Assembly (NCBI RefSeq): GCF_024300645.1
Contig: NZ_CP101291.1
Location: forward strand, 62,001 to 126,000
Origin: Alteromonas sp. LMIT006
GTDB taxonomy: Bacteria; Pseudomonadota; Gammaproteobacteria; Enterobacterales; Alteromonadaceae
Direction of reading: 5' to 3'
Length of the DNA: 64,000 nt
Part shown: positions 1-64,000 of the stretch, one piece after another
Layout of the letters: every line of letters starts with the position of its first letter
Position numbering within the stretch: position 1 is the first letter of the stretch
Made by a program: the position numbers and the translations under genes
Notes under the pieces: generated by a model
Seen by the model: only the letters and a program-made list of their open reading frames with translations
Databases searched by the model: none
What the model was told of the DNA's origin: nothing

Positions 1-1713
1 GCGAGTGGAGCGAATTTTATCTATAGCCTCTCCCCCAGTCATTGCCACATCGACGTGCATACCAAGTTTTTCTAAAAGTGCTTTAGCCACCATGACATTA
101 AGTTCAATATCTTCTACCAATAAGATATTTAGCCCGCTGACCTCAAGCTCCTCACGAACGCGTTCTTGATGGCTGATCTCTAATGGGATTTCGACAATAA
201 AGCGCGTACCTTTACCCACCTCTGAAGTAACCTTAATATGACCATCCATGCGTTCAACCATTTCTTTACAGATTGCCAAACCGATCCCGGTGCCAGTTGC
301 AGACTGGTGATCAGGGTGATCAACTTGATAATACATGGCAAAGATTTTATCAATATCCGCTTGCGGAATACCCACGCCAGTATCCTCGATAATGAAGCGC
401 ACATTGGCTCTGGTGTTGTCAATGTTAGTCGCCTCGACCGCTAAAGAGACGTGTCCTTTAGCCGTAAATTTGACAGCGTTGAACAATATATTCCACAAGA
501 TCTGGCGCAGGCGCGTACCATCAACCATGACATATTTTGGTAACGGCTCATGAATAATGGTTCTAAAACCAAGATTTTTGTCCGCCGCAAGTAATTTGAT
601 AACGCTGCCTAATTCTTCAGTGAACGTCGCCAGCGATAGGGTTTTGTAAGACAACTCAATCTTGTCACGCTCTAATTTATCCAAATCAATAATATCGTTG
701 AATATATTCCCGAGGGTAATCGCACTTGCGTAGATGGTACTGACCCAGCCGAATTGCTCGTCATTGAGTTTAGTATCGCGCAACATTCTCGACAAGCCGA
801 CTATGCCATTTAATGGTGTACGCAACTCATGAGAAATAGTCGCGATGAATTTGGTTTTGTCTTTACTGGCTTGTTCTGCAGCTTTTTCAGCTTTCATACG
901 CTCAGTCATATCTCGACCAAATGCAAGCAGACCAAGGCGATTGCCATCGTGATCAAAGAATGGAACTTTGCGCATTTCAAAATAACGACGGCGCCCATCG
1001 TGAAAGCGTAACCACAACTCTTCAGTCAAAGACACGTTTTTCTCTAATACTTCATTGTCCGAAGTGACCACCTGACGAGCGAGTTCCTCATCGTACACTT
1101 GATGCGGAGTAAGTCCGAGTAACTCATCTTGGGTTCGCCCCGTTAAGTCCTCTGCCACTCGGTTACAGCCGGCAAACTTGCCCTCTTCATTGCGATAATA
1201 AATTAAATCTGGTGAAGCATCGATGATGGAACGTAACAGCATAGATAAGCGACGTGCTTGAATTTCTTGTTCTGATTTATCGCGAATTTCTCGTTCGAGC
1301 TCTTCAAACACTTTTTCTCGCTCAAGTTGAGCATTACGGCGTTGTTCAATTTCGTAGTTGAGCTGTTTGATATTATTCTGAAGTTCTTTGTTGAGAAGAA
1401 CGTCTTCCTCTCGAAGACTTTCTAATTCTTCAATCACTTCTTTTAAATGAGCTCGAGAATGTTCTAACTGCTTGACCAATTCGCTAAAAAAATACAACAC
1501 CCACGGTGCACTCAGCATCGTTAAGATAATTGCGCTCATAAAATCTTCGAGCGTCGGCTCACTGTCCAAACTCACTCGGATTACGTAGGAACCGCCAATG
1601 GTAAAGCCGAGTGTTAATAAAACAAAAAAGAGACTGAGCTTTAACGTACCGTACCGTTCGACAAAGCTAGCAAAACGAAAAGCCCAAGTGTAACGTGATT
1701 GAGATGAATGCAT
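1..1713 (-). CDS. arcB: Aerobic respiration control hybrid sensor kinase ArcB (3' end cut by window)
   Basis: Membrane-anchored hybrid histidine kinase that would sense quinone redox state and pass phosphate to ArcA. The frame is open from ATG at 1713 down to base 1, giving 571 residues; the E. coli protein is about 778, so the rest of the receiver and the Hpt domain lie outside the window. In order: two N-terminal membrane segments (about residues 20-75), a coiled-coil linker, a PAS domain with a conserved R-Y-F-E-M-R segment, a HisKA box SHELRTPLNGI with phospho-acceptor His295, a HATPase domain with DTGVGIP and GTGIGLAI boxes, then the start of a receiver (NILLVEDIELN) near residue 529. 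Its position next to gltB matches the arcB-gltB neighbourhood of E. coli, which supports ArcB over other hybrid kinases. Confidence 0.9.
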   Translation of the reverse strand, partial: MHSSQSRYTWAFRFASFVERYGTLKLSLFFVLLTLGFTIGGSYVIRVSLDSEPTLEDFMSAIILTMLSAPWVLYFFSELVKQLEHSRAHLKEVIEELESLREEDVLLNKELQNNIKQLNYEIEQRRNAQLEREKVFEELEREIRDKSEQEIQARRLSMLLRSIIDASPDLIYYRNEEGKFAGCNRVAEDLTGRTQDELLGLTPHQVYDEELARQVVTSDNEVLEKNVSLTEELWLRFHDGRRRYFEMRKVPFFDHDGNRLGLLAFGRDMTERMKAEKAAEQASKDKTKFIATISHELRTPLNGIVGLSRMLRDTKLNDEQFGWVSTIYASAITLGNIFNDIIDLDKLERDKIELSYKTLSLATFTEELGSVIKLLAADKNLGFRTIIHEPLPKYVMVDGTRLRQILWNILFNAVKFTAKGHVSLAVEATNIDNTRANVRFIIEDTGVGIPQADIDKIFAMYYQVDHPDHQSATGTGIGLAICKEMVERMDGHIKVTSEVGKGTRFIVEIPLEISHQERVREELEVSGLNILLVEDIELNVMVAKALLEKLGMHVDVAMTGGEAIDKIRSTR

Positions 1714-2263
1714 GGCAATAAATAGTTATTGAACAACAAATACATTGTATCAGAATCTAGTTCTAAGGACACTTTTCAGGTTTGAATAAAAATTGACGTT
1801 AAACCCACCATCAAAACAAGCATTAAAACCCAGTAATAATGAATAAAAATTCATAAAAATGAATAATGTTACAAATTTGTGAACGCATTTGATTAGAATA
1901 AATTCATTTTTTCTACGTTTTTTTTAGAATATTCATCACTATCTATTAGCCCCAATAAAAAAATTAAACAATTGATTTCATTATAAAAAAAGTTTATAAA
2001 AATCTATTTTGTAAATCAGGATAAACAAACTAATATTTGACCTAATTGTCGCTTCAATGTATTTTAGCCAGTCTGCTAGACAAAAATGCATAAGAATTCT
2101 AATATCAGCTAGTAAGAGAGAGCCCGCCAAGGTGGTTTGCAAGTTCGCGCCGCAGCACACTGCGCAAGGCTTGTAAGGCTATAGTAAAAAAGTGCCCTAG
2201 ACAGTGAATGCACACGATGCACTACGCATTGTGGCTATTTATGTTTTTTAATGGAGATCATTA
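1714..2263. promoter_or_regulatory. arcB-gltB divergent intergenic region
   Basis: About 550 bp between two divergent starts. The first 300 bp next to arcB are very AT-rich with many A/T runs. The half near gltB has a sigma-70 candidate, an 8-bp hairpin and a small upstream ORF, listed separately. I see no RNA gene or known riboswitch. Confidence 0.6.
2037..2065 (+). promoter_or_regulatory. Candidate sigma-70 promoter of gltBD
   Basis: TTGACC at 2037-2042 and TATTTT at 2060-2065, separated by 17 bp. It would give a leader of roughly 190 nt before gltB. It is the best pairing I see in the gap. No transcript evidence is available and the surrounding AT richness makes chance matches possible. 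Confidence 0.4.
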
Positions 2264-2264
2264 A
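2208..2264 (+). CDS. Possible 18-residue upstream ORF coupled to gltB
   Basis: A frame of 18 codons (MHTMHYALWLFMFFNGDH) starts at ATG 2208. Its TAA overlaps the gltB ATG as TAATG, and the gltB ribosome site GGAG lies inside it. An 8-bp hairpin (arms 2213-2220 and 2226-2233, one G-U pair) covers its first codons. It has no convincing ribosome site of its own, so it may be fortuitous. If translated, it could couple ribosome entry to gltB. Confidence 0.22.
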   Translation: MHTMHYALWLFMFFNGDH

Positions 2265-5200
2265 TGAGTTTATATCAGCCAACTGATTCGCGGGATAACT
2301 GTGGTTTTGGCCTTATCGCACACACCACAGGTGAACCTAGTCACCGTTTGGTATCCACCGCTATTGAAGGTTTGGATCGTATGCAACACCGTGGCGGCAT
2401 TGCTGCTGATGGGAAAACAGGTGATGGGTGCGGGTTACTTCTTGCTAAACCTGATGATTTTTTCCGTGGTATTGCCGAAGATAAAGGCTGGCGTTTAAAC
2501 AAAAATTTCGCAGTTGGCATGGTCTTTTTAAACCAAGATCCTATTCTAGCTGAAGCGGCTCGAACAGTTATTAACGAAGAACTCATAAAAGAAACCTTTG
2601 ATGTAGTAGGTTGGCGTGAAGTTCCAGTCGACAAATCAGTACTGGGCGAACTGGCATTGACTGGGGTACCGCAAATTGAGCAAGTATTCGTCAATGCACC
2701 TAATGGCTGGCGCGAAACAGATATTGAAAGACGCCTTTACATGGTGCGTCGCCGTGCAGAGAAGCGTTTATTAAACGACCCAGATTTTTATGTTTGCTGT
2801 TTGTCAGGTTTGGTGACCATTTATAAAGGTTTGGTCATGCCTAAAGATTTACCTGCTTTTTATCTCGACTTGGCAAACGAGCGATTGACGTCAAGTATTT
2901 GTGTCTTCCACCAACGCTTTTCAACAAATACCCTACCGAAGTGGCCACTGGCTCAGCCTTTCCGCTTTCTAGCGCACAATGGTGAAATTAACACCATTAA
3001 AGGCAATCGTGATTGGGCCATTGCTCGCACGAGTAAATTCGTTACTCCACTGATTCCAGACCTGAAAGACGCAGCACCATTTGTGAATACCTCAGGATCT
3101 GATTCATCTTCATTGGACAACATGCTAGAACTATTTTTAGCTGGTGGTATGGACTTATTCCGAGCCATGCGTTTATTGGTACCACCGGCGTATCAAAACA
3201 ACAAGACAATGGATGAGGACTTGCGTGCGTTTTATGAATTTAACTCAATGCACATGGAACCTTGGGATGGACCTGCTGGTATCGTCTTAACCAATGGCCG
3301 TCATGTAGCATGTAACCTAGACCGTAATGGTTTGCGTCCTGCTCGTTATGTGATCACTGACGATGGTTTTATTACGCTTGCATCAGAGATTGGTATTTGG
3401 GATTACAGCGAAACTCAAGTAATCGAAAAAGGCCGCGTTGGTCCAGGTGAAATGCTTGCGGTAGATACGTCTAATGGCAAAATTTGGCGCTCAAATGAAA
3501 TCGATGAGACACTCAAAACACAACATCCATATAAAAAATGGCTAGACGAACACATCCGTCATCTTACTCCAATCGAACAATGCAATGCTGAATTAATTGG
3601 CACTCGTGTGTTCAATGATGACCAAATGGCCGTGTTCCACAAATTATTCAATTACTCATACGAAGAAATTCAGCAAGTCATCAAAGTACTTGCTAAAGAC
3701 GGCCAAGAAGCGGTTGGCTCAATGGGTGATGATACCCCTATGGCAGTCATGTCCTCTCGTGTGCGTACTTTATATGATTACTTCCGTCAGCAATTTGCAC
3801 AGGTAACCAACCCACCAATTGATCCATTGCGTGAGAATCACGTTATGTCTCTGGCAACGTGTATTGGACGTGAGCAAAATGTCTTCAATGAAACCAGTGG
3901 TTATGCTGATCGTGTGGTGTTTGATTCGCCTATTTTAATGTACACCGATCTCAAACAGTTGCGAGATTTGGATCAAGAACACTACTATTCAGAAGTGGTT
4001 AGCTTGAATTACTCTGCTGAAGAAGGTCTTGAAGCTGCGATCCAACGCGTGTGCAATGAAGTCATCGCGATTGTCAAAGAGAAAAACGCCGCATTTGTTG
4101 TTTTATCTGACCGCGATATTGCCCAAGATCGCTTGCCAATTCCTGCAGCCATGGCAGTTGGTGCCGTTCATAGAACACTTGTTGATGCACAACTTCGCTG
4201 TGATGCAAACATCGTGGTAGAAACAGCCTCTGCACGTGATCCGCACCACTTTGCCGTATTGATTGGCTTAGGCGCAACAGCTATTTATCCGTTCTTAGCT
4301 TACGAAACCATCGAACAACTAGTACAAAGTAACGATTTGGACATTGAGCCGATGCAAGCGATGTTGAACTATCGCAAAGGTATCAACAAAGGGTTGTTCA
4401 AAATAATGTCGAAGATGGGCATCAGTACTGTTGCTTCATACCGCTCAGCTAAGTTATACGAAGCTATTGGTATCAACGACGACGTTATGGAAATGTGTTT
4501 CAAAGGCGTGCCAAGTCGCTTAAAGGGTGCAAGCTTTGCCGAATTTGAACAAGATACTATTAATTGTCAGCGCATTGCATGGATTAAACGCAAGCCGTTA
4601 AGCCATGGTGGTTTGTTGAAATATGTTCACGATGGCGAATATCATGCATACAATCCAGATGTAGTAAAGAACCTACAAAAAGCAGTTGTGAGTGGTGATT
4701 ATCGTGATTATCAAGCGTTTTCTTCCTTGGTTAACGACCGCAATCCATCGCATCTGCGTGACCTGTTACAGATCAAGCCAGGTCAAGCTATTGATATTAG
4801 TGAAGTAGAACCAGCTGAGAACTTATATCCTCGTTTTGATACGGCAGCTATGTCAATTGGCGCGTTATCACCGGAAGCACACGAAGCACTTGCCATTGCG
4901 ATGAACCGTCTTGGTGGTCAATCTAACTCCGGTGAAGGCGGTGAAGATCCAGCTCGCTTTAATACTGAGAAAAACTCCAAAATCAAACAGGTTGCCTCTG
5001 GCCGCTTTGGTGTAACCCCGCATTATTTAATGAATGCCACGGTCATTCAGATAAAAGTCGCCCAAGGTGCAAAACCCGGTGAAGGGGGCCAGTTACCTGG
5101 TGACAAGGTCAACAAATACATTGCTGAACTGCGTTTCTCAGTACCTGGAGTGACCTTGATTTCTCCTCCTCCGCATCACGATATTTATTCAATTGAAGAT

Positions 5201-6727
5201 TTGGCTCAGCTGATCTTTGACCTAAAACAAGTTAATCCGAAAGCCCTGATCTCAGTCAAACTGGTATCAGAACCAGGCGTAGGTACCATCGCCACAGGTG
5301 TTGCCAAAGCGTATGCTGACTTGATTACCATATCTGGTTACGACGGCGGTACCGGTGCATCACCTCTGACATCAGTAAAATATGCGGGCAGTCCTTTTGA
5401 GTTAGGACTTGCCGAAACGCAACAAGCGTTAATTGAGAATGGTTTACGCCACAAAGTACGAGTACAAACTGACGGAGGTTTAAAAACAGGCTTAGACGTA
5501 GTTAAAGCTGGTCTTTTAGGTGCTGAGAGCTTTGGTTTTGGGACAGGCCCAATGGTCGCATTGGGCTGTAAATACTTACGAATTTGCCACTTAAACAATT
5601 GTGCAACGGGTGTTGCGACTCAAGATAAGAGCTTACGTGACAACTATTTTATTGGGTTGCCAGAAATGGTAATGAACTATTTCAAGTTCATCGCTCAGGA
5701 AATTCGTGAAATCATGGCAATGATGGGTGTACGCAAGTTTGAAGATCTAATAGGTCGCACAGAGCTATTAGCCATGATGGATGGACAAACAGCCAAACAA
5801 GCTCGTTTGGATCTGTCTCCGTTGCTGCACAAACCAGAAGCGGCAGATCATACAAAATTATTCTGTTCTGAAGTGACGAACGCACCTTTAGACAAAGGTG
5901 AGTTAAACTTAACCATGCTAAAAGATGCCCAGGCCGCTGTTGAAGCAAAACGTGCCATCACACTGAATTACCCAGTGCGCAATACCGACCGTTCGGTTGG
6001 CGCCACACTTTCCGGGTTTATCGCAAGTATTCACGGTAACCACGATGGCGAAGACTATCCGGTACAAGTCAATTTAACCGGTACAGTAGGACAGAGCTTT
6101 GGTGTCTGGAATGCAGGTGGCTTAAATATGACGCTCACTGGTGATGCCAATGACTATGTTGGTAAAGGTATGACAGGCGGTAGATTAGTTATCGCTCCCC
6201 CTGCCAAGGTGACATTTGATGCTCACAACAGTGCAATTATGGGCAATACGTGTTTATACGGTGCAACTGGAGGACATTTATTTGCCGCAGGACGTGCCGG
6301 GGAGCGCTTTGCTGTGCGTAATTCAGGGGCTATCGCAGTTGTTGAAGGCATCGGCGATAATGGTTGTGAATATATGACCGGAGGTATCGTTGCTGTATTA
6401 GGTAGTGTCGGTGTCAACTTCGGTGCTGGTATGACTGGAGGTTTTGCTTACATCCTCGATGAACACGATGATATCGAACATCGAGTAAACCCGGAGTTGG
6501 TCGATATCCTAAGCATTGCCGATAAAGGTATTTTATCTGAGCACTTGCGTGGATTAATTAATCAACACTATGAATTGACCGGCTCTGAGCACTCTCTAGC
6601 ATTGTTGTCGAACTTTGCTGAGGTTATGCATCAATTTAGACTGATTAAACCTAAGACCAGTGATGTCAAAAATTTATTGGGGCATATTAGCCGCTCCAGT
6701 GCCGAACTTCGCGTTCAAGCACAGTAA
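2264..6727 (+). CDS. gltB: Glutamate synthase (NADPH) large subunit GltB
   Basis: Large (alpha) subunit of GOGAT, which hydrolyses glutamine and transfers the ammonia to 2-oxoglutarate to make glutamate, using electrons from GltD. The 1487 residues match the family length. Cys13 (in DNCGFGLIAH) would become the N-terminal nucleophile after removal of a short 12-residue propeptide. The class II amidotransferase domain is followed by the central domain, the FMN-binding synthase domain (SNSGEGGEDP, GYDGGTGASPL) and a 3Fe-4S cluster motif (CKYLRICHLNNCATGVAT). The C-terminal glycine-rich beta-helix has repeated G-x-x-x-G turns such as TGGRLVIAP and TGGFAYILD. A ribosome site GGAG sits 10 bases before the ATG. 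It is the first gene of a two-gene operon with gltD, 16 bp downstream. Confidence 0.98.
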   Translation: MSLYQPTDSRDNCGFGLIAHTTGEPSHRLVSTAIEGLDRMQHRGGIAADGKTGDGCGLLLAKPDDFFRGIAEDKGWRLNKNFAVGMVFLNQDPILAEAARTVINEELIKETFDVVGWREVPVDKSVLGELALTGVPQIEQVFVNAPNGWRETDIERRLYMVRRRAEKRLLNDPDFYVCCLSGLVTIYKGLVMPKDLPAFYLDLANERLTSSICVFHQRFSTNTLPKWPLAQPFRFLAHNGEINTIKGNRDWAIARTSKFVTPLIPDLKDAAPFVNTSGSDSSSLDNMLELFLAGGMDLFRAMRLLVPPAYQNNKTMDEDLRAFYEFNSMHMEPWDGPAGIVLTNGRHVACNLDRNGLRPARYVITDDGFITLASEIGIWDYSETQVIEKGRVGPGEMLAVDTSNGKIWRSNEIDETLKTQHPYKKWLDEHIRHLTPIEQCNAELIGTRVFNDDQMAVFHKLFNYSYEEIQQVIKVLAKDGQEAVGSMGDDTPMAVMSSRVRTLYDYFRQQFAQVTNPPIDPLRENHVMSLATCIGREQNVFNETSGYADRVVFDSPILMYTDLKQLRDLDQEHYYSEVVSLNYSAEEGLEAAIQRVCNEVIAIVKEKNAAFVVLSDRDIAQDRLPIPAAMAVGAVHRTLVDAQLRCDANIVVETASARDPHHFAVLIGLGATAIYPFLAYETIEQLVQSNDLDIEPMQAMLNYRKGINKGLFKIMSKMGISTVASYRSAKLYEAIGINDDVMEMCFKGVPSRLKGASFAEFEQDTINCQRIAWIKRKPLSHGGLLKYVHDGEYHAYNPDVVKNLQKAVVSGDYRDYQAFSSLVNDRNPSHLRDLLQIKPGQAIDISEVEPAENLYPRFDTAAMSIGALSPEAHEALAIAMNRLGGQSNSGEGGEDPARFNTEKNSKIKQVASGRFGVTPHYLMNATVIQIKVAQGAKPGEGGQLPGDKVNKYIAELRFSVPGVTLISPPPHHDIYSIEDLAQLIFDLKQVNPKALISVKLVSEPGVGTIATGVAKAYADLITISGYDGGTGASPLTSVKYAGSPFELGLAETQQALIENGLRHKVRVQTDGGLKTGLDVVKAGLLGAESFGFGTGPMVALGCKYLRICHLNNCATGVATQDKSLRDNYFIGLPEMVMNYFKFIAQEIREIMAMMGVRKFEDLIGRTELLAMMDGQTAKQARLDLSPLLHKPEAADHTKLFCSEVTNAPLDKGELNLTMLKDAQAAVEAKRAITLNYPVRNTDRSVGATLSGFIASIHGNHDGEDYPVQVNLTGTVGQSFGVWNAGGLNMTLTGDANDYVGKGMTGGRLVIAPPAKVTFDAHNSAIMGNTCLYGATGGHLFAAGRAGERFAVRNSGAIAVVEGIGDNGCEYMTGGIVAVLGSVGVNFGAGMTGGFAYILDEHDDIEHRVNPELVDILSIADKGILSEHLRGLINQHYELTGSEHSLALLSNFAEVMHQFRLIKPKTSDVKNLLGHISRSSAELRVQAQ

Positions 6728-6740
6728 TTAATTGAGGTAA

Positions 6741-8159
<1,419 letters not shown>

Positions 8160-8207
8160 CACCTTGCGAAAGAACTTCCTCTGGTGTAATCTCCTTCTAT
8201 CTTATTC

Positions 8208-8236
8208 AAGCCTGCTTCCTAGCAGGCTTTAATTAT
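8208..8236 (+). terminator. Intrinsic terminator after gltBD
   Basis: Perfect 9-bp stem AAGCCTGCT (8208-8216) with AGCAGGCTT (8221-8229), a 4-base TCCT loop and a short T/A-rich tail. It lies 49 bp after gltD and separates it from mtnN. Confidence 0.8.
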
Positions 8237-8253
8237 TATGGGCTTCTAGTTCG

Positions 8254-8943
8254 ATGAAATTTTTGATTCTTGGCGCAATGGATGAAGAAATCCAAACTTA
8301 TTTACAACAATTGGAAAACAAGACGAATGCACAGGTACAACACCTAGAAGTTTACTCGGGAAGTATTAATGGACATGAGGTCTTTGTCGCACGTTGTGGC
8401 ATCGGCAAAGTCGCGGCGGCCTTAGCCGCAGGAATATTGATTCAGGCATACTCTCCAGACCTTGTTATAAACAGTGGTTCTGCGGGTGGTTTTGCACCAG
8501 AATTAAATATAGGTGATATCGTTGTCGCGACCAAACTGATCCAGCATGACGTAAACCTGACACATTTTGGTTATGAACTAGGCCAACCTGCAGGAATGCC
8601 TGCTATCTTTGAGATGCAAAACGACTGGTATACGCAAGCCCTTAGTCAAGTTAAACAAATCGGGATCCAGGGTATGCAAGGTCTGATTATCAGTGGGGAT
8701 GCTTTTATCGGTACTGATGAACAATCAGCCACATTGATGACTCAGTTTCCAAATGCCGTTGCGGTAGAAATGGAAGGCGCTGCGATAGCTCAGGTCTGCC
8801 ATATCCTAAAAACAGAATGTTTAGTCATCCGTGCTATCTCTGATCACGCCAATAAAGCTTCTACAATGACATTTGAAGAATATTTACCACTCGCTGCAAA
8901 GCACTCTGCGCAAATCGTGCTAGGCTTAATACAAAATCACTGA
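8254..8943 (+). CDS. mtnN: 5'-methylthioadenosine/S-adenosylhomocysteine nucleosidase
   Basis: Cytoplasmic hydrolase that removes adenine from methylthioadenosine, S-adenosylhomocysteine and 5'-deoxyadenosine. It serves methionine salvage and the activated methyl cycle, and it clears by-products of radical SAM enzymes. The 229 residues match E. coli MtnN (232). The N-terminus MKFLILGAMDEEI carries the catalytic glutamate region, VEMEGAAIAQ binds the ribose and substrate, and ISDHANKAS holds the catalytic Asp. The next gene is btuF-like, as in E. coli, where mtnN and btuF adjoin. Confidence 0.95.
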   Translation: MKFLILGAMDEEIQTYLQQLENKTNAQVQHLEVYSGSINGHEVFVARCGIGKVAAALAAGILIQAYSPDLVINSGSAGGFAPELNIGDIVVATKLIQHDVNLTHFGYELGQPAGMPAIFEMQNDWYTQALSQVKQIGIQGMQGLIISGDAFIGTDEQSATLMTQFPNAVAVEMEGAAIAQVCHILKTECLVIRAISDHANKASTMTFEEYLPLAAKHSAQIVLGLIQNH

Positions 8944-8987
8944 TAAACCTTAATGTTAATCATAATTTGTTTAGGCATCGCGGGTTT

Positions 8988-9788
8988 ATGAAAACTCTGA
9001 TTCTGTTAGTTGTTATAATATTCTTATATTTGCCTGAGGCGCTGGCAGCAAAACAGCGTATTATTACACTTGCCCCTCACTTAGCTGAAATTGTCGATTT
9101 ACTAGAGAAAAGTGATTCACTGATTGCAGTGAGCGAGGCATCAAATTATCCAGAATTCGTCACCACTTTGCCCACAGTGGCAAACTATCGAGGCATCAAC
9201 ACTACACAAATTGTCAAATTACAACCCACTCATATTTTGGCCTGGTTCAACGGTAATAATCCTCAAGATATCGCAACACTTAACGCTATGGGTTTAAATG
9301 TATTAAGTGTAGAAATTAATACATTAGATGATATCGCCAAACAAATAGAAGACATTGGTGAGTTTATTGAAAGCCCAATTGCAGAGAGCTTAGCTCAAAA
9401 GTTTCGCAACGACATAAAAACATTTAAAGCGCGTTTTGTAAACAAAGAGCGCATTGATGTCTTTTACTACAGCTGGTCAAAACCACTGCAAAGTGTTGGT
9501 GCTGGTGCATGGGTCACCGATTTAATTGCACAATGCGGGCTTTCACATGTTTTTGCCTCACTGCCTATGCCCTACCCTCAGGTTTCATTGAGTTCGGTGT
9601 TACATAAACAAGCACCATTGGTCATCGCTGCAACTGGGGAAAAAACGTCCGTAATTGAACGTTTTTGGGCAACGCACAAAGAGGTTTATCAGCCTAGAAT
9701 TATTGCAACCGACCCCGACAAAATGCATCGCTTTACCCCTAGAGTACTCGATGCACTAGAGGAACTGTGCATCGAAGCTAGACTATAG
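8988..9788 (+). CDS. btuF: Periplasmic cobalamin-binding protein, BtuF-like
   Basis: Solute-binding protein of the type II (helical-backbone) ABC family, expected to bind vitamin B12 in the periplasm for a BtuCD importer. From the ATG at 8988 it has 266 residues with a signal peptide (KTLILLVVIIFLYLPEALA). The mature part begins KQRIITLAPHLAEIVDLL, the usual BtuF/FhuD opening, followed by I-V-K-L-Q-P-T-H-I-L-A-W. A TTG start at 8967 would add seven residues before the signal peptide and is less likely. btuC and btuD are not nearby. The gene after mtnN supports BtuF, but a siderophore-type ligand cannot be excluded by sequence alone. Confidence 0.8.
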   Translation: MKTLILLVVIIFLYLPEALAAKQRIITLAPHLAEIVDLLEKSDSLIAVSEASNYPEFVTTLPTVANYRGINTTQIVKLQPTHILAWFNGNNPQDIATLNAMGLNVLSVEINTLDDIAKQIEDIGEFIESPIAESLAQKFRNDIKTFKARFVNKERIDVFYYSWSKPLQSVGAGAWVTDLIAQCGLSHVFASLPMPYPQVSLSSVLHKQAPLVIAATGEKTSVIERFWATHKEVYQPRIIATDPDKMHRFTPRVLDALEELCIEARL

Positions 9789-9789
9789 A

Positions 9790-10986
9790 TTAAACAAGGG
9801 TAATTCGAGCGAACTTGCGCTTACCGACTTGATAAACAGCTTGGCCTTTATCTGTAATCGACAGTTTCGGATCAGAGACCTTGTCACCGTCAATTTTAAC
9901 TGCGCCTTGTTTCGCCATGCGCATGGCATCTGATGTGGAAGCAACTAATCCAGCTTGTTTGAGTAACTGTGCAAGACCTATTTCACCCTCTAAAGCAAAT
10001 TCAAACTCAGGCATTTCATCTGGAATAGCATTTTTTTGGAAACGCTGAATAAAGTCCTGATGCGCAGACTCAGCCGCGGCATCATCGTGAAAACGTGCGA
10101 TGAGCTCTTTGGCTAATTCAATCTTAATATCACGAGGATTGGTACCACCAGCAACCTTAGCCTTAAGTTCATCAATGTACGCAATCGGTTTAAAGCTCAA
10201 CAAATCGTAATAGCGCCACATTAAATCATCTGAAATAGACATGACTTTGCCAAACATATCGTTCGGAGCATCAGTGATCCCTATGTAGTTATTCAGCGAT
10301 TTAGACATCTTTTGCACGCCATCAAGACCTTCAAGCAAAGGCATCATTAGGACACATTGTGGGGTTTGGCCTTGTGATTTTTGTAATTCACGTCCCATCA
10401 ATAGATTAAAGCGTTGGTCGGTCCCTCCAAGCTCTACATCTGCTTCAAGGGCCACACTGTCCCAACCTTGTACTAGGGGGTATAAAAATTCATGGATCGC
10501 AATTGGCTGGCCGTTGGCATAGCGCTTTTTAAAGTCATCTCGTTCTAACATTCGCGCAACCGTTTGTGATGCAGCAAGCTTAATCATGCCCGCAGCCCCC
10601 ACTTCTTCCATCCATTCAGAATTAAAACGCACTTGGGTTTTGGCTGGATCGAGGATCTTGAATACTTGAGTTTGATATGTTTCAGCGTTCGCTAAAACCT
10701 CTTCTCTAGTCAATGGCTTGCGGGTGACATTCTTACCGGTAGGGTCGCCGATCATCCCTGTAAAATCACCAATTAAGAATACAACATTGTGGCCTAAGTC
10801 TTGGAATGTGCGTAATTTGTTTATTAGCACGGTATGGCCAAGGTGTAAATCAGGTGCAGTAGGATCAAAGCCGGCTTTGATCGTCAAGGGTTTGCCACTT
10901 TGCAGGCGTTCTTTTAGTTCATCTTCGAGCAGAATATCATCTGCACCGCGTTTTATTTCAGCTAATGCGTCTTGCCAAGTAGCCAT
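9790..10986 (-). CDS. tyrS: Tyrosyl-tRNA synthetase
   Basis: Class I aminoacyl-tRNA synthetase that charges tRNA-Tyr. The 398 residues fit the TyrRS subgroup with a compact catalytic core and a C-terminal S4 domain. The HIGH-like motif is HLGHTVL near residue 48 and the KMSKS loop is [11 protein letters not shown] near residue 230. Tyrosine-pocket segments and the C-terminal S4 module ([14 protein letters not shown]) are also visible. It is convergent with btuF, with a single base between the two stops. It is divergent from the M23 peptidase gene, with a 198-bp gap in which I see nothing distinctive. Confidence 0.97.
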
Positions 10987-11184
10987 CGGTAAGTTCCAAT
11001 TAATCCTAAATTTAATTAATATTTTACTTAGCTATGCTCGAGATTAAAACCCATAAGGTATGATAAATAAGCATTAGCTGTGCATATCTAAACTCAAAGG
11101 GGGCACAGCATTTGAATATCGCGACTAGAATATTAGTGTAAAGCCATGTATTCTTAGGGCTGCAAGCTCAAATTGAGGTGATTT

Positions 11185-12477
11185 GTGGTAGCCAAGACAT
11201 TAAAAACATTACCCAAACCCCATCGTATATCGATTGTGGTACTTATGGTATTTGTACTGATTTTAATCACTTCATCGATTTTTAGTGCCGACGCCTCGAG
11301 GCATACCACTTCTAGCCTTTTAGAGCCAGGGATTGCTTACTCTATTAACTTACAAGTCACGTCGCAACAACTCAATCCAGAGTTAATACATACCGATATC
11401 ACTGAGATCACCGTTCGTCCAGGTGATAATTTAGCCAAAATTTTTCAACGTCTAAATTTAAGTGCCTCAGACACTTATTATGTCAGTAACGCAAAGGGTA
11501 AAGGTGTTGAACAACTCCTTAAAATGCGTCCTGGAGATACTCTCCAATTCGAATTTGACCCTCGTGGCAAGATCAATGTCATTCGCTATCCTATTTCCAG
11601 TCAAGAAACTCTTGTCATCAACCGACAAACCGATTCGGATTATACGGCAATCGTCGAAACTCAAGAGGTAGAGGCCAGGTTATTTTTTGCTCAAGGCACA
11701 ATCACCTCATCTTTTTGGCATGCTGGGGTAAAAGCAGGCCTGTCCGATAACAAGATTATGGAACTGGCTGATATTTTTGGCTGGGATATCGATTTTGCTA
11801 TGGAGATCCGCTCCGGTGATACCTTCAATGTTGCCTACGAGCAACTTTTCATTAACGGAGAATGGATTGACGAAGGTGACATTGTGGCGGCTGAATTTGT
11901 TAATCAAGGTGAAAGCTTTATTGCTGTGCGACATAGCGATGGCAGTTATTACAGTGACTCCGGGCGCAGTATGAAAAAAAGTTTCTTACGCGCCCCAGTG
12001 AACTTCCGCTATGTGAGTTCCAATTTTAATCCAAAGCGTTTTCATCCAGTACAAAAGCGTATTAAGCCTCACCGTGGGGTTGATTACGTTGCGCCGGTCG
12101 GTACGCCGATTGTCTCAGCTGGAAAAGGCCGAGTTGTCGAAGCTGGGTATAATCGGTTTAACGGCAACTATGTGTTTATTCAACACGGTGATCGCTACAT
12201 GACTAAGTATTTGCATTTGCACACCAAAAAAGTCAAAAAAGGCCAAAGCGTGAAACAAGGACAAACCATAGGTACGCTAGGCAGAACTGGAATGGTAACG
12301 GGTGCACATCTGCATTATGAGTTTTTGGTTGACGGAGTCCATCGCAATCCTCGCACAGTAAAACTGCCCAAAGCTGCGCCAATTGACGAATCGCAAAAAG
12401 CTGAGTTTTTTGACTACGCAGAACAGCAAATTGCCCGTCTTGCCAACAATAAACGCATCATGTTAGCGTCTTTATAA
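11185..12477 (+). CDS. M23 family murein DD-endopeptidase with OapA/LysM-like domain
   Basis: Secreted zinc metallopeptidase likely to cut peptidoglycan cross-links, like MepM. It starts with GTG at 11185 behind a good ribosome site (TTGAGGTGA) and has 430 residues. An N-terminal membrane or signal segment (about 15-37) is followed by a LysM/OapA-like region (ITEITVRPGDNLAKIF), a middle domain, and the M23 catalytic domain from about residue 300. Zinc ligands are visible in HRGVDYVAPVGTP and HLHYEF. The gene ends 2 bp before anmK, so peptidoglycan cutting and anhydro-MurNAc recycling are encoded together. mepM is a possible symbol, but the family has several paralogues. Confidence 0.88.
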   Translation: MVAKTLKTLPKPHRISIVVLMVFVLILITSSIFSADASRHTTSSLLEPGIAYSINLQVTSQQLNPELIHTDITEITVRPGDNLAKIFQRLNLSASDTYYVSNAKGKGVEQLLKMRPGDTLQFEFDPRGKINVIRYPISSQETLVINRQTDSDYTAIVETQEVEARLFFAQGTITSSFWHAGVKAGLSDNKIMELADIFGWDIDFAMEIRSGDTFNVAYEQLFINGEWIDEGDIVAAEFVNQGESFIAVRHSDGSYYSDSGRSMKKSFLRAPVNFRYVSSNFNPKRFHPVQKRIKPHRGVDYVAPVGTPIVSAGKGRVVEAGYNRFNGNYVFIQHGDRYMTKYLHLHTKKVKKGQSVKQGQTIGTLGRTGMVTGAHLHYEFLVDGVHRNPRTVKLPKAAPIDESQKAEFFDYAEQQIARLANNKRIMLASL

Positions 12478-12479
12478 GT

Positions 12480-13607
12480 ATGTCGCTTTATATAGGGATT
12501 ATGTCAGGTACCAGTGTCGATGGTATTGACATTGCTCTGTGTGATATAGAACATCTTCCACAGTGGCGTATCACACTCGACGCATATCAAGAGTTTCCCT
12601 TTCCAACAGAATGCGTCAGTCAAATTGAATCGCTATTTAGTTCTTCTGACAACGAGGTGGAATTAATGGGGAGGCTGCATCGACGTCTCGGTGAATGTTA
12701 TGCAGAAGCGGTAAATCAATTTATCCAAAGCCATGCTATTGATAAATCTCAGATCAAAGGGATTGGCCTACACGGACAAACGATTCGACATCGTCCATCC
12801 CCTCCTAACGCTTTTACACTACAAATTGGCGATGCGCATACAGTGGCGAGTCTCACGGGGTTACCGGTGATTTATGACTTTCGCAGTAAAGACATTGCTT
12901 TGGGTGGTCAAGGCGCCCCTTTAGTGCCACCTTTTCACCACGCTCTAATGCAAAATTTGGCATCGGTATCTCCTATCGCCAAAGACGCTTGTCAGATCCT
13001 GATTAATCTTGGTGGTATTGCTAATGTAACCGTCGTACAAAAAGATGGACTGGTTGGCTTTGATACGGGACCTGCGAATGCCCTTCTCGATGCATGGTAT
13101 CAATACCATCACCCTTCAGAATTACAACGTTTCGACCGTGACGGCGTTTGGAGTAAAAGTGGTAATGTGCTGCCGAACTTACTACAGATGATGCTAGAGG
13201 ACCCGTATTTCTCCAAACCACCTCCTAAAAGTTCGGGTAAAGAAGTATTTAACTTAGACTGGATAAAACAGCGCATTTCTGGAAAGGAGCGTGCTGAAGA
13301 TGTGCAAGCGACACTTTTATCCCTTACCGTCAAGACCATTATATCGGCTTTAGCCCCTTGGCTAAGTGCGGGAGTTAGCGTTTATTTGTGTGGTGGTGGT
13401 GCGCGGAATCATGCTTTATGTCAGCGATTAACGGTAAGTTGCCACACTTATCAGTCTACTTGTAAAGTATTGAACAATTCTGATGCCATTGAGGCTATGG
13501 CATTCGCGTGGTTAGCCTATTGTTATGATGCTACACTTAACAGTAATTGTCCCAACGTTACCGGAGCTTCTCGAGCTACCGTATTAGGTGCGCGAGTTTT
13601 GCCATAA
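12480..13607 (+). CDS. anmK: Anhydro-N-acetylmuramic acid kinase
   Basis: Cytoplasmic kinase that opens and phosphorylates 1,6-anhydro-MurNAc to MurNAc-6-phosphate during cell-wall recycling. The 375 residues are the usual length. The N-terminal ATP-binding loop is IGIMSGTSVDGIDIAL. Further family motifs are GLHGQTIRHRP, YDFRSKDIALGGQGAPLVP, LINLGGIANVT, FDTGPANALLDAW and LCGGGARN. It begins 2 bp after the M23 peptidase stop, so the two are probably one transcript. Confidence 0.96.
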   Translation: MSLYIGIMSGTSVDGIDIALCDIEHLPQWRITLDAYQEFPFPTECVSQIESLFSSSDNEVELMGRLHRRLGECYAEAVNQFIQSHAIDKSQIKGIGLHGQTIRHRPSPPNAFTLQIGDAHTVASLTGLPVIYDFRSKDIALGGQGAPLVPPFHHALMQNLASVSPIAKDACQILINLGGIANVTVVQKDGLVGFDTGPANALLDAWYQYHHPSELQRFDRDGVWSKSGNVLPNLLQMMLEDPYFSKPPPKSSGKEVFNLDWIKQRISGKERAEDVQATLLSLTVKTIISALAPWLSAGVSVYLCGGGARNHALCQRLTVSCHTYQSTCKVLNNSDAIEAMAFAWLAYCYDATLNSNCPNVTGASRATVLGARVLP

Positions 13608-13613
13608 CTATTT

Positions 13614-14564
13614 ATGCTCAAATTTATCAGTATTTTATCGAGAGATGCCGCAAAGTATGCCGAATTATTTACTGACTCTACTATTGTAGAACAGCACGAC
13701 GTGCAGCTCGATATAGTGAGTACTGATCCTGAGGCGCTATTGCACTCTCGCACACAAATATTGCTGACTGAACCGGGCTTGGCTGGAGAAGTGATTGATA
13801 CTTTAGCTCATCTCCAATGGTGTCAATCGACCTGGGCTGGAAATTTGCCGTTAATTCAAACCGGACGAAATGATTACTTTTTGACCGGCGTTAAAGGAAT
13901 ATTCAGCCAAGCTATGACTGAATACGTATTGACATATATATTGCACCACCATCGCCAAGTTGACAAAATGCAGGCTCTACAACAGCAAAAAACATGGCAA
14001 CCTCCTACTATGCAACTTTTATCGGATAAAACACTAGGGATCATGGGTTTTGGCAATATTGCGCACGGCATGATCGTGCCATTACAAGCGCTGGGACTCA
14101 AACTGGTTGCTCTAAATAGCGATGGTCGAAATATTTTTGGTTATCCCAAAATTCCTGTAGAGGCCAGTGTCGATAAATGTATCTTTGCTCAACAGGCAGA
14201 CATTATTCTCAATTTGTTGCCTGACTCGACAAGAACAAATGGCTTTATCGACAAAGAATTTATTCATTCGATGCAACCTAATACTTTGTTCATTAATGCT
14301 GGGCGTGGTAGCGTAATCCATGATAATGATTTACTCTACGCGCTAAAGCTAGGCAAGATCGGCACAGCTGTATTGGATGTGACAATGGAAGAACCATTAC
14401 CCAAAGGACATCCATTTTGGGAACATCCACAAATACTCTTAACTCAACACACGGCTGCGACGTCAAAACCTGAATGGGTCTTTGAGATATTTGAACAAAA
14501 TTTGCAACGTTTCTTTTTAGGTGCACCACTCAAATATCAAGTAAATTGGGAAAAGGGATATTAA
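13614..14564 (+). CDS. D-2-hydroxyacid dehydrogenase (GhrA/GyaR-like)
   Basis: NAD(P)-dependent reductase of the D-isomer-specific 2-hydroxyacid dehydrogenase family, 316 residues; likely substrates are glyoxylate, hydroxypyruvate or a related 2-ketoacid. The Rossmann motif is LGIMGFGNIAHGM near residue 142. The catalytic trio is seen as Arg in INAGRGSVI, Glu in the MEEPLPKGHPFW region and His in QHTAATSKP. It starts 6 bp after anmK and its stop overlaps the next ATG (TAATG), so it belongs to the same transcription unit. Substrate cannot be told from sequence. Confidence 0.85.
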   Translation: MLKFISILSRDAAKYAELFTDSTIVEQHDVQLDIVSTDPEALLHSRTQILLTEPGLAGEVIDTLAHLQWCQSTWAGNLPLIQTGRNDYFLTGVKGIFSQAMTEYVLTYILHHHRQVDKMQALQQQKTWQPPTMQLLSDKTLGIMGFGNIAHGMIVPLQALGLKLVALNSDGRNIFGYPKIPVEASVDKCIFAQQADIILNLLPDSTRTNGFIDKEFIHSMQPNTLFINAGRGSVIHDNDLLYALKLGKIGTAVLDVTMEEPLPKGHPFWEHPQILLTQHTAATSKPEWVFEIFEQNLQRFFLGAPLKYQVNWEKGY

Positions 14565-15214
14565 TGAAAAGACTGTTCAAATTTGGTTTGATGACCTCAA
14601 TTTTTGTTGCTGGCTCTATCATTGCGAGCCCATTGAGCACAACCAATATTCCAATGCAGTATCCAGAACAGCTCCCGTATGCTGTTATTAGTCATAATAC
14701 GCATAATGTGTTTTTTTCCAAGCTGCAATCTTTGTGTGGAAAAACCTTCTCTGGTAAATTGGTCGCAGACACCTCTGAATCCGAGCGATTTGCTGGACAG
14801 ACCCTGCTGATGCATGTCCGCACTTGTGATGAAAATACAATTTACATCCCATTTCACGTTGGTGAAGATCACTCACGCACCTGGATAATTAGCCGAACAC
14901 CATTTGGCCTAGGCCTAAAGCATGACCACCGCAATCCCGATGGTACCCACAGCTACTTAACTATGTATGGCGGTCTTAGCCAAAATACTGGCTCCGAATT
15001 CAGGCAAGATTTTCCTGTAGATAGTTATAGTCAACAAATGTTACTTGAGCTTGGTTATCCGCAAAGTGTGACCAATGTATGGTCATTTTTTGTTTATCCT
15101 GACAAAGTGAGCTATCAATTAAGCCGTGATGGTTTCGTCTTTAGAGTGGAGTTTGATACCCAAAATGAGGTGGCTACAGCACCCACCCCATGGGGTTATA
15201 AGAAGTTAAATTGA
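14564..15214 (+). CDS. Secreted protein of unknown function
   Basis: From ATG 14564 (ribosome site AAAAGGG, overlapping the previous stop) it has 216 residues. An upstream in-frame start at 14546 would put extra residues before the signal peptide and is less likely. The signal peptide is [21 protein letters not shown]. The mature part has several aromatic and glycine-rich strands and two cysteine-containing segments ([12 protein letters not shown] and [11 protein letters not shown]), which may form a disulfide. I do not recognise a named domain. Its 3' end overlaps erpA on the other strand by 9 bp. Confidence 0.7.
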
Positions 15215-15556
15215 AAAGCTTGAGCCGCAGCCACAGGTTGTTGTTGCATTGGGGTTATTGACCAAAAATCTTGAACCTTCTAAACCCTCTATATAATCCA
15301 CTGTGCCGCCTACTAGATACTGCAAGCTCATTGGATCAACAACTAGAGTCACTGATTCTTTTTCAATTGTCATATCACCTTCGTTCACCTTTTCATCGAA
15401 CGTAAAACCATACTGGAACCCTGAGCAACCACCACCAGTAACATATACTCTTAGTTTTAGTTCTGGATTATTTTCTTCGTCAATCAGTGTTTTGACTTTC
15501 TGAGCCGCTGCGTCAGAAAATTCTATCGGCAAAGCCGTTTCAACTGTCATAGTCAA
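15206..15556 (-). CDS. erpA: Iron-sulfur cluster insertion protein ErpA
   Basis: A-type Fe-S carrier that delivers clusters to apoproteins such as IspG. The 116 residues match the family. The three conserved cysteines are seen in [11 protein letters not shown] and the C-terminal [11 protein letters not shown]. The next upstream gene on this strand is the 245-residue membrane protein, 10 bp away, so they may share a transcript. Confidence 0.95.
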
Positions 15557-15566
15557 TCCCTAAAAT

Positions 15567-16304
15567 TTATATGTCGGTATTATCTAATACTTGAGTATTT
15601 TCATCAAGTATTTCAAGCCAAAGGTACGCCTTTTCAACCCTTTCTCGCTTAGTTTTCCATTGATATACATCACTCGTAATGGTTAATTTTTGAGGTTCAA
15701 AACCGTCCGGCAGACTAAACGTATAAGCCAAATCTAAAAAATACTGATAGCGGAAACGCAACGGGCTATTATCCGTCGCAACATCCGCACTTTGGGATAG
15801 CAAATCCGCTAAGTTGTGCATTTGAGGTTCGCCTGCATTCACGCCTTCAAGCACAATGTTCAAATCGCCATTGATCACTGACTTAATGGCTCTCCCCTGT
15901 AACAGCAGCAAACTCAAAGAATATGTGTTAAGTTCACTAACGGGTTTAATGGAGACCGTGTGGATATTGAGATAGCGCTTTGCTTCATCCACATTTAGCA
16001 CTTGTTGATAGAGTTGCAGTTGCTGTTTCAAGGTTTGTTGCTCTGCGAGTAACTGTTGAATTATCAGTTCATTCGGGTTGTGTTTTAATATAGACAGTTG
16101 CACTTCTAAAGCCGCAATTTGTTCTTTTAAGGTTGAGTTTTCAGCCAAAGCATGACTGAGTGTTCCTTGCTTTTGTGATACGGTAGCTCGCAAAGATGCA
16201 GCTTCAAAATCAGCAACTGTGTATCCCAAGAATAAAAATACGCCGGCGATTAGCAACCTCTTCAACCATTGCTTAGAAGTTTTGGCCTCTGTTTCTTCAA
16301 CCAT
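15567..16304 (-). CDS. Membrane-anchored coiled-coil protein (DUF6776-like)
   Basis: Starting at the ATG at 16304 the protein has 245 residues. A longer frame from 16349 adds fifteen hydrophobic residues without a better ribosome site, so the start is uncertain. It has one membrane segment (LLIAGVFLFLGYTVADF), then a coiled coil with heptad leucines (about 40-110), then a compact C-terminal region ending in charged strands. The family appears beside erpA in related bacteria from memory, but its role is unknown. It is divergent from the ClC gene. Confidence 0.7.
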   Translation of the reverse strand: MVEETEAKTSKQWLKRLLIAGVFLFLGYTVADFEAASLRATVSQKQGTLSHALAENSTLKEQIAALEVQLSILKHNPNELIIQQLLAEQQTLKQQLQLYQQVLNVDEAKRYLNIHTVSIKPVSELNTYSLSLLLLQGRAIKSVINGDLNIVLEGVNAGEPQMHNLADLLSQSADVATDNSPLRFRYQYFLDLAYTFSLPDGFEPQKLTITSDVYQWKTKRERVEKAYLWLEILDENTQVLDNTDI

Positions 16305-16373
16305 CAAAATCAAACCTAAAAAATAAACAGTATGATACAATTTGGACATTCTACACTAATCTGACTTACATGC

Positions 16374-17918
16374 ATGTCGTTGTACCTGCTAAGAAAAGTA
16401 TTATCTTACCCCAAAACCACTTGGCAACTGTGTGTGCTCGCAGTGTTATCAGGAGTCTGTGCGGCATGTGTGATCGTTTTATTTCGTTTAGCGTTTGAAG
16501 GCATACAATTATTTATGCTCGGCGAGATTGGGGTATACGCTCATCTTGCATGGTATGAGCGTTTTGCACTGCCATTTTTGGGGGTTCTTGGGATCTTTTG
16601 TGTCGCTTATTTAACTGGTTTTGAACACTATCGCTTGGGTATTCCTTATGTCTTACATCGCGTTAAGACTGAGTACGGCATTATTCCCTGGCGCACCACA
16701 ATAAATCAGTTTTTTGGTGGTATTTTTGCTCTTGCCAGCGGCTTTTTTGTGGGTCGTGAAGGGCCTTCTGTCCATTTGGGTGCTGCGGGTACATCATTTA
16801 TTGGGCAGGGGTTAAAGCTTCCATTTAATGCTATTCGGATCCTTTCTGGTTGCGGTATTGCTGCTGGTATTGCTGCTTCTTTTAACACGCCATTTGCTGC
16901 TGTGTTGTTTGTAATGGAAGTGATTTTACGTGAGTACCGGATTCATGTGTTTATTCCAGTAATGCTGGCAGCAGCTGTTGGCTCGGTAATTTCTCGATCG
17001 GTTTTTGGTGATGGAACGGCTTTGCTTTTTCTTGATTTTGCCCAAATCGACGGCTGGATGTATGCTTATCTGATTGGCTTTGGCTGTTTGTTAGGCGCCC
17101 TTGCGTCGCTTTTTAATCGACAGTTAATGGCCATCTTACACGCTGGACATAGGCTTTCTCTGTGGCAACGCTTTTTACTTGCTGCCTGCATAACTGGGGC
17201 TATCGGTATTGTGGTGCCTGAGGCTCTCGGTGCTGAGTTTAATCAAATCAGTCAACTATTCATGAATGAACCTGGATTATCGATTCTCATCGCAATTATA
17301 TGTGCCAAATTCATTTTAGGATGCATTGCAATTGGGCTAGGGATCCCTGGTGGCATAATTGGACCCGTCATGATTATAGGAATTTATTGTGGGGCAATTG
17401 CAGCCACTGCATTAACTGATATCAACGGCTCTGCGCAATTTATGGATACATTCATGCTATTGGGTTTAGCTGGTATGCTCACTTCCGTTCTGCACGCACC
17501 TCTGTCTGCGCTGTCCGCTGTGATGGAATTATCTTACGCACCCGATATTGTACTTCCGGCTATACTTGTAATCGTTCCTAGTTACGTCGTCTCGAGTCAA
17601 TTATTTAAAAATCGTTCTATTTTTATTAGTCAGTTAGAATTTTTGGGAATGAGTTACCAACAGTCTGCAATCACACAAAGTTTACAAAAAACCGGCGTCA
17701 TGGCACTGATGCAATCGTTAGACGAGTGCGAAGACAAGCTAGACTTAGACAATGCTGCTCCTCGCTTTACTTATCAGGCAACGCTAGCTGAAGTGTATGA
17801 TGTTCTCAAAATCTCCCGCGATGGCAGTGCGTTAATTATGGATCCAGCTCAGATTCAACCCATAGGTGTGATACACTGGGACCATCTTCACCGTTACCTG
17901 TTTAAGCAGCAATACTAA
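16374..17918 (+). CDS. ClC family chloride channel/transporter
   Basis: Inner-membrane ClC protein, 514 residues with about ten to twelve hydrophobic helices. The GREGP motif (FVGREGPSVHLG) has the gating glutamate typical of H+/Cl- exchangers. A later IPGGIIGP segment matches the third selectivity motif. The first motif, normally GSGIP, reads RLGIP here, so the chloride-coordinating serine appears to be replaced; see findings. About 100 C-terminal cytoplasmic residues resemble part of a CBS region. Function is anion transport, perhaps for acid or osmotic tolerance. hemJ follows 20 bp downstream. Confidence 0.88.
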   Translation: MSLYLLRKVLSYPKTTWQLCVLAVLSGVCAACVIVLFRLAFEGIQLFMLGEIGVYAHLAWYERFALPFLGVLGIFCVAYLTGFEHYRLGIPYVLHRVKTEYGIIPWRTTINQFFGGIFALASGFFVGREGPSVHLGAAGTSFIGQGLKLPFNAIRILSGCGIAAGIAASFNTPFAAVLFVMEVILREYRIHVFIPVMLAAAVGSVISRSVFGDGTALLFLDFAQIDGWMYAYLIGFGCLLGALASLFNRQLMAILHAGHRLSLWQRFLLAACITGAIGIVVPEALGAEFNQISQLFMNEPGLSILIAIICAKFILGCIAIGLGIPGGIIGPVMIIGIYCGAIAATALTDINGSAQFMDTFMLLGLAGMLTSVLHAPLSALSAVMELSYAPDIVLPAILVIVPSYVVSSQLFKNRSIFISQLEFLGMSYQQSAITQSLQKTGVMALMQSLDECEDKLDLDNAAPRFTYQATLAEVYDVLKISRDGSALIMDPAQIQPIGVIHWDHLHRYLFKQQY

Positions 17919-17938
17919 ATGATTCATTGGGATTCAAT

Positions 17939-18367
17939 ATGACAATATTATGGTTAAAAGCATTTCATATATTTTTTATGGTTGCTTGGATGGCTGGTAT
18001 TTTTTATCTACCACGTTTATTTGTCTATTTTGCAGAAAGCCGCTCTCAGGAAACCCGTGATACGTTGAAAGTTATGCAACGCAGACTGTGGTTTTTTGTA
18101 TTGCCTTTTGCCATATTAACTTTGGTCTTTGGTATATGGCTTATCAAAGTATATGGAATGAGTTGGTTTGCTGCTTCAGCCTGGCTGCACATCAAATTAA
18201 TTCTGTTGATCGGTCTATATGGCTACTATGCATATTTGTACAAAATAATGCAGGACTTGTCTAAAGACCAAAATATTCGTTCACCTAAGTTCTATCGTTT
18301 CTTAAATGAAGCGCCTGTTTTGGTCTTGTTAGCCATTGTCATTTTGGCAGTCGTGAAGCCTATTTAA
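17939..18367 (+). CDS. hemJ: Protoporphyrinogen IX oxidase HemJ
   Basis: Membrane enzyme that oxidises protoporphyrinogen IX to protoporphyrin IX in heme synthesis. From the ATG at 17939 it has 142 residues, the usual HemJ length; a TTG at 17927 would add four residues. It has four membrane helices with the conserved N-terminal histidine (LKAFHIFFMVAWMAGIFYLP) and WLHIKLILL in helix three. The C-terminal FLNEAPVLVLLAIVILAVVKP is typical of the family. Confidence 0.9.
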   Translation: MTILWLKAFHIFFMVAWMAGIFYLPRLFVYFAESRSQETRDTLKVMQRRLWFFVLPFAILTLVFGIWLIKVYGMSWFAASAWLHIKLILLIGLYGYYAYLYKIMQDLSKDQNIRSPKFYRFLNEAPVLVLLAIVILAVVKPI

Positions 18368-18388
18368 CTTTGTCTATCAACAAACATC

Positions 18389-19516
18389 TCAAGCTTTTAG
18401 TCGAGCGACAACGTCTTCAAGCATGGAACGACTCACCCCATAATTGAGTCTAAAGCAACTTGCCGAATTGAAGTCCTTTCCTGGCGATGGACCTACGCCC
18501 TTGGCTTCTGCCCATTTTTGAACATCCTCAACACCTAAGCCTGACGCGTCAACCCACAATAAAAAAGTCGCTTCTGGCGTATGCGCTTCTAAACCTTCAA
18601 TTTGATTGATTGCCTCAACTAGATAATCCCGATTGCCTCGTAAATATTGCTTTTGTGCCGCTAACCAAGTATCGCATTGGGTCAATGCTGCCGTGGTTGC
18701 AACTAAGCCCATCAAATTTACCCAAGGCACATGACCGCGCAGTGCTAAGTTAAATTTGTGACGCAAACTTGCGTTAGGGATGATCGCGTAGGCCGCGCCC
18801 AACCCTGCAATATTGAAGGTCTTGTTTGGTGCCATCAGGGTAATACTTTGCTCTGTGAGTGATGATTGTTTACCTGCTGGGTGATGAGGCACATCATCTA
18901 AGATCAAGTCACAATGAATTTCGTCACTGCATAGCACCACATTGTGGGCGACACAGATTTGCGCAATTCGGTCAATCTCTTCTTGAGATAGGACTCTGCC
19001 AACTGGGTTCATCGGATTACACAAGACCATAATTTTGGCTTTTGGGTGTGCCGCCGCTTCTTCTAATGCAGCAAAATCCAGATGCCATTGACCACCTTCC
19101 CATACGGTATCAATGTGCACTGCTTCACATTGATTAATGCTTGGTGCAGCAAGAATTGGCGGGTAGTTAGGAGTTTGTATGATCACATGATCGCCAGGTT
19201 CACATAGCGCTTTGATTGCAATATTAAATCCTGGACAAACCCCGGGTGTCCAAACAATCCAGTTTGCCTGAATATCCCAGTCGTAGGCTTTTTTGCACCA
19301 GTCAACTACCGCTTGATTCGCTGGCTCATATTGAGCGGGTATATGATAGCCAAACACCCCGTGTTCAACAGATTCACGCAAAGCGTCTTGAATCGCAGGG
19401 GCAACTTTGAACTCGGTATCAGCAATCCACATGGGCAAGATATCGGTGCCTTTGTACTTTTCCCATTTACATGAAAAAGTGCCCTCGCGATTAATTCGTT
19501 CATCAAAGTTGTACAT
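18389..19516 (-). CDS. PLP-dependent C-S lyase/aminotransferase, PatB/MalY family
   Basis: Fold-type I PLP enzyme of 375 residues. The PatB/MalY subgroup opening is seen as LPMWIADTEFKVAPAIQDAL. The NPMNPVGRV segment, the DEIHCDL Asp that contacts the PLP nitrogen, and the Schiff-base lysine in APNKTFNIAGLG are all present. Members usually split cystathionine or cysteine conjugates, giving homocysteine or a thiol, pyruvate and ammonia. Whether this one serves methionine synthesis or thiol metabolism is not visible from context. Its neighbours hemJ (convergent) and a small protein gene (divergent) are unrelated. Confidence 0.87.
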   Translation of the reverse strand: MYNFDERINREGTFSCKWEKYKGTDILPMWIADTEFKVAPAIQDALRESVEHGVFGYHIPAQYEPANQAVVDWCKKAYDWDIQANWIVWTPGVCPGFNIAIKALCEPGDHVIIQTPNYPPILAAPSINQCEAVHIDTVWEGGQWHLDFAALEEAAAHPKAKIMVLCNPMNPVGRVLSQEEIDRIAQICVAHNVVLCSDEIHCDLILDDVPHHPAGKQSSLTEQSITLMAPNKTFNIAGLGAAYAIIPNASLRHKFNLALRGHVPWVNLMGLVATTAALTQCDTWLAAQKQYLRGNRDYLVEAINQIEGLEAHTPEATFLLWVDASGLGVEDVQKWAEAKGVGPSPGKDFNSASCFRLNYGVSRSMLEDVVARLKA

Positions 19517-19594
19517 AGCTTGCCTTTGCAGTTTGTCAGTCGTTTTTGTTAATATATGAGTGTAATCTTTTCAATCCAAAAGTGATAGTTCAAA

Positions 19595-19891
19595 ATGGCA
19601 AAACGCGGTGTGAAGAAAAAACAATTTCGTCCGGATTTCGGTGTTTTCGTCTGCCCTCATGTGCAAGATGGCGCAAATGTACTGGAAGTGGTGCGTGATA
19701 GCGAAGGTGATTGGCAGTTTCGCTGCGGTGATGCTGAGGCAGATAGTGACGCGGATTTGATCTTGGTTGCTGTGGGTGATGTGCTAGCTGCCGATCCGTC
19801 ACTGGCGGTGAGTGTGGAACTTGACATCAGTACCGGCATTGAGCGTAAAGCAACCTATAAAGACTGGGACAGTTTCACGGTTGAGGAGTAA
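19595..19891 (+). CDS. Small acidic protein, DUF2185/Imm33-like
   Basis: 98 residues with a basic N-terminus (MAKRGVKKKQFRP) and an acidic remainder. The segment VFVCPHVQDGANVLEVVRD followed by WQFRCGDAEADSDADL resembles the DUF2185 (Imm33-like) fold from memory. No toxin gene lies beside it, so an immunity role is not supported. The family call is tentative. The gap of 192 bp to typA contains a hairpin GCCAAG-N9-CTTGGC and the typA terminator. Confidence 0.7.
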   Translation: MAKRGVKKKQFRPDFGVFVCPHVQDGANVLEVVRDSEGDWQFRCGDAEADSDADLILVAVGDVLAADPSLAVSVELDISTGIERKATYKDWDSFTVEE

Positions 19892-20032
19892 ATCTGAAAC
19901 TATTGCCATTAACCACATGATATTCATCCAGGAATGCAGTTTAGTGTACCTAGTGAAGGCATTAGTTTGTAGGGTGGACATATTGCCGTATTTGCTTCGA
20001 GCCAAGATAAAGCAGCTTGGCTAGCTTAATTA

Positions 20033-20066
20033 ACAAAAAGCCACTTCATTTGAAGTGGCTTTTGTT
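20033..20066 (-). terminator. Intrinsic terminator after typA
   Basis: AAGCCACTTCA pairs with TGAAGTGGCTT around a tiny loop, flanked by A and T runs on both sides. It can work on both strands, ending typA and any read-through from the small gene at 19595. Confidence 0.8.
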
Positions 20067-20083
20067 GATAATCAATTGACTGA

Positions 20084-21919
20084 TTAATCCTTGCTACGAG
20101 AAGCACGTTTACGATCGCTCTCAGTAAGCAACTTCTTGCGAATACGAATGCTTTCTGGCGTCACTTCTACTAATTCATCGTTATCAATGAACTCAAGCGC
20201 TTGCTCAAGTGTCATCTTAACCGGCGGTACAAGCGTTTGCGCTTCGTCTGTGCCCGAGGCACGAACGTTCGTCAATTGCTTACCTTTCAGTGCGTTGACT
20301 GTAAGGTCATTGTCACGGCTGTGAATACCGATGATCATGCCTTCATAGACTTCAACACCATGGCCGATAAACAAGCGACCGCGCTCTTGTAAGTTAAACA
20401 ATGCATTGGTCAATGCTTTACCTGCAGCATTGGCAATCAATACACCGTTCTTACGTTGGCCGATTTCACCACCTTTGTGTGGGCCGTAGTGGTCAAACGT
20501 GTGGTACAACAAACCAGAACCTGAAGTAAGAGTCATAAATTCAGTTTGGAAACCAATCAAACCGCGCGAAGGTACAATAAAGTCCATACGAATACGGCCT
20601 TTTCCATCTGGCGCCATATCGCGAAGCTCCGCTTTGCGAATACCTAGTTGCTCCATGATAGAACCTTGATGCTCTTCTTCACAGTCAACCGTTAACGTTT
20701 CAAACGGCTCTTGTAGCTCACCGTCAACTTCGCGCAAGATAACTTCCGGACGTGATACCGCAAGTTCATAGCCTTCACGACGCATGTTCTCAATCAAAAT
20801 ACCCAAGTGAAGTTCACCACGACCTGATACGCGGAATTTGTCTGGGTCACCAGTTTCTTCAACACGCAATGCTACGTTGTGAACCAGTTCAGTCTCCAAA
20901 CGTTCTAGGATATTACGAGACGTAACATATTTACCTTCTTTACCCGCAAATGGAGAGGTGTTGACTTGGAACGTCATCGTCACCGTAGGCTCATCAACAG
21001 ATAATGGAGGAAGTGCTTCAACCGCATTTACATCACAAACAGTGTCAGAGATTTTTAACTCACCTAACCCCGTAATGGCAATGATATCGCCTGCAGAAGC
21101 ATTTGGCACTTCATGGCGTTCAAGGCCCAAATAACCCTGAATAATACCCACTTTAGCATTACGTGTTTTGCCATCTGCACCGATAATAGTGACTTGTTGA
21201 TTTGGCTTAACTGAACCACGCTTAATACGACCAACCCCAATTACACCTAAGTAGGAGTTATAGTCAAGCTGTGAGATTTGCATTTGGAAGGCGCCTTCAG
21301 GGTCCGCTGCTGGCGGTGCGACTTTTTCAATAATGGCATCAAACAATGCCGTCATGTCTTCACCTTGCTCGTCTGCATCCATAGATGCCCAACCGTTAAG
21401 TGCAGAGGCGTATACCACATCAAAATCAAGTTGTTCGTCAGTCGCGCCAAGATTGTCAAATAAGTCAAATACCTGATCCATAACCCAATCAGGACGAGCG
21501 CCAGGCTTGTCAATTTTATTAATAACAACAATCGGCTTCAAACCTTGTGCAAACGCTTTCTGAGTAACAAAACGCGTTTGCGGCATTGGGCCTTCTTGTG
21601 CATCGACTAACAACAATACCGAGTCAGCCATCGACATAACACGTTCTACTTCGCCACCGAAATCAGCGTGCCCAGGAGTGTCGACGATGTTAATCCGATA
21701 ATCGTTGTAATTAATTGCGGTGTTCTTGGCAAGGATGGTGATGCCACGCTCTTTTTCGATGTCATTGGAGTCCATGACGCGTTCTTCAGAATCGCCGCGA
21801 CTTTCTAATGTGCCGGATTGCTGTAATAACTTGTCGACAAGGGTCGTTTTGCCGTGGTCAACGTGAGCAATAATTGCGATATTGCGTAACTTATCTAATG
21901 CGGTCTGAGGTGCAGACAT
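20084..21919 (-). CDS. typA: Translational GTPase TypA/BipA
   Basis: Ribosome-associated GTPase needed for 50S assembly at low temperature and for stress responses. The 611 residues match the family. G1 is [15 protein letters not shown], switch regions include [12 protein letters not shown]3 is [14 protein letters not shown] and G4 is NKIDK. Domain II, the EF-G-like III and V domains and the BipA-specific C-terminal domain follow, including [15 protein letters not shown] and GQRKNGVLI. It is divergent from glnA, an arrangement kept across gammaproteobacteria. Its ribosome site is GAGAG just before the ATG. Confidence 0.97.
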
Positions 21920-22130
21920 GGTTTAACTCTCTATCTATGAAGGGTGAAAATGGGCCTGTCCCAATTTCGTGTGCGCGGATTGTACAGGGATTCACACAAA
22001 TAAGCGAATAAATCCCGGCTAAATGTTTGTTAATGTTTTATGAATTTCTGGTAAATCTTCGACATGGGTCGTATAGTAATCATTGGATTTTTTGTCTACA
22101 TTACGGAACTAAGCAACAACTCAACCGCTC

Positions 22131-22169
22131 TTGCACCAATCTGATACATTTTGCACCAAAATTGTGCAA
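22131..22169 (+). promoter_or_regulatory. NtrC enhancer sites upstream of glnA
   Basis: TTGCACCAAAATTGTGCAA at 22151-22169 is a near-perfect palindrome with the NtrC consensus half-sites (GCAC, GTGC). A second, half-conserved copy starts with TTGCACCAAT at 22131, centred 20 bp upstream, about two helical turns. Both lie about 100-130 bp before the likely start of transcription, the normal distance for a sigma-54 enhancer. ntrC itself is 3 kb downstream. Confidence 0.82.
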
Positions 22170-22240
22170 TCAAAGGTAAAACTCATCATATTTTTCGCAA
22201 GTGACCTCATGTAAGCCTTTAAAACCAAAGGCTTGCTACT

Positions 22241-22256
22241 TGGTATAATTATTGCT
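22241..22256 (+). promoter_or_regulatory. Sigma-54 promoter of glnA, overlapping an extended -10
   Basis: TGGTATAATTATTGCT has GG at 22242-22243 and GC at 22254-22255, separated by exactly 10 bp as sigma-54 needs. The -12 half TTGCT is intact, and the -24 half deviates at two positions from TGGCAC. The same bases contain TGGTATAAT, a perfect extended -10 for sigma-70. Confidence 0.75.
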
Positions 22257-22356
22257 TAGATTGCGCTACATGACAAACCGCTTACTGCAAGTCCTGTCGT
22301 AGGGTGCGATCACCCAAGAATTTGTGTTTATTTTTGAAAGACTATTGGAGAAAAGA

Positions 22357-23766
22357 ATGTCAATTGAGAAGGCGTTAGAACTGATCAAGGAAAGCGAAGC
22401 AAAATTTGTTGATCTTCGTTTTACAGACACTAAAGGTAAAGAACAGCACGTTTCTATTCCTACCCACCAAATCGACGAAGATTTCTTTGAAGAAGGCAAG
22501 ATGTTCGATGGTTCATCGATTGCTGGTTGGAAAGGTATTAACGAATCAGACATGATTCTTATGCCAGACCCTGAAACCGTTGTGGTAGACCCATTTGCAG
22601 AAGAAACTCAAGTTAACATTCGCTGTGACATTCTTGAGCCAACCACGATGCAAGGCTATGACCGCGACCCACGTTCAGTAGCAAAACGCGCTGAAGAATA
22701 CCTCAAGTCTACTGGTATTGGTGACACAGTATTATTTGGTCCAGAGCCAGAGTTCTTCTTGTTCAATGACGTAACGTTCCACACTGATATGGCCGGTTCC
22801 TTCTACGCAATCGATGATCCAGAAGCCAAGTGGAACTCAGGTGCTGAGTTTGAAGGCGGTAACAAAGGTCACCGTCCAGGCGTTAAAGGCGGTTACTTCC
22901 CAGTACCACCAGTCGATTCAGCACACGATATTCGTGCAGCAATGTGCTTAGTAATGGAAGAAATGGGCCTAACGGTTGAAGCGCATCACCACGAAGTGGC
23001 AACAGCTGGCCAAAACGAAATCGCTTGCTTATTTAACACTATGGTTAAGAAAGCGGACGAAATCCAAATCTACAAGTACGTTGTTCATAACGTTGCTGAC
23101 GCATACGGCAAAACAGCAACCTTCATGCCGAAGCCATTAGTAGGCGATAACGGTTCTGGTATGCACTGTCACCAATCCATCAGCAAAGATGGCAAAAACA
23201 TCTTCGCCGGTGATGCATATGCAGGCCTTTCTGAAGATGCTTTATTTTACATCGGCGGTATCATCAAGCACGCTAAAGCAATCAACGCATTTGCTAATGC
23301 ATCGACTAACTCTTACAAGCGTTTGGTTCCTGGTTTTGAAGCACCTGTTATGTTGGCATACTCTGCACGTAACCGCTCTGCATCAATCCGTATCCCGTTC
23401 GTAACGTCTGACCGCGCACGTCGTATTGAAGTTCGCTTCCCTGACCCAACGGCTAACCCATACTTAGCATTTACGGCTATGTTGATGGCTGGCCTTGACG
23501 GAATCAAGAACAAGATTCACCCTGGCGATGCAGCGGATAAAGACTTATATGACTTACCAGCAGAAGAAGCAGCAGCGATTCCTACCGTTGCATCTTCACT
23601 AGAAGAAGCTCTTGCTGCACTTGATGCAGACCGTGAGTTCTTAACTGCCGGTGGCGTTATGTCTGACGATATGATTGATGCATACATCTCATTAAAGTCT
23701 GAAGAAGTTGAAAAACTTAACATGACAACTCACCCAGTTGAGTTCGACATGTACTACAGCGTGTAA
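22357..23766 (+). CDS. glnA: Glutamine synthetase, type I
   Basis: Dodecameric enzyme that makes glutamine from glutamate, ammonia and ATP; with GltBD it forms the GS-GOGAT route. The ATG at 22357 lies behind GGAG and gives 469 residues, identical in length to E. coli. A GTG at 22324 would add eleven residues ahead of the ribosome site and is rejected. Visible motifs are [12 protein letters not shown], the [10 protein letters not shown]-type loop (here [18 protein letters not shown]), the ATP-binding region and NRSASIRIP. The C-terminal adenylylation loop contains NLYDLP-like [10 protein letters not shown], with Tyr as the target of GlnE. Confidence 0.98.
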
Positions 23767-23797
23767 TTTCATACAAATTTACGTATTGTATTTGATA

Positions 23798-23826
23798 CAA
23801 AGGCTTGCATTGGCAAGCCTTTTTTA
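23798..23826 (+). terminator. Intrinsic terminator after glnA
   Basis: AAGGCTTGC (23800-23808) pairs with GCAAGCCTT (23813-23821) around ATTG, followed by a T run. It would limit read-through from glnA into ntrBC, as in E. coli. Confidence 0.85.
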
Positions 23827-23874
23827 TGCTCACCAAATGCCTTTTTCAGCTCCAATTGAATAAAGTCGGAGAAA

Positions 23875-23970
23875 ATGATGCGCTTTATAGAAGCACTAGA
23901 TAATTCTGGCAAGGTTATTGCTGTGTCAGATCAGGTTATTTTTTATAAGCATCAAGCACGGATCCGATAA
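23875..23970 (+). CDS. Possible 31-residue ORF between glnA and ntrB
   Basis: Two ATG codons in tandem (23875, 23878) stand 4-7 bases after a strong GGAG ribosome site (23868-23871). The frame runs 31 codons to TAA at 23968, starting MMRFIEALDNSGKVIAV. It follows the glnA terminator and precedes the NtrC site at ntrB. It is either a small protein or leader, or a remnant of a longer gene. No homologue is known to me. Confidence 0.35.
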   Translation: MMRFIEALDNSGKVIAVSDQVIFYKHQARIR

Positions 23971-24008
23971 GACCTTTAGGGGAAAACAAGGAAAAACCGC
24001 TCGCATGG

Positions 24009-24025
24009 TGCACTAATTTGGTGCA
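24009..24025 (+). promoter_or_regulatory. NtrC site at the ntrB start
   Basis: TGCACTAATTTGGTGCA is a perfect-consensus NtrC palindrome (GCAC, five bases, TGGTGC). It ends 10 bp before the preferred ntrB ATG. In E. coli a nearly identical site at the glnL promoter lets NtrC repress its own operon, so the same is inferred here. Confidence 0.8.
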
Positions 24026-24035
24026 TAGTACCCAA

Positions 24036-25112
24036 ATGAACTTTCAATATCATGCTCAACTATTCGATCATATGATTTCGGCGGTCTTGGTTATTAGCCG
24101 AGAGATGCAAGTGCTTTATGCTAATCAGGCCGCCTTAACTTTGCTCAATACCGGCTTAAACCAGTTGTATCGCTTTCATATTGACGAAATCATTGCTTTT
24201 AGCACTGTCAATCGAGACAAAATAAAAGGCGCCTTTAACACCCATGAAGGGTTTTCAGAGCCAGATATTGAAATCTGCTTGCACGATGAAAGAGTGCTGC
24301 GCTTTGATATCGCGGTAACTTACATAGAACTCGATGACGCCCCATGCTTAATGATAGAGGCTAAACACATTGACCAGCAAATGCGCATCAATCAAGAAAA
24401 CTTACAACTTGCCCAACAACATGCGGCCAGACAACTGATCCGTGGCTTAGCGCATGAAATCAAAAACCCATTGGGCGGAATCCGTGGAGCAGCACAATTA
24501 CTAGGCTTGAGTATTGAAGATAAAGAACACATCGAATTTACCGAGATGATTATCACGCAAAGTGATCGTTTGCGAAATCTAGTCGATAACCTTTTAGGCC
24601 CTAACTCTTTGCCCAAACAAGCATGGCAGAATCTACACCAGCCTATTGAAGCCGTTTATCAACTAGTCAAAAACGACAACCCCTACAATATCAACTTAGT
24701 CCGCGACTACGACCCGAGTATTCCTGATTTGTATATAGATACCGATATGCTGCAGCAGGCCATTTTGAATATCGTGCGCAATGCTATGCAAGCATTACAA
24801 GAGTCAGAATCCAAATTACCCAAAATTCGCATCAAGACTCGGGTCGCTCGAAATGAAATGATCCACGGGCGTAAAGAGCCCTTATCAGCGGTTATTTTTA
24901 TTTATGATAATGGTCCAGGCGTTCCAATAGACATTAAAGACACCATTTTTTACCCTATGGTCACATCCAAATCAGATGGGACTGGCTTAGGTTTATCTAT
25001 CGCACAAACCTTAGTTGAACATCACAATGGCAAAATCGAATTAGAAAGTCGCAAAGGGCGCACGAAATTCTCGATTTATTTACCGATTACCAAACACGGA
25101 GTAACATCATGA
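24036..25112 (+). CDS. glnL: Nitrogen regulation sensor kinase NtrB (GlnL)
   Basis: Cytoplasmic PAS-histidine kinase that phosphorylates NtrC when nitrogen is short and, bound by PII, acts as its phosphatase. From ATG 24036 it has 358 residues. The PAS domain (about 8-110) is followed by HisKA with GLAHEIKNPLGGIRGAAQLL, acceptor His140. The HATPase domain has an N box (ILNIVRNAMQAL), DNGPGVP and GTGLGLSIAQ. The start is uncertain: TTG 24018 and GTG 24021 are in frame but lie inside the NtrC site, and no start has a clear ribosome site. Its stop overlaps ntrC (ATGA). Confidence 0.93.
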   Translation: MNFQYHAQLFDHMISAVLVISREMQVLYANQAALTLLNTGLNQLYRFHIDEIIAFSTVNRDKIKGAFNTHEGFSEPDIEICLHDERVLRFDIAVTYIELDDAPCLMIEAKHIDQQMRINQENLQLAQQHAARQLIRGLAHEIKNPLGGIRGAAQLLGLSIEDKEHIEFTEMIITQSDRLRNLVDNLLGPNSLPKQAWQNLHQPIEAVYQLVKNDNPYNINLVRDYDPSIPDLYIDTDMLQQAILNIVRNAMQALQESESKLPKIRIKTRVARNEMIHGRKEPLSAVIFIYDNGPGVPIDIKDTIFYPMVTSKSDGTGLGLSIAQTLVEHHNGKIELESRKGRTKFSIYLPITKHGVTS

Positions 25113-26539
25113 ACTATGAACCAGTATGGATATTAGACGACGATAGTTCGATTCGCTGGGTTCTGCAAAAAGCACTAATGACGGCTGATATCGAATGCTG
25201 TAGCTTTGCTCAACCCCATGATTTATTGTTACAACTCGAATCTGCTCCCGCGCCACAAGTGATTATTTCTGATATCAAAATGCCAGGTATGGACGGTATC
25301 ACCTTGCTCGACGAAATACACAGCATATACCCCGAATTGCCAGTGATTATTATGACGGCACACTCTGACCTAGATAGTGCAGTGAATGCTTACCAACACG
25401 GTGCATATGAGTATTTACCCAAGCCATTTGATATTACAGAAGCGGTTGCGCTTACCGAACGCGCGCTATCTCATGCCAAAGAACAAAGCAAAAAAGCCGA
25501 ACCTGACGCCCCTAAGATTGAAACGGACATCATTGGCGCGGCTCCGGCGATGCAAGAAGTTTTTCGCGCAATTGGACGATTAGCCCGCTCCTCTATTAGT
25601 GTGTTGATAAATGGAGAATCCGGCACTGGTAAAGAGTTAGTAGCTAATGCACTACACAAACACTCTCCTAGAGCCAACGCCCCATTTATTGCCTTAAATA
25701 TGGCCGCTATCCCAGCTGACTTGATTGAATCAGAGCTATTTGGTCATGAAAAAGGTGCCTTTACCGGCGCACAAAATGCCCGACAAGGTCGCTTTGAACA
25801 AGCCAACGGTGGCACTTTGTTTTTGGATGAAATCGGTGATATGCCGCTAGATATTCAAACTCGGTTATTGCGCGTGCTCTCCGATGGACAATTTTATCGG
25901 GTTGGCGGATTACAACCTGTCTCAGTCGATGTACGAATAGTCGCTGCTACACATCAAAATCTCGAACAACTCGTTGCTGAAAACCGCTTCCGTGAAGATT
26001 TGTATCATCGCTTGAATGTCATCAAAATTCAGATCCCATCACTGCATGAAAGACGAGAAGATATTCCACTGTTAGCCAAACATTTTTTGCAAAATGCTGC
26101 GCGTGAATTAGAAGTCGAATGCAAACAACTCATGGCAGAAACAGCTGACAAACTCAAAGAACTTCCATGGCCAGGTAATGTGCGACAACTTGAGAACGTC
26201 TGTCGTTATTTAACTGTAATGGCTTCGTCAAACGAAATCTATATCAATGATTTACCGCAAGAGCTACTGTCGAGCAAGCCTTCGCCACAACTACCAACAG
26301 CCGTACTCAATGACGCTCCAGTAGGTTCTGATTGGGAAACGCTCTTGGCGTATTGGGCAGATGAACAACTCAGCTCTGGTAAAAGTGAAATCTTAAATGA
26401 CGCCACCCTTATCTTCGAACGCATCATGTTAGAAAGAGCCTTAGCTCACACCAAAGGCCACAAACAAGAAGCAGCAAAACGCCTTGGCTGGGGGCGTAAT
26501 ACCCTGACACGCAAATTAAAAGAATTATCAATGGATTAA
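25109..26539 (+). CDS. glnG: Nitrogen regulation response regulator NtrC (GlnG)
   Basis: Sigma-54 enhancer-binding activator of nitrogen genes. 476 residues: receiver with phospho-Asp55 in ISDIKMPGMDG; AAA+ domain with Walker A GESGTGKE, the sigma-54 contact loop GAFTGA, and Walker B GTLFLDEIGD; C-terminal Fis-type helix-turn-helix (QEAAKRLGWGRNTLTRKLKEL). It overlaps ntrB by 4 bp, so translation is coupled. The sites at glnA and ntrB are its expected targets. Confidence 0.96.
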   Translation: MNYEPVWILDDDSSIRWVLQKALMTADIECCSFAQPHDLLLQLESAPAPQVIISDIKMPGMDGITLLDEIHSIYPELPVIIMTAHSDLDSAVNAYQHGAYEYLPKPFDITEAVALTERALSHAKEQSKKAEPDAPKIETDIIGAAPAMQEVFRAIGRLARSSISVLINGESGTGKELVANALHKHSPRANAPFIALNMAAIPADLIESELFGHEKGAFTGAQNARQGRFEQANGGTLFLDEIGDMPLDIQTRLLRVLSDGQFYRVGGLQPVSVDVRIVAATHQNLEQLVAENRFREDLYHRLNVIKIQIPSLHERREDIPLLAKHFLQNAARELEVECKQLMAETADKLKELPWPGNVRQLENVCRYLTVMASSNEIYINDLPQELLSSKPSPQLPTAVLNDAPVGSDWETLLAYWADEQLSSGKSEILNDATLIFERIMLERALAHTKGHKQEAAKRLGWGRNTLTRKLKELSMD

Positions 26540-26642
26540 ACATTAATCATTATTTTTATTTTGTGTGGCGTTGCCTCCTTTATCGGAAAATCTAGAAAAA
26601 ACCTTTATAAAATTGCTATAATCGACGCCCTTAGCAAGAAAT

Positions 26643-27392
26643 ATGAGCATATCTGTGTTAGCTATTATCCGTGCCCTAGTGTTGTTGTTTTACTTTATTG
26701 GGCTCAACATCCTATTAGTATTTATTTTCCTCGCCCGTCCGTTTCATCGCAACAATGTCTCCATTGGAGGCAAGTGGTATGCTTCAATGGCATGGATTTT
26801 TAATGTCAAAGTCGAGTTGGAGGGACAAGAACACATTGACCCTGAACAAAACTATATCTGCATCGCCAATCATCAATCGACGTTTGATTTGATGACTACT
26901 GCCAAATGTGCATTTGATGGCATTACGACCATAGGCAAAAAACAGCTGAAATTCATCCCCATCTTCGGGTTCATTTATTGGCTCAGTGGCAATATCATGA
27001 TTGACCGCAAACACTCCGGGCGAGCACAAGATACCCTCAAAGAAACCGCCCGTCAGGTTAATGATGGCAAACGTTCTGTACTTTTCTTCCCTGAAGGGAC
27101 GCGCAGTTATGGACGCGGATTGTTGCCGTTTAAGACCGGGGCTATGCGTATCGCGCAAGCCACTGGGATACCTGTCATGATGATTGTTACTAGTAGCACA
27201 CATGGCAAGATCCGTTGGAATCGCTGGAATAATGGCGTGGTTAAAGTGCGCTATTACGCCCCTGAAAACATGGATGATTCCAAAGATATCAAAGGCTGGA
27301 CGCAGTATTTTTACAACTTGATGCATAGCCGTTTGGTTGAGCTTGACCTTGAGACACAAGCACTAAACAAAGCACTTGGCGTCAAACCTTAA
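26643..27392 (+). CDS. plsC: 1-acyl-sn-glycerol-3-phosphate acyltransferase
   Basis: Inner-membrane enzyme that turns lysophosphatidic acid into phosphatidic acid in phospholipid synthesis. 249 residues, with an N-terminal membrane segment. The HX4D motif is NHQSTFD, and the second substrate motif is FPEGTRSYGRG. Later IPVMMIVTSS corresponds to family block IV. The rraB gene follows 26 bp downstream. Confidence 0.93.
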   Translation: MSISVLAIIRALVLLFYFIGLNILLVFIFLARPFHRNNVSIGGKWYASMAWIFNVKVELEGQEHIDPEQNYICIANHQSTFDLMTTAKCAFDGITTIGKKQLKFIPIFGFIYWLSGNIMIDRKHSGRAQDTLKETARQVNDGKRSVLFFPEGTRSYGRGLLPFKTGAMRIAQATGIPVMMIVTSSTHGKIRWNRWNNGVVKVRYYAPENMDDSKDIKGWTQYFYNLMHSRLVELDLETQALNKALGVKP

Positions 27393-27418
27393 GTGACAGA
27401 TACAGGACACCGAACTTT

Positions 27419-27781
27419 ATGTCAGAGACGAATTTAGCTGAAATTAAAGAATGGGAAGCATTTACACTAGAGTGCGTCGAGGCATTATTAGCCGATGGCA
27501 GCGACCCAAACGCCACCTATGTCATTGAACATCACTTTGCTGGCGATGACTTTGATGCCTTAGAAAAAGTCGCAGTCGACCTGTTTAAAGCAGGCTTTGA
27601 AGTCACGGATGCTGAAGAGATGGAAACCGAAGACGGCGAAGAAATCTTGTGTTTCGATGCCATAGTTGAACGACCATTAACCGTTGAGGCGATCACCGCA
27701 GATTTTGAAAAGTTGTTTACGATTGCTGATAAGCAAGACATTGTCTATGACGGCTGGGGTACAGAGTTTATTGAGCCTTGA
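27419..27781 (+). CDS. rraB: Ribonuclease E inhibitor RraB
   Basis: Small acidic protein that binds RNase E and changes its substrate choice. 120 residues. The family signature is clear in LLADGSDPNATYVIEHHFAG and the ensuing DDFDALEKVAVDLFKAGFEV; the C-terminal YDGWGTEF is also typical. It may be cotranscribed with plsC. It faces valS across a shared terminator. Confidence 0.9.
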   Translation: MSETNLAEIKEWEAFTLECVEALLADGSDPNATYVIEHHFAGDDFDALEKVAVDLFKAGFEVTDAEEMETEDGEEILCFDAIVERPLTVEAITADFEKLFTIADKQDIVYDGWGTEFIEP

Positions 27782-27790
27782 TTTATAATT

Positions 27791-27822
27791 AAAAAAGGCC
27801 ATCACATAAGTGACAGCCTTCT
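27791..27822 (-). terminator. Terminator between rraB and valS
   Basis: AAGGC-N2-TCAC pairs with GTGA-N2-GCCTT around ATAA. The minus strand has a good T run (the A6 run at 27791-27796), so it ends valS; on the plus strand the tail is poor. Confidence 0.65.
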
Positions 27823-27838
27823 TCGAGATTAAACGACC

Positions 27839-30610
27839 TTAAAGCGCCTCAATCGTCGCCTTTTGCTCTTCTAATTTAGAGAGCTGCATTTGCATATCAG
27901 CGAGCTTTTCACGCTCTTTGGCAATGACTGACTCTGGGGCTTTCGCCACAAAGCCTTGATTGTTAAGCTTGCCTTCGGTACGGGCCATATCTTTTGATAA
28001 TTTATCCACCGCTTTGGCAATACGCGCTAACTCCGCTTCTTTATCAATCAAGCCCGCCATTGGGATCATGACTTCCATCTCACCCACTAAGGCTGTGGCA
28101 GATGCTGGGCCTTTATCGCCGGCTTCAAGTACTGTCACAGAGCCCAAACGCGCTAACCTAGTCAATACAGCTTGGGTAGCTGCTAAGCGACGTGCATCCT
28201 CTGCACTGACATTTTTCAGCAATACATCCAATGGCTTGCTCGGTGCAATATCCATCTCACCACGAATATTACGCACGCCGACAATCACTTGCTTGAGCCA
28301 TTCGATGTCACCAGAGGCCTGAGCATTTGTTTTGGCTTCATCAAACTGAACAAACGGCTGCACCATAATACTGGTATCAGTCGCATCAATCGCCGTTAAT
28401 GGTGCCACTCGCTGCCAAATCGTATCAGTAATAAATGGCATGATTGGGTGCGCTAGACGCAACAATTGCTCGAGCGTATTGATCAGTGTATGGCGCGTGC
28501 CGCGTTTTTGCGCGTCAGTGGTTTCATCAGACTGCAATACCGGCTTAGATAATTCTAAGTACCAATCACAGAACTGATTCCACGTAAATTCATAAATCGC
28601 CTGCGCCGCTAAATCGAAGCGATACTCGCCCATTGCTTTGGTCACATCCGCGACCGTGTGCTGGAAGCGATCGATGATCCACTCATCGGCTAATGAAAGT
28701 GATAACTCGCCCCCATCCTTACCTGTGTCAAATTCTTCAGTGTTCATCAACACAAAGCGAGACGCATTCCAAATCTTGTTACAGAAATTGCGATAACCCT
28801 CTACGCGCCCCATATCAAAGTTGATATCGCGTGAGGTCGACGCCATCGCGGCAAAGGTAAAACGCAGTGCGTCTGTACCATAGGCATTAATGCCTTCAGG
28901 GAATTGCTTACGAGTGTTCTTTTCAATCTTGGCAGCTAACTTTGGCTGCATCATGCCGCCTGTGCGTTTGGTCACTAATGGCTCAAGTTCAATACCATCG
29001 ATCAAATCAATAGGGTCAAGAACATTCCCTTTCGATTTTGACATCTTATCACCGTTTTCATCGCGGATCAGACCAGTAATGTAAATCTCTTTAAAGGGGA
29101 TCTTGCCTGTGAACTTTTTGGTCATCATGATCATACGGGCAACCCAGAAGAAAATGATGTCAAAGCCAGTCACCAATACCGATGACGGCACAAACTTGTC
29201 TAATTCAGGCGTTTTATCTGGCCAACCCATGGTCGCAAAGGGCCACAATGCTGATGAGAACCAGGTATCCAATACATCTTCATCTTGTCTCAGGGCCGTT
29301 GGCACTGGAATATTGTGCTTTTCACGGACTTCAGCTTCTGAACGGCCCACATAGACATTACCCGCATCGTCATACCATGCAGGAATGCGGTGTCCCCACC
29401 ATAGCTGGCGGCTGATACACCAGTCTTGAATATTGTGCATCCACTGATAGTAAGTCTTTGACCAGTTTTCTGGAACAAACTTAATTTCACCAGTTTCCAC
29501 CGCTTCAATCGCAGGCTTGGCTAATGACTCTACGGCGACATACCATTGATCGGTTAAGTAAGGTTCGATGACTGCACCGGTGCGATCACCGCGCGGCACT
29601 TTAAGCGTATGGTCTTCGACTTTGACCAACACGCCTTGCGCATCTAAATCCGCCACGATTTGCTTACGCGCATCAAAACGGTCTAGACCGCGATAGGCTT
29701 CAGGCGCATTGTCATTGATTTTGGCATCGTCGGTTAGGATATTGATCATCGGCAAGTCGTGACGCTTACCCATGTCGTAGTCATTAAAATCGTGCGCTGG
29801 GGTGATTTTGACACAGCCGGTACCAAACTCCGCATCGACATAGTCATCTGCAATGACCGGGATAAGACGGCCAGTGAGTGGTAATTTAATTTCTTTACCA
29901 ATCAGTGACTGATAGCGCTCATCTTCTGGATGCACAGCAACGGCAGTATCCCCTAGCATGGTTTCTGGACGCGTGGTTGCAACCACTAATTCGCCTGAGC
30001 CATCCGCAAGTGGATAGCGCAAGTGCCACATGAAGCCGGCTTCTTCTTCGTTTAGCACTTCAAGATCAGATACTGCGGTATGCAGCACTGGGTCCCAGTT
30101 CACAAGGCGCTTACCCCGATAAATCAAGCCTTCTTCATGCAGTTGTACAAAGACTTCTTGTACCGCATTGGATAAATCATCATCCATAGTAAACGCTTCG
30201 CGCGTCCAATCGGGGGAGGTACCCAAACGGCGCATCTGCTGGGTAATAGTCCCACCAGATTCAGCTTTCCACTCCCAGATTTTGCTGACAAAGTCTTCAC
30301 GACCTAAGTCATGACGGGTTAATCCTTTGGCATTGAGCTGGCGCTCAACGACCATTTGCGTTGCGATACCCGCATGGTCAGTACCACACTGCCATAATGT
30401 GTCGTTGCCTTTCATGCGATTATAACGAATTAATGCATCCATGATGGTGTGCTGAAAAGCGTGTCCCATATGCAGTGAGCCAGTTACGTTTGGCGGTGGT
30501 AACAAAATACAGTACGGTTCGCCTGTACCGGATGCTTTGAAGTAACCTTTTTCTTCCCACGCTTGATAACAAGCTTGCTCAATTGAATGCGGATTAAATG
30601 TTTTATCCAT
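27839..30610 (-). CDS. valS: Valyl-tRNA synthetase
   Basis: Class I synthetase that charges tRNA-Val and edits threonine. The ATG at 30610 follows GAGAGA and starts [20 protein letters not shown], giving 923 residues. An open frame to 30697 adds 29 residues with no family match. The HIGH motif is [16 protein letters not shown] near residue 41 and the KMSKS motif is [14 protein letters not shown] near residue 540. The editing domain has [13 protein letters not shown]. The C-terminal coiled coil is at about 855-923. It is followed by no gene on this strand; holC lies 46 bp upstream. Confidence 0.97.
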
Positions 30611-30656
30611 GCTGTCTCTCAAAAAATTTGGTACATTGTTTTGCTTGATGTCGACA

Positions 30657-31100
30657 CTATTGGACGATATCACTGGCCTTGGCAAATTGCATCTCACAAC
30701 CGGCTAATTTGCACTGCTTATAGCGCTCACGTGCTGCGGGTTTAAGAGCTTCATCAACAGGCACAAAATCATAAATGGTTTGATACCGATTGGGTTGCGG
30801 TATCTCTTGGGCGGATAAGTTTACCACAATACTGCGTAGGGCGGACTGTTTTGGCCAAGTAATTTCGACCAATGCGCCTCCTTTAGGGCCTTCTCCAGCA
30901 AGATTATGAGCAATGAATCGCTCAGCAGGCAGTTGCCACAACAATTCATCAAACGTCTCGGCTTGGGCTTTATCCGCGCAAAGGACTGAAAGGCGTTGAT
31001 TATTACTGTAACATTGGGCTACAAGATAACACGCAAACGCCTGCAAATCAGAGGCAGGCGTTGCGGTATCTTCTAATTGATAAAAAATCGCTTGGGTCAT
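30657..31100 (-). CDS. holC: DNA polymerase III chi subunit
   Basis: Clamp-loader accessory subunit that links the polymerase III holoenzyme to SSB. 147 residues. The N-terminus [12 protein letters not shown] and the region around [20 protein letters not shown] match HolC, as does the pepA-holC-valS order that is kept in gammaproteobacteria. It lies 12 bp after pepA. Confidence 0.92.
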
Positions 31101-31112
31101 ATTACTCTGCTA

Positions 31113-32618
31113 TTACTCTTCTGTGCTGATACCAGCGCGATTGAGTAAGAACTGAGTAAGCATGCTCACCGGACGACCTGTTGCTCCTTTGTTTTTACCA
31201 CTGTTCCACGCTGTACCCGCAATGTCTAAGTGAGCCCAGTTGTACTTTTTAGTGAAGCGCGACAAAAACGCACCAGCAGTAATCGTCCCTGCTGCACGCC
31301 CACCAAGGTTTGTCATATCGGCAAATGGCGAATCCAATAATGGCTGATATTCGTCCCACAACGGCAAACGCCATGCTCGGTCAGAGGCTTGCTCAGATGC
31401 ATTCAATAATTCATGTGCTAATGGGTTATGCGTTGACATCAAGCCCGTTGCATGATGCCCTAAGGCAATAATACACGCACCGGTTAAGGTCGCAATATCC
31501 ACCACACATTCTGGCTCGTAGCGCTCGACATAAGTCAGGGCGTCACATAACACCAAACGACCCTCTGCATCCGTATTGAGTACTTCAACGGTTTGTCCCG
31601 ACATAGTGGTCAAAATATCGCCTGGACGATATGCTTTGCCATCAGGCATGTTTTCACAGCCTGCCATGACTCCTATGACATTGAGCGGCAAGTTTAGTTC
31701 GGCAACAGCGCGCATTACACCTAACACTGTCGCGGCACCGCCCATATCGTATTTCATTTCATCCATGCCAGCACCAGGCTTAATCGAAATACCGCCTGAG
31801 TCAAAAGTAAGTCCTTTACCGACTAACACGATTGGCGCTTCGTCTTCGTCGCCACCGCGATGTTCAATAATACTCATCATGGATTCGTTTTCAGAGCCAC
31901 GTCCCACGGCGAGATAACTGTTCATCTTCAGCTCGGCCATTTGCGCTTCATCAACCACGCTGACACTCAAATGATTAAATTCTTTTTGTAAAAGTTGAGC
32001 TTGCTCCCATAAGTATGCAGGATTACAAATATTAGGTGGCATGTTCGCAACATCACGAGTGGACTTTATGCCAGAAGCAATGGCTACACCGTGCTCAATA
32101 GCACGCTCCCCTGCAGAGAGTTCTTTGCGGGTCGGTACGTTAAACGTGAGCTTGCGCAACGGGCGACGCGGCTCCCCTTTTTTGGTTTTTAATTGTAAAA
32201 ACGTATATAAATTATGCTGTGTCGCTTCGACTGCATGGCGTACTTTCCAATAAATATCACGACCTTTTACGTGAAGTTCTGGAAGAAAGCACACCGCTTC
32301 CATAGAGCCCGTTTCATTTAGTGTTTTAATCGTTTTGGCGATGATATCTTTATATTGGCGTTCGTCTAACTCACGTTCTTTACCGCACCCCACTAATAAC
32401 ACACGCTCACTGAGCACGTTTGGGACATGGTGTAATAACAACATCTGGCCTGCTTTGCCTTCCAGATCTCCGCGACGCAGAAGACCGCTGATATATCCTT
32501 CGCTGATTTCGTCAAGTTGTTCGGCGACGGCTGAAAGTCGACGTGGTTCGTAAACGCCGACAACGATACAAGCGCTTCTTTGTTTCTCAGGACTACCACT
32601 TTTAACACTAAATTCCAT
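31113..32618 (-). CDS. pepA: Leucyl aminopeptidase PepA
   Basis: Hexameric dizinc or manganese aminopeptidase that also binds DNA in some gammaproteobacteria. From the ATG at 32618 ([16 protein letters not shown]) it has 501 residues, near the 503 of E. coli. A TTG at 32624 adds two residues and is not needed. The metal and catalytic motifs are [27 protein letters not shown] and [16 protein letters not shown]. It is divergent from lptF, the usual pepA/lptFG layout. Confidence 0.97.
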
Positions 32619-32713
32619 GCACAATTCCTAATAAAAACTTGATTAAAACTCTAGTTTACTTAAAAATTCAACTTTCGCCATAGAAATTCGCACTTTTGTT
32701 GAGTCCATTCACC

Positions 32714-33814
32714 ATGATTATTTTTCGCTACCTGTTGAAAGAAACGCTCAAATCACAAGTAGCGATATTCTTGATCTTAATGGCTATTTTCATCACTTTG
32801 CGCTTTGTTCGTGTGTTGGGAGATGCCACCGATGGTGAAATCCCTGCGAATCTGGTGATTGGCTTTTTATCTCTGTATTCTCCAGTGTTGGCCTCGTTAA
32901 TTTTGCCGATCAGTTTTTTCTTGGGGATTATGATAGCGCATGGTCGCCTATATGTTGATTCAGAGATGACCGTCTTACGAGCGTGTGGGGTATCGGAGTG
33001 GTATGTGACACGCGTAACCTTGTTCCTCTCTTTATTACTTGGTTTGGTGACAGCAAGCGTGACCATGGTTGCTGCACCACTAGCCGTAGAACAGGAATAT
33101 CAGTTGCGTGAGCAAGCCGGTGCCAAATCAGGCATCGCAGCAATTATCCCTGGGCGCTTTCAACAAACCGGCTCATCAGATGTCGTGATATTTGTGCATG
33201 ATGTAGATACTTCTGAGAACCAATTGCGCAAAATATTTTTATCGAGCGTAAACACTCAAACAGATGAAACCATACAACTGGTATATGCCGAATCAGGCGA
33301 TATTGAAGTCCTATCCGACGGAACACAACTCCTCACGCTTTATAATGGCCAGCAAACTATTGGTGAACTTGGCACAAAAGCCTATCAGTCAATTGCGTTT
33401 GATACTTATCGAATCCAAGTTGGAGAGCGCCAACCGGATCAAGTTCGACGCAAAATTGCCGCCGCCCCCACCGTTACATTACTCGGCAACTCGGAACCGG
33501 CTGCTGTCGCTGAATGGCAATGGCGATTAGCGATCCCTCTTTCATTACCTTTTTTGACGTTGCTTGCGGTGCCATTGAGCTCGGTCAACCCTAGACAAGG
33601 TCGGTTTGGTAAATTGCTCCCGGGCATATTACTGTACTTGGGATATTTTTTATTGCTGATGTCGGCCCGACGCGCTTTGGAGGACGGTAAATTACCCGAG
33701 CAAGTCGGCCTGTGGTGGGTACATGGGATTATACTCTTGATTGGTTTTGTGTTGATTTCACGACAACGCAGTACCGGCGTAAAGGTGCGTAAAATCATTA
33801 AAGGAGCCAAATAA
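32714..33814 (+). CDS. lptF: LPS export permease LptF
   Basis: Inner-membrane half of the LptB2FG transporter that extracts lipopolysaccharide from the membrane. From the ATG at 32714 (MIIFRYLLKETLKSQVAIF) it has 366 residues, the same opening as E. coli; a TTG at 32696 is in frame but unlikely. Three membrane helices precede a periplasmic beta-jellyroll domain, and three more follow. The lptG ATG comes 2 bp after its stop. Confidence 0.95.
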   Translation: MIIFRYLLKETLKSQVAIFLILMAIFITLRFVRVLGDATDGEIPANLVIGFLSLYSPVLASLILPISFFLGIMIAHGRLYVDSEMTVLRACGVSEWYVTRVTLFLSLLLGLVTASVTMVAAPLAVEQEYQLREQAGAKSGIAAIIPGRFQQTGSSDVVIFVHDVDTSENQLRKIFLSSVNTQTDETIQLVYAESGDIEVLSDGTQLLTLYNGQQTIGELGTKAYQSIAFDTYRIQVGERQPDQVRRKIAAAPTVTLLGNSEPAAVAEWQWRLAIPLSLPFLTLLAVPLSSVNPRQGRFGKLLPGILLYLGYFLLLMSARRALEDGKLPEQVGLWWVHGIILLIGFVLISRQRSTGVKVRKIIKGAK

Positions 33815-33816
33815 TC

Positions 33817-34881
33817 ATGTTTTCGATCATTGATATCTACATCGCTCGCACTTTACTTGGCACTGTATTTGTGACATTGACGACGCTTATCGGACTGAGT
33901 TCATTAATTAAATTTGTTGAGCAGTTGCGCAAAGTTGGCGAAGGCGATTATGACTTGGTCGTGGCGGGAGTTTTTGTCTTGTATAGTATTCCTCGTGACT
34001 TAGAGCAATTTTTTCCTATGGCAACTCTCATTGGTGGCTTAATCGGTATGGGCGTACTGGCCAGTAATTCTGAACTCGTTGTGATGCAAGCCGCAGGCAT
34101 GAGTAAATGGAAAATCATTCAATCGGCAATGAAATGTGCCGTTGTGATGGTGCTGGTTATTCTCTTAATTGGAGAGTTCTTAACGCCTGCAAGTGAAACA
34201 AAAGCAAAACAAATCCGCAATGAAGCGCTGTCAAAAGGACAGATATTCACCGGGAATAAAGCGGCTTGGACGAAGGATGGCGCCGATTTTGTCCAAATTG
34301 GTAGTGTATTTAATCAAAGCGCTTTAGGCGATGTGACCTTGTACAAGTTTGATGAATCGCTTTCTTTACAACAGATCATTCGTGCTCAACGTGCTGACTT
34401 TGTTGAAGATTCTTGGGCCTTGCAAGATGTTCAAATTACGTATTTTAACGCCAATTCAGTGAGCACTAATCAAGTCTCGTTACTCGAATGGAAAGCCGGC
34501 CTCACGCCGGATAAATTAAGTGTTGCGACAGTCAAACCTGAAGCACTATCAATTCGAGGACTAGCGGGATACGTTGAGTATTTGGAAAATAACCAACAAG
34601 ATGCCAAACGCTATGAATTAGCCATGTGGCGCAAAATCATTCAACCAATTTCGGTATGTGTGATGCTACTGATGGCATTCTCGTTTATTTTTGGACCGTT
34701 GCGCTCGAGCTCTATGGGATCACGCATTATTCTTGGCACTTTGACAGGATTTGGCTTTTTTATCGCGAATGAGGTGTTTGGCCCATTTGCTTTGGTATAC
34801 AGTATTCCAGCTTTTTGGGGTGCATTATTACCTTCGATGTTATTTACCGGGATAGCTTTAATACTGTTGCGCAGGCAGTAA
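33817..34881 (+). CDS. lptG: LPS export permease LptG
   Basis: Partner of LptF. 354 residues with the same six-helix plus jellyroll layout. The opening IDIYIARTLLGTVFVTLTTL and the coupling-helix region ASNSELVVMQAAGMSKWKI are family hallmarks. The last helices (FGFFIANEVFGPFALVYSIP) are typical too. It ends 6 bp before the converging RDD gene. Confidence 0.95.
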   Translation: MFSIIDIYIARTLLGTVFVTLTTLIGLSSLIKFVEQLRKVGEGDYDLVVAGVFVLYSIPRDLEQFFPMATLIGGLIGMGVLASNSELVVMQAAGMSKWKIIQSAMKCAVVMVLVILLIGEFLTPASETKAKQIRNEALSKGQIFTGNKAAWTKDGADFVQIGSVFNQSALGDVTLYKFDESLSLQQIIRAQRADFVEDSWALQDVQITYFNANSVSTNQVSLLEWKAGLTPDKLSVATVKPEALSIRGLAGYVEYLENNQQDAKRYELAMWRKIIQPISVCVMLLMAFSFIFGPLRSSSMGSRIILGTLTGFGFFIANEVFGPFALVYSIPAFWGALLPSMLFTGIALILLRRQ

Positions 34882-34887
34882 ACCCGT

Positions 34888-35403
34888 TTATCGCCAATTC
34901 TTATGGTCGTTGGCCGATTTAGTTAATACCAGCATTTCGGTTTGCGATGCGCGATCTTGCAATGCAAGCTTCTGCTTGCGGTCAAACAAGCATAATAAAG
35001 TTCCTAAGCCCAGGAGTGACGTGAATAATCGCACCCATAAACGTAATAGGGTAACGGGTTCCTCACTCGTGCTATACAAACGCAAACGCCAAGCACGCAT
35101 GCCAATCGTTTGACCGCCTTTTACCCAAAACCACATAAAAAAACCTATCACCCAGCTGACCGTCCAAATAGTAAAAAACACCTTATAGGTAACCGAAGAT
35201 GTTGATAATTCGGTCAGTTCGGTAAATTCTTGACCATACCAGCCAAGCTTGAATCCAAGTAAGGCTAGTAGGGTAAAAACGATGGCCGCAATCATGAATA
35301 CCGCCGTCGCTACTAAGCTGTCATACACCATGGCGGCTAGCCGGCGCAAGAAACCAGCGCGTGGGAAATCATCGATATTTAAAGGTGAATCACTGTTGCT
35401 CAT
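34888..35403 (-). CDS. RDD family membrane protein
   Basis: 171 residues with three membrane segments. The RDD signature is seen as FPRAGFLRRLAAMVYDSLV (R and D residues in helix one) and GQTIGMRAWRLRL. These proteins are of unknown or varied role, some affecting ion tolerance. The region ends in a variable hydrophilic tail. It converges on lptG. Confidence 0.85.
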   Translation of the reverse strand: MSNSDSPLNIDDFPRAGFLRRLAAMVYDSLVATAVFMIAAIVFTLLALLGFKLGWYGQEFTELTELSTSSVTYKVFFTIWTVSWVIGFFMWFWVKGGQTIGMRAWRLRLYSTSEEPVTLLRLWVRLFTSLLGLGTLLCLFDRKQKLALQDRASQTEMLVLTKSANDHKNWR

Positions 35404-35447
35404 AATGTTGGTATTGGATTTTTTTTTGCTAGTTTACAACAAAATAC

Positions 35448-35475
35448 TTGCGTGTGCAGATTCGATCGCTATAAT
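35448..35475 (+). promoter_or_regulatory. Promoter of tRNA-Leu
   Basis: TTGCGT at 35448-35453 and a perfect TATAAT at 35470-35475, with a 16-bp spacer. It ends about 35 bp before the mature 5' end, as expected for a processed tRNA. Confidence 0.6.
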
Positions 35476-35509
35476 TCACGCACCAATTCGGTAAATCCAT
35501 ATTTTCAGT

Positions 35510-35596
35510 GCCAGAGTGGCGGAATTGGTAGACGCAGCGGATTCAAAATCCGCCGCCCGTGAGGGTGTGCCGGTTCAAGTCCGGCCTCTGGTACCA
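35510..35596 (+). tRNA. tRNA-Leu (anticodon CAA)
   Basis: 87-base class II tRNA. The acceptor arm GCCAGAG pairs with CTCTGGT, followed by A and encoded CCA. The anticodon loop (GGATTCAAAATCC) carries CAA, reading UUG. It has a long variable arm (CGCCCGTGAGGGTG) typical of leucine and a T arm GCCGGTTCAAGTCCGGC. Confidence 0.96.
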
Positions 35597-35660
35597 CTAC
35601 ACTATTTCATTACGATCCCTTTGCTTTGCCTGCTGGCATTAACTACACCTTGTTTGCCTA

Positions 35661-35860
35661 AACGGGGCAACTGTATTTAAACGAGTTACAATTATACTAC
35701 TACAAAGCACGTATATATCATCCAAAGTGAGGGGCTTTCTGCAAACTGACCCTGTGGGTTATTAAGATCAGATGAATCATTATGCCTATGTGCATAATGA
35801 TCCGATTAATGCTACAGACCCATCAGGTAAAGTTACTAAACTATTAAAAACTGCTTGTGT
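35661..35860 (+). pseudogene. Rhs/YD-repeat core remnant
   Basis: Pieces of the conserved Rhs core can be read in two frames. First comes a segment reading LQLYYYKARIYHPK (ending about 35726), then after a frameshift GFLQTDPVGY, a stop codon (35762-35764) in place of an expected lysine codon, and DQMNHYAYVHNDPINATDPSGK. No toxin tip or long upstream repeat array remains. An open frame from 35772 covers only the last part and runs into the terminator. This is a decayed end of a polymorphic-toxin gene beside a tRNA. Confidence 0.8.
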
Positions 35861-35898
35861 AATCCCTCATCGGCAATATAAAAATGAATACTCAATAC

Positions 35899-35927
35899 AA
35901 AAAAAGCGCCAATTCGGCGCTTTTTTA
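35899..35927 (-). terminator. Bidirectional terminator after the TonB-dependent receptor
   Basis: GCGCC pairs with GGCGC around AATTC, extended by A6 and T6 on both sides. It stands 17 bp past the receptor stop codon. Confidence 0.85.
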
Positions 35928-35943
35928 TTAAGTACATTGATTC

Positions 35944-38520
35944 TTAGAATGAGTACACTACGCGACCGTAGTAGTAACCACCATTGATACCAATTGGTGA
36001 AGTAGTTGGATAAGCAGAACCTACAACACCCGCCCATGGGTTGTTGTCTGGGCGCTCATCAAACGCATTCTTCATACCAACAGAAACACGAAGGTTATCG
36101 GTGTAGTTATAGCCGACTTCGATGTCCACTGTCGTCTCTGCACCTACTTCAATTGGAAGTGCGCCACCTGCATCCAAGTGGTCTTCAAAGATTGAATCGA
36201 AGTAGTTTACACGTGCAAGAACGTTTACATCACCCACAGTGTGATTTGCCGTTAAGCTCGCACGGAATGCAGGTAGATTTTCTTCAAACATACGAATACG
36301 TGTTGCATCAAACAAGCCTTGTGCGCCTGCTTTAACACTTGATACTTCGGTGTCTGTCCAGTTTGCAGCCAATGCAAACGCCGTTTCACCTTCACCCATA
36401 TCCATTGTGTAGTTTGCGACCAAATCCACACCTGATGTCTCAGTTGAGAACGCGTTGGTGAAGAACTTAATTGACGACAAGCTGCTTGCGTCTAAGTTAC
36501 CAGCAGCCGCAAGAGCAGAGCGATCATCATCAGTCAATGCAATCGTAGAAGAGATAGCCAAACGGTCATCCACTTCGATGTCAAAGTAATCTAATGTCAC
36601 AAATAAACCATTGTCGAATTCAGCTACCAAGCCCACTGACATTGAAGTTGATTCCTCAGGAGACAATGGTTGTGCACCTTTGCGAATAGAAACCGCATCA
36701 GTTGGTGGTAACGTTGCTTCGTCTTGTAAGCCATTTGGACCAAACGCTGTAGAAACGTTACGAACACTTGATTGACCAATCGTCGGCGCTTTAAAGCCTG
36801 TAGCAAACGCACCACGGATAGCGAAGTTATCGTCGATTTGGTAACGCGCTGATACCTTACCTTTTACCGTTGCACCGAAGTCTGTGAAGTCTTCATAACG
36901 CAATGCTGCACCAATAGTTAGCACATCATCTACATTTAGCTCTGAATCTGCATAAAGCGCAAACGAGTTACGGCTAGCTTTGCCTTGATAACGAGCTGAC
37001 AAACCTGGGAAACCATTTGAACCGATACCAAAACCTTGAGCTGCTAAAGGACCTACTTCATAAGAAGCCGGGTCACCTGCAATCGAATCAAACGCTTCAT
37101 AACGGTATTCAACACCAGCAGCCGCAAAAAATGCGTCAGTGATGTACTTGTTAAAGTCTGCGTTAAATGCCACTTCTGTTTGCGTGTAAGTACCTGGCTT
37201 GAAAGACATCGGTGTGTTTGGACCAAGCGATGGGTTGATGGTGTTTGAAATCAAATATTCAATTTCATTTTCACCAAACGACACACTCACATCGTAGTTT
37301 GTTTCGCTTTCTAATTCACCACGTGTGCCCATTACTAATGAGGTATCCGTTACAACACCACCGAACTTAGGCGTAAAACCACCTGGTAATAATTCATTAA
37401 ACGCAAAACAATCTGGGTTGTTTGCAACTTCATTGATATAACGAGGGTTTGTTAATACGTTGTCGCCAACTGCAATTGTTGGACAGTTACCTGTTCCATC
37501 AGCGGTTAAATCAGCAATTAGAAGTAACTGTTCACCGTCTTCTGTTGTACCACCATCGTTTACACCACCACGGTTATGTGGATTACGGAAATAGAAACCA
37601 CCTTCTACTTCACGCTGTGAAACGCCACCAAATAGGTAAGCTTCAGAATCTGCATCCAATTCCAAGCCTGCGTTCATGAAGACTTTGAAATCTTTTTTGA
37701 TTTCAGGAGTACCCCAAACTTGCGCAGCAGGTTGTGCGACAAAGCTATTGCCAGCATCGATAAGTCCCTGAGCGTCATCACGTTGAACTGAGCGTGACGT
37801 TGGTTCAGCTGTACGTGATTCAAAAGATAAGTTGATGAAACCATTTTCTGATAGGTTGGCACCAAAGTTACCAGCCACCAACAAAGTTTGGCCGTCACCT
37901 TCTGTGAATTCACCCGCATTCACTTCAAGCATGCCACCGTCTGCGTCATCTTTTAGTGCAAAGTTGATGACGCCTGCAATGGCGTCAGAACCATACTGTG
38001 CGGCAGCACCATCGCGTAATACTTCGATTTGTTTCATTGCAATCGCAGGAATAGCAGAAATATCTGGACCGTGGGCACCATCAGAAATTTGGCCACCTAA
38101 AAACGTAATGACTGCTGAACGATGACGACGCTTACCATTGACCAATACAAGTGTATGATCCGGCGCTAAACCACGTAGGTTGGTCGGACGAACTAACGTT
38201 GAAGCGTCATTGATTGGTTGGTCATTCACATTTAAAGATGGTACCACAGTTTGTAGCATGGAAATCATGTCTGTGCTGCCTTGCGCACGAAGCTCTTCGG
38301 CACCAATGATATCAACTGGTACGGGTGATTCACCTACAGAGCGAGGCGCTGCACGAGTACCAACAACTGCGATTTTTTCGACCGATTTGACATCGGCATC
38401 TTGAGCAACTGCTGGCATCGCAACAGTTGCACCTGCCGCAACAGAAGCAACTAGCGCTGCACGAACGGCGTGTGATAAGTGATTTAATTTTTTCATAGAA
38501 TTGTCTTTAAGCAAAGCCAT
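35944..38520 (-). CDS. TonB-dependent outer-membrane receptor
   Basis: Outer-membrane active transporter powered by TonB. From the ATG at 38520 it has 858 residues; starts at 38565 and 38496 are possible, and an AAGGGG ribosome site lies about 13 bases before 38520. A signal peptide ends at AVAQ. The plug domain begins with a TonB-box-like VEKIAVVGTRA and has IEVLRDGAAAQYGSDAIAGVINF. The 22-strand barrel ends in an aromatic residue (YYYGRVVYSF, final Phe). A catecholate, B12 or glycan ligand cannot be told. It has its own terminator and no polysaccharide genes adjoin it. Confidence 0.92.
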   Translation of the reverse strand: MALLKDNSMKKLNHLSHAVRAALVASVAAGATVAMPAVAQDADVKSVEKIAVVGTRAAPRSVGESPVPVDIIGAEELRAQGSTDMISMLQTVVPSLNVNDQPINDASTLVRPTNLRGLAPDHTLVLVNGKRRHRSAVITFLGGQISDGAHGPDISAIPAIAMKQIEVLRDGAAAQYGSDAIAGVINFALKDDADGGMLEVNAGEFTEGDGQTLLVAGNFGANLSENGFINLSFESRTAEPTSRSVQRDDAQGLIDAGNSFVAQPAAQVWGTPEIKKDFKVFMNAGLELDADSEAYLFGGVSQREVEGGFYFRNPHNRGGVNDGGTTEDGEQLLLIADLTADGTGNCPTIAVGDNVLTNPRYINEVANNPDCFAFNELLPGGFTPKFGGVVTDTSLVMGTRGELESETNYDVSVSFGENEIEYLISNTINPSLGPNTPMSFKPGTYTQTEVAFNADFNKYITDAFFAAAGVEYRYEAFDSIAGDPASYEVGPLAAQGFGIGSNGFPGLSARYQGKASRNSFALYADSELNVDDVLTIGAALRYEDFTDFGATVKGKVSARYQIDDNFAIRGAFATGFKAPTIGQSSVRNVSTAFGPNGLQDEATLPPTDAVSIRKGAQPLSPEESTSMSVGLVAEFDNGLFVTLDYFDIEVDDRLAISSTIALTDDDRSALAAAGNLDASSLSSIKFFTNAFSTETSGVDLVANYTMDMGEGETAFALAANWTDTEVSSVKAGAQGLFDATRIRMFEENLPAFRASLTANHTVGDVNVLARVNYFDSIFEDHLDAGGALPIEVGAETTVDIEVGYNYTDNLRVSVGMKNAFDERPDNNPWAGVVGSAYPTTSPIGINGGYYYGRVVYSF

Positions 38521-38731
38521 GCTGTGCTCATTTCCCCTTGTGTAGTTTTTGTTGTGTGGATGCACTCTTAAATTGAAAGGTATAAAAGTACATCAACTCG
38601 AAGCATAAGCCAAAATGCATAAAAAATCGACTAAAAATTCGTTTCGCGGCCTGTTTTTAAAAGGTATTTAAACGAAATTCGTCAACGCGTGTCTTCCACG
38701 TCACGCTTTGTTTTATCGGCGCCGAAATAGG

Positions 38732-39076
38732 TTATTGTAAATATTTAGTGATTTTTTCCAAATTCATGCCATTGTGGACGTTGGTATAGCCTTCAGCTTG
38801 AAGCAAACGCATCGCTTTGCCGGCTCGGTTCCCGGAGCGACAATACAAGATGATACTCGTATTTTTTTGCACCCCAAGTGCTTTAACACCCTCTAGAATA
38901 TCTTGCCATTCAATGTGTTCTGCTTGCGGATGATGACCTTGTTCCCATTCTGCAATCGTCCTCACGTCAATGATGACCGGCGCGATTTTATTTTTAGTAT
39001 TCTGAGGTAGCTCTGATGCGTGTGTTTGACTGATGACTGGCAAAGCCAAAAATATGAGTGTTATGAGAAACTTCAT
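38732..39076 (-). CDS. Secreted single-domain rhodanese, PspE-like
   Basis: 114 residues with a signal peptide (MKFLITLIFLALPVISQTHA). One rhodanese domain follows, with the active-site loop YCRSGNRAG carrying the persulfide cysteine. It likely moves sulfane sulfur in the periplasm. It is similar in size to PspE, but no psp genes are here. Confidence 0.85.
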   Translation of the reverse strand: MKFLITLIFLALPVISQTHASELPQNTKNKIAPVIIDVRTIAEWEQGHHPQAEHIEWQDILEGVKALGVQKNTSIILYCRSGNRAGKAMRLLQAEGYTNVHNGMNLEKITKYLQ

Positions 39077-39112
39077 GGACGTAATTCACCTAATGTTTTA
39101 TCTAAATTTAGT

Positions 39113-39146
39113 GCAAAAAAAAGCGCCAAGCAATAACCTAGCGCTT
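39113..39146 (-). terminator. Terminator of the prp operon
   Basis: AAGCGC (39121-39126) pairs with GCGCTT (39141-39146), with extra inner pairing (AAG/CTA region), followed on the minus strand by a run of T. It lies after prpF. Confidence 0.7.
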
Positions 39147-39164
39147 ATTTATCTTGTGCCGATA

Positions 39165-40358
39165 TTACAGGTTAGGCTCAGGCACCCTCACCCAACCTTC
39201 CATTAACACCCTAGCACTGCGGCTCATTACGACACGCTCAACTTGCCATTGACCATCGACTTCAGATGCTGATGCACCGACTTTAAGCGTACCAGAGGGA
39301 TGACCAAACGTCACTGCGTCCCGCGCGCCTCCACCGGCGGCTTCATTGACCAATGTCCCTGGAATCGCAGAGGCTGTTGCAATAGCTACGGCAGCGGTTC
39401 CCATCATGGCGTGATGCAGTTTGCCCATCGACAAGGCACGGACGTGACAGTCAATCTCGGATACACTGATCGCCGTCCCTGCCGAACTCACATAATCTTG
39501 CGCGGGTGAAACAAAGGCGATCTTTGGAATATGCTGAGATGTCGCTGCCGTTTCAATATCAGGACTCAAGCCCATCGCCACTGCGCCATGCAGACGGATT
39601 GTTTCAAAGCGTTCTAACGCATCCTCATCACCATTAATCGCTTCTTGCAATTCAGTGCCTTGGTAGCCCAAATCCGACGCTCTGAAAAACAGCGTTGGAA
39701 TGCCCGAGTTCACCATGCTGACATCAAATTCACCAATATCAGGTACATGCAAGCGGTCAACCGTATTCCCGGTAGGTAAAACAAGCTCATCTGGCTCAAC
39801 GGGTGCGACAAAGGCAATCGGTACTTCAGCAGCAGGGAACGTCACGCCATCCAGCATAAAATCACCTATTTCTTGCACTTGTCCATTGGTAATGGGCACA
39901 GAAGCAATGATCGTTTTGCCAATGTTTTGCTGCCAGATACGCACTTCACACACCCCATTTTCTGGAATGCGCTCAGCCGCCACTAAGCCTTTTTCAATCG
40001 CAAAAGAGCCCACAGCTGCAGTTAAGTTACCGCAGTTACCCGACCAATCGACAAAGGCTCTATCAATCGCCACCTGGCCAAACAAATAGTTCACATCGTG
40101 ATTGGGTTGGTCTGAAGCTGACAAAATCACCGTTTTGGAGGTGCTCGACGTCGCTCCACCCATGCCATCAGTGTGCTTGCCATAAGGATCAGGACTACCA
40201 ATGACACGTAACAAGAGTGCATCGCGATATGGGCCTGGTTGCTGGGCTTTTTCAGGCAAGTCCTCTAGGGCAAAAAATACGCCCTTGGAAGTGCCGCCAC
40301 GCATATAAGTGGCGGGAACTTTTATTTGCGCTGCATGCGCCAATGGTGCGGTAGACAT
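39165..40358 (-). CDS. prpF: 2-methylaconitate cis-trans isomerase PrpF
   Basis: Isomerase that works with AcnD in the alternative methylcitrate route. 397 residues of the PrpF/diaminopimelate-epimerase-like fold. The opening ATYMRGGTSKGVFF and SGNCGNLTAAVGSFAIEKGL are hallmarks. Its ATG overlaps the acnD stop (TAATG), so it is coupled to acnD. Confidence 0.95.
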   Translation of the reverse strand: MSTAPLAHAAQIKVPATYMRGGTSKGVFFALEDLPEKAQQPGPYRDALLLRVIGSPDPYGKHTDGMGGATSSTSKTVILSASDQPNHDVNYLFGQVAIDRAFVDWSGNCGNLTAAVGSFAIEKGLVAAERIPENGVCEVRIWQQNIGKTIIASVPITNGQVQEIGDFMLDGVTFPAAEVPIAFVAPVEPDELVLPTGNTVDRLHVPDIGEFDVSMVNSGIPTLFFRASDLGYQGTELQEAINGDEDALERFETIRLHGAVAMGLSPDIETAATSQHIPKIAFVSPAQDYVSSAGTAISVSEIDCHVRALSMGKLHHAMMGTAAVAIATASAIPGTLVNEAAGGGARDAVTFGHPSGTLKVGASASEVDGQWQVERVVMSRSARVLMEGWVRVPEPNL

Positions 40359-42952
40359 TACGCCACCTGCCCTTCTAAAAAGTCCTGAGCAAAGCGCTGC
40401 AATACGCCACCTGCGCTATAGACAGACACTTCTTCAGCGGTATCCAGGCGACATTTGACGGGTGCACGCATGACTTCACCGTTCGCTCGTGTAATCACCA
40501 ACGTTAACTCTGCACCGGCATCCACTTCACCTTCGATAGCAAAGGTTTCAGTGCCGTCAATCTGGTACGTATGACGAGTTTCACTGTTGATAAACTCAAC
40601 CGGTAATACGCCCATGCCTACAAGGTTCGTACGGTGAATGCGCTCAAATCCTTCTGCCACAATCACTTCAACGCCAGCGAGACGAACGCCTTTGGCTGCC
40701 CAGTCGCGTGATGAACCTTGCCCGTAGTCTGCCCCTGCCACAATAATCAGCGGTTGCTTGCGCTGCATATAAGTTTCAATGACTTCCCACATACGCATAG
40801 TCTGACCTTCTGGCTCTAAACGCGCCAACGAGCCTTGCACGATTTCGCCATTATCATCGCGCACCATTTCATTAAGTAATTTCGGGTTTGCGAATGTTGC
40901 ACGTTGGGCCGTTAAGTGGTCGCCACGGTGCGTGGCATATGAGTTAAAGTCTTCTTCAGGCAAGCCCATTTTTGCCAAATATTCACCGGCAGCAGATGAG
41001 GCCAAAATCGCATTTGAGGGAGATAAATGGTCCGTCGTAATGTTATCGCCTAACACAGCCAGTGCACGCATACCTTGCATGGTACGAGGTGCGGCCAAAG
41101 CGCCTTCCCAATACGGCGGACGACGAATATATGTCGACATTTCACGCCAATCGTACAATGGATTGTTTTTCTCACCATAGTCTACGCTCAAATCAAACAT
41201 GGGCGTATATACAGATTTAAACATCTCAGGTTTGACGCTGGCTTTGATGATCGCATCGACTTCCGCATCGTCTGGCCAGATATCTTTTAGGTAAACCGGA
41301 TTGCCATCTTTATCCGTACCCAACACGTCTTTTTCGATATCAAAACGCATTGAGCCAGCAATCGCATACGCGACCACTAACGGCGGAGACGCTAGGAAAG
41401 CCTGTGAGGCATATGGGTGGATACGGCCATCAAAATTTCGGTTACCGGATAACACAGCGGTTGCATACAAATCACGGTCGATGATTTCTTGTTGAATGGC
41501 AGGATCCAGCGCACCTGACATGCCGTTACACGACGTACAGGCATAAGCAACAATACCAAAGCCTAGCTGTTCTAGTTCAGATAAAAGCCCAGCTTCTTCC
41601 AGGTACATCTTGACCACTTTTGATCCTGGCGCAAGTGATGATTTAACCCATGGCTGACGAGTTAAGCCTAACTCATTGGCTTTTTTGGCCAACATGCCGG
41701 CCATAATGACATTTCGTGGATTCGAAGTATTCGTACATGAGGTAATCGCTGCGATGATCACCGCACCATCTGGCATCAAACCGTCTGGCTTGTCATAGGC
41801 TTTAGCAATGCCGCGCTCGCCCAGTTCTTTCACTGGTAATTTGGCATGCGGATTAGAAGGGCCAGCCATATTTCGTTCAACCGCAGACAAATCAAAACGC
41901 AATATACGCTCGTATTCTGCACCGACCATACTATCCGCCCAAAGGCCGGTGGTTTTGGCATATTGCTCAACCAATGCGACTTGCTCAGGCTCACGTCCCG
42001 TAAGGTTCAAGTAATCAATGGTTTGCTCGTCAATATAGAACATCGCCGCCGTCGCGCCGTATTCTGGCGTCATATTGGAGATAGTTGCACGGTCGCCCAA
42101 TGATAGGTGTTTGGTACCTTCACCATAAAACTCTAAGTAAGCCCCGACAACACGCTCTTGACGCAAGAACTGGGTCAATGCCAATACGATATCCGTTGAA
42201 GTAATGCCTGCTTGAGGTTTACCGGTAAACTCAACACCGACAATATCAGGCAGACGCATATATGACGCACGACCTAACATAACATTCTCAGCTTCAAGAC
42301 CACCGACACCAATGGAAATAACACCCAACGCATCAGTATGCGGCGTGTGTGAGTCAGTACCCACACACGTATCTGGGAAAGCGACATTATCGCGCAACTG
42401 CACGACTGGCGACATTTTCTCTAGGTTGATCTGGTGCATGATCCCATTGCCAGGAGGAATAACATCCACGTTTTTAAACGCGGTTTTGGTCCAGTTGATA
42501 AAGTGGAAACGGTCTTCGTTGCGACGATCTTCAATCGCACGATTTTTTTCAAACGCGTCTGCTTCAAAACCACCGTGCTCAACGGCCAAAGAGTGATCTA
42601 CGATCAACTGGGTCGGTACGACTGGGTTAACTTTAGCTGGATCGCCGCCTTTATCGGCAATTGCATCACGCAAACCAGCCAAATCGACTAATGCCGTTTG
42701 CCCCAAAATATCGTGACACACCACGCGTGCTGGGAACCATGGAAAATCTTGCTCGCGCTTGCGGTAAATCAACTGTTCTAGCGAAACGTTGAGCATAGCT
42801 GGATCGCATTTGCGCACCAAATTCTCTGCGAGTACTTTGGAAGTGTAAGGTAATTTGGCCCACGCATCGGCTTCGATCGCGTTGACCGCGGCCTCAGCGT
42901 TGAAATATTCAACGCTTGAGCCAGGTAGGGTTTGTTTAAACTCGGTATTCAT
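40358..42952 (-). CDS. acnD: 2-methylcitrate dehydratase, Fe/S-dependent (AcnD)
   Basis: Aconitase-family enzyme that dehydrates 2-methylcitrate to 2-methylaconitate in propionate breakdown. 864 residues. The 4Fe-4S cysteines are visible in AITSCTNTSNP and ACTSCNGMSGAL. The swivel domain has GADYGQGSSRDWAAKG. The presence of prpF next to it separates AcnD from AcnA. It is the third structural gene of the prp operon, 22 bp after prpC. Confidence 0.96.
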   Translation of the reverse strand: MNTEFKQTLPGSSVEYFNAEAAVNAIEADAWAKLPYTSKVLAENLVRKCDPAMLNVSLEQLIYRKREQDFPWFPARVVCHDILGQTALVDLAGLRDAIADKGGDPAKVNPVVPTQLIVDHSLAVEHGGFEADAFEKNRAIEDRRNEDRFHFINWTKTAFKNVDVIPPGNGIMHQINLEKMSPVVQLRDNVAFPDTCVGTDSHTPHTDALGVISIGVGGLEAENVMLGRASYMRLPDIVGVEFTGKPQAGITSTDIVLALTQFLRQERVVGAYLEFYGEGTKHLSLGDRATISNMTPEYGATAAMFYIDEQTIDYLNLTGREPEQVALVEQYAKTTGLWADSMVGAEYERILRFDLSAVERNMAGPSNPHAKLPVKELGERGIAKAYDKPDGLMPDGAVIIAAITSCTNTSNPRNVIMAGMLAKKANELGLTRQPWVKSSLAPGSKVVKMYLEEAGLLSELEQLGFGIVAYACTSCNGMSGALDPAIQQEIIDRDLYATAVLSGNRNFDGRIHPYASQAFLASPPLVVAYAIAGSMRFDIEKDVLGTDKDGNPVYLKDIWPDDAEVDAIIKASVKPEMFKSVYTPMFDLSVDYGEKNNPLYDWREMSTYIRRPPYWEGALAAPRTMQGMRALAVLGDNITTDHLSPSNAILASSAAGEYLAKMGLPEEDFNSYATHRGDHLTAQRATFANPKLLNEMVRDDNGEIVQGSLARLEPEGQTMRMWEVIETYMQRKQPLIIVAGADYGQGSSRDWAAKGVRLAGVEVIVAEGFERIHRTNLVGMGVLPVEFINSETRHTYQIDGTETFAIEGEVDAGAELTLVITRANGEVMRAPVKCRLDTAEEVSVYSAGGVLQRFAQDFLEGQVA

Positions 42953-42974
42953 ATGCTTGCCTTAAATGTGGGAA

Positions 42975-44102
42975 TTAAACGCGCTGACCAATCGGCGTCA
43001 CTTTACGCGGCTCCGAGCCGGTATAATCCGCACTTGGACGAATGATACGGTTGTTATCACGTTGTTCCATGACGTGTGCTGCCCAGCCCGTCAAACGCGA
43101 ACATACGAAAATTGGGGTAAATAACTTGGTGGGAATCCCCATAAAGTGATACGCAGACGCGTGGAAGAAATCAGCGTTACAGAATAATTTCTTTTCATCC
43201 CACATGAATTGTTCACAAGCCACAGAAATGTCGTATAAGTTGCGGTCACCAAATTCTTCCGCCAGTTTCTCAGACCAGCCTTTGATGATGACATTACGCG
43301 GATCTGACTCACGATAGATCGCATGCCCAAAGCCCATGATTTTTTCTTTGCGCTCTAACATGCCACGCATCTGGACTACCGCATCTTCTGGGTCGCTGAA
43401 GCGCTCAATCATATCCATCGCTGCCTCGTTCGCTCCACCGTGAAGTGGACCGCGCAATGAACCAATGGCACCTGTGATACACGAATACATGTCGGATAAC
43501 GTTGACGCACAAACACGAGCCGTAAAGGTCGAGGCGTTAAATTCATGTTCAGCATACAAAATTAACGAGACATCCATGACTTTACGATGTAATTCAGATG
43601 GCGTCTTACCGGTCAATAACGCTAAGAAATGTCCACCAATCCCATCTTCATCTGTATTGCAATCGATTTCAACGCCATCATGAGTGTAGCGATACCAATA
43701 TGTCACAATCGCTGGAAATGCACCTAATAGACGATTAGCTGCTTGTTGTTGCTGACCAAAATCAGCTTCGCCTTCCAAGTTACCTAACATGGAACAACCG
43801 GTACGCATGACGTCCATAGGGTGCGCGTCTTTTGGAATGAGCTTCAATACGGCTTTTAAGCTCTCTGGTAGGTCGCGATTGGCTTTTAATACCGCTTTGT
43901 ACTCATCGAGTTGCGTTTGATTCGGTAACTCTCCGTTAAACAATAAATACGCCACTTCTTCAAATGTTGCATTATCAGCCAAATCCGATACATCATAACC
44001 GCAGTAAGTCAAACCTGAGCCAGATTTGCCAACCGTACATAATTTCGTTTCACCTGCAGATTGTCCGCGTAAACCTGCGCCGCCTAATTTCTTATCAACC
44101 AT
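42975..44102 (-). CDS. prpC: 2-methylcitrate synthase PrpC
   Basis: Condenses propionyl-CoA with oxaloacetate. The second of two in-frame ATGs (44102) stands six bases after GGAG, giving 375 residues. The first ATG at 44108 directly abuts GGAG. Citrate-synthase motifs are visible in SLRGPLHGGANEAAM (active-site His), GFGHAIYRESDPR and a C-terminal Arg-rich segment. It follows prpB by about 50 bp. Confidence 0.96.
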   Translation of the reverse strand: MVDKKLGGAGLRGQSAGETKLCTVGKSGSGLTYCGYDVSDLADNATFEEVAYLLFNGELPNQTQLDEYKAVLKANRDLPESLKAVLKLIPKDAHPMDVMRTGCSMLGNLEGEADFGQQQQAANRLLGAFPAIVTYWYRYTHDGVEIDCNTDEDGIGGHFLALLTGKTPSELHRKVMDVSLILYAEHEFNASTFTARVCASTLSDMYSCITGAIGSLRGPLHGGANEAAMDMIERFSDPEDAVVQMRGMLERKEKIMGFGHAIYRESDPRNVIIKGWSEKLAEEFGDRNLYDISVACEQFMWDEKKLFCNADFFHASAYHFMGIPTKLFTPIFVCSRLTGWAAHVMEQRDNNRIIRPSADYTGSEPRKVTPIGQRV

Positions 44103-44152
44103 GTTCATCTCCTATTTTTGAGGGTAAGGGTGGTTTGTTTTAAATTGAAAAT

Positions 44153-45031
44153 TTATTTGTTTTTGCCTTCGGCAAATAGAGCATCGAGTTTTTGCTCATA
44201 GTCGTGATAGCCAAGATAATCGTATAAGTCCATACGCGTCTGCATCGTATCGATCACGGCTTTTTGATCGCCATCGTTTAGGATATGCTGATAAACGTTT
44301 TCGGCTGCTTTATTCATTGCGCGGAACGCTGATAATGGGTAAAGCACCATCGCTGCGCCCCACTCACCTAACTGTTCACGGTTCCATAGCTCGGTTTGAC
44401 CAAACTCCGTGATGTTTGCCAAGATAGGAACATCTAAGGCTTCGCTGAAGGCACGGTAATGCTCTTCCGTCTTAACCGCTTCTGCAAAAATCCCGTCAGC
44501 ACCGGCAGCAACGTAAGCCTTAGCACGCTCAATCGCCGCCTCTAACCCTTCTTGCGCAAACGCATCCGTACGCGCCATGATGAAGAAATCAGGATCAGTG
44601 CGCGCATCTACGGCCGCTCTAATCCGGTCGACCATTTCTTCAGTGGACACGATTTCTTTGTTTGGACGATGACCACAGCGCTTTTGCGCGACTTGGTCTT
44701 CCATGTGGACTGCTGCAGCACCGGCTTTTTCCATATCGCGAATGGTTTTGGCAATGTTAAATGCTCCGCCCCACCCCGTATCAATATCGACTAATAACGG
44801 CAAATCACACGCCGCAGTAATGCGCTGCACGTCGACAAGCACATCGTTTAACGAAGTCATGCCCAAATCAGGTAGGCCATAAGAAGCATTTGCTACACCG
44901 CCACCGGATAAATAAATGGCTTGATGCCCGATACGCTTTGCCATCATCGCTGCATACGCGTTAATGGTACCGACGATTTGCAATGGCTGGTTAGCCACTA
45001 AAGCGTCTCTGAATTTTTTTCCTGCACTCAT
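44153..45031 (-). CDS. prpB: 2-methylisocitrate lyase PrpB
   Basis: Splits 2-methylisocitrate into pyruvate and succinate, the last step of the pathway. 292 residues of the ICL/PEPM fold. Active-site loop [10 protein letters not shown] has the conserved Cys; metal-binding aspartates lie in VDIDTGWGG and MEDQ. It is the first structural gene after the regulator, 15 bp downstream. Confidence 0.97.
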
Positions 45032-45046
45032 GAAATAGTCCTCTTG

Positions 45047-45712
45047 TTAAGATTGGCTTGCCAGTTTCTTGGCAATCGTGTTCTTGCTGTATGTGATGTG
45101 GCGACGCATAAGCATTTCGGCTAGTTCCTCGTCACGATTTAAAATGGCTTGCGCAATGTGCTTGTGTTCAGCGTAGGCAGTCGTCACTCGAGGACCTGCC
45201 ATTCCAAGCTGGACGCGATACATGCGCACCAAGTGATAAATACCTTCCGTTAATAAGGTAATAAGCTGTTGGTTTTTGGAACCCAAGATAATGCGGTAGT
45301 GAAAATCATAATCACCGGCTTCTTGATAATAGCTCTCGCCCTCTCGTACCGTCTCGAAATGCGTATCGAGAAGGCTAAGTAACTTGTTTATTTCGGCCAT
45401 GGTCATGTTGCGCGCAGCGAGACGAGCAGCCATCCCTTCAAGGGATTCGCGAATTTCATATAGTTCTTGCAAACCTGCTTCTGATAATTCAACCACGCGT
45501 GCCCCAACATTGGCTTTACGCTCAACGATATGACAGGCGGTCAAGCGATTGATGGCTTCGCGAATGACAGCTCGACTGACTTGGTATTTTGTCGACAACT
45601 CGGTTTCGCTGAGTTTCGCTCCGGCGGGAATGACGCCCTCGACAATATCTTGTCTTAACTGAATAAACGTGCGGTCCGCACTAGTGATAGGAGTAACATT
45701 TGCTGTTGCCAT
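45047..45712 (-). CDS. GntR family (FCD) regulator of the prp operon
   Basis: 221 residues: N-terminal winged helix-turn-helix (GAKLSETELSTKYQVSRAVIREAINRLTA) and C-terminal FCD ligand domain with metal-type histidines (HFETV, HYRIIL, HKHIAQAIL). It is the first gene of the prp transcript, so it should control its own level along with prpBC-acnD-prpF. The likely ligand is a methylcitrate-cycle intermediate (inference). It replaces the sigma-54 PrpR used by E. coli. Confidence 0.9.
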   Translation of the reverse strand: MATANVTPITSADRTFIQLRQDIVEGVIPAGAKLSETELSTKYQVSRAVIREAINRLTACHIVERKANVGARVVELSEAGLQELYEIRESLEGMAARLAARNMTMAEINKLLSLLDTHFETVREGESYYQEAGDYDFHYRIILGSKNQQLITLLTEGIYHLVRMYRVQLGMAGPRVTTAYAEHKHIAQAILNRDEELAEMLMRRHITYSKNTIAKKLASQS

Positions 45713-45732
45713 GGAATTACCTCAACCAAGCC

Positions 45733-45796
45733 ATTGTCGACAATATAGCCCTTTAGGATGATTTTAGCAAGAGTTTACCGGCAGATTGTCGACAAA
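45733..45796 (-). promoter_or_regulatory. prp operon promoter with two palindromic operators
   Basis: On the minus strand, TTGCTA (45770-45765), a 17-bp spacer and TATATT (45747-45742) form a sigma-70 promoter. A palindrome ATTGTCGACAAT (45733-45744) overlaps the -10, and a near copy ATTGTCGACAAA (45785-45796) sits upstream of the -35. Their centres are 52 bp apart, five helical turns. The TTGT-ACAA halves fit the FadR-type GntR consensus. Confidence 0.75.
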
Positions 45797-45950
45797 AGTA
45801 TGAGGAGTAAGATACACATCCAAGAAGAGACGTGACTGAAAAAATACATCGCATTGCTCAAAGCATCGATTAGCATTAATATCACGCAACTCAAACCAAT
45901 TGATAAACGTGTTTTAAAAACTAAAATCGAAAAATGGAGTTTGTAAATTC

Positions 45951-47678
45951 ATGACAGCACAACTAGGCTTACACATTGTATGCTTGTTAACTTGCTTGAC
46001 ATTTGGCACCGCAAAGACCAATGCGAGTCCATTAGAAACTTCTCTCGATTTTCATCTTTTACTTGCCGGTGGTGCTCTTGAAATTTGTTCGTCTTACTCT
46101 CCCAAACATTGTGCGTCTGAGCCGCCCAAAGGCAAGTCACAGAACTATTACAAATTAAGCAAACACACTCTTAACAGCATCAAAGATAGCACACAATCAC
46201 CAAAGTTTGCTGAGGTGGTCGAAGCACTTGATAATTTCACTAACACTAATATGCTGACCAAGAATGAACTGGATACTCTGTTCGAAACCGCTCAGGTAAG
46301 AGAGAAGATTCGCGCCTTATCCGACCACGATTATTATTTAATCTATGATGCATTAGAGATAAAAAGTTCTCATGGTCAGTCTCAAAAACGTCTTCGCGAA
46401 ACTGCAGCGCCACAAGACTCAAAAAGCACTTCCACACAAGCAATCATTAACACTTTTATTGAACAAGCGAAGCGGTTTGCAGAACAAGAAAAAGCAAAAC
46501 CTCAAATCTTAGTTGTCACTGCATCATCGCGCGACAGTTATGCTGCCGTAGATTATTATCGTAGCGTGTTTGCTGTGGACGGTGTACCAGCAACTTGGCT
46601 TCCCATCGACAGAGCATGGCAAGCTGCAAGTCGTGCGCAACAATGCGATAAATTAGAGGATTTCCAAGGCAACTATTTGGTATTTAATCGTGCACAGGTA
46701 TATCCCGATTTATATGCAGAACAACAAGCTGCTTGTCGCACTCCACAAAAACTGGTTGATTTGATTCATGGCGCACATGGCATATTTTTTAATGGGGGCG
46801 ATCAATCGTTTACCCGCGCTGCGCTTTTTATGCCAGAAAGCAAGCCCAATGATGTGTTAAGGGCAATACAAGTACGTCACGCGCAAGGAAAACTGATTGT
46901 GGGTGGCACCAGTGCAGGCACAGTAGTTCAGACGGGGCTAAGTAGTACAGACAGCATGATTCCGATGATCACCAATGGCGTTAGCCATCAAGCAATTAAA
47001 CGTGGGGTTTTCGCTCAAGATGCGCCTTCTCAGCGTTGTGTTGAGAACTGTTATAAATCGACCTCATTTAGCCATGCGGATGATGTCACCTACCATTCGA
47101 ATGGAGGCACAGGGCTGTTTGCGCTTGGTAATACCGACACACATTTTTCGGAGCGAAACCGCGAAGGACGATTTATTGCGCTAAATGCCCTAACCGGTTC
47201 TAAGGTAGGTATTGGCGTGGATGAAAATTCAGCGGTGTTAATCAGCTGGGATGTGCCGAACAAACCTACTCGGGCTTTTACCAAAGTGATCGGTAAGCAT
47301 GGGGTCTTTATTTATGACGATACACTGTTGCAAATCAAACAGACAGTTCAAGGATATCAATTGGGTGGTCGTGCGCATTATTTACCTAGTGGGTCATCAG
47401 CTGAATACGATTTAGTAGCACAGAACTGGACGTTCTTTAACGAGACGCCAGCCAAATTTAAATACGAGATTGCTAATTATCCTCATCATACCGGAATGTG
47501 GCGACACTTGAGCCAGACACTTTGCAAACTTGAGAAAAAACAACCTCAAAACTGGCAACTTTATGGGATCAAGTATGTCATTATACCGTTACCAGAAACT
47601 CAATTCTGGGTAAATAAGCACGGCCTATGCGGCTACACCAATCTAGGATATAGCATAGCCCCAATAGCAATGGATTAA
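45951..47678 (+). CDS. Cyanophycinase-like S51 peptidase with extended N-terminus
   Basis: 575 residues with a signal peptide, so secreted or periplasmic. The S51 nucleophile elbow GGTSAG (318-323, Ser321) and the upstream FFNGGDQSFTRAAL block match cyanophycinases and peptidase E relatives. About 170 residues before the catalytic domain and about 140 after it have no family I can name. The likely substrate is an aspartyl or beta-aspartyl-arginine polymer or dipeptide, by inference. It overlaps the converging CBS gene by 4 bp. Confidence 0.8.
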   Translation: MTAQLGLHIVCLLTCLTFGTAKTNASPLETSLDFHLLLAGGALEICSSYSPKHCASEPPKGKSQNYYKLSKHTLNSIKDSTQSPKFAEVVEALDNFTNTNMLTKNELDTLFETAQVREKIRALSDHDYYLIYDALEIKSSHGQSQKRLRETAAPQDSKSTSTQAIINTFIEQAKRFAEQEKAKPQILVVTASSRDSYAAVDYYRSVFAVDGVPATWLPIDRAWQAASRAQQCDKLEDFQGNYLVFNRAQVYPDLYAEQQAACRTPQKLVDLIHGAHGIFFNGGDQSFTRAALFMPESKPNDVLRAIQVRHAQGKLIVGGTSAGTVVQTGLSSTDSMIPMITNGVSHQAIKRGVFAQDAPSQRCVENCYKSTSFSHADDVTYHSNGGTGLFALGNTDTHFSERNREGRFIALNALTGSKVGIGVDENSAVLISWDVPNKPTRAFTKVIGKHGVFIYDDTLLQIKQTVQGYQLGGRAHYLPSGSSAEYDLVAQNWTFFNETPAKFKYEIANYPHHTGMWRHLSQTLCKLEKKQPQNWQLYGIKYVIIPLPETQFWVNKHGLCGYTNLGYSIAPIAMD

Positions 47679-48091
47679 TGATCCTTATAGCCATCCTGTA
47701 AATGCAAATCAATTGCTCGGAGCAAATCGGTGCGACTGATTGTACCTAGCAGATGCCCTGCATCGTCAATGACAGGATACACCTTAGGACGTTCAATACT
47801 CAGGCCTTGCGCCAATTCTAATACCGAATGATATGGCTTCACTGAAATGACTTCGACTTTCATGATGTCATGGACGTGGGCAACTTGTTCTCGGTAGTAG
47901 GACGATTCAACCATCTTCTTGATACAATCCTGTTCAGACAAAAATCCGACCACTTTACCGCTTTTATTCACTACAGGCCCCGCACCTTGTCGACTTTGCA
48001 ATAATCGCTCAACAGCTTCCGCTACTGGCATATGCTCAGTGAATGTAACAGGATGTTTATTCATATAGTCTTGCACTTTCAATGATTCCAC
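47675..48091 (-). CDS. Tandem CBS domain protein
   Basis: 138 residues made of two CBS modules (about 8-60 and 74-130), with DYMNKHPVTFTEHMPVAEAVERLL and HDIMKVEVISVKPYHSVLELAQ. Such stand-alone proteins sense adenine nucleotides and regulate other enzymes. The pyrophosphatase gene upstream, on the same strand, may be linked, since CBS domains regulate some Mn-dependent pyrophosphatases; here they are separate polypeptides and a terminator stands between, so this is speculation. Confidence 0.85.
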   Translation of the reverse strand: MESLKVQDYMNKHPVTFTEHMPVAEAVERLLQSRQGAGPVVNKSGKVVGFLSEQDCIKKMVESSYYREQVAHVHDIMKVEVISVKPYHSVLELAQGLSIERPKVYPVIDDAGHLLGTISRTDLLRAIDLHLQDGYKDH

Positions 48092-48171
48092 TTCTACCTT
48101 CCTTATTTGCGTAAGTACATTTCGACTATAGAATACTTTTGAAGATTTATGAACTATTTATTTTCCAATAC

Positions 48172-48201
48172 AAAAAAGCCCAACAAAAAGTTGGGCTTTG
48201 T
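48172..48201 (-). terminator. Terminator after ppaC
   Basis: AAAGCCCAAC pairs with GTTGGGCTTT around AAAAA; on the minus strand it ends in a T run. It separates the pyrophosphatase gene from the CBS gene. Confidence 0.85.
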
Positions 48202-48220
48202 TCAGTCATAAATTGCAGAC

Positions 48221-49141
48221 TTATGCAAACGCATCCTGTAATGGTGGAACGACCTGCTTTTTACGGCTTAATACGCCTTCTAGCCAGACTTCACCATTAT
48301 CGACCGTGACATCATAAGCTTTTTCTACGATCGAGCTATCATCAGAAGCCACTAACATCAATGAACCTTCTTTCATGATGTCGGTTAATAGAAGAAGAAC
48401 TGAATGACGCTGGCCTTCTTCTTTAAGTACAGCAATGTCTTTGGCAAGATCTGCTTTGATATCATCAAATACAGATAAATCAATGACTTCTAGCTGACCG
48501 ATACCCACAAGGTTGCCGTGCATATCGAAATCTTTAAAATCGCGCTTTACTAAGTCGCGCACAGGTGTGCCTTGAACTGCAGACTTAACGCGGAACATTT
48601 CCATGCCAAGCTCTTTAAAGTCTTCAATACCAGCAATTTCTGCTAATGCTTCAACACATTTGATATCAGCTGTGGTGCAAGTTGGTGATTTGAAAATGAC
48701 AGTATCAGATAAAATCGCACACATCATGATGCCTGCGTATTCTTTAGGGATCTCTACGCCGTAAAAATCATACATCATCTTGATAATCGTGTTTGAACAA
48801 CCTACTGGGCGGATCCAGCACTCTAGAGGTGTAGATGTGGTTAAATCCCCTAATTTGTGGTGATCAACAACACCAACAACTGTTGCTTCATCGATATCAT
48901 CAGGTGCTTGCGTTTTTTCTGTGTGGTCAACGATGTAAACCTCTTCACCCGCATAGCTCATTTTAAGCTCTGGTGCATCAAAACCAAAACGATCCAAAAT
49001 AAATTGAGTCTCGGGCGATACATCACCTAAGCGCGTAGGAATGGCTTCTTCGCCAATTTGGTTTTTGAGATAGGCCAGTGCTAAGGCACCGCAAATTGAA
49101 TCCGAATCAGGGATTTTGTGACCGACAACGTACATCGCCAT
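48221..49141 (-). CDS. ppaC: Manganese-dependent inorganic pyrophosphatase
   Basis: Family II (DHH) pyrophosphatase. 306 residues. Metal-binding motifs are GHKIPDSDSICG, a DHT (VDHTEKT) and the DHH motif VVDHHKLGDL. The C-terminal DHHA2 domain has a conserved substrate loop with SRKKQVVPPL. Family II enzymes occur in some marine gammaproteobacteria in addition to PpA. Confidence 0.95.
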   Translation of the reverse strand: MAMYVVGHKIPDSDSICGALALAYLKNQIGEEAIPTRLGDVSPETQFILDRFGFDAPELKMSYAGEEVYIVDHTEKTQAPDDIDEATVVGVVDHHKLGDLTTSTPLECWIRPVGCSNTIIKMMYDFYGVEIPKEYAGIMMCAILSDTVIFKSPTCTTADIKCVEALAEIAGIEDFKELGMEMFRVKSAVQGTPVRDLVKRDFKDFDMHGNLVGIGQLEVIDLSVFDDIKADLAKDIAVLKEEGQRHSVLLLLTDIMKEGSLMLVASDDSSIVEKAYDVTVDNGEVWLEGVLSRKKQVVPPLQDAFA

Positions 49142-49232
49142 GATAAATATGCTCCATAAATAAACTGGCGCTAGTGTAATAAAATCCTAATAAAAAGCCA
49201 ATACACTATGAGTAGTAGGCGTTGCATTTGAA

Positions 49233-50009
49233 TTATGCAACCTGCAGATGTAATTTACTTAACGCTTTGTCACGTGTTTCTACCCAATCCACTAGCTGCA
49301 ACTCTCCTGTCATGGATTCACACAACGCAGTACAGTTTTCTACCCAATCACCGTCGTTAATATAAATCCCATGCTTAGTCGTGGCTTGTTCCGGGTGATG
49401 AATATGCCCACAAATAACGCCATCTAAGCCTTGTTCTTGAGCGCATTTAGTGGATGCCACTTGATAGCGCTTGATTGCGCGTTGGGCACCTTTGATACGC
49501 GTTTTGATATAGCCTGCAAGTGAGCGATAAGGTGCTTTATTTAAGCTGCGATAGCGATTATAAGTGCGATTAACCCACAACAACAAATCATAGCCTTTAT
49601 CGCCAATCCAGGCTTCAAACTTACCCAAGGTTACATCGTCATCGAACTGATCCCCATGCAGTACCAAAAAGCGCTTATCTTGTTGCGTAACATGGACGGT
49701 TTCTCGCACGACCTGAATATCACCGATGGCTAATCCATCATATTTTTGCAGGGGTGCATCGTGGTTTCCCGGGAGGTAAATCACTTTGCACTGATGACTT
49801 AATTGAATGATTTTATGAAAGATAGCGTTGTGCGATTCTGGCCATTTAAACTGGCGTTGCATGGCCCATAAATCGACGATGTCCCCGACTAAATACAGGA
49901 CATCACAGGTGTTGTGGTGTAAAAACTCTAACAGTAATTCCGCTTTACAATCCGTACTACCGAGGTGGACATCAGAAATAAAAATCGCTTTGTGGTGAGT
50001 GGTTTTCAC
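49233..50009 (-). CDS. Metallophosphoesterase, PlcP-like phospholipase C (often named LpxH-like)
   Basis: 258 residues from a GTG at 50009 that stands six bases after GAGG; an ATG at 50036 lacks a ribosome site. Calcineurin-type motifs: SDVHLGS, VGDIVDLW, PGNHDA, HGDQFDD and CGHIHHPE. The stretch after SDVHLG reads like PlcP of Sinorhizobium and marine heterotrophs, a phospholipase C that strips phosphate head groups under phosphate shortage. True LpxH differs in its opening. Context supports PlcP: it is divergent from an olsF-like gene, and the shared gap holds Pho-box repeats in both directions. An LpxH-type function remains possible. Confidence 0.75.
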   Translation of the reverse strand: MKTTHHKAIFISDVHLGSTDCKAELLLEFLHHNTCDVLYLVGDIVDLWAMQRQFKWPESHNAIFHKIIQLSHQCKVIYLPGNHDAPLQKYDGLAIGDIQVVRETVHVTQQDKRFLVLHGDQFDDDVTLGKFEAWIGDKGYDLLLWVNRTYNRYRSLNKAPYRSLAGYIKTRIKGAQRAIKRYQVASTKCAQEQGLDGVICGHIHHPEQATTKHGIYINDGDWVENCTALCESMTGELQLVDWVETRDKALSKLHLQVA

Positions 50010-50061
50010 GTTATACCTCATGGTGTAAAGATGCATGATTGTGTGTCTATAACGTGAGCTG

Positions 50062-50188
50062 ATATTAATTTTGGACTATGACAATTGTGGGACATATTTA
50101 AGAAGGTTGTGTGACAGGTAAGGCGCAATACACTGTCACAGACTCTTCAAATTAACGTCACTTAAGTGTCATAGTTGATGGGTATTTT
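50062..50188. promoter_or_regulatory. Divergent Pho-box array between plcP-like and olsF-like genes
   Basis: Toward olsF, 7-base PhoB half-sites start at 50133 (CTGTCAC), 50144 (weak), 50155 (ACGTCAC) and 50166 (GTGTCAT), all 11 bp apart; TATTTT follows 10 bp later (50183-50188). Toward plcP, minus-strand half-sites lie at 50117-50111 (CTGTCAC), 50106-50100 (weak), 50095-50089 (ATGTCCC) and 50084-50078 (TTGTCAT), again 11 bp apart, with TAATAT 10 bp later (50067-50062). The consensus is CTGTCAY with a 4-bp spacer. Confidence 0.7.
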
Positions 50189-50219
50189 GTGGCGGATTCC
50201 TTCTATTCTTTGAGACTTT

Positions 50220-51947
50220 ATGTTTTCTGTCGCCGACGTTATCCATCAACAATATCCTGATTTAGCCAAAAGGCCGTTTATCGCTAAGCCGCTGATATAT
50301 TTACTCAGGCAGCTGTTACACGAAACCGATATCCGTGAATTTGTCGAGCGCTATCCGCATTTAGACGGGATTGATTTTGTGGAGCAAGTTCTAGATTACT
50401 TCAATGTGACCTATTCAGTACGGGATAATGAAAAGCAACATATTCCCAGTACCGGTAAAGTGGTGATCATTGCCAACCACCCAATTGGTTCTTTAGATGG
50501 TCTCGCTTTGCTAAAACTGGTGCATGAAGTACGTACCGACGTCAAAGTCATGGCGAACCAAATGCTGATGTCGGTCAAAGCGCTGAACAATCTGCTGTTA
50601 CCAGTCAATAATATGGGTGGCAACACGCCCAAAGAAAACATGAATAATATCCATACGCACATGCAAAATGAGGGAGCTTTGTTAATATTTCCAGCCGGTG
50701 AAGTATCGCGCCTGCGACCTCAAGGGATTCGGGACACAAAATGGCACTCTGGCTTCTATCGCATCGCTAAGCAACACAACGCGCCAATTTTACCTTTGTT
50801 TATTGATGCCAAAAATTCTCCGCTGTTTTATTCGATGTCCATGATTTACAAGCCACTATCTACGGCGTTGCTGGTCAAGGAAATGTTTAAACAGCGCAAA
50901 GCGCATTTCCCGATTCGCATAGGCAAAATAATTCCACCTCAGTCATACAGTGCAAAAAACTTGAATTTAAAACAAACAGTTAAATTATTCAAAAAACACC
51001 TATATGCCATTGCGCAAAATAAGCCATTGGTGTTTGACGTGCAAAATCCGATTGCGCTGCCCGAAAACCGTTCTGTGTTGCAACAGGAGCTCAAACAGCG
51101 ATGTCAGTTGTTGGGGGAAACGTCGGATAACAAACGTATTTACCTTTATGAGCACCATGAATCCAGTGCTATCATGCGTGAAGTAGGCCGCTTACGAGAG
51201 ATTGCGTTTCGCGCAGTAGGTGAAGGCACACTCAATAAACGCGACATAGACCAGTATGACTCAGATTATTATCATCTACTGATTTGGGATAATAATGACT
51301 TGGAGATTGTTGGCGCCTATCGCTTTGGTGATGCGACCAAACTCGTCACACCCGCTTCAAATAACTTATACAGCGCCACATTATTTGACTATTCTGAGAA
51401 AATGAATCCGTATTTTGCACAAGGATTAGAATTAGGTCGCAGCTTTGTACAGCCTCGTTATTGGGGTAAGCGTTCGTTGGATTATTTGTGGTATGGGATT
51501 GGGGCATTTGTGCGCCAGTATCCGCAGTATCGCTATTTGTTTGGTCCAGTCAGCTTATCGGATGCGTACCCTGAAAAAGCCAAGCAAGCGATTGTGCATT
51601 TTTATCAGCGCTATTTTGGGTGTGGTGGCTCTAGCAGTGGCGAATGTGCGACGGCCAAAATTCCGTTTATTTTGAAAGAGCCGCCAGCAATTGATTTTAA
51701 TGGCGATGATTACAAATCCGATTTTACGGCGTTAAAACACTATCTTCAGTCCATGGGATTGAACATCCCTACCCTGTTTAAACAGTACACTGAGATTGCG
51801 GAAGACGGTGGGGTGTGTTTCCATGCGTTTAATATCGATCCTGAATTTAATAACTGTATTGACGGCCTAATTATGGTGGATATGCAGATGCTTAAGAAGA
51901 AAAAGCGCGAGCGTTATTTGGGTGAATCAGAAGTTAACTTAGATTAA
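50220..51947 (+). CDS. olsF: Bifunctional ornithine lipid synthase, OlsF-like
   Basis: 575 residues with two acyltransferase domains. The N-terminal half is PlsC/OlsA-like, with HX4D in ANHPIGSLDGLA and an IFPAGEVSR substrate motif. The C-terminal half is a GNAT domain of the hemolysin/OlsB type (REVGRLREIAFRAVGEGT, YHLLIWDN, LELGRSFVQPRYWGKRSLDYLWYGIGAF). This two-domain layout is that of OlsF from Serratia, which makes ornithine lipids by itself. These phosphorus-free lipids replace phospholipids under phosphate limitation. The Pho-type promoter and divergent plcP-like gene agree. Confidence 0.82.
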   Translation: MFSVADVIHQQYPDLAKRPFIAKPLIYLLRQLLHETDIREFVERYPHLDGIDFVEQVLDYFNVTYSVRDNEKQHIPSTGKVVIIANHPIGSLDGLALLKLVHEVRTDVKVMANQMLMSVKALNNLLLPVNNMGGNTPKENMNNIHTHMQNEGALLIFPAGEVSRLRPQGIRDTKWHSGFYRIAKQHNAPILPLFIDAKNSPLFYSMSMIYKPLSTALLVKEMFKQRKAHFPIRIGKIIPPQSYSAKNLNLKQTVKLFKKHLYAIAQNKPLVFDVQNPIALPENRSVLQQELKQRCQLLGETSDNKRIYLYEHHESSAIMREVGRLREIAFRAVGEGTLNKRDIDQYDSDYYHLLIWDNNDLEIVGAYRFGDATKLVTPASNNLYSATLFDYSEKMNPYFAQGLELGRSFVQPRYWGKRSLDYLWYGIGAFVRQYPQYRYLFGPVSLSDAYPEKAKQAIVHFYQRYFGCGGSSSGECATAKIPFILKEPPAIDFNGDDYKSDFTALKHYLQSMGLNIPTLFKQYTEIAEDGGVCFHAFNIDPEFNNCIDGLIMVDMQMLKKKKRERYLGESEVNLD

Positions 51948-51962
51948 TTTTGATAAAACCGC

Positions 51963-51991
51963 TTCGCAATTTTGTGAAACGTCACTATAAT
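51963..51991 (+). promoter_or_regulatory. Promoter of ssrA
   Basis: TTCGCA (51963-51968), a 17-bp spacer and a perfect TATAAT (51986-51991). It ends 13 bp before the mature 5' end of tmRNA. Confidence 0.7.
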
Positions 51992-52004
51992 ACAAAATAC
52001 TTCT

Positions 52005-52372
52005 GGGGTTGATTAGGATTCGACAGGATTCAATGATACTGGAGGTGCATGCAGAGGTGCGGTTGGCCTCTTAAAAAAGCCGCAAAAAAATAGTCGCAAA
52101 CGACGACAACTACGCACTAGCAGCTTAATAACCTGCTGAGTGCCTTCGCGCCCTAGCTTTCGCCTGTAAGACGGGGAATCACGCGGAGTCAAACCCAAAC
52201 AGGATCGCCCGGCGTCTCCCGCTTGAGAGACAAAGCGCTAAATTTAATTCAAGCTAGTTTGTACTTCGCGTGTCGGTCCGCAGGGTGCAGGCGAATGTAA
52301 AGATTGACTAAGCATGTAGGACCAAAGGTTGACGCTTTCTGGACGCGGGTTCAAATCCCGCCAACTCCACCA
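52005..52372 (+). ncRNA. ssrA: Transfer-messenger RNA (tmRNA)
   Basis: 368-base one-piece tmRNA. The 5' end GGGGTTG pairs with the 3' CAACTCC, followed by A and encoded CCA. The T arm has GGGTTCAAATCCC. The tag ORF starts with the resume GCA at 52096 and reads ANDDNYALAA then TAA (52126-52128), the typical gammaproteobacterial tag. Together with SmpB it frees stalled ribosomes. Its 3' end serves as the likely attachment site of the downstream island. Confidence 0.98.
52350..52372 (+). other. Probable left attachment site (attL) in the ssrA 3' end
   Basis: The last bases of ssrA, including AACTCCACCA, precede a tyrosine integrase gene by about 160 bp, the standard layout of tmRNA-targeting islands. 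The exact core cannot be fixed, because no clean copy of this sequence is seen at the right end. Confidence 0.45.
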
Positions 52373-52383
52373 CATTGATAATT

Positions 52384-52406
52384 AAAGACATCTTAGGGTG
52401 TCTTTT
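52384..52406 (+). terminator. Terminator after ssrA
   Basis: AAAGACA (52384-52390) pairs with TGTCTTT (52399-52405), followed by a T run. It lies 11 bp after the CCA end. Confidence 0.65.
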
Positions 52407-52535
52407 TTATGCCCAAAATCTTATTAATAAAGGATTTTATGTGTTATTAATGCTCAATAACGCTTAATGACATTCAACATTTAACGTAGTACAGTATGTA
52501 GTATCAACTATTTTTCATTAATGATGGTACTACAA

Positions 52536-53741
52536 ATGGCTAGAACTATGCCTCTTACTAATACCCAAGTAAAACAAGCCAAACCCAAAGACAAGGTTTA
52601 TAAACTTGGAGATGGTGATGGTTTACAACTAAGAGTCAAGCCATCAGGAAGCAAAACATGGCTATTTGATTACATTAAACCTCTAAGTAAAAAAAGATCA
52701 TCATTGGGATTGGGTTCATACCCAGCTATATCACTTGCAGATGCTCGAAAAAGACGAGATTCAGCAAGAGAGTTAATTGCTCAAGGCATTGATCCTAAAG
52801 AGCATAAACAACAAGTCCAAAGACTTGAGCGAGATATAAGTGAAAATACTTTTGAAAAGGTCGCTTCTGATTGGTTCATGGTAAAAAAGACCGAGGTTAC
52901 ACCAGATTATGCTGAGGATATTTGGCGTTCATTAGAGCTTCACATAATACCTAAATTAGGCAAGTACCCAATTAGTAGGATAAACGCTCCGGATACCATA
53001 GAGACACTTAAACCTGTTGCAGCAAAAGGTAACTTAGAAACTATACGGCGCGTATGCCAACGTTTGAATGAAGTCATGAACTTTGCTGTAAATACAGGCT
53101 TAGTTCAAGCAAATCCTCTTTATGGTATTAAATCAGCGTTTAGCAAGCCAAAAAAAGAATTGATGCCAAGCCTTAAACCCGATGAGCTCCCTGAGCTTAT
53201 GGATGCTCTTCAATATGCAAGTATCAAGTTGGTCACACGATGTTTAATAGAATGGCAACTTCATACAATGGTTCGTCCTAGCGAGGCAGTTGGTGCAAGA
53301 TGGTCAGAAATTGACTTTGATGAGTTAATTTGGCGAATTCCTGCTGAACGCATGAAAAAAAGTCGTGAGCATTTTGTGCCTTTAACAGCACAGACAATCA
53401 GGTTATTAGAGCGTCTTAAACCCATAAGTGGCCATCGAGAATATGTTTTCCCTGCAGATCGTAACCCGAAAGAACACATGAACGCACAAACTGCAAATGC
53501 AGCATTAAAGCGAATGGGATTTCAGAAACGACTTGTAGCACATGGCATGAGAGCTTTAGCTAGCACCACATTAAATGAACAGGGATTTGATCCTGATGTC
53601 ATCGAGGCAGCTTTAGCTCATGTTGATAAAAACCAGGTAAGACGAGCTTACAATCGAGCTGATTATTTAGAACGCAGAAGAGAAATGATGGAATGGTGGT
53701 CGGAACATATTTCAATTATGTCCCAAAAGTCAATGTCATAA
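52536..53741 (+). CDS. Tyrosine recombinase/integrase, P4 type
   Basis: Integrase of the island. 401 residues from ATG 52536 (MARTMPLTNTQVKQAKP, the usual opening); an ATG at 52521 adds five residues. The N-terminal DUF4102 arm-binding domain has GDGDGLQLRVKPSGSKTW. A core-binding domain follows. The catalytic set is Arg247 (HTMVRPSEAVGARW), His336 and Arg339 (HGMRALASTTLNE), His362 (ALAHVDKNQV) and Tyr372 (RAYNRADYLERRR). All are present, so it should be active. Confidence 0.95.
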   Translation: MARTMPLTNTQVKQAKPKDKVYKLGDGDGLQLRVKPSGSKTWLFDYIKPLSKKRSSLGLGSYPAISLADARKRRDSARELIAQGIDPKEHKQQVQRLERDISENTFEKVASDWFMVKKTEVTPDYAEDIWRSLELHIIPKLGKYPISRINAPDTIETLKPVAAKGNLETIRRVCQRLNEVMNFAVNTGLVQANPLYGIKSAFSKPKKELMPSLKPDELPELMDALQYASIKLVTRCLIEWQLHTMVRPSEAVGARWSEIDFDELIWRIPAERMKKSREHFVPLTAQTIRLLERLKPISGHREYVFPADRNPKEHMNAQTANAALKRMGFQKRLVAHGMRALASTTLNEQGFDPDVIEAALAHVDKNQVRRAYNRADYLERRREMMEWWSEHISIMSQKSMS

Positions 53742-53757
53742 ACTTGAGGTAATAGCA

Positions 53758-54384
53758 ATGCCAAACATAAGCGACAAAGTTTTAAATGATTTAAGAAATA
53801 ATCCAGGAATGGTTTATTGTGATGAGGAATTTACCGAATACAAATTTGTAGATGGTAGTTTGATGATAAAACCCATAAATCATTTTAATACAAATACAAA
53901 CTTGATAGAGTGGCAAAATAAGATAATAAACGACAAGCATAACTACGATGTTTTGAACTCTCTAGATGACTACTGGAGTGACTTAAGAATTGATCCGGAA
54001 TATTTTAGTAGGCACAGCATAAAAAATAGCACCCCTCTAGAAGCATTAGATTCTGCAATAGATCATGGAGTCTACCCTCCACCAGAAGTCTTACTCGCAT
54101 TAAATGAGTGCTTTCAAACCTACTATAGCTTCTGTGGTAAAGTTGAGCTTGAGGACATATTTTTTGGGAAAAGAAAAAAACGCGTAGGCAATAATTCAGG
54201 CCGCAAATACTCTAAAGAAATATACAAGCAATTTAGATTTTATGTAGTAATGGATCGAATAGAAAAATCCATGAAAAGATCACTCGAAGATATAGCCATA
54301 GATTATCTTATGGAACACAGTCCTGATACAGATTTAGACTCGTTTCTGAGGCAATATAGAAGATACAAAAAAAGCTTAAAATGA
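53758..54384 (+). CDS. Hypothetical island protein (208 aa)
   Basis: 208 residues behind a good ribosome site (GAGGT), 16 bp after the integrase and so perhaps cotranscribed. It is acidic in the first two thirds and ends in a basic, helical tail (about 140-208) with several Lys and Arg residues, which could bind nucleic acid. No signal peptide or membrane segment. I do not recognise the family. Confidence 0.7.
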   Translation: MPNISDKVLNDLRNNPGMVYCDEEFTEYKFVDGSLMIKPINHFNTNTNLIEWQNKIINDKHNYDVLNSLDDYWSDLRIDPEYFSRHSIKNSTPLEALDSAIDHGVYPPPEVLLALNECFQTYYSFCGKVELEDIFFGKRKKRVGNNSGRKYSKEIYKQFRFYVVMDRIEKSMKRSLEDIAIDYLMEHSPDTDLDSFLRQYRRYKKSLK

Positions 54385-54447
54385 ACCTCCGGACAAACAA
54401 CACTTTAATTGTCCTTCCTCTACAAATTTTTATGTGAATAATTGGGT

Positions 54448-54472
54448 ATCAGTTAGCCAATAAGGAACTGAT
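54448..54472 (+). promoter_or_regulatory. Inverted repeat over the alpA ribosome site
   Basis: ATCAGTT (54448-54454) and AACTGAT (54466-54472) form a perfect 7-bp inverted repeat that directly precedes the ATG and overlaps AAGGA. It could be an operator or an RNA hairpin that limits translation. Confidence 0.35.
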
Positions 54473-54724
54473 ATGCTTAATAACGACTTACAACTACTTC
54501 GCAGAAATGAAGTCATTCGACTCACTGCTCGTTCAAGATCCTCACTTTTAAACGATGAAAAAGCAGGCCTCTTTTGTCCTCCTGTATCTATTGGTGGGCG
54601 TTCTGTAGCTTATGTCAAACATGAGGTTGAGGCTCTTATTCAAGCCAGAATTCAGGGAAAAACAACGAAAGAGATAAGAGAGTTAGTATCAAATCTAATT
54701 AAAAACAGAGAAGATGGCATTTAG
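54473..54724 (+). CDS. AlpA family phage/island regulator
   Basis: 83 residues with a MerR-like winged helix-turn-helix: LLRRNEVIRLTARSRSSLLN, then FCPPVSIGGRSVAYVKHEVEALI. AlpA proteins activate excision or integrase genes of P4-like elements. It has the AAGGA ribosome site and a possible operator just upstream. Confidence 0.85.
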   Translation: MLNNDLQLLRRNEVIRLTARSRSSLLNDEKAGLFCPPVSIGGRSVAYVKHEVEALIQARIQGKTTKEIRELVSNLIKNREDGI

Positions 54725-54732
54725 GGTTAACT

Positions 54733-55578
54733 ATGTGTTTCTTTAATCCTTACCCTTCTAATTATAAATCTCATCCTTTAGAGATTAAGAGGTTATTACC
54801 TTTACTTGAGCTTATTTGGAATGGCGATAATTTTGATATTATTTATGGGATACCTTACATAAATGACCATGCAATAAAAATCAAAGAAACCAAACCAATC
54901 GTTGCAGCAATAGCACACCTATTGGAAGTTCCTATTACATTATTAGAAAGTACATCGCCTTCAATAAAAGGGGCAACTGGACGTTCATTTTCATCGCAAA
55001 CCCTTCATCATACAGATTTAAACAAAAACGAACTGATCGGACAGACTTTTAATCTTAATCAGAAAACAAAATGCGGTAAGACTCCTAAGTATTTTGGGTG
55101 TCATTCAAAACGAAAAAATACTGCTCTTCAAAAGTTTTGGAGGAAATGTGGATTCCCAGAGCCTGACCGTTGGTCTAGACTCCCAGTTAGCATAATCGGA
55201 ACAAAGTTTTTAACTGGTCATTTAACCACTTACAAAAATACAGGCAATCTAAAATATATCAACGACACAGTTGAAACAGTGTTTCTTACCAATGAACAGA
55301 TTCTAGAAGCAGTACCTACCTCTATAAAAGTCGAAAAAGGAAACACAGACTTGAAACAAATCCTGTACAGGAATGACACAACCCCGTCACGTTTACTGCC
55401 AACTCACAACACATTTCACGTTAACAAGCAATCCCCTCAAAGAACTATTATAACTGGGCTAGAGCAAGATATAAGTGCATGCAGTAATAAGCACATATCA
55501 CATTTCCAATCTCAAGGAGGAAATACTAAGTCATACTTCTATGACAAGTATGATGAATTGGACGGAAGCCCTTTTTAA
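54733..55578 (+). CDS. Hypothetical island protein (281 aa)
   Basis: 281 residues with no signal peptide. It starts 8 bp after the AlpA gene, so the two are likely one transcript. The first 70 residues look helical with a short hydrophobic patch. The middle has a basic segment with several Cys and His (KTKCGKTPKYFGCHSKRKN and FWRKCGFPEPDRW), perhaps a zinc-binding or DNA-binding element. The family is unknown to me; genes of this kind often follow alpA in P4-like islands. Confidence 0.65.
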   Translation: MCFFNPYPSNYKSHPLEIKRLLPLLELIWNGDNFDIIYGIPYINDHAIKIKETKPIVAAIAHLLEVPITLLESTSPSIKGATGRSFSSQTLHHTDLNKNELIGQTFNLNQKTKCGKTPKYFGCHSKRKNTALQKFWRKCGFPEPDRWSRLPVSIIGTKFLTGHLTTYKNTGNLKYINDTVETVFLTNEQILEAVPTSIKVEKGNTDLKQILYRNDTTPSRLLPTHNTFHVNKQSPQRTIITGLEQDISACSNKHISHFQSQGGNTKSYFYDKYDELDGSPF

Positions 55579-55600
55579 ATTAATTAAACTTGGAGACATT

Positions 55601-56182
55601 ATGTCGAATTATATTGATTTCACTTTAAATATCAAATGCAGTACCAAAGAGTCATTAATGTGTATGACGTGTATTCTTTGTGGTAATCAACACATTGCAC
55701 AAATCAGCGAAAATGAATTTGAACACATCCCTAAGAACCCGAATAATGATAATTCGTATAAATACCTTAACTGGGAAAACTTTGGTGTTTGTGAGATATT
55801 TAGTACAACTAGCTGTGACGACAAAATAATACTAAGCGCAGGATTCAGAAGTAATGCAAGTAGAGTTGAGAGTGAAACAATGGATGAATTTTTTAAATCA
55901 ATACTAAGCGTTGATAAAAGTGCATCAATAGAACTAAATTGGTTTTATAGCTCTCAAACACCACACTATGGAAAGCAAGTTGCAAACAGGGACGATGATA
56001 TTGTAGTTGTAAAAGAAATCACTATCAAGGATATCGAATATAAAGATTTTGATCACGCATATGATGATAGTTGGGTCTCTGCAAATAAGATTGAAGATAT
56101 CCTTATTGAGAAAGGTATCCCAGAAGAAAAAATCAAATATGTTGATGGCAGCCTAAGTGTAAGAAAACTATTAATAAATTAA
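55601..56182 (+). CDS. Hypothetical island protein (193 aa)
   Basis: The ATG at 55601 has GGAG six bases before it and gives 193 residues; the open frame to 55475 overlaps the preceding gene and is not needed. The sequence is acidic, with a cysteine pair in CMTCILCGNQH that resembles a metal-binding knuckle. No membrane part. I cannot name a function. Confidence 0.65.
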   Translation: MSNYIDFTLNIKCSTKESLMCMTCILCGNQHIAQISENEFEHIPKNPNNDNSYKYLNWENFGVCEIFSTTSCDDKIILSAGFRSNASRVESETMDEFFKSILSVDKSASIELNWFYSSQTPHYGKQVANRDDDIVVVKEITIKDIEYKDFDHAYDDSWVSANKIEDILIEKGIPEEKIKYVDGSLSVRKLLIN

Positions 56183-56183
56183 T

Positions 56184-56531
56184 TCAAGAAGAAATATCAG
56201 ATGGACTCATAAGATGAATATTGATTGGAGGAAGTTCAGTAACAGAGGTTTCCTCCTTCTTGTCCGTCCAACCTGCTTGAGTTCGTAGGTAAAACTTCAA
56301 GAGGTCTTTATCTCCGTTCAATATATGCTGATGGACAATTTCAGAATATTCTGCAATTCGTCTAGACTTACCTTGCTTATATCGTTCGAGTAGTTCAGGT
56401 TGTCTTTTGGCAACTTCGTAATAAGTAGTTTTGGATATACCGAAATACCCAGCTATCTGCTCGACGCTCATTGATGCTGATAATTGCTGTACAACATCTA
56501 AATCTTGACTTGAAAACACTACTTTATCCAT
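56184..56531 (-). CDS. Small helix-turn-helix protein
   Basis: 115 residues on the opposite strand to its neighbours. Residues about 16-40 (SASMSVEQIAGYFGISKTTY) form a clear helix-turn-helix. The next part, including LKFYLRTQAGWTDKKE, recalls small terminase-like or transposon-associated DNA-binding proteins. The stop lies 1 bp from that of the 193-residue gene. Role in the island, perhaps regulation of the divergent Hxs operon, is inference. Confidence 0.65.
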   Translation of the reverse strand: MDKVVFSSQDLDVVQQLSASMSVEQIAGYFGISKTTYYEVAKRQPELLERYKQGKSRRIAEYSEIVHQHILNGDKDLLKFYLRTQAGWTDKKEETSVTELPPINIHLMSPSDISS

Positions 56532-56606
56532 CCGATTATTATAGCAAAATCAACAATATAAATCCACAACAACGCAAAGAAAGCCGATGAAGATTTATAA
56601 ATATGA

Positions 56607-56635
56607 TTGACTTTAACAACTGAATTTAATACGGT
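56607..56635 (+). promoter_or_regulatory. Weak promoter candidate before the Hxs operon
   Basis: TTGACT at 56607-56612 and TACGGT at 56630-56635 with 17 bp between. The -10 is poor. It is the only near-consensus -35 in the 134-bp gap between the divergent HTH gene and the operon. Confidence 0.25.
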
Positions 56636-56665
56636 AACTTTTTAAATTTTATTGAAGTTTTATTT

Positions 56666-57049
56666 ATGTGCCTTAATGTAAAATATACTTTCATAGTTAT
56701 ATGTTGCTTAACTGCGATGTTTTTTTCTACCTCTTCGTTCGCTAACAGTGATGATGAGATAACAAGATTGCTAATGAGCCTTAATAATCATATTGTAAAT
56801 CTTGAGAAGCGTGTTTCTCAGCTAGAAAAACAGCTTAAAACCCCTTCACAAACAATCCCAGTAGGAAATACACAATGGCGCAAACTAAAAAGGGGGATGA
56901 GCATGGATTCTGTAAAAGCGTTACTAGGAGAACCTTTGAAAATTGATGGAGGATACAGAACTTACTATTATTACTCCAAAAATAGTATTTTGGGTCCTCA
57001 CGTTTTATTTATTGATGACTCAGTATACGGTTGGGAAGAACCAGATTGA
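56666..57049 (+). CDS. Secreted protein with coiled coil and BamE/SmpA-like domain
   Basis: 127 residues. A signal peptide (residues 1-26, ending SSSFA) precedes a short coiled coil with leucines and lysines (about 33-58). The C-terminal part WRKLKRGMSMDSVKALLGEP followed by tyrosine-rich strands is the SmpA/OmlA fold used by BamE. Unlike BamE it lacks a lipobox. It is the first gene of the Hxs operon, and its stop overlaps the hxsD start codon, so it is probably an accessory part of that system, perhaps contacting the cell envelope. Confidence 0.7.
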   Translation: MCLNVKYTFIVICCLTAMFFSTSSFANSDDEITRLLMSLNNHIVNLEKRVSQLEKQLKTPSQTIPVGNTQWRKLKRGMSMDSVKALLGEPLKIDGGYRTYYYYSKNSILGPHVLFIDDSVYGWEEPD

Positions 57050-57315
57050 AAATATTACTTAAAAAAAAATCGACATCTGAAATTGCCTTAAGAAAAGCTT
57101 TGTATTGGCTCGATGATGATTGCATGTGGACCTTAACTGAATCAGATAATGAGTGGTTAATTGAGGTTTCCTGTGATGAAAATTTAAAAGAATTGTATAT
57201 TTCAAAAATACATAAACTTGTTAATGATTACACTCTCAGGGAAAGGATAAGCAGCAAAACTGATTCATTGAAAAATGCAATTATTAAAAAAACACTTAAA
57301 GACCTAACAACTTAA
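57046..57315 (+). CDS. hxsD: His-Xaa-Ser system protein HxsD
   Basis: 89 residues from a TTG at 57046 that overlaps the previous stop (TTGA) and follows GGGAAG by seven bases. The family hallmark, LLNDYxLRE, is seen here as LVNDYTLRE near residue 64. The rest (ALRKALYWLDDDCMWTL and WLIEVSCDE) also fits. HxsD is small and cytoplasmic; it may present the substrate peptide to the radical SAM partners, but this is inference. hxsB starts 2 bp after its stop. Confidence 0.85.
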   Translation: MKILLKKKSTSEIALRKALYWLDDDCMWTLTESDNEWLIEVSCDENLKELYISKIHKLVNDYTLRERISSKTDSLKNAIIKKTLKDLTT

Positions 57316-57317
57316 TA

Positions 57318-58721
57318 ATGGCCACATACAAAATCCTTCCTACAAATTTTCGCGAACTTCAAAATGGAAAAGTTTTACTATCTAACTTAGCAAATCACTA
57401 TCAAGTATTAAATAACAAAAAAGAACTCCAAGAGTGTTTCATTCATGAAAGTTCACAAGATATAGACTTACTTAACAAGCTTGAACAGAAATTATTTATT
57501 AGTAGTCCTAAAGATTTTGAAAGTAAAGTTTTACTAACTGCAAGTGCTCTTGCTAAAAATATCAACCGCGATCTTAAGTCACATAGATTAATTATGATAG
57601 TTCCAACTTTACGTTGTGACCACCATTGTAGCTACTGCCAAGTAAGTAGAGTCAATTCAGATTTGAAAGGATACGACTTAGAAATTGAATCTATTCCAAA
57701 TATAATTCGCTGGATACTAAAAGTTGAGCGCGCGCCATATAAAATTGAATTTCAAGGAGGAGAACCATTACTTGCATTTGATTTTATTCGTGATTTTTAT
57801 GAGAAGTTTTCTGAATCAGTTGGTATCGATAACTTTAGTATAGTAATCACTAGCAGCTTATCATTATTGAATAAAGACATAATAAACTGGTGCAAAAATA
57901 AGCCTGTAGAATTTTCTACTAGCATCGATGCAGGCATAAAAGCTCACAACAAGCACCGCAAGCTCATTACCAAAGATTCCTTTCAATTAGTTCAACGAAA
58001 TATTCAGTCAATAACCCAAAACCTAGGCCCAAATAGAGTTGGTACTGTAAGTACGATAACTAGAGAAGGCTTGAATGGTTATGATGAGTTAGTTGATACT
58101 CATATTGCTCTTGGTTTAGGGGGTATGTTTGTTCGCCCTGTAAGTCCTTTCGGATTTGCAGAAGGAAAGCAAGTTAATGATATATCTGTACCTGACTTTA
58201 TGAATTTTTATCGTAAGCTCATAAAACGTGTTTTATCAGAAAATGTTAATGGGTACAAACTAGTAGAGTATTTCTTATTAATTCATTACAAGAGGATTCT
58301 AAACAATCCTAACTCCGCTTATGTTGACTTGATGGCTCCAGCTGGCTACTTAAAAAATACATTACTATTTGATTACACTGGAAACATTTTCGGATCCGAT
58401 GAAGCCAGAATGGTATACAGAAAATATGGAAATGATTCATTGATTCTCGGGCATGTAAATGACGAAAATCTAGATCTGACAAGCTCTATTCATTTACTCT
58501 CAGAATCATTTAATTTCGACGTCCCTGGCTGTAGTGATTGCGTATATCAAGGAAGTTGTGGCAGTGACCCCGTTTACCATTTGCAGCATTATGGAGAGCC
58601 TATTGGCCTTAAAGGTTCCTCGCGATTTTGTGAACTTCATAAGAGTATATTTGACTTTATATTTGAGCTTCTAGAATCAAAAGAGGTAAAAAAAATTCTT
58701 GATAGGTGGTTATGTGAATAA
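57318..58721 (+). CDS. hxsB: His-Xaa-Ser system radical SAM maturase HxsB
   Basis: 467 residues. The radical SAM cluster motif is C100-x3-C104-x2-C107 in TLRCDHHCSYCQVSR. EFQGGEPLL is the SAM-binding GGE motif. About 90 residues before the core form a separate N-terminal domain. The C-terminal SPASM-type region has cysteines in GCSDCVYQGSCGSD and FCELHK for auxiliary clusters. Such enzymes crosslink or otherwise alter ribosomally made peptides; the expected substrate is HxsA. The gene overlaps hxsC and has no strong ribosome site, so it relies on coupling to hxsD. Confidence 0.93.
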   Translation: MATYKILPTNFRELQNGKVLLSNLANHYQVLNNKKELQECFIHESSQDIDLLNKLEQKLFISSPKDFESKVLLTASALAKNINRDLKSHRLIMIVPTLRCDHHCSYCQVSRVNSDLKGYDLEIESIPNIIRWILKVERAPYKIEFQGGEPLLAFDFIRDFYEKFSESVGIDNFSIVITSSLSLLNKDIINWCKNKPVEFSTSIDAGIKAHNKHRKLITKDSFQLVQRNIQSITQNLGPNRVGTVSTITREGLNGYDELVDTHIALGLGGMFVRPVSPFGFAEGKQVNDISVPDFMNFYRKLIKRVLSENVNGYKLVEYFLLIHYKRILNNPNSAYVDLMAPAGYLKNTLLFDYTGNIFGSDEARMVYRKYGNDSLILGHVNDENLDLTSSIHLLSESFNFDVPGCSDCVYQGSCGSDPVYHLQHYGEPIGLKGSSRFCELHKSIFDFIFELLESKEVKKILDRWLCE

Positions 58722-59817
58722 CGTTGAAAGACCTGATTTATTTACTATTGATGCTTTAAAAGGGCTATCTGGTCCAGTTCAAATTTTAAAGAATAACTCA
58801 GGACATTCACTCATAAACGCACCAATTACACAAGTACTACTCTCAAATGATGAAAGTAGTCAAAGTGAACATTTTACGTTTTGGCATGCTGAACTTGATA
58901 AATGGACGACGCATGGAGACATTGGGTACATTGATCATAAAGGAAAAATTAGAATTGTATTAAGCAAATTGGCTAACGCAAATACACTATTAGTTACAGA
59001 GCGTTGCGATAATTTATGTTTATTCTGCTCGCAACCACCACGAGAAGTTGATGATACCATCCTCTATGCTTACGCAGCGTCATCTATAGTATCTTTTAAT
59101 ACCGAATCAGTAATAGGTATTTCTGGAGGAGAGCCATTATTAGATAGAAAAGCCATTTTCAACTTCTTTGATATCTTAAACAAATTCGAAAATAAAACAC
59201 CATTGCATATTTTAACAAATGGGCGCGCCTTTAAAGACAAAACGTTCACTAAGTCAATACAGGAAAAAATTACTGGGCGGGAAGTGCAATTTGGGATCCC
59301 GTTGTACTCTACTAATAGCGTTATTCATGACCGATTAGTCAATGCAGATAACGCCTGGTCAGAAACAATTAAAGGACTTATAAACGCAGGTAATCATGGT
59401 ATTCCAATAGAGCTGAGAATTATACCTACCCAACAAAACGTCCATGAGTTATCAGCTATAATTGAAATGGCTGCTACTTCCTTAAATCATATAAGTAGCA
59501 TCTCAATAATGAATTTGGAACAAACTGGTTGGGCTAGAAAAAACTGGGAGCAATTGTATTTGCATCCATCCGAGTACACTGAACAATTAACTGCAGCATG
59601 CTCTCTGAAAGAACGATTTAAAATCAATATTAATCTCTTCAATTATCCTCTTTGTCACATACCTGAAGAGCTACATAAGCACTGTCATAAATCAATAAGT
59701 GACTGGAAAAACATTTACCCAAAAGAGTGTAATTATTGTATAGTTAAGAATAAATGTTGTGGATTCTTTTCATCTTGTAAAGATATGGTTACCACACCAA
59801 TAGGAAGAATTTTATGA
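58714..59817 (+). CDS. hxsC: His-Xaa-Ser system radical SAM maturase HxsC
   Basis: 367 residues from GTG 58714, which follows AGGTGG and overlaps the hxsB end by 8 bp; a TTG at 58699 is a weaker choice. The cluster motif is C98-x3-C102-x2-C105 in ERCDNLCLFCSQPPRE. SGGEPLLDRK is the SAM motif. The C-terminal region has six cysteines (ECNYCIVKNKCCGFF and SSCKD), which may hold another cluster. It acts with HxsB in the same pathway, judging by the invariant gene order of the family. The hxsA ATG overlaps its stop. Confidence 0.93.
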   Translation: MNNVERPDLFTIDALKGLSGPVQILKNNSGHSLINAPITQVLLSNDESSQSEHFTFWHAELDKWTTHGDIGYIDHKGKIRIVLSKLANANTLLVTERCDNLCLFCSQPPREVDDTILYAYAASSIVSFNTESVIGISGGEPLLDRKAIFNFFDILNKFENKTPLHILTNGRAFKDKTFTKSIQEKITGREVQFGIPLYSTNSVIHDRLVNADNAWSETIKGLINAGNHGIPIELRIIPTQQNVHELSAIIEMAATSLNHISSISIMNLEQTGWARKNWEQLYLHPSEYTEQLTAACSLKERFKININLFNYPLCHIPEELHKHCHKSISDWKNIYPKECNYCIVKNKCCGFFSSCKDMVTTPIGRIL

Positions 59818-60368
59818 AAAATAAAAGACGCAACCTTGTTAGTTTATTCACCGGATTTACTGCATTAGCTTCACAAACAAGTGCAAGCGAGGACAATCCA
59901 ATTGAAACTGTAAATGAATTTGATTTTTTAAACGAAGTTGAAACAGCTCCATTAAACGCAGGTGAAATGCCAGAATATTTGGCTGGACATCGCAGTCATT
60001 CATCACATGCGAGTCATGGGTCACACCGCTCTAGCTCAGGGGGAACACGCCCCACTCCTGTTCCATCTTACCCAGCTCCAGCTCCCTCAGAGCCACTTGC
60101 ACAACCTTCAAGACCAAAGGCAAGCATTCCATCTGCTGAACAACGAAAATTTAACCAGATAATGTCCGATAAAGAAAAAAGAAAAAACATTATCTTACGA
60201 GTGCAACTCACCCTTCAAGCTATGAATATTTATAATGGTAATTTAGACGGTGTTATGGGACCTGATACTCGATTGGCAGTTAATACCTATAGACTTTCGA
60301 AAGGACTTCCAATTAAAGATACATTAGATCTTAAAGTTCTAAACTCATTAGGCATTGCTGTTCTGTAG
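59814..60368 (+). CDS. hxsA: His-Xaa-Ser repeat protein HxsA, the likely modified substrate
   Basis: 184 residues. A signal peptide covers about residues 1-24. Then come an acidic stretch (27-56) and five perfect tandem HxS triplets at residues 59-73 (HRS, HSS, HAS, HGS, HRS; bases 59988-60032). A proline-rich linker (80-105) leads to a peptidoglycan-binding domain 1 (about 125-182: QAMNIYNGNLDGVMGPDTRL). The protein is thus exported and held at the cell wall. The triplets are the expected site of radical SAM modification. The start has GGAAG and overlaps hxsC by 4 bp. Confidence 0.93.
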   Translation: MKNKRRNLVSLFTGFTALASQTSASEDNPIETVNEFDFLNEVETAPLNAGEMPEYLAGHRSHSSHASHGSHRSSSGGTRPTPVPSYPAPAPSEPLAQPSRPKASIPSAEQRKFNQIMSDKEKRKNIILRVQLTLQAMNIYNGNLDGVMGPDTRLAVNTYRLSKGLPIKDTLDLKVLNSLGIAVL

Positions 60369-60373
60369 ATAAA

Positions 60374-60739
60374 ATGAAAAATTTAAACAAGATTGCTACC
60401 GTCTGCTTGATAATTATTACTGGGACATATTTGTGGGAAACTTTTGGCTTATCAATATATACCTATCAACGCTTTAAAACTGAGTATATGGAACTGAACT
60501 TGAAATGTGCTCATGCTATGGACAGTAATTGGTATATTGAGCAAATGGATAACGAGAAAATCCAGATGTCGAGCGAAATACAATTACTAGACTGCCATGA
60601 TTACGATAAACTAAGAAAAAAAATGCTTGCTCGTGGAGTAAGTGAGCATCAACTTTCATATTTAGGGCTGGTCGCCCTTGAAATTCATCAAAAACCAGCT
60701 AAAGATTTAGCTATACATCATAAGTTTAGAGAACGTTGA
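60374..60739 (+). CDS. Small membrane protein of the Hxs system (TIGR03982-like)
   Basis: 121 residues, ATG 60374, 5 bp after hxsA. One membrane segment near the N-terminus (about 7-24) anchors a mostly helical, charged domain with two cysteines (NLKCAHAMD and LLDCHDYDK) that would be in the periplasm. From memory a small family of this kind accompanies Hxs genes. Its stop overlaps the next ATG (TGATG). Role unknown; it could be a chaperone or a docking factor for the MauG-like protein. Confidence 0.7.
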   Translation: MKNLNKIATVCLIIITGTYLWETFGLSIYTYQRFKTEYMELNLKCAHAMDSNWYIEQMDNEKIQMSSEIQLLDCHDYDKLRKKMLARGVSEHQLSYLGLVALEIHQKPAKDLAIHHKFRER

Positions 60740-61974
60740 TGAGATTTCTACTTTGCATTCTACTTTTCTTTATATCAAATAATTGCTTATCTTCTAGCAT
60801 CGACTTTAAATTGGACAAAGTCATAGAGATATACAAATTAAACGGCTTTGATTGTAAAGCAACACAACCCCATAACAAAAAGTTAACAGCACTCGGTAAA
60901 GAACTTTTTGATAGTACACTTCTTAGTGGTGGAAATGATACATCTTGTTCCACTTGCCATTTAGCTCAACGACATAGAACAGATGGGTTATCACTTGCAA
61001 TCGGCGTAGGAGGTAAAGGAGAAGGTACTGAGAGACTTTTGGAAGGTAACGGAATTATTGTACCAAGAAATGCTTTCACATTTTCAGGTAGAGGACACAA
61101 AGATTATGTTACTTATTTCTGGGACGGCAAAGTTGAAGTTCAGTCAAAAAAAATAGTAAATATCCTTGGAAACATGACGGATAAAGGTTTTGACTCACCT
61201 TTCGCTATGGCTACAATTTTACCAATTTTAGCTAGAGATGAGTTTTTAGGTCTTCTAGATTATTCCAAGAGTAATGAAATGGTTGCAATTGATGACTCAT
61301 ATTATGAGGCCAGATATGACCATGCATCACAATTTTTAAAAGATAAGATAAAAAACTCGAAAGGTAGTAAATGGGATGAGCTTAGAAACCTTTTTATAAA
61401 ATCTAGTATTGACTTGGAAAAGCTTGAGCTATCTCACTTAGGTAACGCGATAAGTTCTTTTTTGATAGAAACTGAAAATTGTTTTGAATCAAAATGGTCT
61501 CATTATATCAAAGGGGATAAAACAGCGCTTAATGAACTACAAAAAAAAGGAGCTTATCTTTTTTATGGTAAAGGAAGATGTGCGTCTTGTCATAGCGGTG
61601 ATTTATTGAGTGATTTTAAATTTCATTCTATTGCCGTTCCCCAGGGCAAATTTGGATTCAGCATCGATGGGCAGGATTTAGGAAGATCTGAAATTTCTCT
61701 TCGTTATGAAGATAGATTTAAATTTAAAACACCATCACTGCTTAATGTTATTAATACACCACCGTATGGTCATAATGGCATCTTTAACACTCTGGACGAA
61801 GTGATACTATTTCACCTCAACCCTGTTCCATTTTTTTCAATGTACGAATATTCTGAGGATGAAATTTATAACTACGGAAGAGTTCTATCTAGTCGCTCTC
61901 AGTTACTATCTCATATAGAGATTTTCACTGAAGAAGAGGTAAATCAATTAGTTGAGTTTGTTAAAACATTATAA
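60739..61974 (+). CDS. MauG-like di-heme protein of the Hxs system
   Basis: 411 residues from ATG 60739. A signal peptide is followed by a di-heme cytochrome c peroxidase/MauG fold. Heme motifs are C70-S-T-C73-H74 and C281-A-S-C284-H285; the conserved KTPSLLNVINTPPYGHNG lies near residue 335. In methylamine dehydrogenase maturation, MauG oxidises a protein residue to a quinone cofactor. A corresponding role on exported HxsA is inferred. Ordinary peroxide removal is the alternative. It is the last gene of the operon. Confidence 0.88.
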   Translation: MRFLLCILLFFISNNCLSSSIDFKLDKVIEIYKLNGFDCKATQPHNKKLTALGKELFDSTLLSGGNDTSCSTCHLAQRHRTDGLSLAIGVGGKGEGTERLLEGNGIIVPRNAFTFSGRGHKDYVTYFWDGKVEVQSKKIVNILGNMTDKGFDSPFAMATILPILARDEFLGLLDYSKSNEMVAIDDSYYEARYDHASQFLKDKIKNSKGSKWDELRNLFIKSSIDLEKLELSHLGNAISSFLIETENCFESKWSHYIKGDKTALNELQKKGAYLFYGKGRCASCHSGDLLSDFKFHSIAVPQGKFGFSIDGQDLGRSEISLRYEDRFKFKTPSLLNVINTPPYGHNGIFNTLDEVILFHLNPVPFFSMYEYSEDEIYNYGRVLSSRSQLLSHIEIFTEEEVNQLVEFVKTL

Positions 61975-62149
61975 TCAACTTAACCAAAACCGATAAACTG
62001 AATACGTACTATTTTAATGAATAGTTAATTAAAATAATTGAATTTGGCTCCACTATTGACACTACACTTACTTTTTGCTTTATTTCTTATTCAAACAAGA
62101 CTTCTTCAGCACATATTAAGCACTCAAACCAACCTCCTTAATTCATCAT

Positions 62150-62536
62150 TTAATTTCGAGGCAAATCTCGCCATCTGATAGTCTTATTATATTTAAATTT
62201 GCCATCACCCATGTATGTGTATGATGCACCAGTAATTAACTTTGATAATTCATCAGTACAGTTTTGCTCCGAAAAACATTGCTGTTCGATTTCAATATTT
62301 TGTGATTTTTTTATCAATTCACCGTTACCATTGTACAAGTACATTTCACCAGGCGATAATTCTGTCCAATTCACATCACAATTTTCATTAATTATACAAA
62401 CCTCTCCTGTAACAGCATTTAACCTTACTAACTTTTCATTTTTGTAGTTATGTAACGAAAACGTAGCCTGGCTAGAATCCTGTTCTGTTTTACAGCCCGC
62501 CAATAGTATAGCTATTATTATTAAAGATAACTTCAT
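62150..62536 (-). CDS. Small lipoprotein
   Basis: 128 residues from ATG 62536 with AAGGG five bases before it; a GTG at 62542 is too close to the ribosome site. Lipobox LLAGC gives a lipid-anchored Cys at residue 15. The rest is polar with two similar segments (GEVCIINENCDVNWTELSPGEMYLY and the QQCFSEQNCTDELSKLITGASYTY region), a duplicated unit with paired cysteines. It faces the Hxs operon and may be island cargo or flanking chromosome. Confidence 0.65.
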   Translation of the reverse strand: MKLSLIIIAILLAGCKTEQDSSQATFSLHNYKNEKLVRLNAVTGEVCIINENCDVNWTELSPGEMYLYNGNGELIKKSQNIEIEQQCFSEQNCTDELSKLITGASYTYMGDGKFKYNKTIRWRDLPRN

Positions 62537-62782
62537 TACCACCCTTCCCCTACAATGCTCATAGTCTATATATCCACCCTAACATAAACATATTTCAATT
62601 ATGGTATGTATTGCAATAGTTTACTTAAGTGTTCTTCCATTAAACAGCTTTTATAACCACCGTTAATTCTCTTGGCACAACCTAGTCCATTATTAAAACT
62701 CTGTGAGATTATCAATCTCAGCATTTCTAAAATAATTATATTAATTTTCGTTTATTATCTCTCATCTTAAAATCAAATAGCT

Positions 62783-63496
62783 TTAGTTATCCAAGTAATA
62801 CTGTACATTGGTCACGACTCTCACGGTTTTAAACAATTTGCGAGTATCAGAGTAGGATTCGCCAACATCTAATATGGTGAAACGCCCTTGAGATGCATCA
62901 CGTATTCCGCCAATACCCGCTCCTACATTATTTGCAAACTCTTGCGCAGCAATGCGAGCATTTTGTGTTGCCTCTTGGATCATTTCAGGTTTAATTTGAT
63001 TGAGCTGTGTGAAGTGATATTCCGGCTCATGATTATCAAGCGCTATGCCTTTTGCGATAAGCTTGTTTAAGGAAGTGCGTGAGGATTTTACCAAATCAAC
63101 ATTTTGCGTAATGATATGAATGTCACCTTCTAATGTTCGCCTTGTTTCTACTAGATTATTATCCTCATCACGCAGTTCATAAAAAGAGATATTCGCAACA
63201 TCGATTTCTATTTCATCCTCTGAAAAACCTTCTTCAATAAGCGCATCATAAATGGCTTGCGTATCCTCTTGATAACGCTCATATAAATAGGAGGTGGGTA
63301 ATGAATCATCGGTGGTTTTTAAGCCTTTACTCACAGTCCAATAGGCAGTATCTGCTTTTACTTCACGCTCTGCCAAACCTTTCACTCTAATAGTATTTTG
63401 TGCAGTAGATGAATTAACCAGTGTTTGACTGATAAAAAAACCAGCTAGGGCAATGCCTGCGGCCATAAATAACATGTTGTATTGTCTTATCATCAT
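62783..63496 (-). CDS. SIMPL domain protein (DUF541, YggE-like)
   Basis: 237 residues with an N-terminal membrane or signal segment (about 8-26). The SIMPL fold is seen in IRVKGLAEREVKADTAYW and the ENARIAAQ-like ATQNARIAAQEFANNVG stretch. YggE-type proteins are linked to oxidative stress, but their action is unclear. It marks the return of ordinary chromosome after the island. The 240-bp gap downstream, up to the lipoprotein gene, shows no feature. Confidence 0.85.
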   Translation of the reverse strand: MMIRQYNMLFMAAGIALAGFFISQTLVNSSTAQNTIRVKGLAEREVKADTAYWTVSKGLKTTDDSLPTSYLYERYQEDTQAIYDALIEEGFSEDEIEIDVANISFYELRDEDNNLVETRRTLEGDIHIITQNVDLVKSSRTSLNKLIAKGIALDNHEPEYHFTQLNQIKPEMIQEATQNARIAAQEFANNVGAGIGGIRDASQGRFTILDVGESYSDTRKLFKTVRVVTNVQYYLDN

Positions 63497-63596
63497 GAAT
63501 AATTCCTAAAAATGTGTTGAATAATGAAATTTGCTTCCATAAAAATGCAATCCTTTGCATTAGCTCCCTAATATTTTTCTTACTCTCTTGGAGGGA

Positions 63597-64000
63597 TTAA
63601 TTTTTTGCTACTTGCACATCCGAGATTGGACGAATATCAATTGCGACTCGGCGGTCAAACATCAGCTCTTCAACATTCACAACCTCAACACCATCTGAAT
63701 GAGAACTTGTTTGGTTTGCCTCGCCTACGCCTTTCACGATGATATTTGGCTCAATCGCTTTATCGCCTAACTTGGCTAGTAAACCTTGAGTAATGTAATG
63801 CTCCACCATTTCTGCTCGTGAGCGTGATAAATCATAGTTAAATTCGTCATCTCCGCGCTTATCTGCATAACCAGTTAAGGTCACTAGCCAATTCTCGTGA
63901 CTTGCTAGTAATTTGATGAGTAAGTCCAACTGAGGCTCGTAAATGGATGAAATATTACTCGCACCTGTGGCAAATTGAATGTGAGTTAGCAACTCAGGAA
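63597..64000 (-). CDS. OmpA-like domain protein (5' end cut by window)
   Basis: The frame is open from base 64000 down to the stop at 63597, about 134 residues; an apparent TTG start at 63992 is only the window edge. The OmpA-type peptidoglycan-binding domain is clear: IQFATGASNISSIYEPQLD, then TLTGYADKRGDDEFNYDLSRSRAEMVEHY, with the conserved Asp and Arg. The C-terminal DRRVAIDI is typical. The missing N-terminal part could be a barrel, a lipoprotein anchor or a flexible region. Confidence 0.85.
   Translation of the reverse strand, partial: PELLTHIQFATGASNISSIYEPQLDLLIKLLASHENWLVTLTGYADKRGDDEFNYDLSRSRAEMVEHYITQGLLAKLGDKAIEPNIIVKGVGEANQTSSHSDGVEVVNVEELMFDRRVAIDIRPISDVQVAKN

Follow-up and report, generated by a model that had tools for sequence, protein, structure and literature searches.

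Within a stretch of 64,000 nucleotides from Alteromonas sp. LMIT006 (the window, i.e. the whole DNA analyzed), a tightly packed gene cluster encodes two radical SAM enzymes, a protein with tandem His-Xaa-Ser (HxS) triplets and a MauG-like di-heme protein, raising the question of whether these genes constitute a complete His-Xaa-Ser (Hxs) system and what the maturases and the heme enzyme might do. Databases already contain definitions of the Hxs system, which is credited to Haft and Basu as cited in PMC9062424. The literature searched yielded no experimental paper on the product or role of the system, or on the chemistry of any member, in agreement with a sequence-only reading of this DNA which had held that no product or role is established. 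For family assignments, bit scores were compared with the curated cut-offs of NCBIfam, and Pfam was used for domains. The features of the locus and its surroundings are:

52005 to 52372, plus strand: tmRNA gene, the integration target (ARAGORN)
52356 to 52375, plus strand: left attachment site TCCCGCCAACTCCACCACAT (exact-repeat search)
52521 to 53741, plus strand: tyrosine integrase of the island (PF00589/PF13356/PF22022; NF007246, 536.7 bits, cut-off 434)
54473 to 54724, plus strand: AlpA-like regulator of the island (PF05930, 36.5 bits)
56184 to 56531, minus strand: small helix-turn-helix (HTH) protein, divergent (weak HTH_23/HTH_17 matches, below cut-off)
56666 to 57049, plus strand: BamE-like exported protein, first gene, accessory (PF04355, 21.8 bits, under the gathering cut-off of 23.2)
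57046 to 57315, plus strand: hxsD, TTG start (TIGR03976, 61.4 bits, cut-off 50)
57318 to 58721, plus strand: hxsB, radical SAM maturase (TIGR03978, 449.8 bits, cut-off 370; Cys conservation, 34 loci)
58714 to 59817, plus strand: hxsC, radical SAM maturase, GTG start (TIGR03977, 358.2 bits, cut-off 267.9; Cys conservation, 34 loci)
59814 to 60368, plus strand: hxsA, predicted substrate (TIGR03979, 143.5 bits, cut-off 121.65; alignment)
60374 to 60739, plus strand: TIGR03982 small membrane-anchored protein, putative partner of the di-heme protein (129 bits, cut-off 40; co-occurrence)
60739 to 61974, plus strand: TIGR03981 MauG-like di-heme c-type protein (483.8 bits, cut-off 340; PDB alignment to MauG; conservation)

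Seven ORFs are contiguous on the plus strand from 56666 to 61974, neighbors overlapping or being separated by no more than 8 bases, and six of the seven encoded proteins (HxsD, HxsB, HxsC, HxsA, TIGR03982 and TIGR03981) exceed their NCBIfam cut-offs. An ORF and motif check of the window recovered every feature listed in the sequence-only reading at its position, including two CxxxCxxC motifs, the LVNDYTLRE motif of HxsD, five tandem HxS triplets and two CxxCH motifs, and in the profile search that it had suggested HxsA to HxsD each scored above cut-off. Its description of a seven-gene operon holds as far as the packing of the ORFs is concerned, but the BamE-like protein scores below its cut-off and a homologue of its gene is absent from every other Hxs locus examined, leaving a conserved unit of six genes. 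The divergent HTH protein, which also lacks homologues in those loci, is possibly a regulator or a transposase-like HTH protein and is regarded as a candidate neighbor, not as a demonstrated part of the system. Promoter and terminator scans at the operon gave signals at or below chance.

The claim of a mobile island was also borne out: the integrase adjoins the tmRNA gene, and a direct repeat of the tmRNA 3' end flanks an integrative island at this site. An exact-repeat search of the window and the next 20 kb located an exact second copy of the 20-bp repeat 10,059 bases past the end of the window; 161 bp beyond this right-hand copy lies a partial one of 16 bp. Bounded by the integrase and the repeat, the island spans about 21.7 kb and reaches about 10 kb past the window, its right border being defined by the direct repeat and not by synteny; the tmRNA site differs among genomes of the same genus. 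At this locus, a tmRNA-integrated island carries an Hxs protein-modification operon of the TIGR03981/TIGR03982 variant that is complete and apparently intact. With the NCBIfam Hxs system (TIGR03976 to TIGR03979) it shares the four core proteins, the D-B-C-A order and the HxS array, whereas it adds the optional TIGR03982 and TIGR03981 genes, adjoining hxsA, and the non-conserved BamE-like gene in front; it is a further member of the system, in the rarer heme-enzyme version.

The predicted substrate HxsA consists of a signal-peptide-like N-terminus, probably of the Sec type, five tandem HxS triplets (HRS-HSS-HAS-HGS-HRS), a Pro/Ser linker and a C-terminus weakly resembling a peptidoglycan-binding domain (PF01471, 17.2 bits, under the cut-off of 23). 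When HxsA was shuffled 20,000 times, no shuffle contained more than 2 HxS triplets in tandem. All five His residues of the protein sit in the array, and both Trp and Cys are absent. Across Hxs loci the arrays range from 5 to 11 triplets, and His and Ser are strict at three-residue spacing whereas X is free (S, R, Y, A or G).

Both maturases carry a radical SAM motif (CDHHCSYC at 100 in HxsB, CxxxCxxC 100-107; CDNLCLFC at 98 in HxsC, CxxxCxxC 98-105), and in each of them 7 Cys are invariant among 34 loci, namely the radical SAM triad and four C-terminal residues (C405, C408, C414 and C438 in HxsB; C314, C339, C342 and C348 in HxsC). Sequence inspection detected no signal peptide in HxsB or HxsC; together with the invariant Cys and the Sec-type N-terminus of HxsA, this is consistent with the earlier proposal that the two maturases act on HxsA before export. 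HxsD was considered as a PqqD-type recognition element (RRE), a candidate that was rejected: its AlphaFold model (pLDDT 90.6) has a beta-alpha-beta-beta-alpha order and is not winged-helix, NCBIfam and Pfam profiles gave no PqqD family match, and only a weak Pcc1/ferredoxin-like resemblance was obtained (best E 0.044).

We propose that, before HxsA leaves the cytoplasm, its tandem HxS triplets would be modified by HxsB and HxsC with the aid of HxsD, the likeliest chemistry being a ring-forming bond from the His imidazole to the beta-carbon of Ser at i+2, which would yield a triceptide-like cyclophane repeated along the array. Taken by itself, this His-Ser ring chemistry is put forward by analogy and tentatively. 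The triceptide maturases MscB, HaaB and YhhB are radical SAM enzymes that act on an aromatic residue and the residue at i+2, a spacing that HxS fits, and in triceptides, cross-linked from i to i+2, both His donors and Ser acceptors are precedented: the bond made by MscB runs from C4(Phe) to C-beta(Ser), that made by HaaB and ScaB from C2(His) to C-beta(Ala), and that made by YhhB from C2(His) to C-beta(Arg) (review PMC11002830). In contrast to these systems, HxsB scores far under the cut-offs of triceptide families (GrrM, 34.7 against 310; YhhB, 42 against 445; AmcB, 30.4 against 425) and is partnered by HxsC and HxsD, and the predicted substrate, HxsA, is a large protein that is exported and bears its triplets in tandem. 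Among NCBIfam profiles, PapB and TIGR04083 outscore YhhB or GrrM on HxsB, and its closest solved structure is 5WGG, annotated 'Radical SAM domain protein' (E 2.6e-5), which we take to be the SCIFF maturase CteB. By these comparisons, HxsB shows no special closeness to families that form cyclophanes. Viperin-type radical SAM matches obtained with PADLOC were weak only and were taken as superfamily background.

Alternatively, HxsB and HxsC may carry out other chemistry, converting Ser to formylglycine or aminomalonate-type residues or causing epimerization, which we consider possible but doubtful. HxsB has a weak match (2.3e-9) to TIGR03942, a family of anaerobic sulfatase maturases, enzymes that oxidize Ser or Cys, and two maturases could mean two reactions; however, such reactions would leave unexplained the His residue, which is as strict as Ser at the fixed i,i+2 spacing. 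A somewhat unlikely reading is that the HxS array forms a cell-wall metal site, for example for copper or nickel, making the system a metal-handling or stress device. The confinement of every His of HxsA to the array would suit such a site, noursin binds copper through a His-butyrine cross-link (PMC10206099), and methanobactin operons contain the di-heme/partner pair MbnH/MbnP, for which a role in copper homeostasis has been suggested but not established (PMC3621798). However, no conserved metal transport or resistance gene lies beside the Hxs loci examined, metal binding by HxsA is putative only, and the MauG-like protein falls below the cut-offs of both the MbnH family (TIGR04039, 90.9 against 362.85) and the MauG family (TIGR03791, 76.6 against 443.85).

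The MauG-like protein resembles MauG and MbnH in its two CxxCH motifs (CSTCH at 70 and CASCH at 281), a PYxHNG region and an alignable C-terminal domain. It differs from both in scores far under their cut-offs, in facing an HxsA without Trp as potential substrate, and in its His359, which in the PDB alignment occupies the position of Tyr294, the distal ligand of the six-coordinate heme in MauG. His is found at this position in all ten Hxs members, and in the PDB the C-terminal part aligns best with 3ORV, the one MauG chain that carries His there. Outside Hxs loci, MauG-like relatives have His in 45 cases, Tyr in 11 and Met in 1, a count that includes a few second copies of Hxs members; since His is common in these relatives, the residue is a marker of a subfamily, not of the role in Hxs. 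Trp128 (FWDG) and Glu168, putative counterparts of the interheme Trp93 and the catalytic Glu113 of MauG, are kept in the Hxs members. The near-infrared bis-Fe(IV) feature is lost in BthA Y463H and MauG Y294H, and BthA Y463H retains peroxide reduction (PMC6405878); RoxA is a di-heme oxygenase with a MauG motif and a bis-His heme (PMC6311187). The host genome encodes a ccmF homologue, which suggests that the organism can attach c-type heme.

According to the sequence-only reading, the MauG-like enzyme would, after export, oxidize the HxsA residues modified by HxsB and HxsC, completing a protein-derived cofactor. The exported di-heme enzyme is encoded in the operon, its NCBI name is SAM_quin_mod / His-Xaa-Ser-associated MauG-like, and the order of radical SAM modification, export and oxidation is precedented in quinohemoprotein amine dehydrogenase. 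Nevertheless, the axial Tyr is replaced by His in every Hxs member, HxsA offers neither Trp nor Cys, most Hxs loci have arrays of the same kind but lack the enzyme, five-triplet arrays being among those seen without it, and its constant partner is TIGR03982. Oxidation in the manner of MauG is therefore judged unlikely, and the Hxs heme enzyme is predicted to work unlike its namesake. Of the earlier reading as a whole, the mobile island carrying an Hxs system was retained, as was the action of the maturases before export, whereas MauG-manner oxidation and the BamE-like gene as a conserved part were abandoned.

TIGR03982 and the MauG-like protein occur together in 10 of 10 variant loci and in 0 of 25 other HxsB loci, and the HxsB tree demands at least 3 changes of this pair. 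As the MauG-like gene is always accompanied by TIGR03982 and is missing from most Hxs loci, the two form a separable module; the co-occurrence suggests that TIGR03982 is the partner of the enzyme. The model of the TIGR03982 protein is helical (pLDDT 78), and a comparison with solved folds gave no match. The order hxsB-hxsC-hxsA-TIGR03982-MauG-like is shared with loci of an order relative (genus g48), Pseudoalteromonas shioyasakiensis, Alteromonas sp. a30, Tritonibacter and Thioclava plasmids, all of which differ in having no BamE-like gene; in P. shioyasakiensis a second di-heme gene follows immediately downstream, and alphaproteobacterial loci have no HxsD recognizable by the profile used. 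The system is sporadic (1 of 61 near relatives, 13 of 395 in the order), and a close-relative contig scan found only two near neighbors. Viral contig scans gave no match, and E. coli genomes contained nothing similar at the DNA level. Hxs is widespread, with hundreds of Klebsiella plasmids in addition to phage and plasmid records. Some Hxs loci lie beside defense genes, an uncontrolled observation on which no defense role is claimed. That the operon is decaying, functionless island cargo, which its sporadic presence might suggest, is highly improbable, as none of the six conserved ORFs is disrupted, cluster and heme ligands are all retained, the six proteins exceed curated cut-offs and the gene order matches distant loci.

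In the proposed mechanism, the signal peptide would then direct export of the cyclophane-bearing HxsA, and its C-terminal domain would tether it to the cell wall. The di-heme enzyme and the TIGR03982 protein, which is membrane-anchored, would work as a pair in the periplasm; the enzyme, probably a bis-His ligated peroxidase or oxidase, may exchange electrons with the TIGR03982 protein or modify it, and would not be a MauG-type bis-Fe(IV) oxidant of HxsA. Family membership and this outline, taken as a whole, are somewhat probable. In its most novel and rather improbable form, the HxS array would be converted into consecutive fused His-Ser cyclophanes while HxsA stays full-length and associated with the cell wall; the product would be a cofactor or metal site borne by the protein, with no peptide released, and in this variant the bis-His di-heme enzyme and TIGR03982 would serve it as a separable electron-transfer module.

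With this locus the rarer heme-enzyme variant is available as a copy that is both complete and compact, and the analysis turns the question of what an Hxs system does into a set of specific predictions: HxsA would lose 2 Da per HxS triplet, the di-heme enzyme would have a bis-His heme without a bis-Fe(IV) signal, and it would act with TIGR03982 and not on HxsA.

The Hxs operon in the window is real, complete and apparently intact, lies on a mobile island and belongs to an already known kind. All seven ORFs described in the sequence-only reading were present at their coordinates, and no overlap or gap between them exceeds 8 bases:

56666-61974, + strand, Hxs operon: BamE-like gene, hxsD, hxsB, hxsC, hxsA, the TIGR03982 gene (small membrane-anchored protein) and the TIGR03981 MauG-like gene

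The motifs claimed for them (two CxxxCxxC, LVNDYTLRE, five tandem HxS and two CxxCH) were all found. Profile searches placed six proteins above the curated NCBIfam cut-offs, namely HxsD, HxsB, HxsC and HxsA, as that reading had named them, together with TIGR03982 and TIGR03981, and its gene identification was correct. As a conserved unit, however, its seven-gene operon has to be shortened, because the first gene is merely BamE-like (Pfam score below the cut-off) and no homologue of it was found among the other Hxs loci examined, so that the conserved operon consists of six genes.

When HxsA was shuffled 20,000 times, no HxS run was longer than 2, as compared with the five tandem triplets observed. 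Across loci, the arrays contain 5 to 11 triplets in which His and Ser are strict, and two HxsA architectures occur: a long one with 105-150 residues after the array, to which the window's HxsA belongs, and a short one that ends in the array. Near hxsB/hxsC in loci L026, L027, L028, L037, L108 and L109, short HxsA-like ORFs were also seen that lack the long C-terminal part and carry 6 to 11 HxS triplets right at the C-terminus. From its N-terminal sequence and a peptidoglycan-binding match below the cut-off, HxsA is predicted to be exported and wall-associated. In the 34 HxsB loci, both HxsB and HxsC invariably retain the Cys triad of radical SAM enzymes plus four additional C-terminal Cys, and these four would suffice for one auxiliary cluster in each. 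A small HxsD-like ORF, often too diverged for the profile, is located directly 5' of hxsB in most loci inspected. The predicted structure of HxsD is confident (pLDDT 90.6) and shows a beta-alpha-beta-beta-alpha order, unlike the recognition fold of PqqD type; among PDB entries it bears at best a weak, Pcc1/ferredoxin-like resemblance.

Radical SAM enzymes are known to link residues i and i+2, joining Phe to the C-beta of Ser, or C2 of His to the C-beta of Ala or Arg (PMC11002830). Family scores do not place HxsB close to the families that form cyclophanes, and Ser oxidation, or epimerisation, is a possible alternative outcome. As both a donor and an acceptor of known type are present in the His-x-Ser triplet, the simplest prediction is a ring that would join His and Ser within each triplet.

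The TIGR03982 and MauG-like genes (heme module) were found together in 10/10 variant loci and in none of the 25 other HxsB loci. This patchy occurrence, with at least three gains or losses of the pair on the HxsB tree and a MauG-like protein above the cut-off in just 2 of the 13 HxsB genomes of the order-wide sample, indicates that the module is optional. When aligned with PDB chains, His359 in the C-terminal part of the window's MauG-like protein corresponds to MauG Tyr294; the best chain, 3ORV, is a MauG sequence with His at this position, whereas Tyr occupies it in the other MauG chain shown. All 10 Hxs MauG-like members have His there, and other relatives, a few of which are second copies of Hxs members, have His (45), Tyr (11) or Met (1). 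Replacement of this Tyr by His in BthA and MauG removes the near-infrared signature of bis-Fe(IV), and peroxide is still reduced by BthA Y463H (PMC6405878); a bis-His heme is employed by the di-heme oxygenase RoxA (PMC6311187). Trp and Cys are absent from the window's HxsA, which makes MauG-type Trp oxidation of HxsA impossible here, and TIGR03982, with Trp53 conserved in 9/10 members and two invariant Cys, is the better candidate partner. Given the His at the Tyr294 position, the composition of HxsA and the optional module, the MauG-like oxidation of HxsA proposed earlier is not supported, and the evidence is better accounted for by a heme enzyme with bis-His ligation that is paired with TIGR03982. 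The host genome encodes a ccmF homologue, which suggests that c-type heme attachment is possible. In a Pseudoalteromonas locus (L003:11658-12986), a second MauG-like di-heme gene directly follows the first and scores 245.8 bits to TIGR03981 (cut-off 340).

Some Hxs loci are adjoined by anti-phage genes (L107:10630-12237, L113:2027-4314, L033:12532-14418), namely a DS-9-type phosphoesterase, CBASS components and a putative GmrSD-like DUF262 protein recognised by eye alone; this adjacency is only a lead. In two enterobacterial-type loci without heme module, a TIGR04141/DUF6119 gene begins 24 bp 3' of hxsA (L031:10141-11742, L033:10141-11751).

The mobile island that had been claimed is borne out by an integrase at the tmRNA and a repeated tmRNA end. 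A tyrosine integrase lies directly 3' of the tmRNA, and a repeat search revealed an exact copy of the 20-bp tmRNA end 21.7 kb downstream, 10 kb beyond the window end, followed 161 bp further by a shorter copy. From about 53 kb onward G+C is 31-39%, compared with 40-49% upstream. SIMPL-family and OmpA-like genes lie between the two repeats, and after them come the genes for a response regulator and a kinase belonging to the 'proteobacterial dedicated sortase system' (TIGR03787 and TIGR03785, each above its cut-off); the group spans 62783-64000 and, past the window end, L105:623-3545. Close to the right repeat, an ADP-ribosylglycohydrolase-like gene, an N-formylglutamate deformylase-like gene and a macro-domain gene adjoin one another (L105:6724-9669), with no match in PADLOC. 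With the two-component pair and these ADP-ribose-processing genes inside the interval, the island could be a composite one. An integrase 55% identical adjoins the tmRNA in another genome of the genus (L130:2119-3318), which suggests that the tmRNA site is a shared hotspot for integration whose cargo differs. Other Hxs loci reside on conjugative plasmids (mostly Klebsiella), in one Leptospira phage and in neighbourhoods of mobilisation or transposition genes. In the plasmids collection, an hxsB relative of typically ~39% identity occurs in 318 Klebsiella records, most of them conjugative, and one record of this type (L023:17726-21123) has hxsDBCA without heme module. The distribution of HxsB is sparse and consistent with horizontal spread: one of the 61 near relatives has it, as do 13 of 395 genomes in the order and 5 of 369 in the class.
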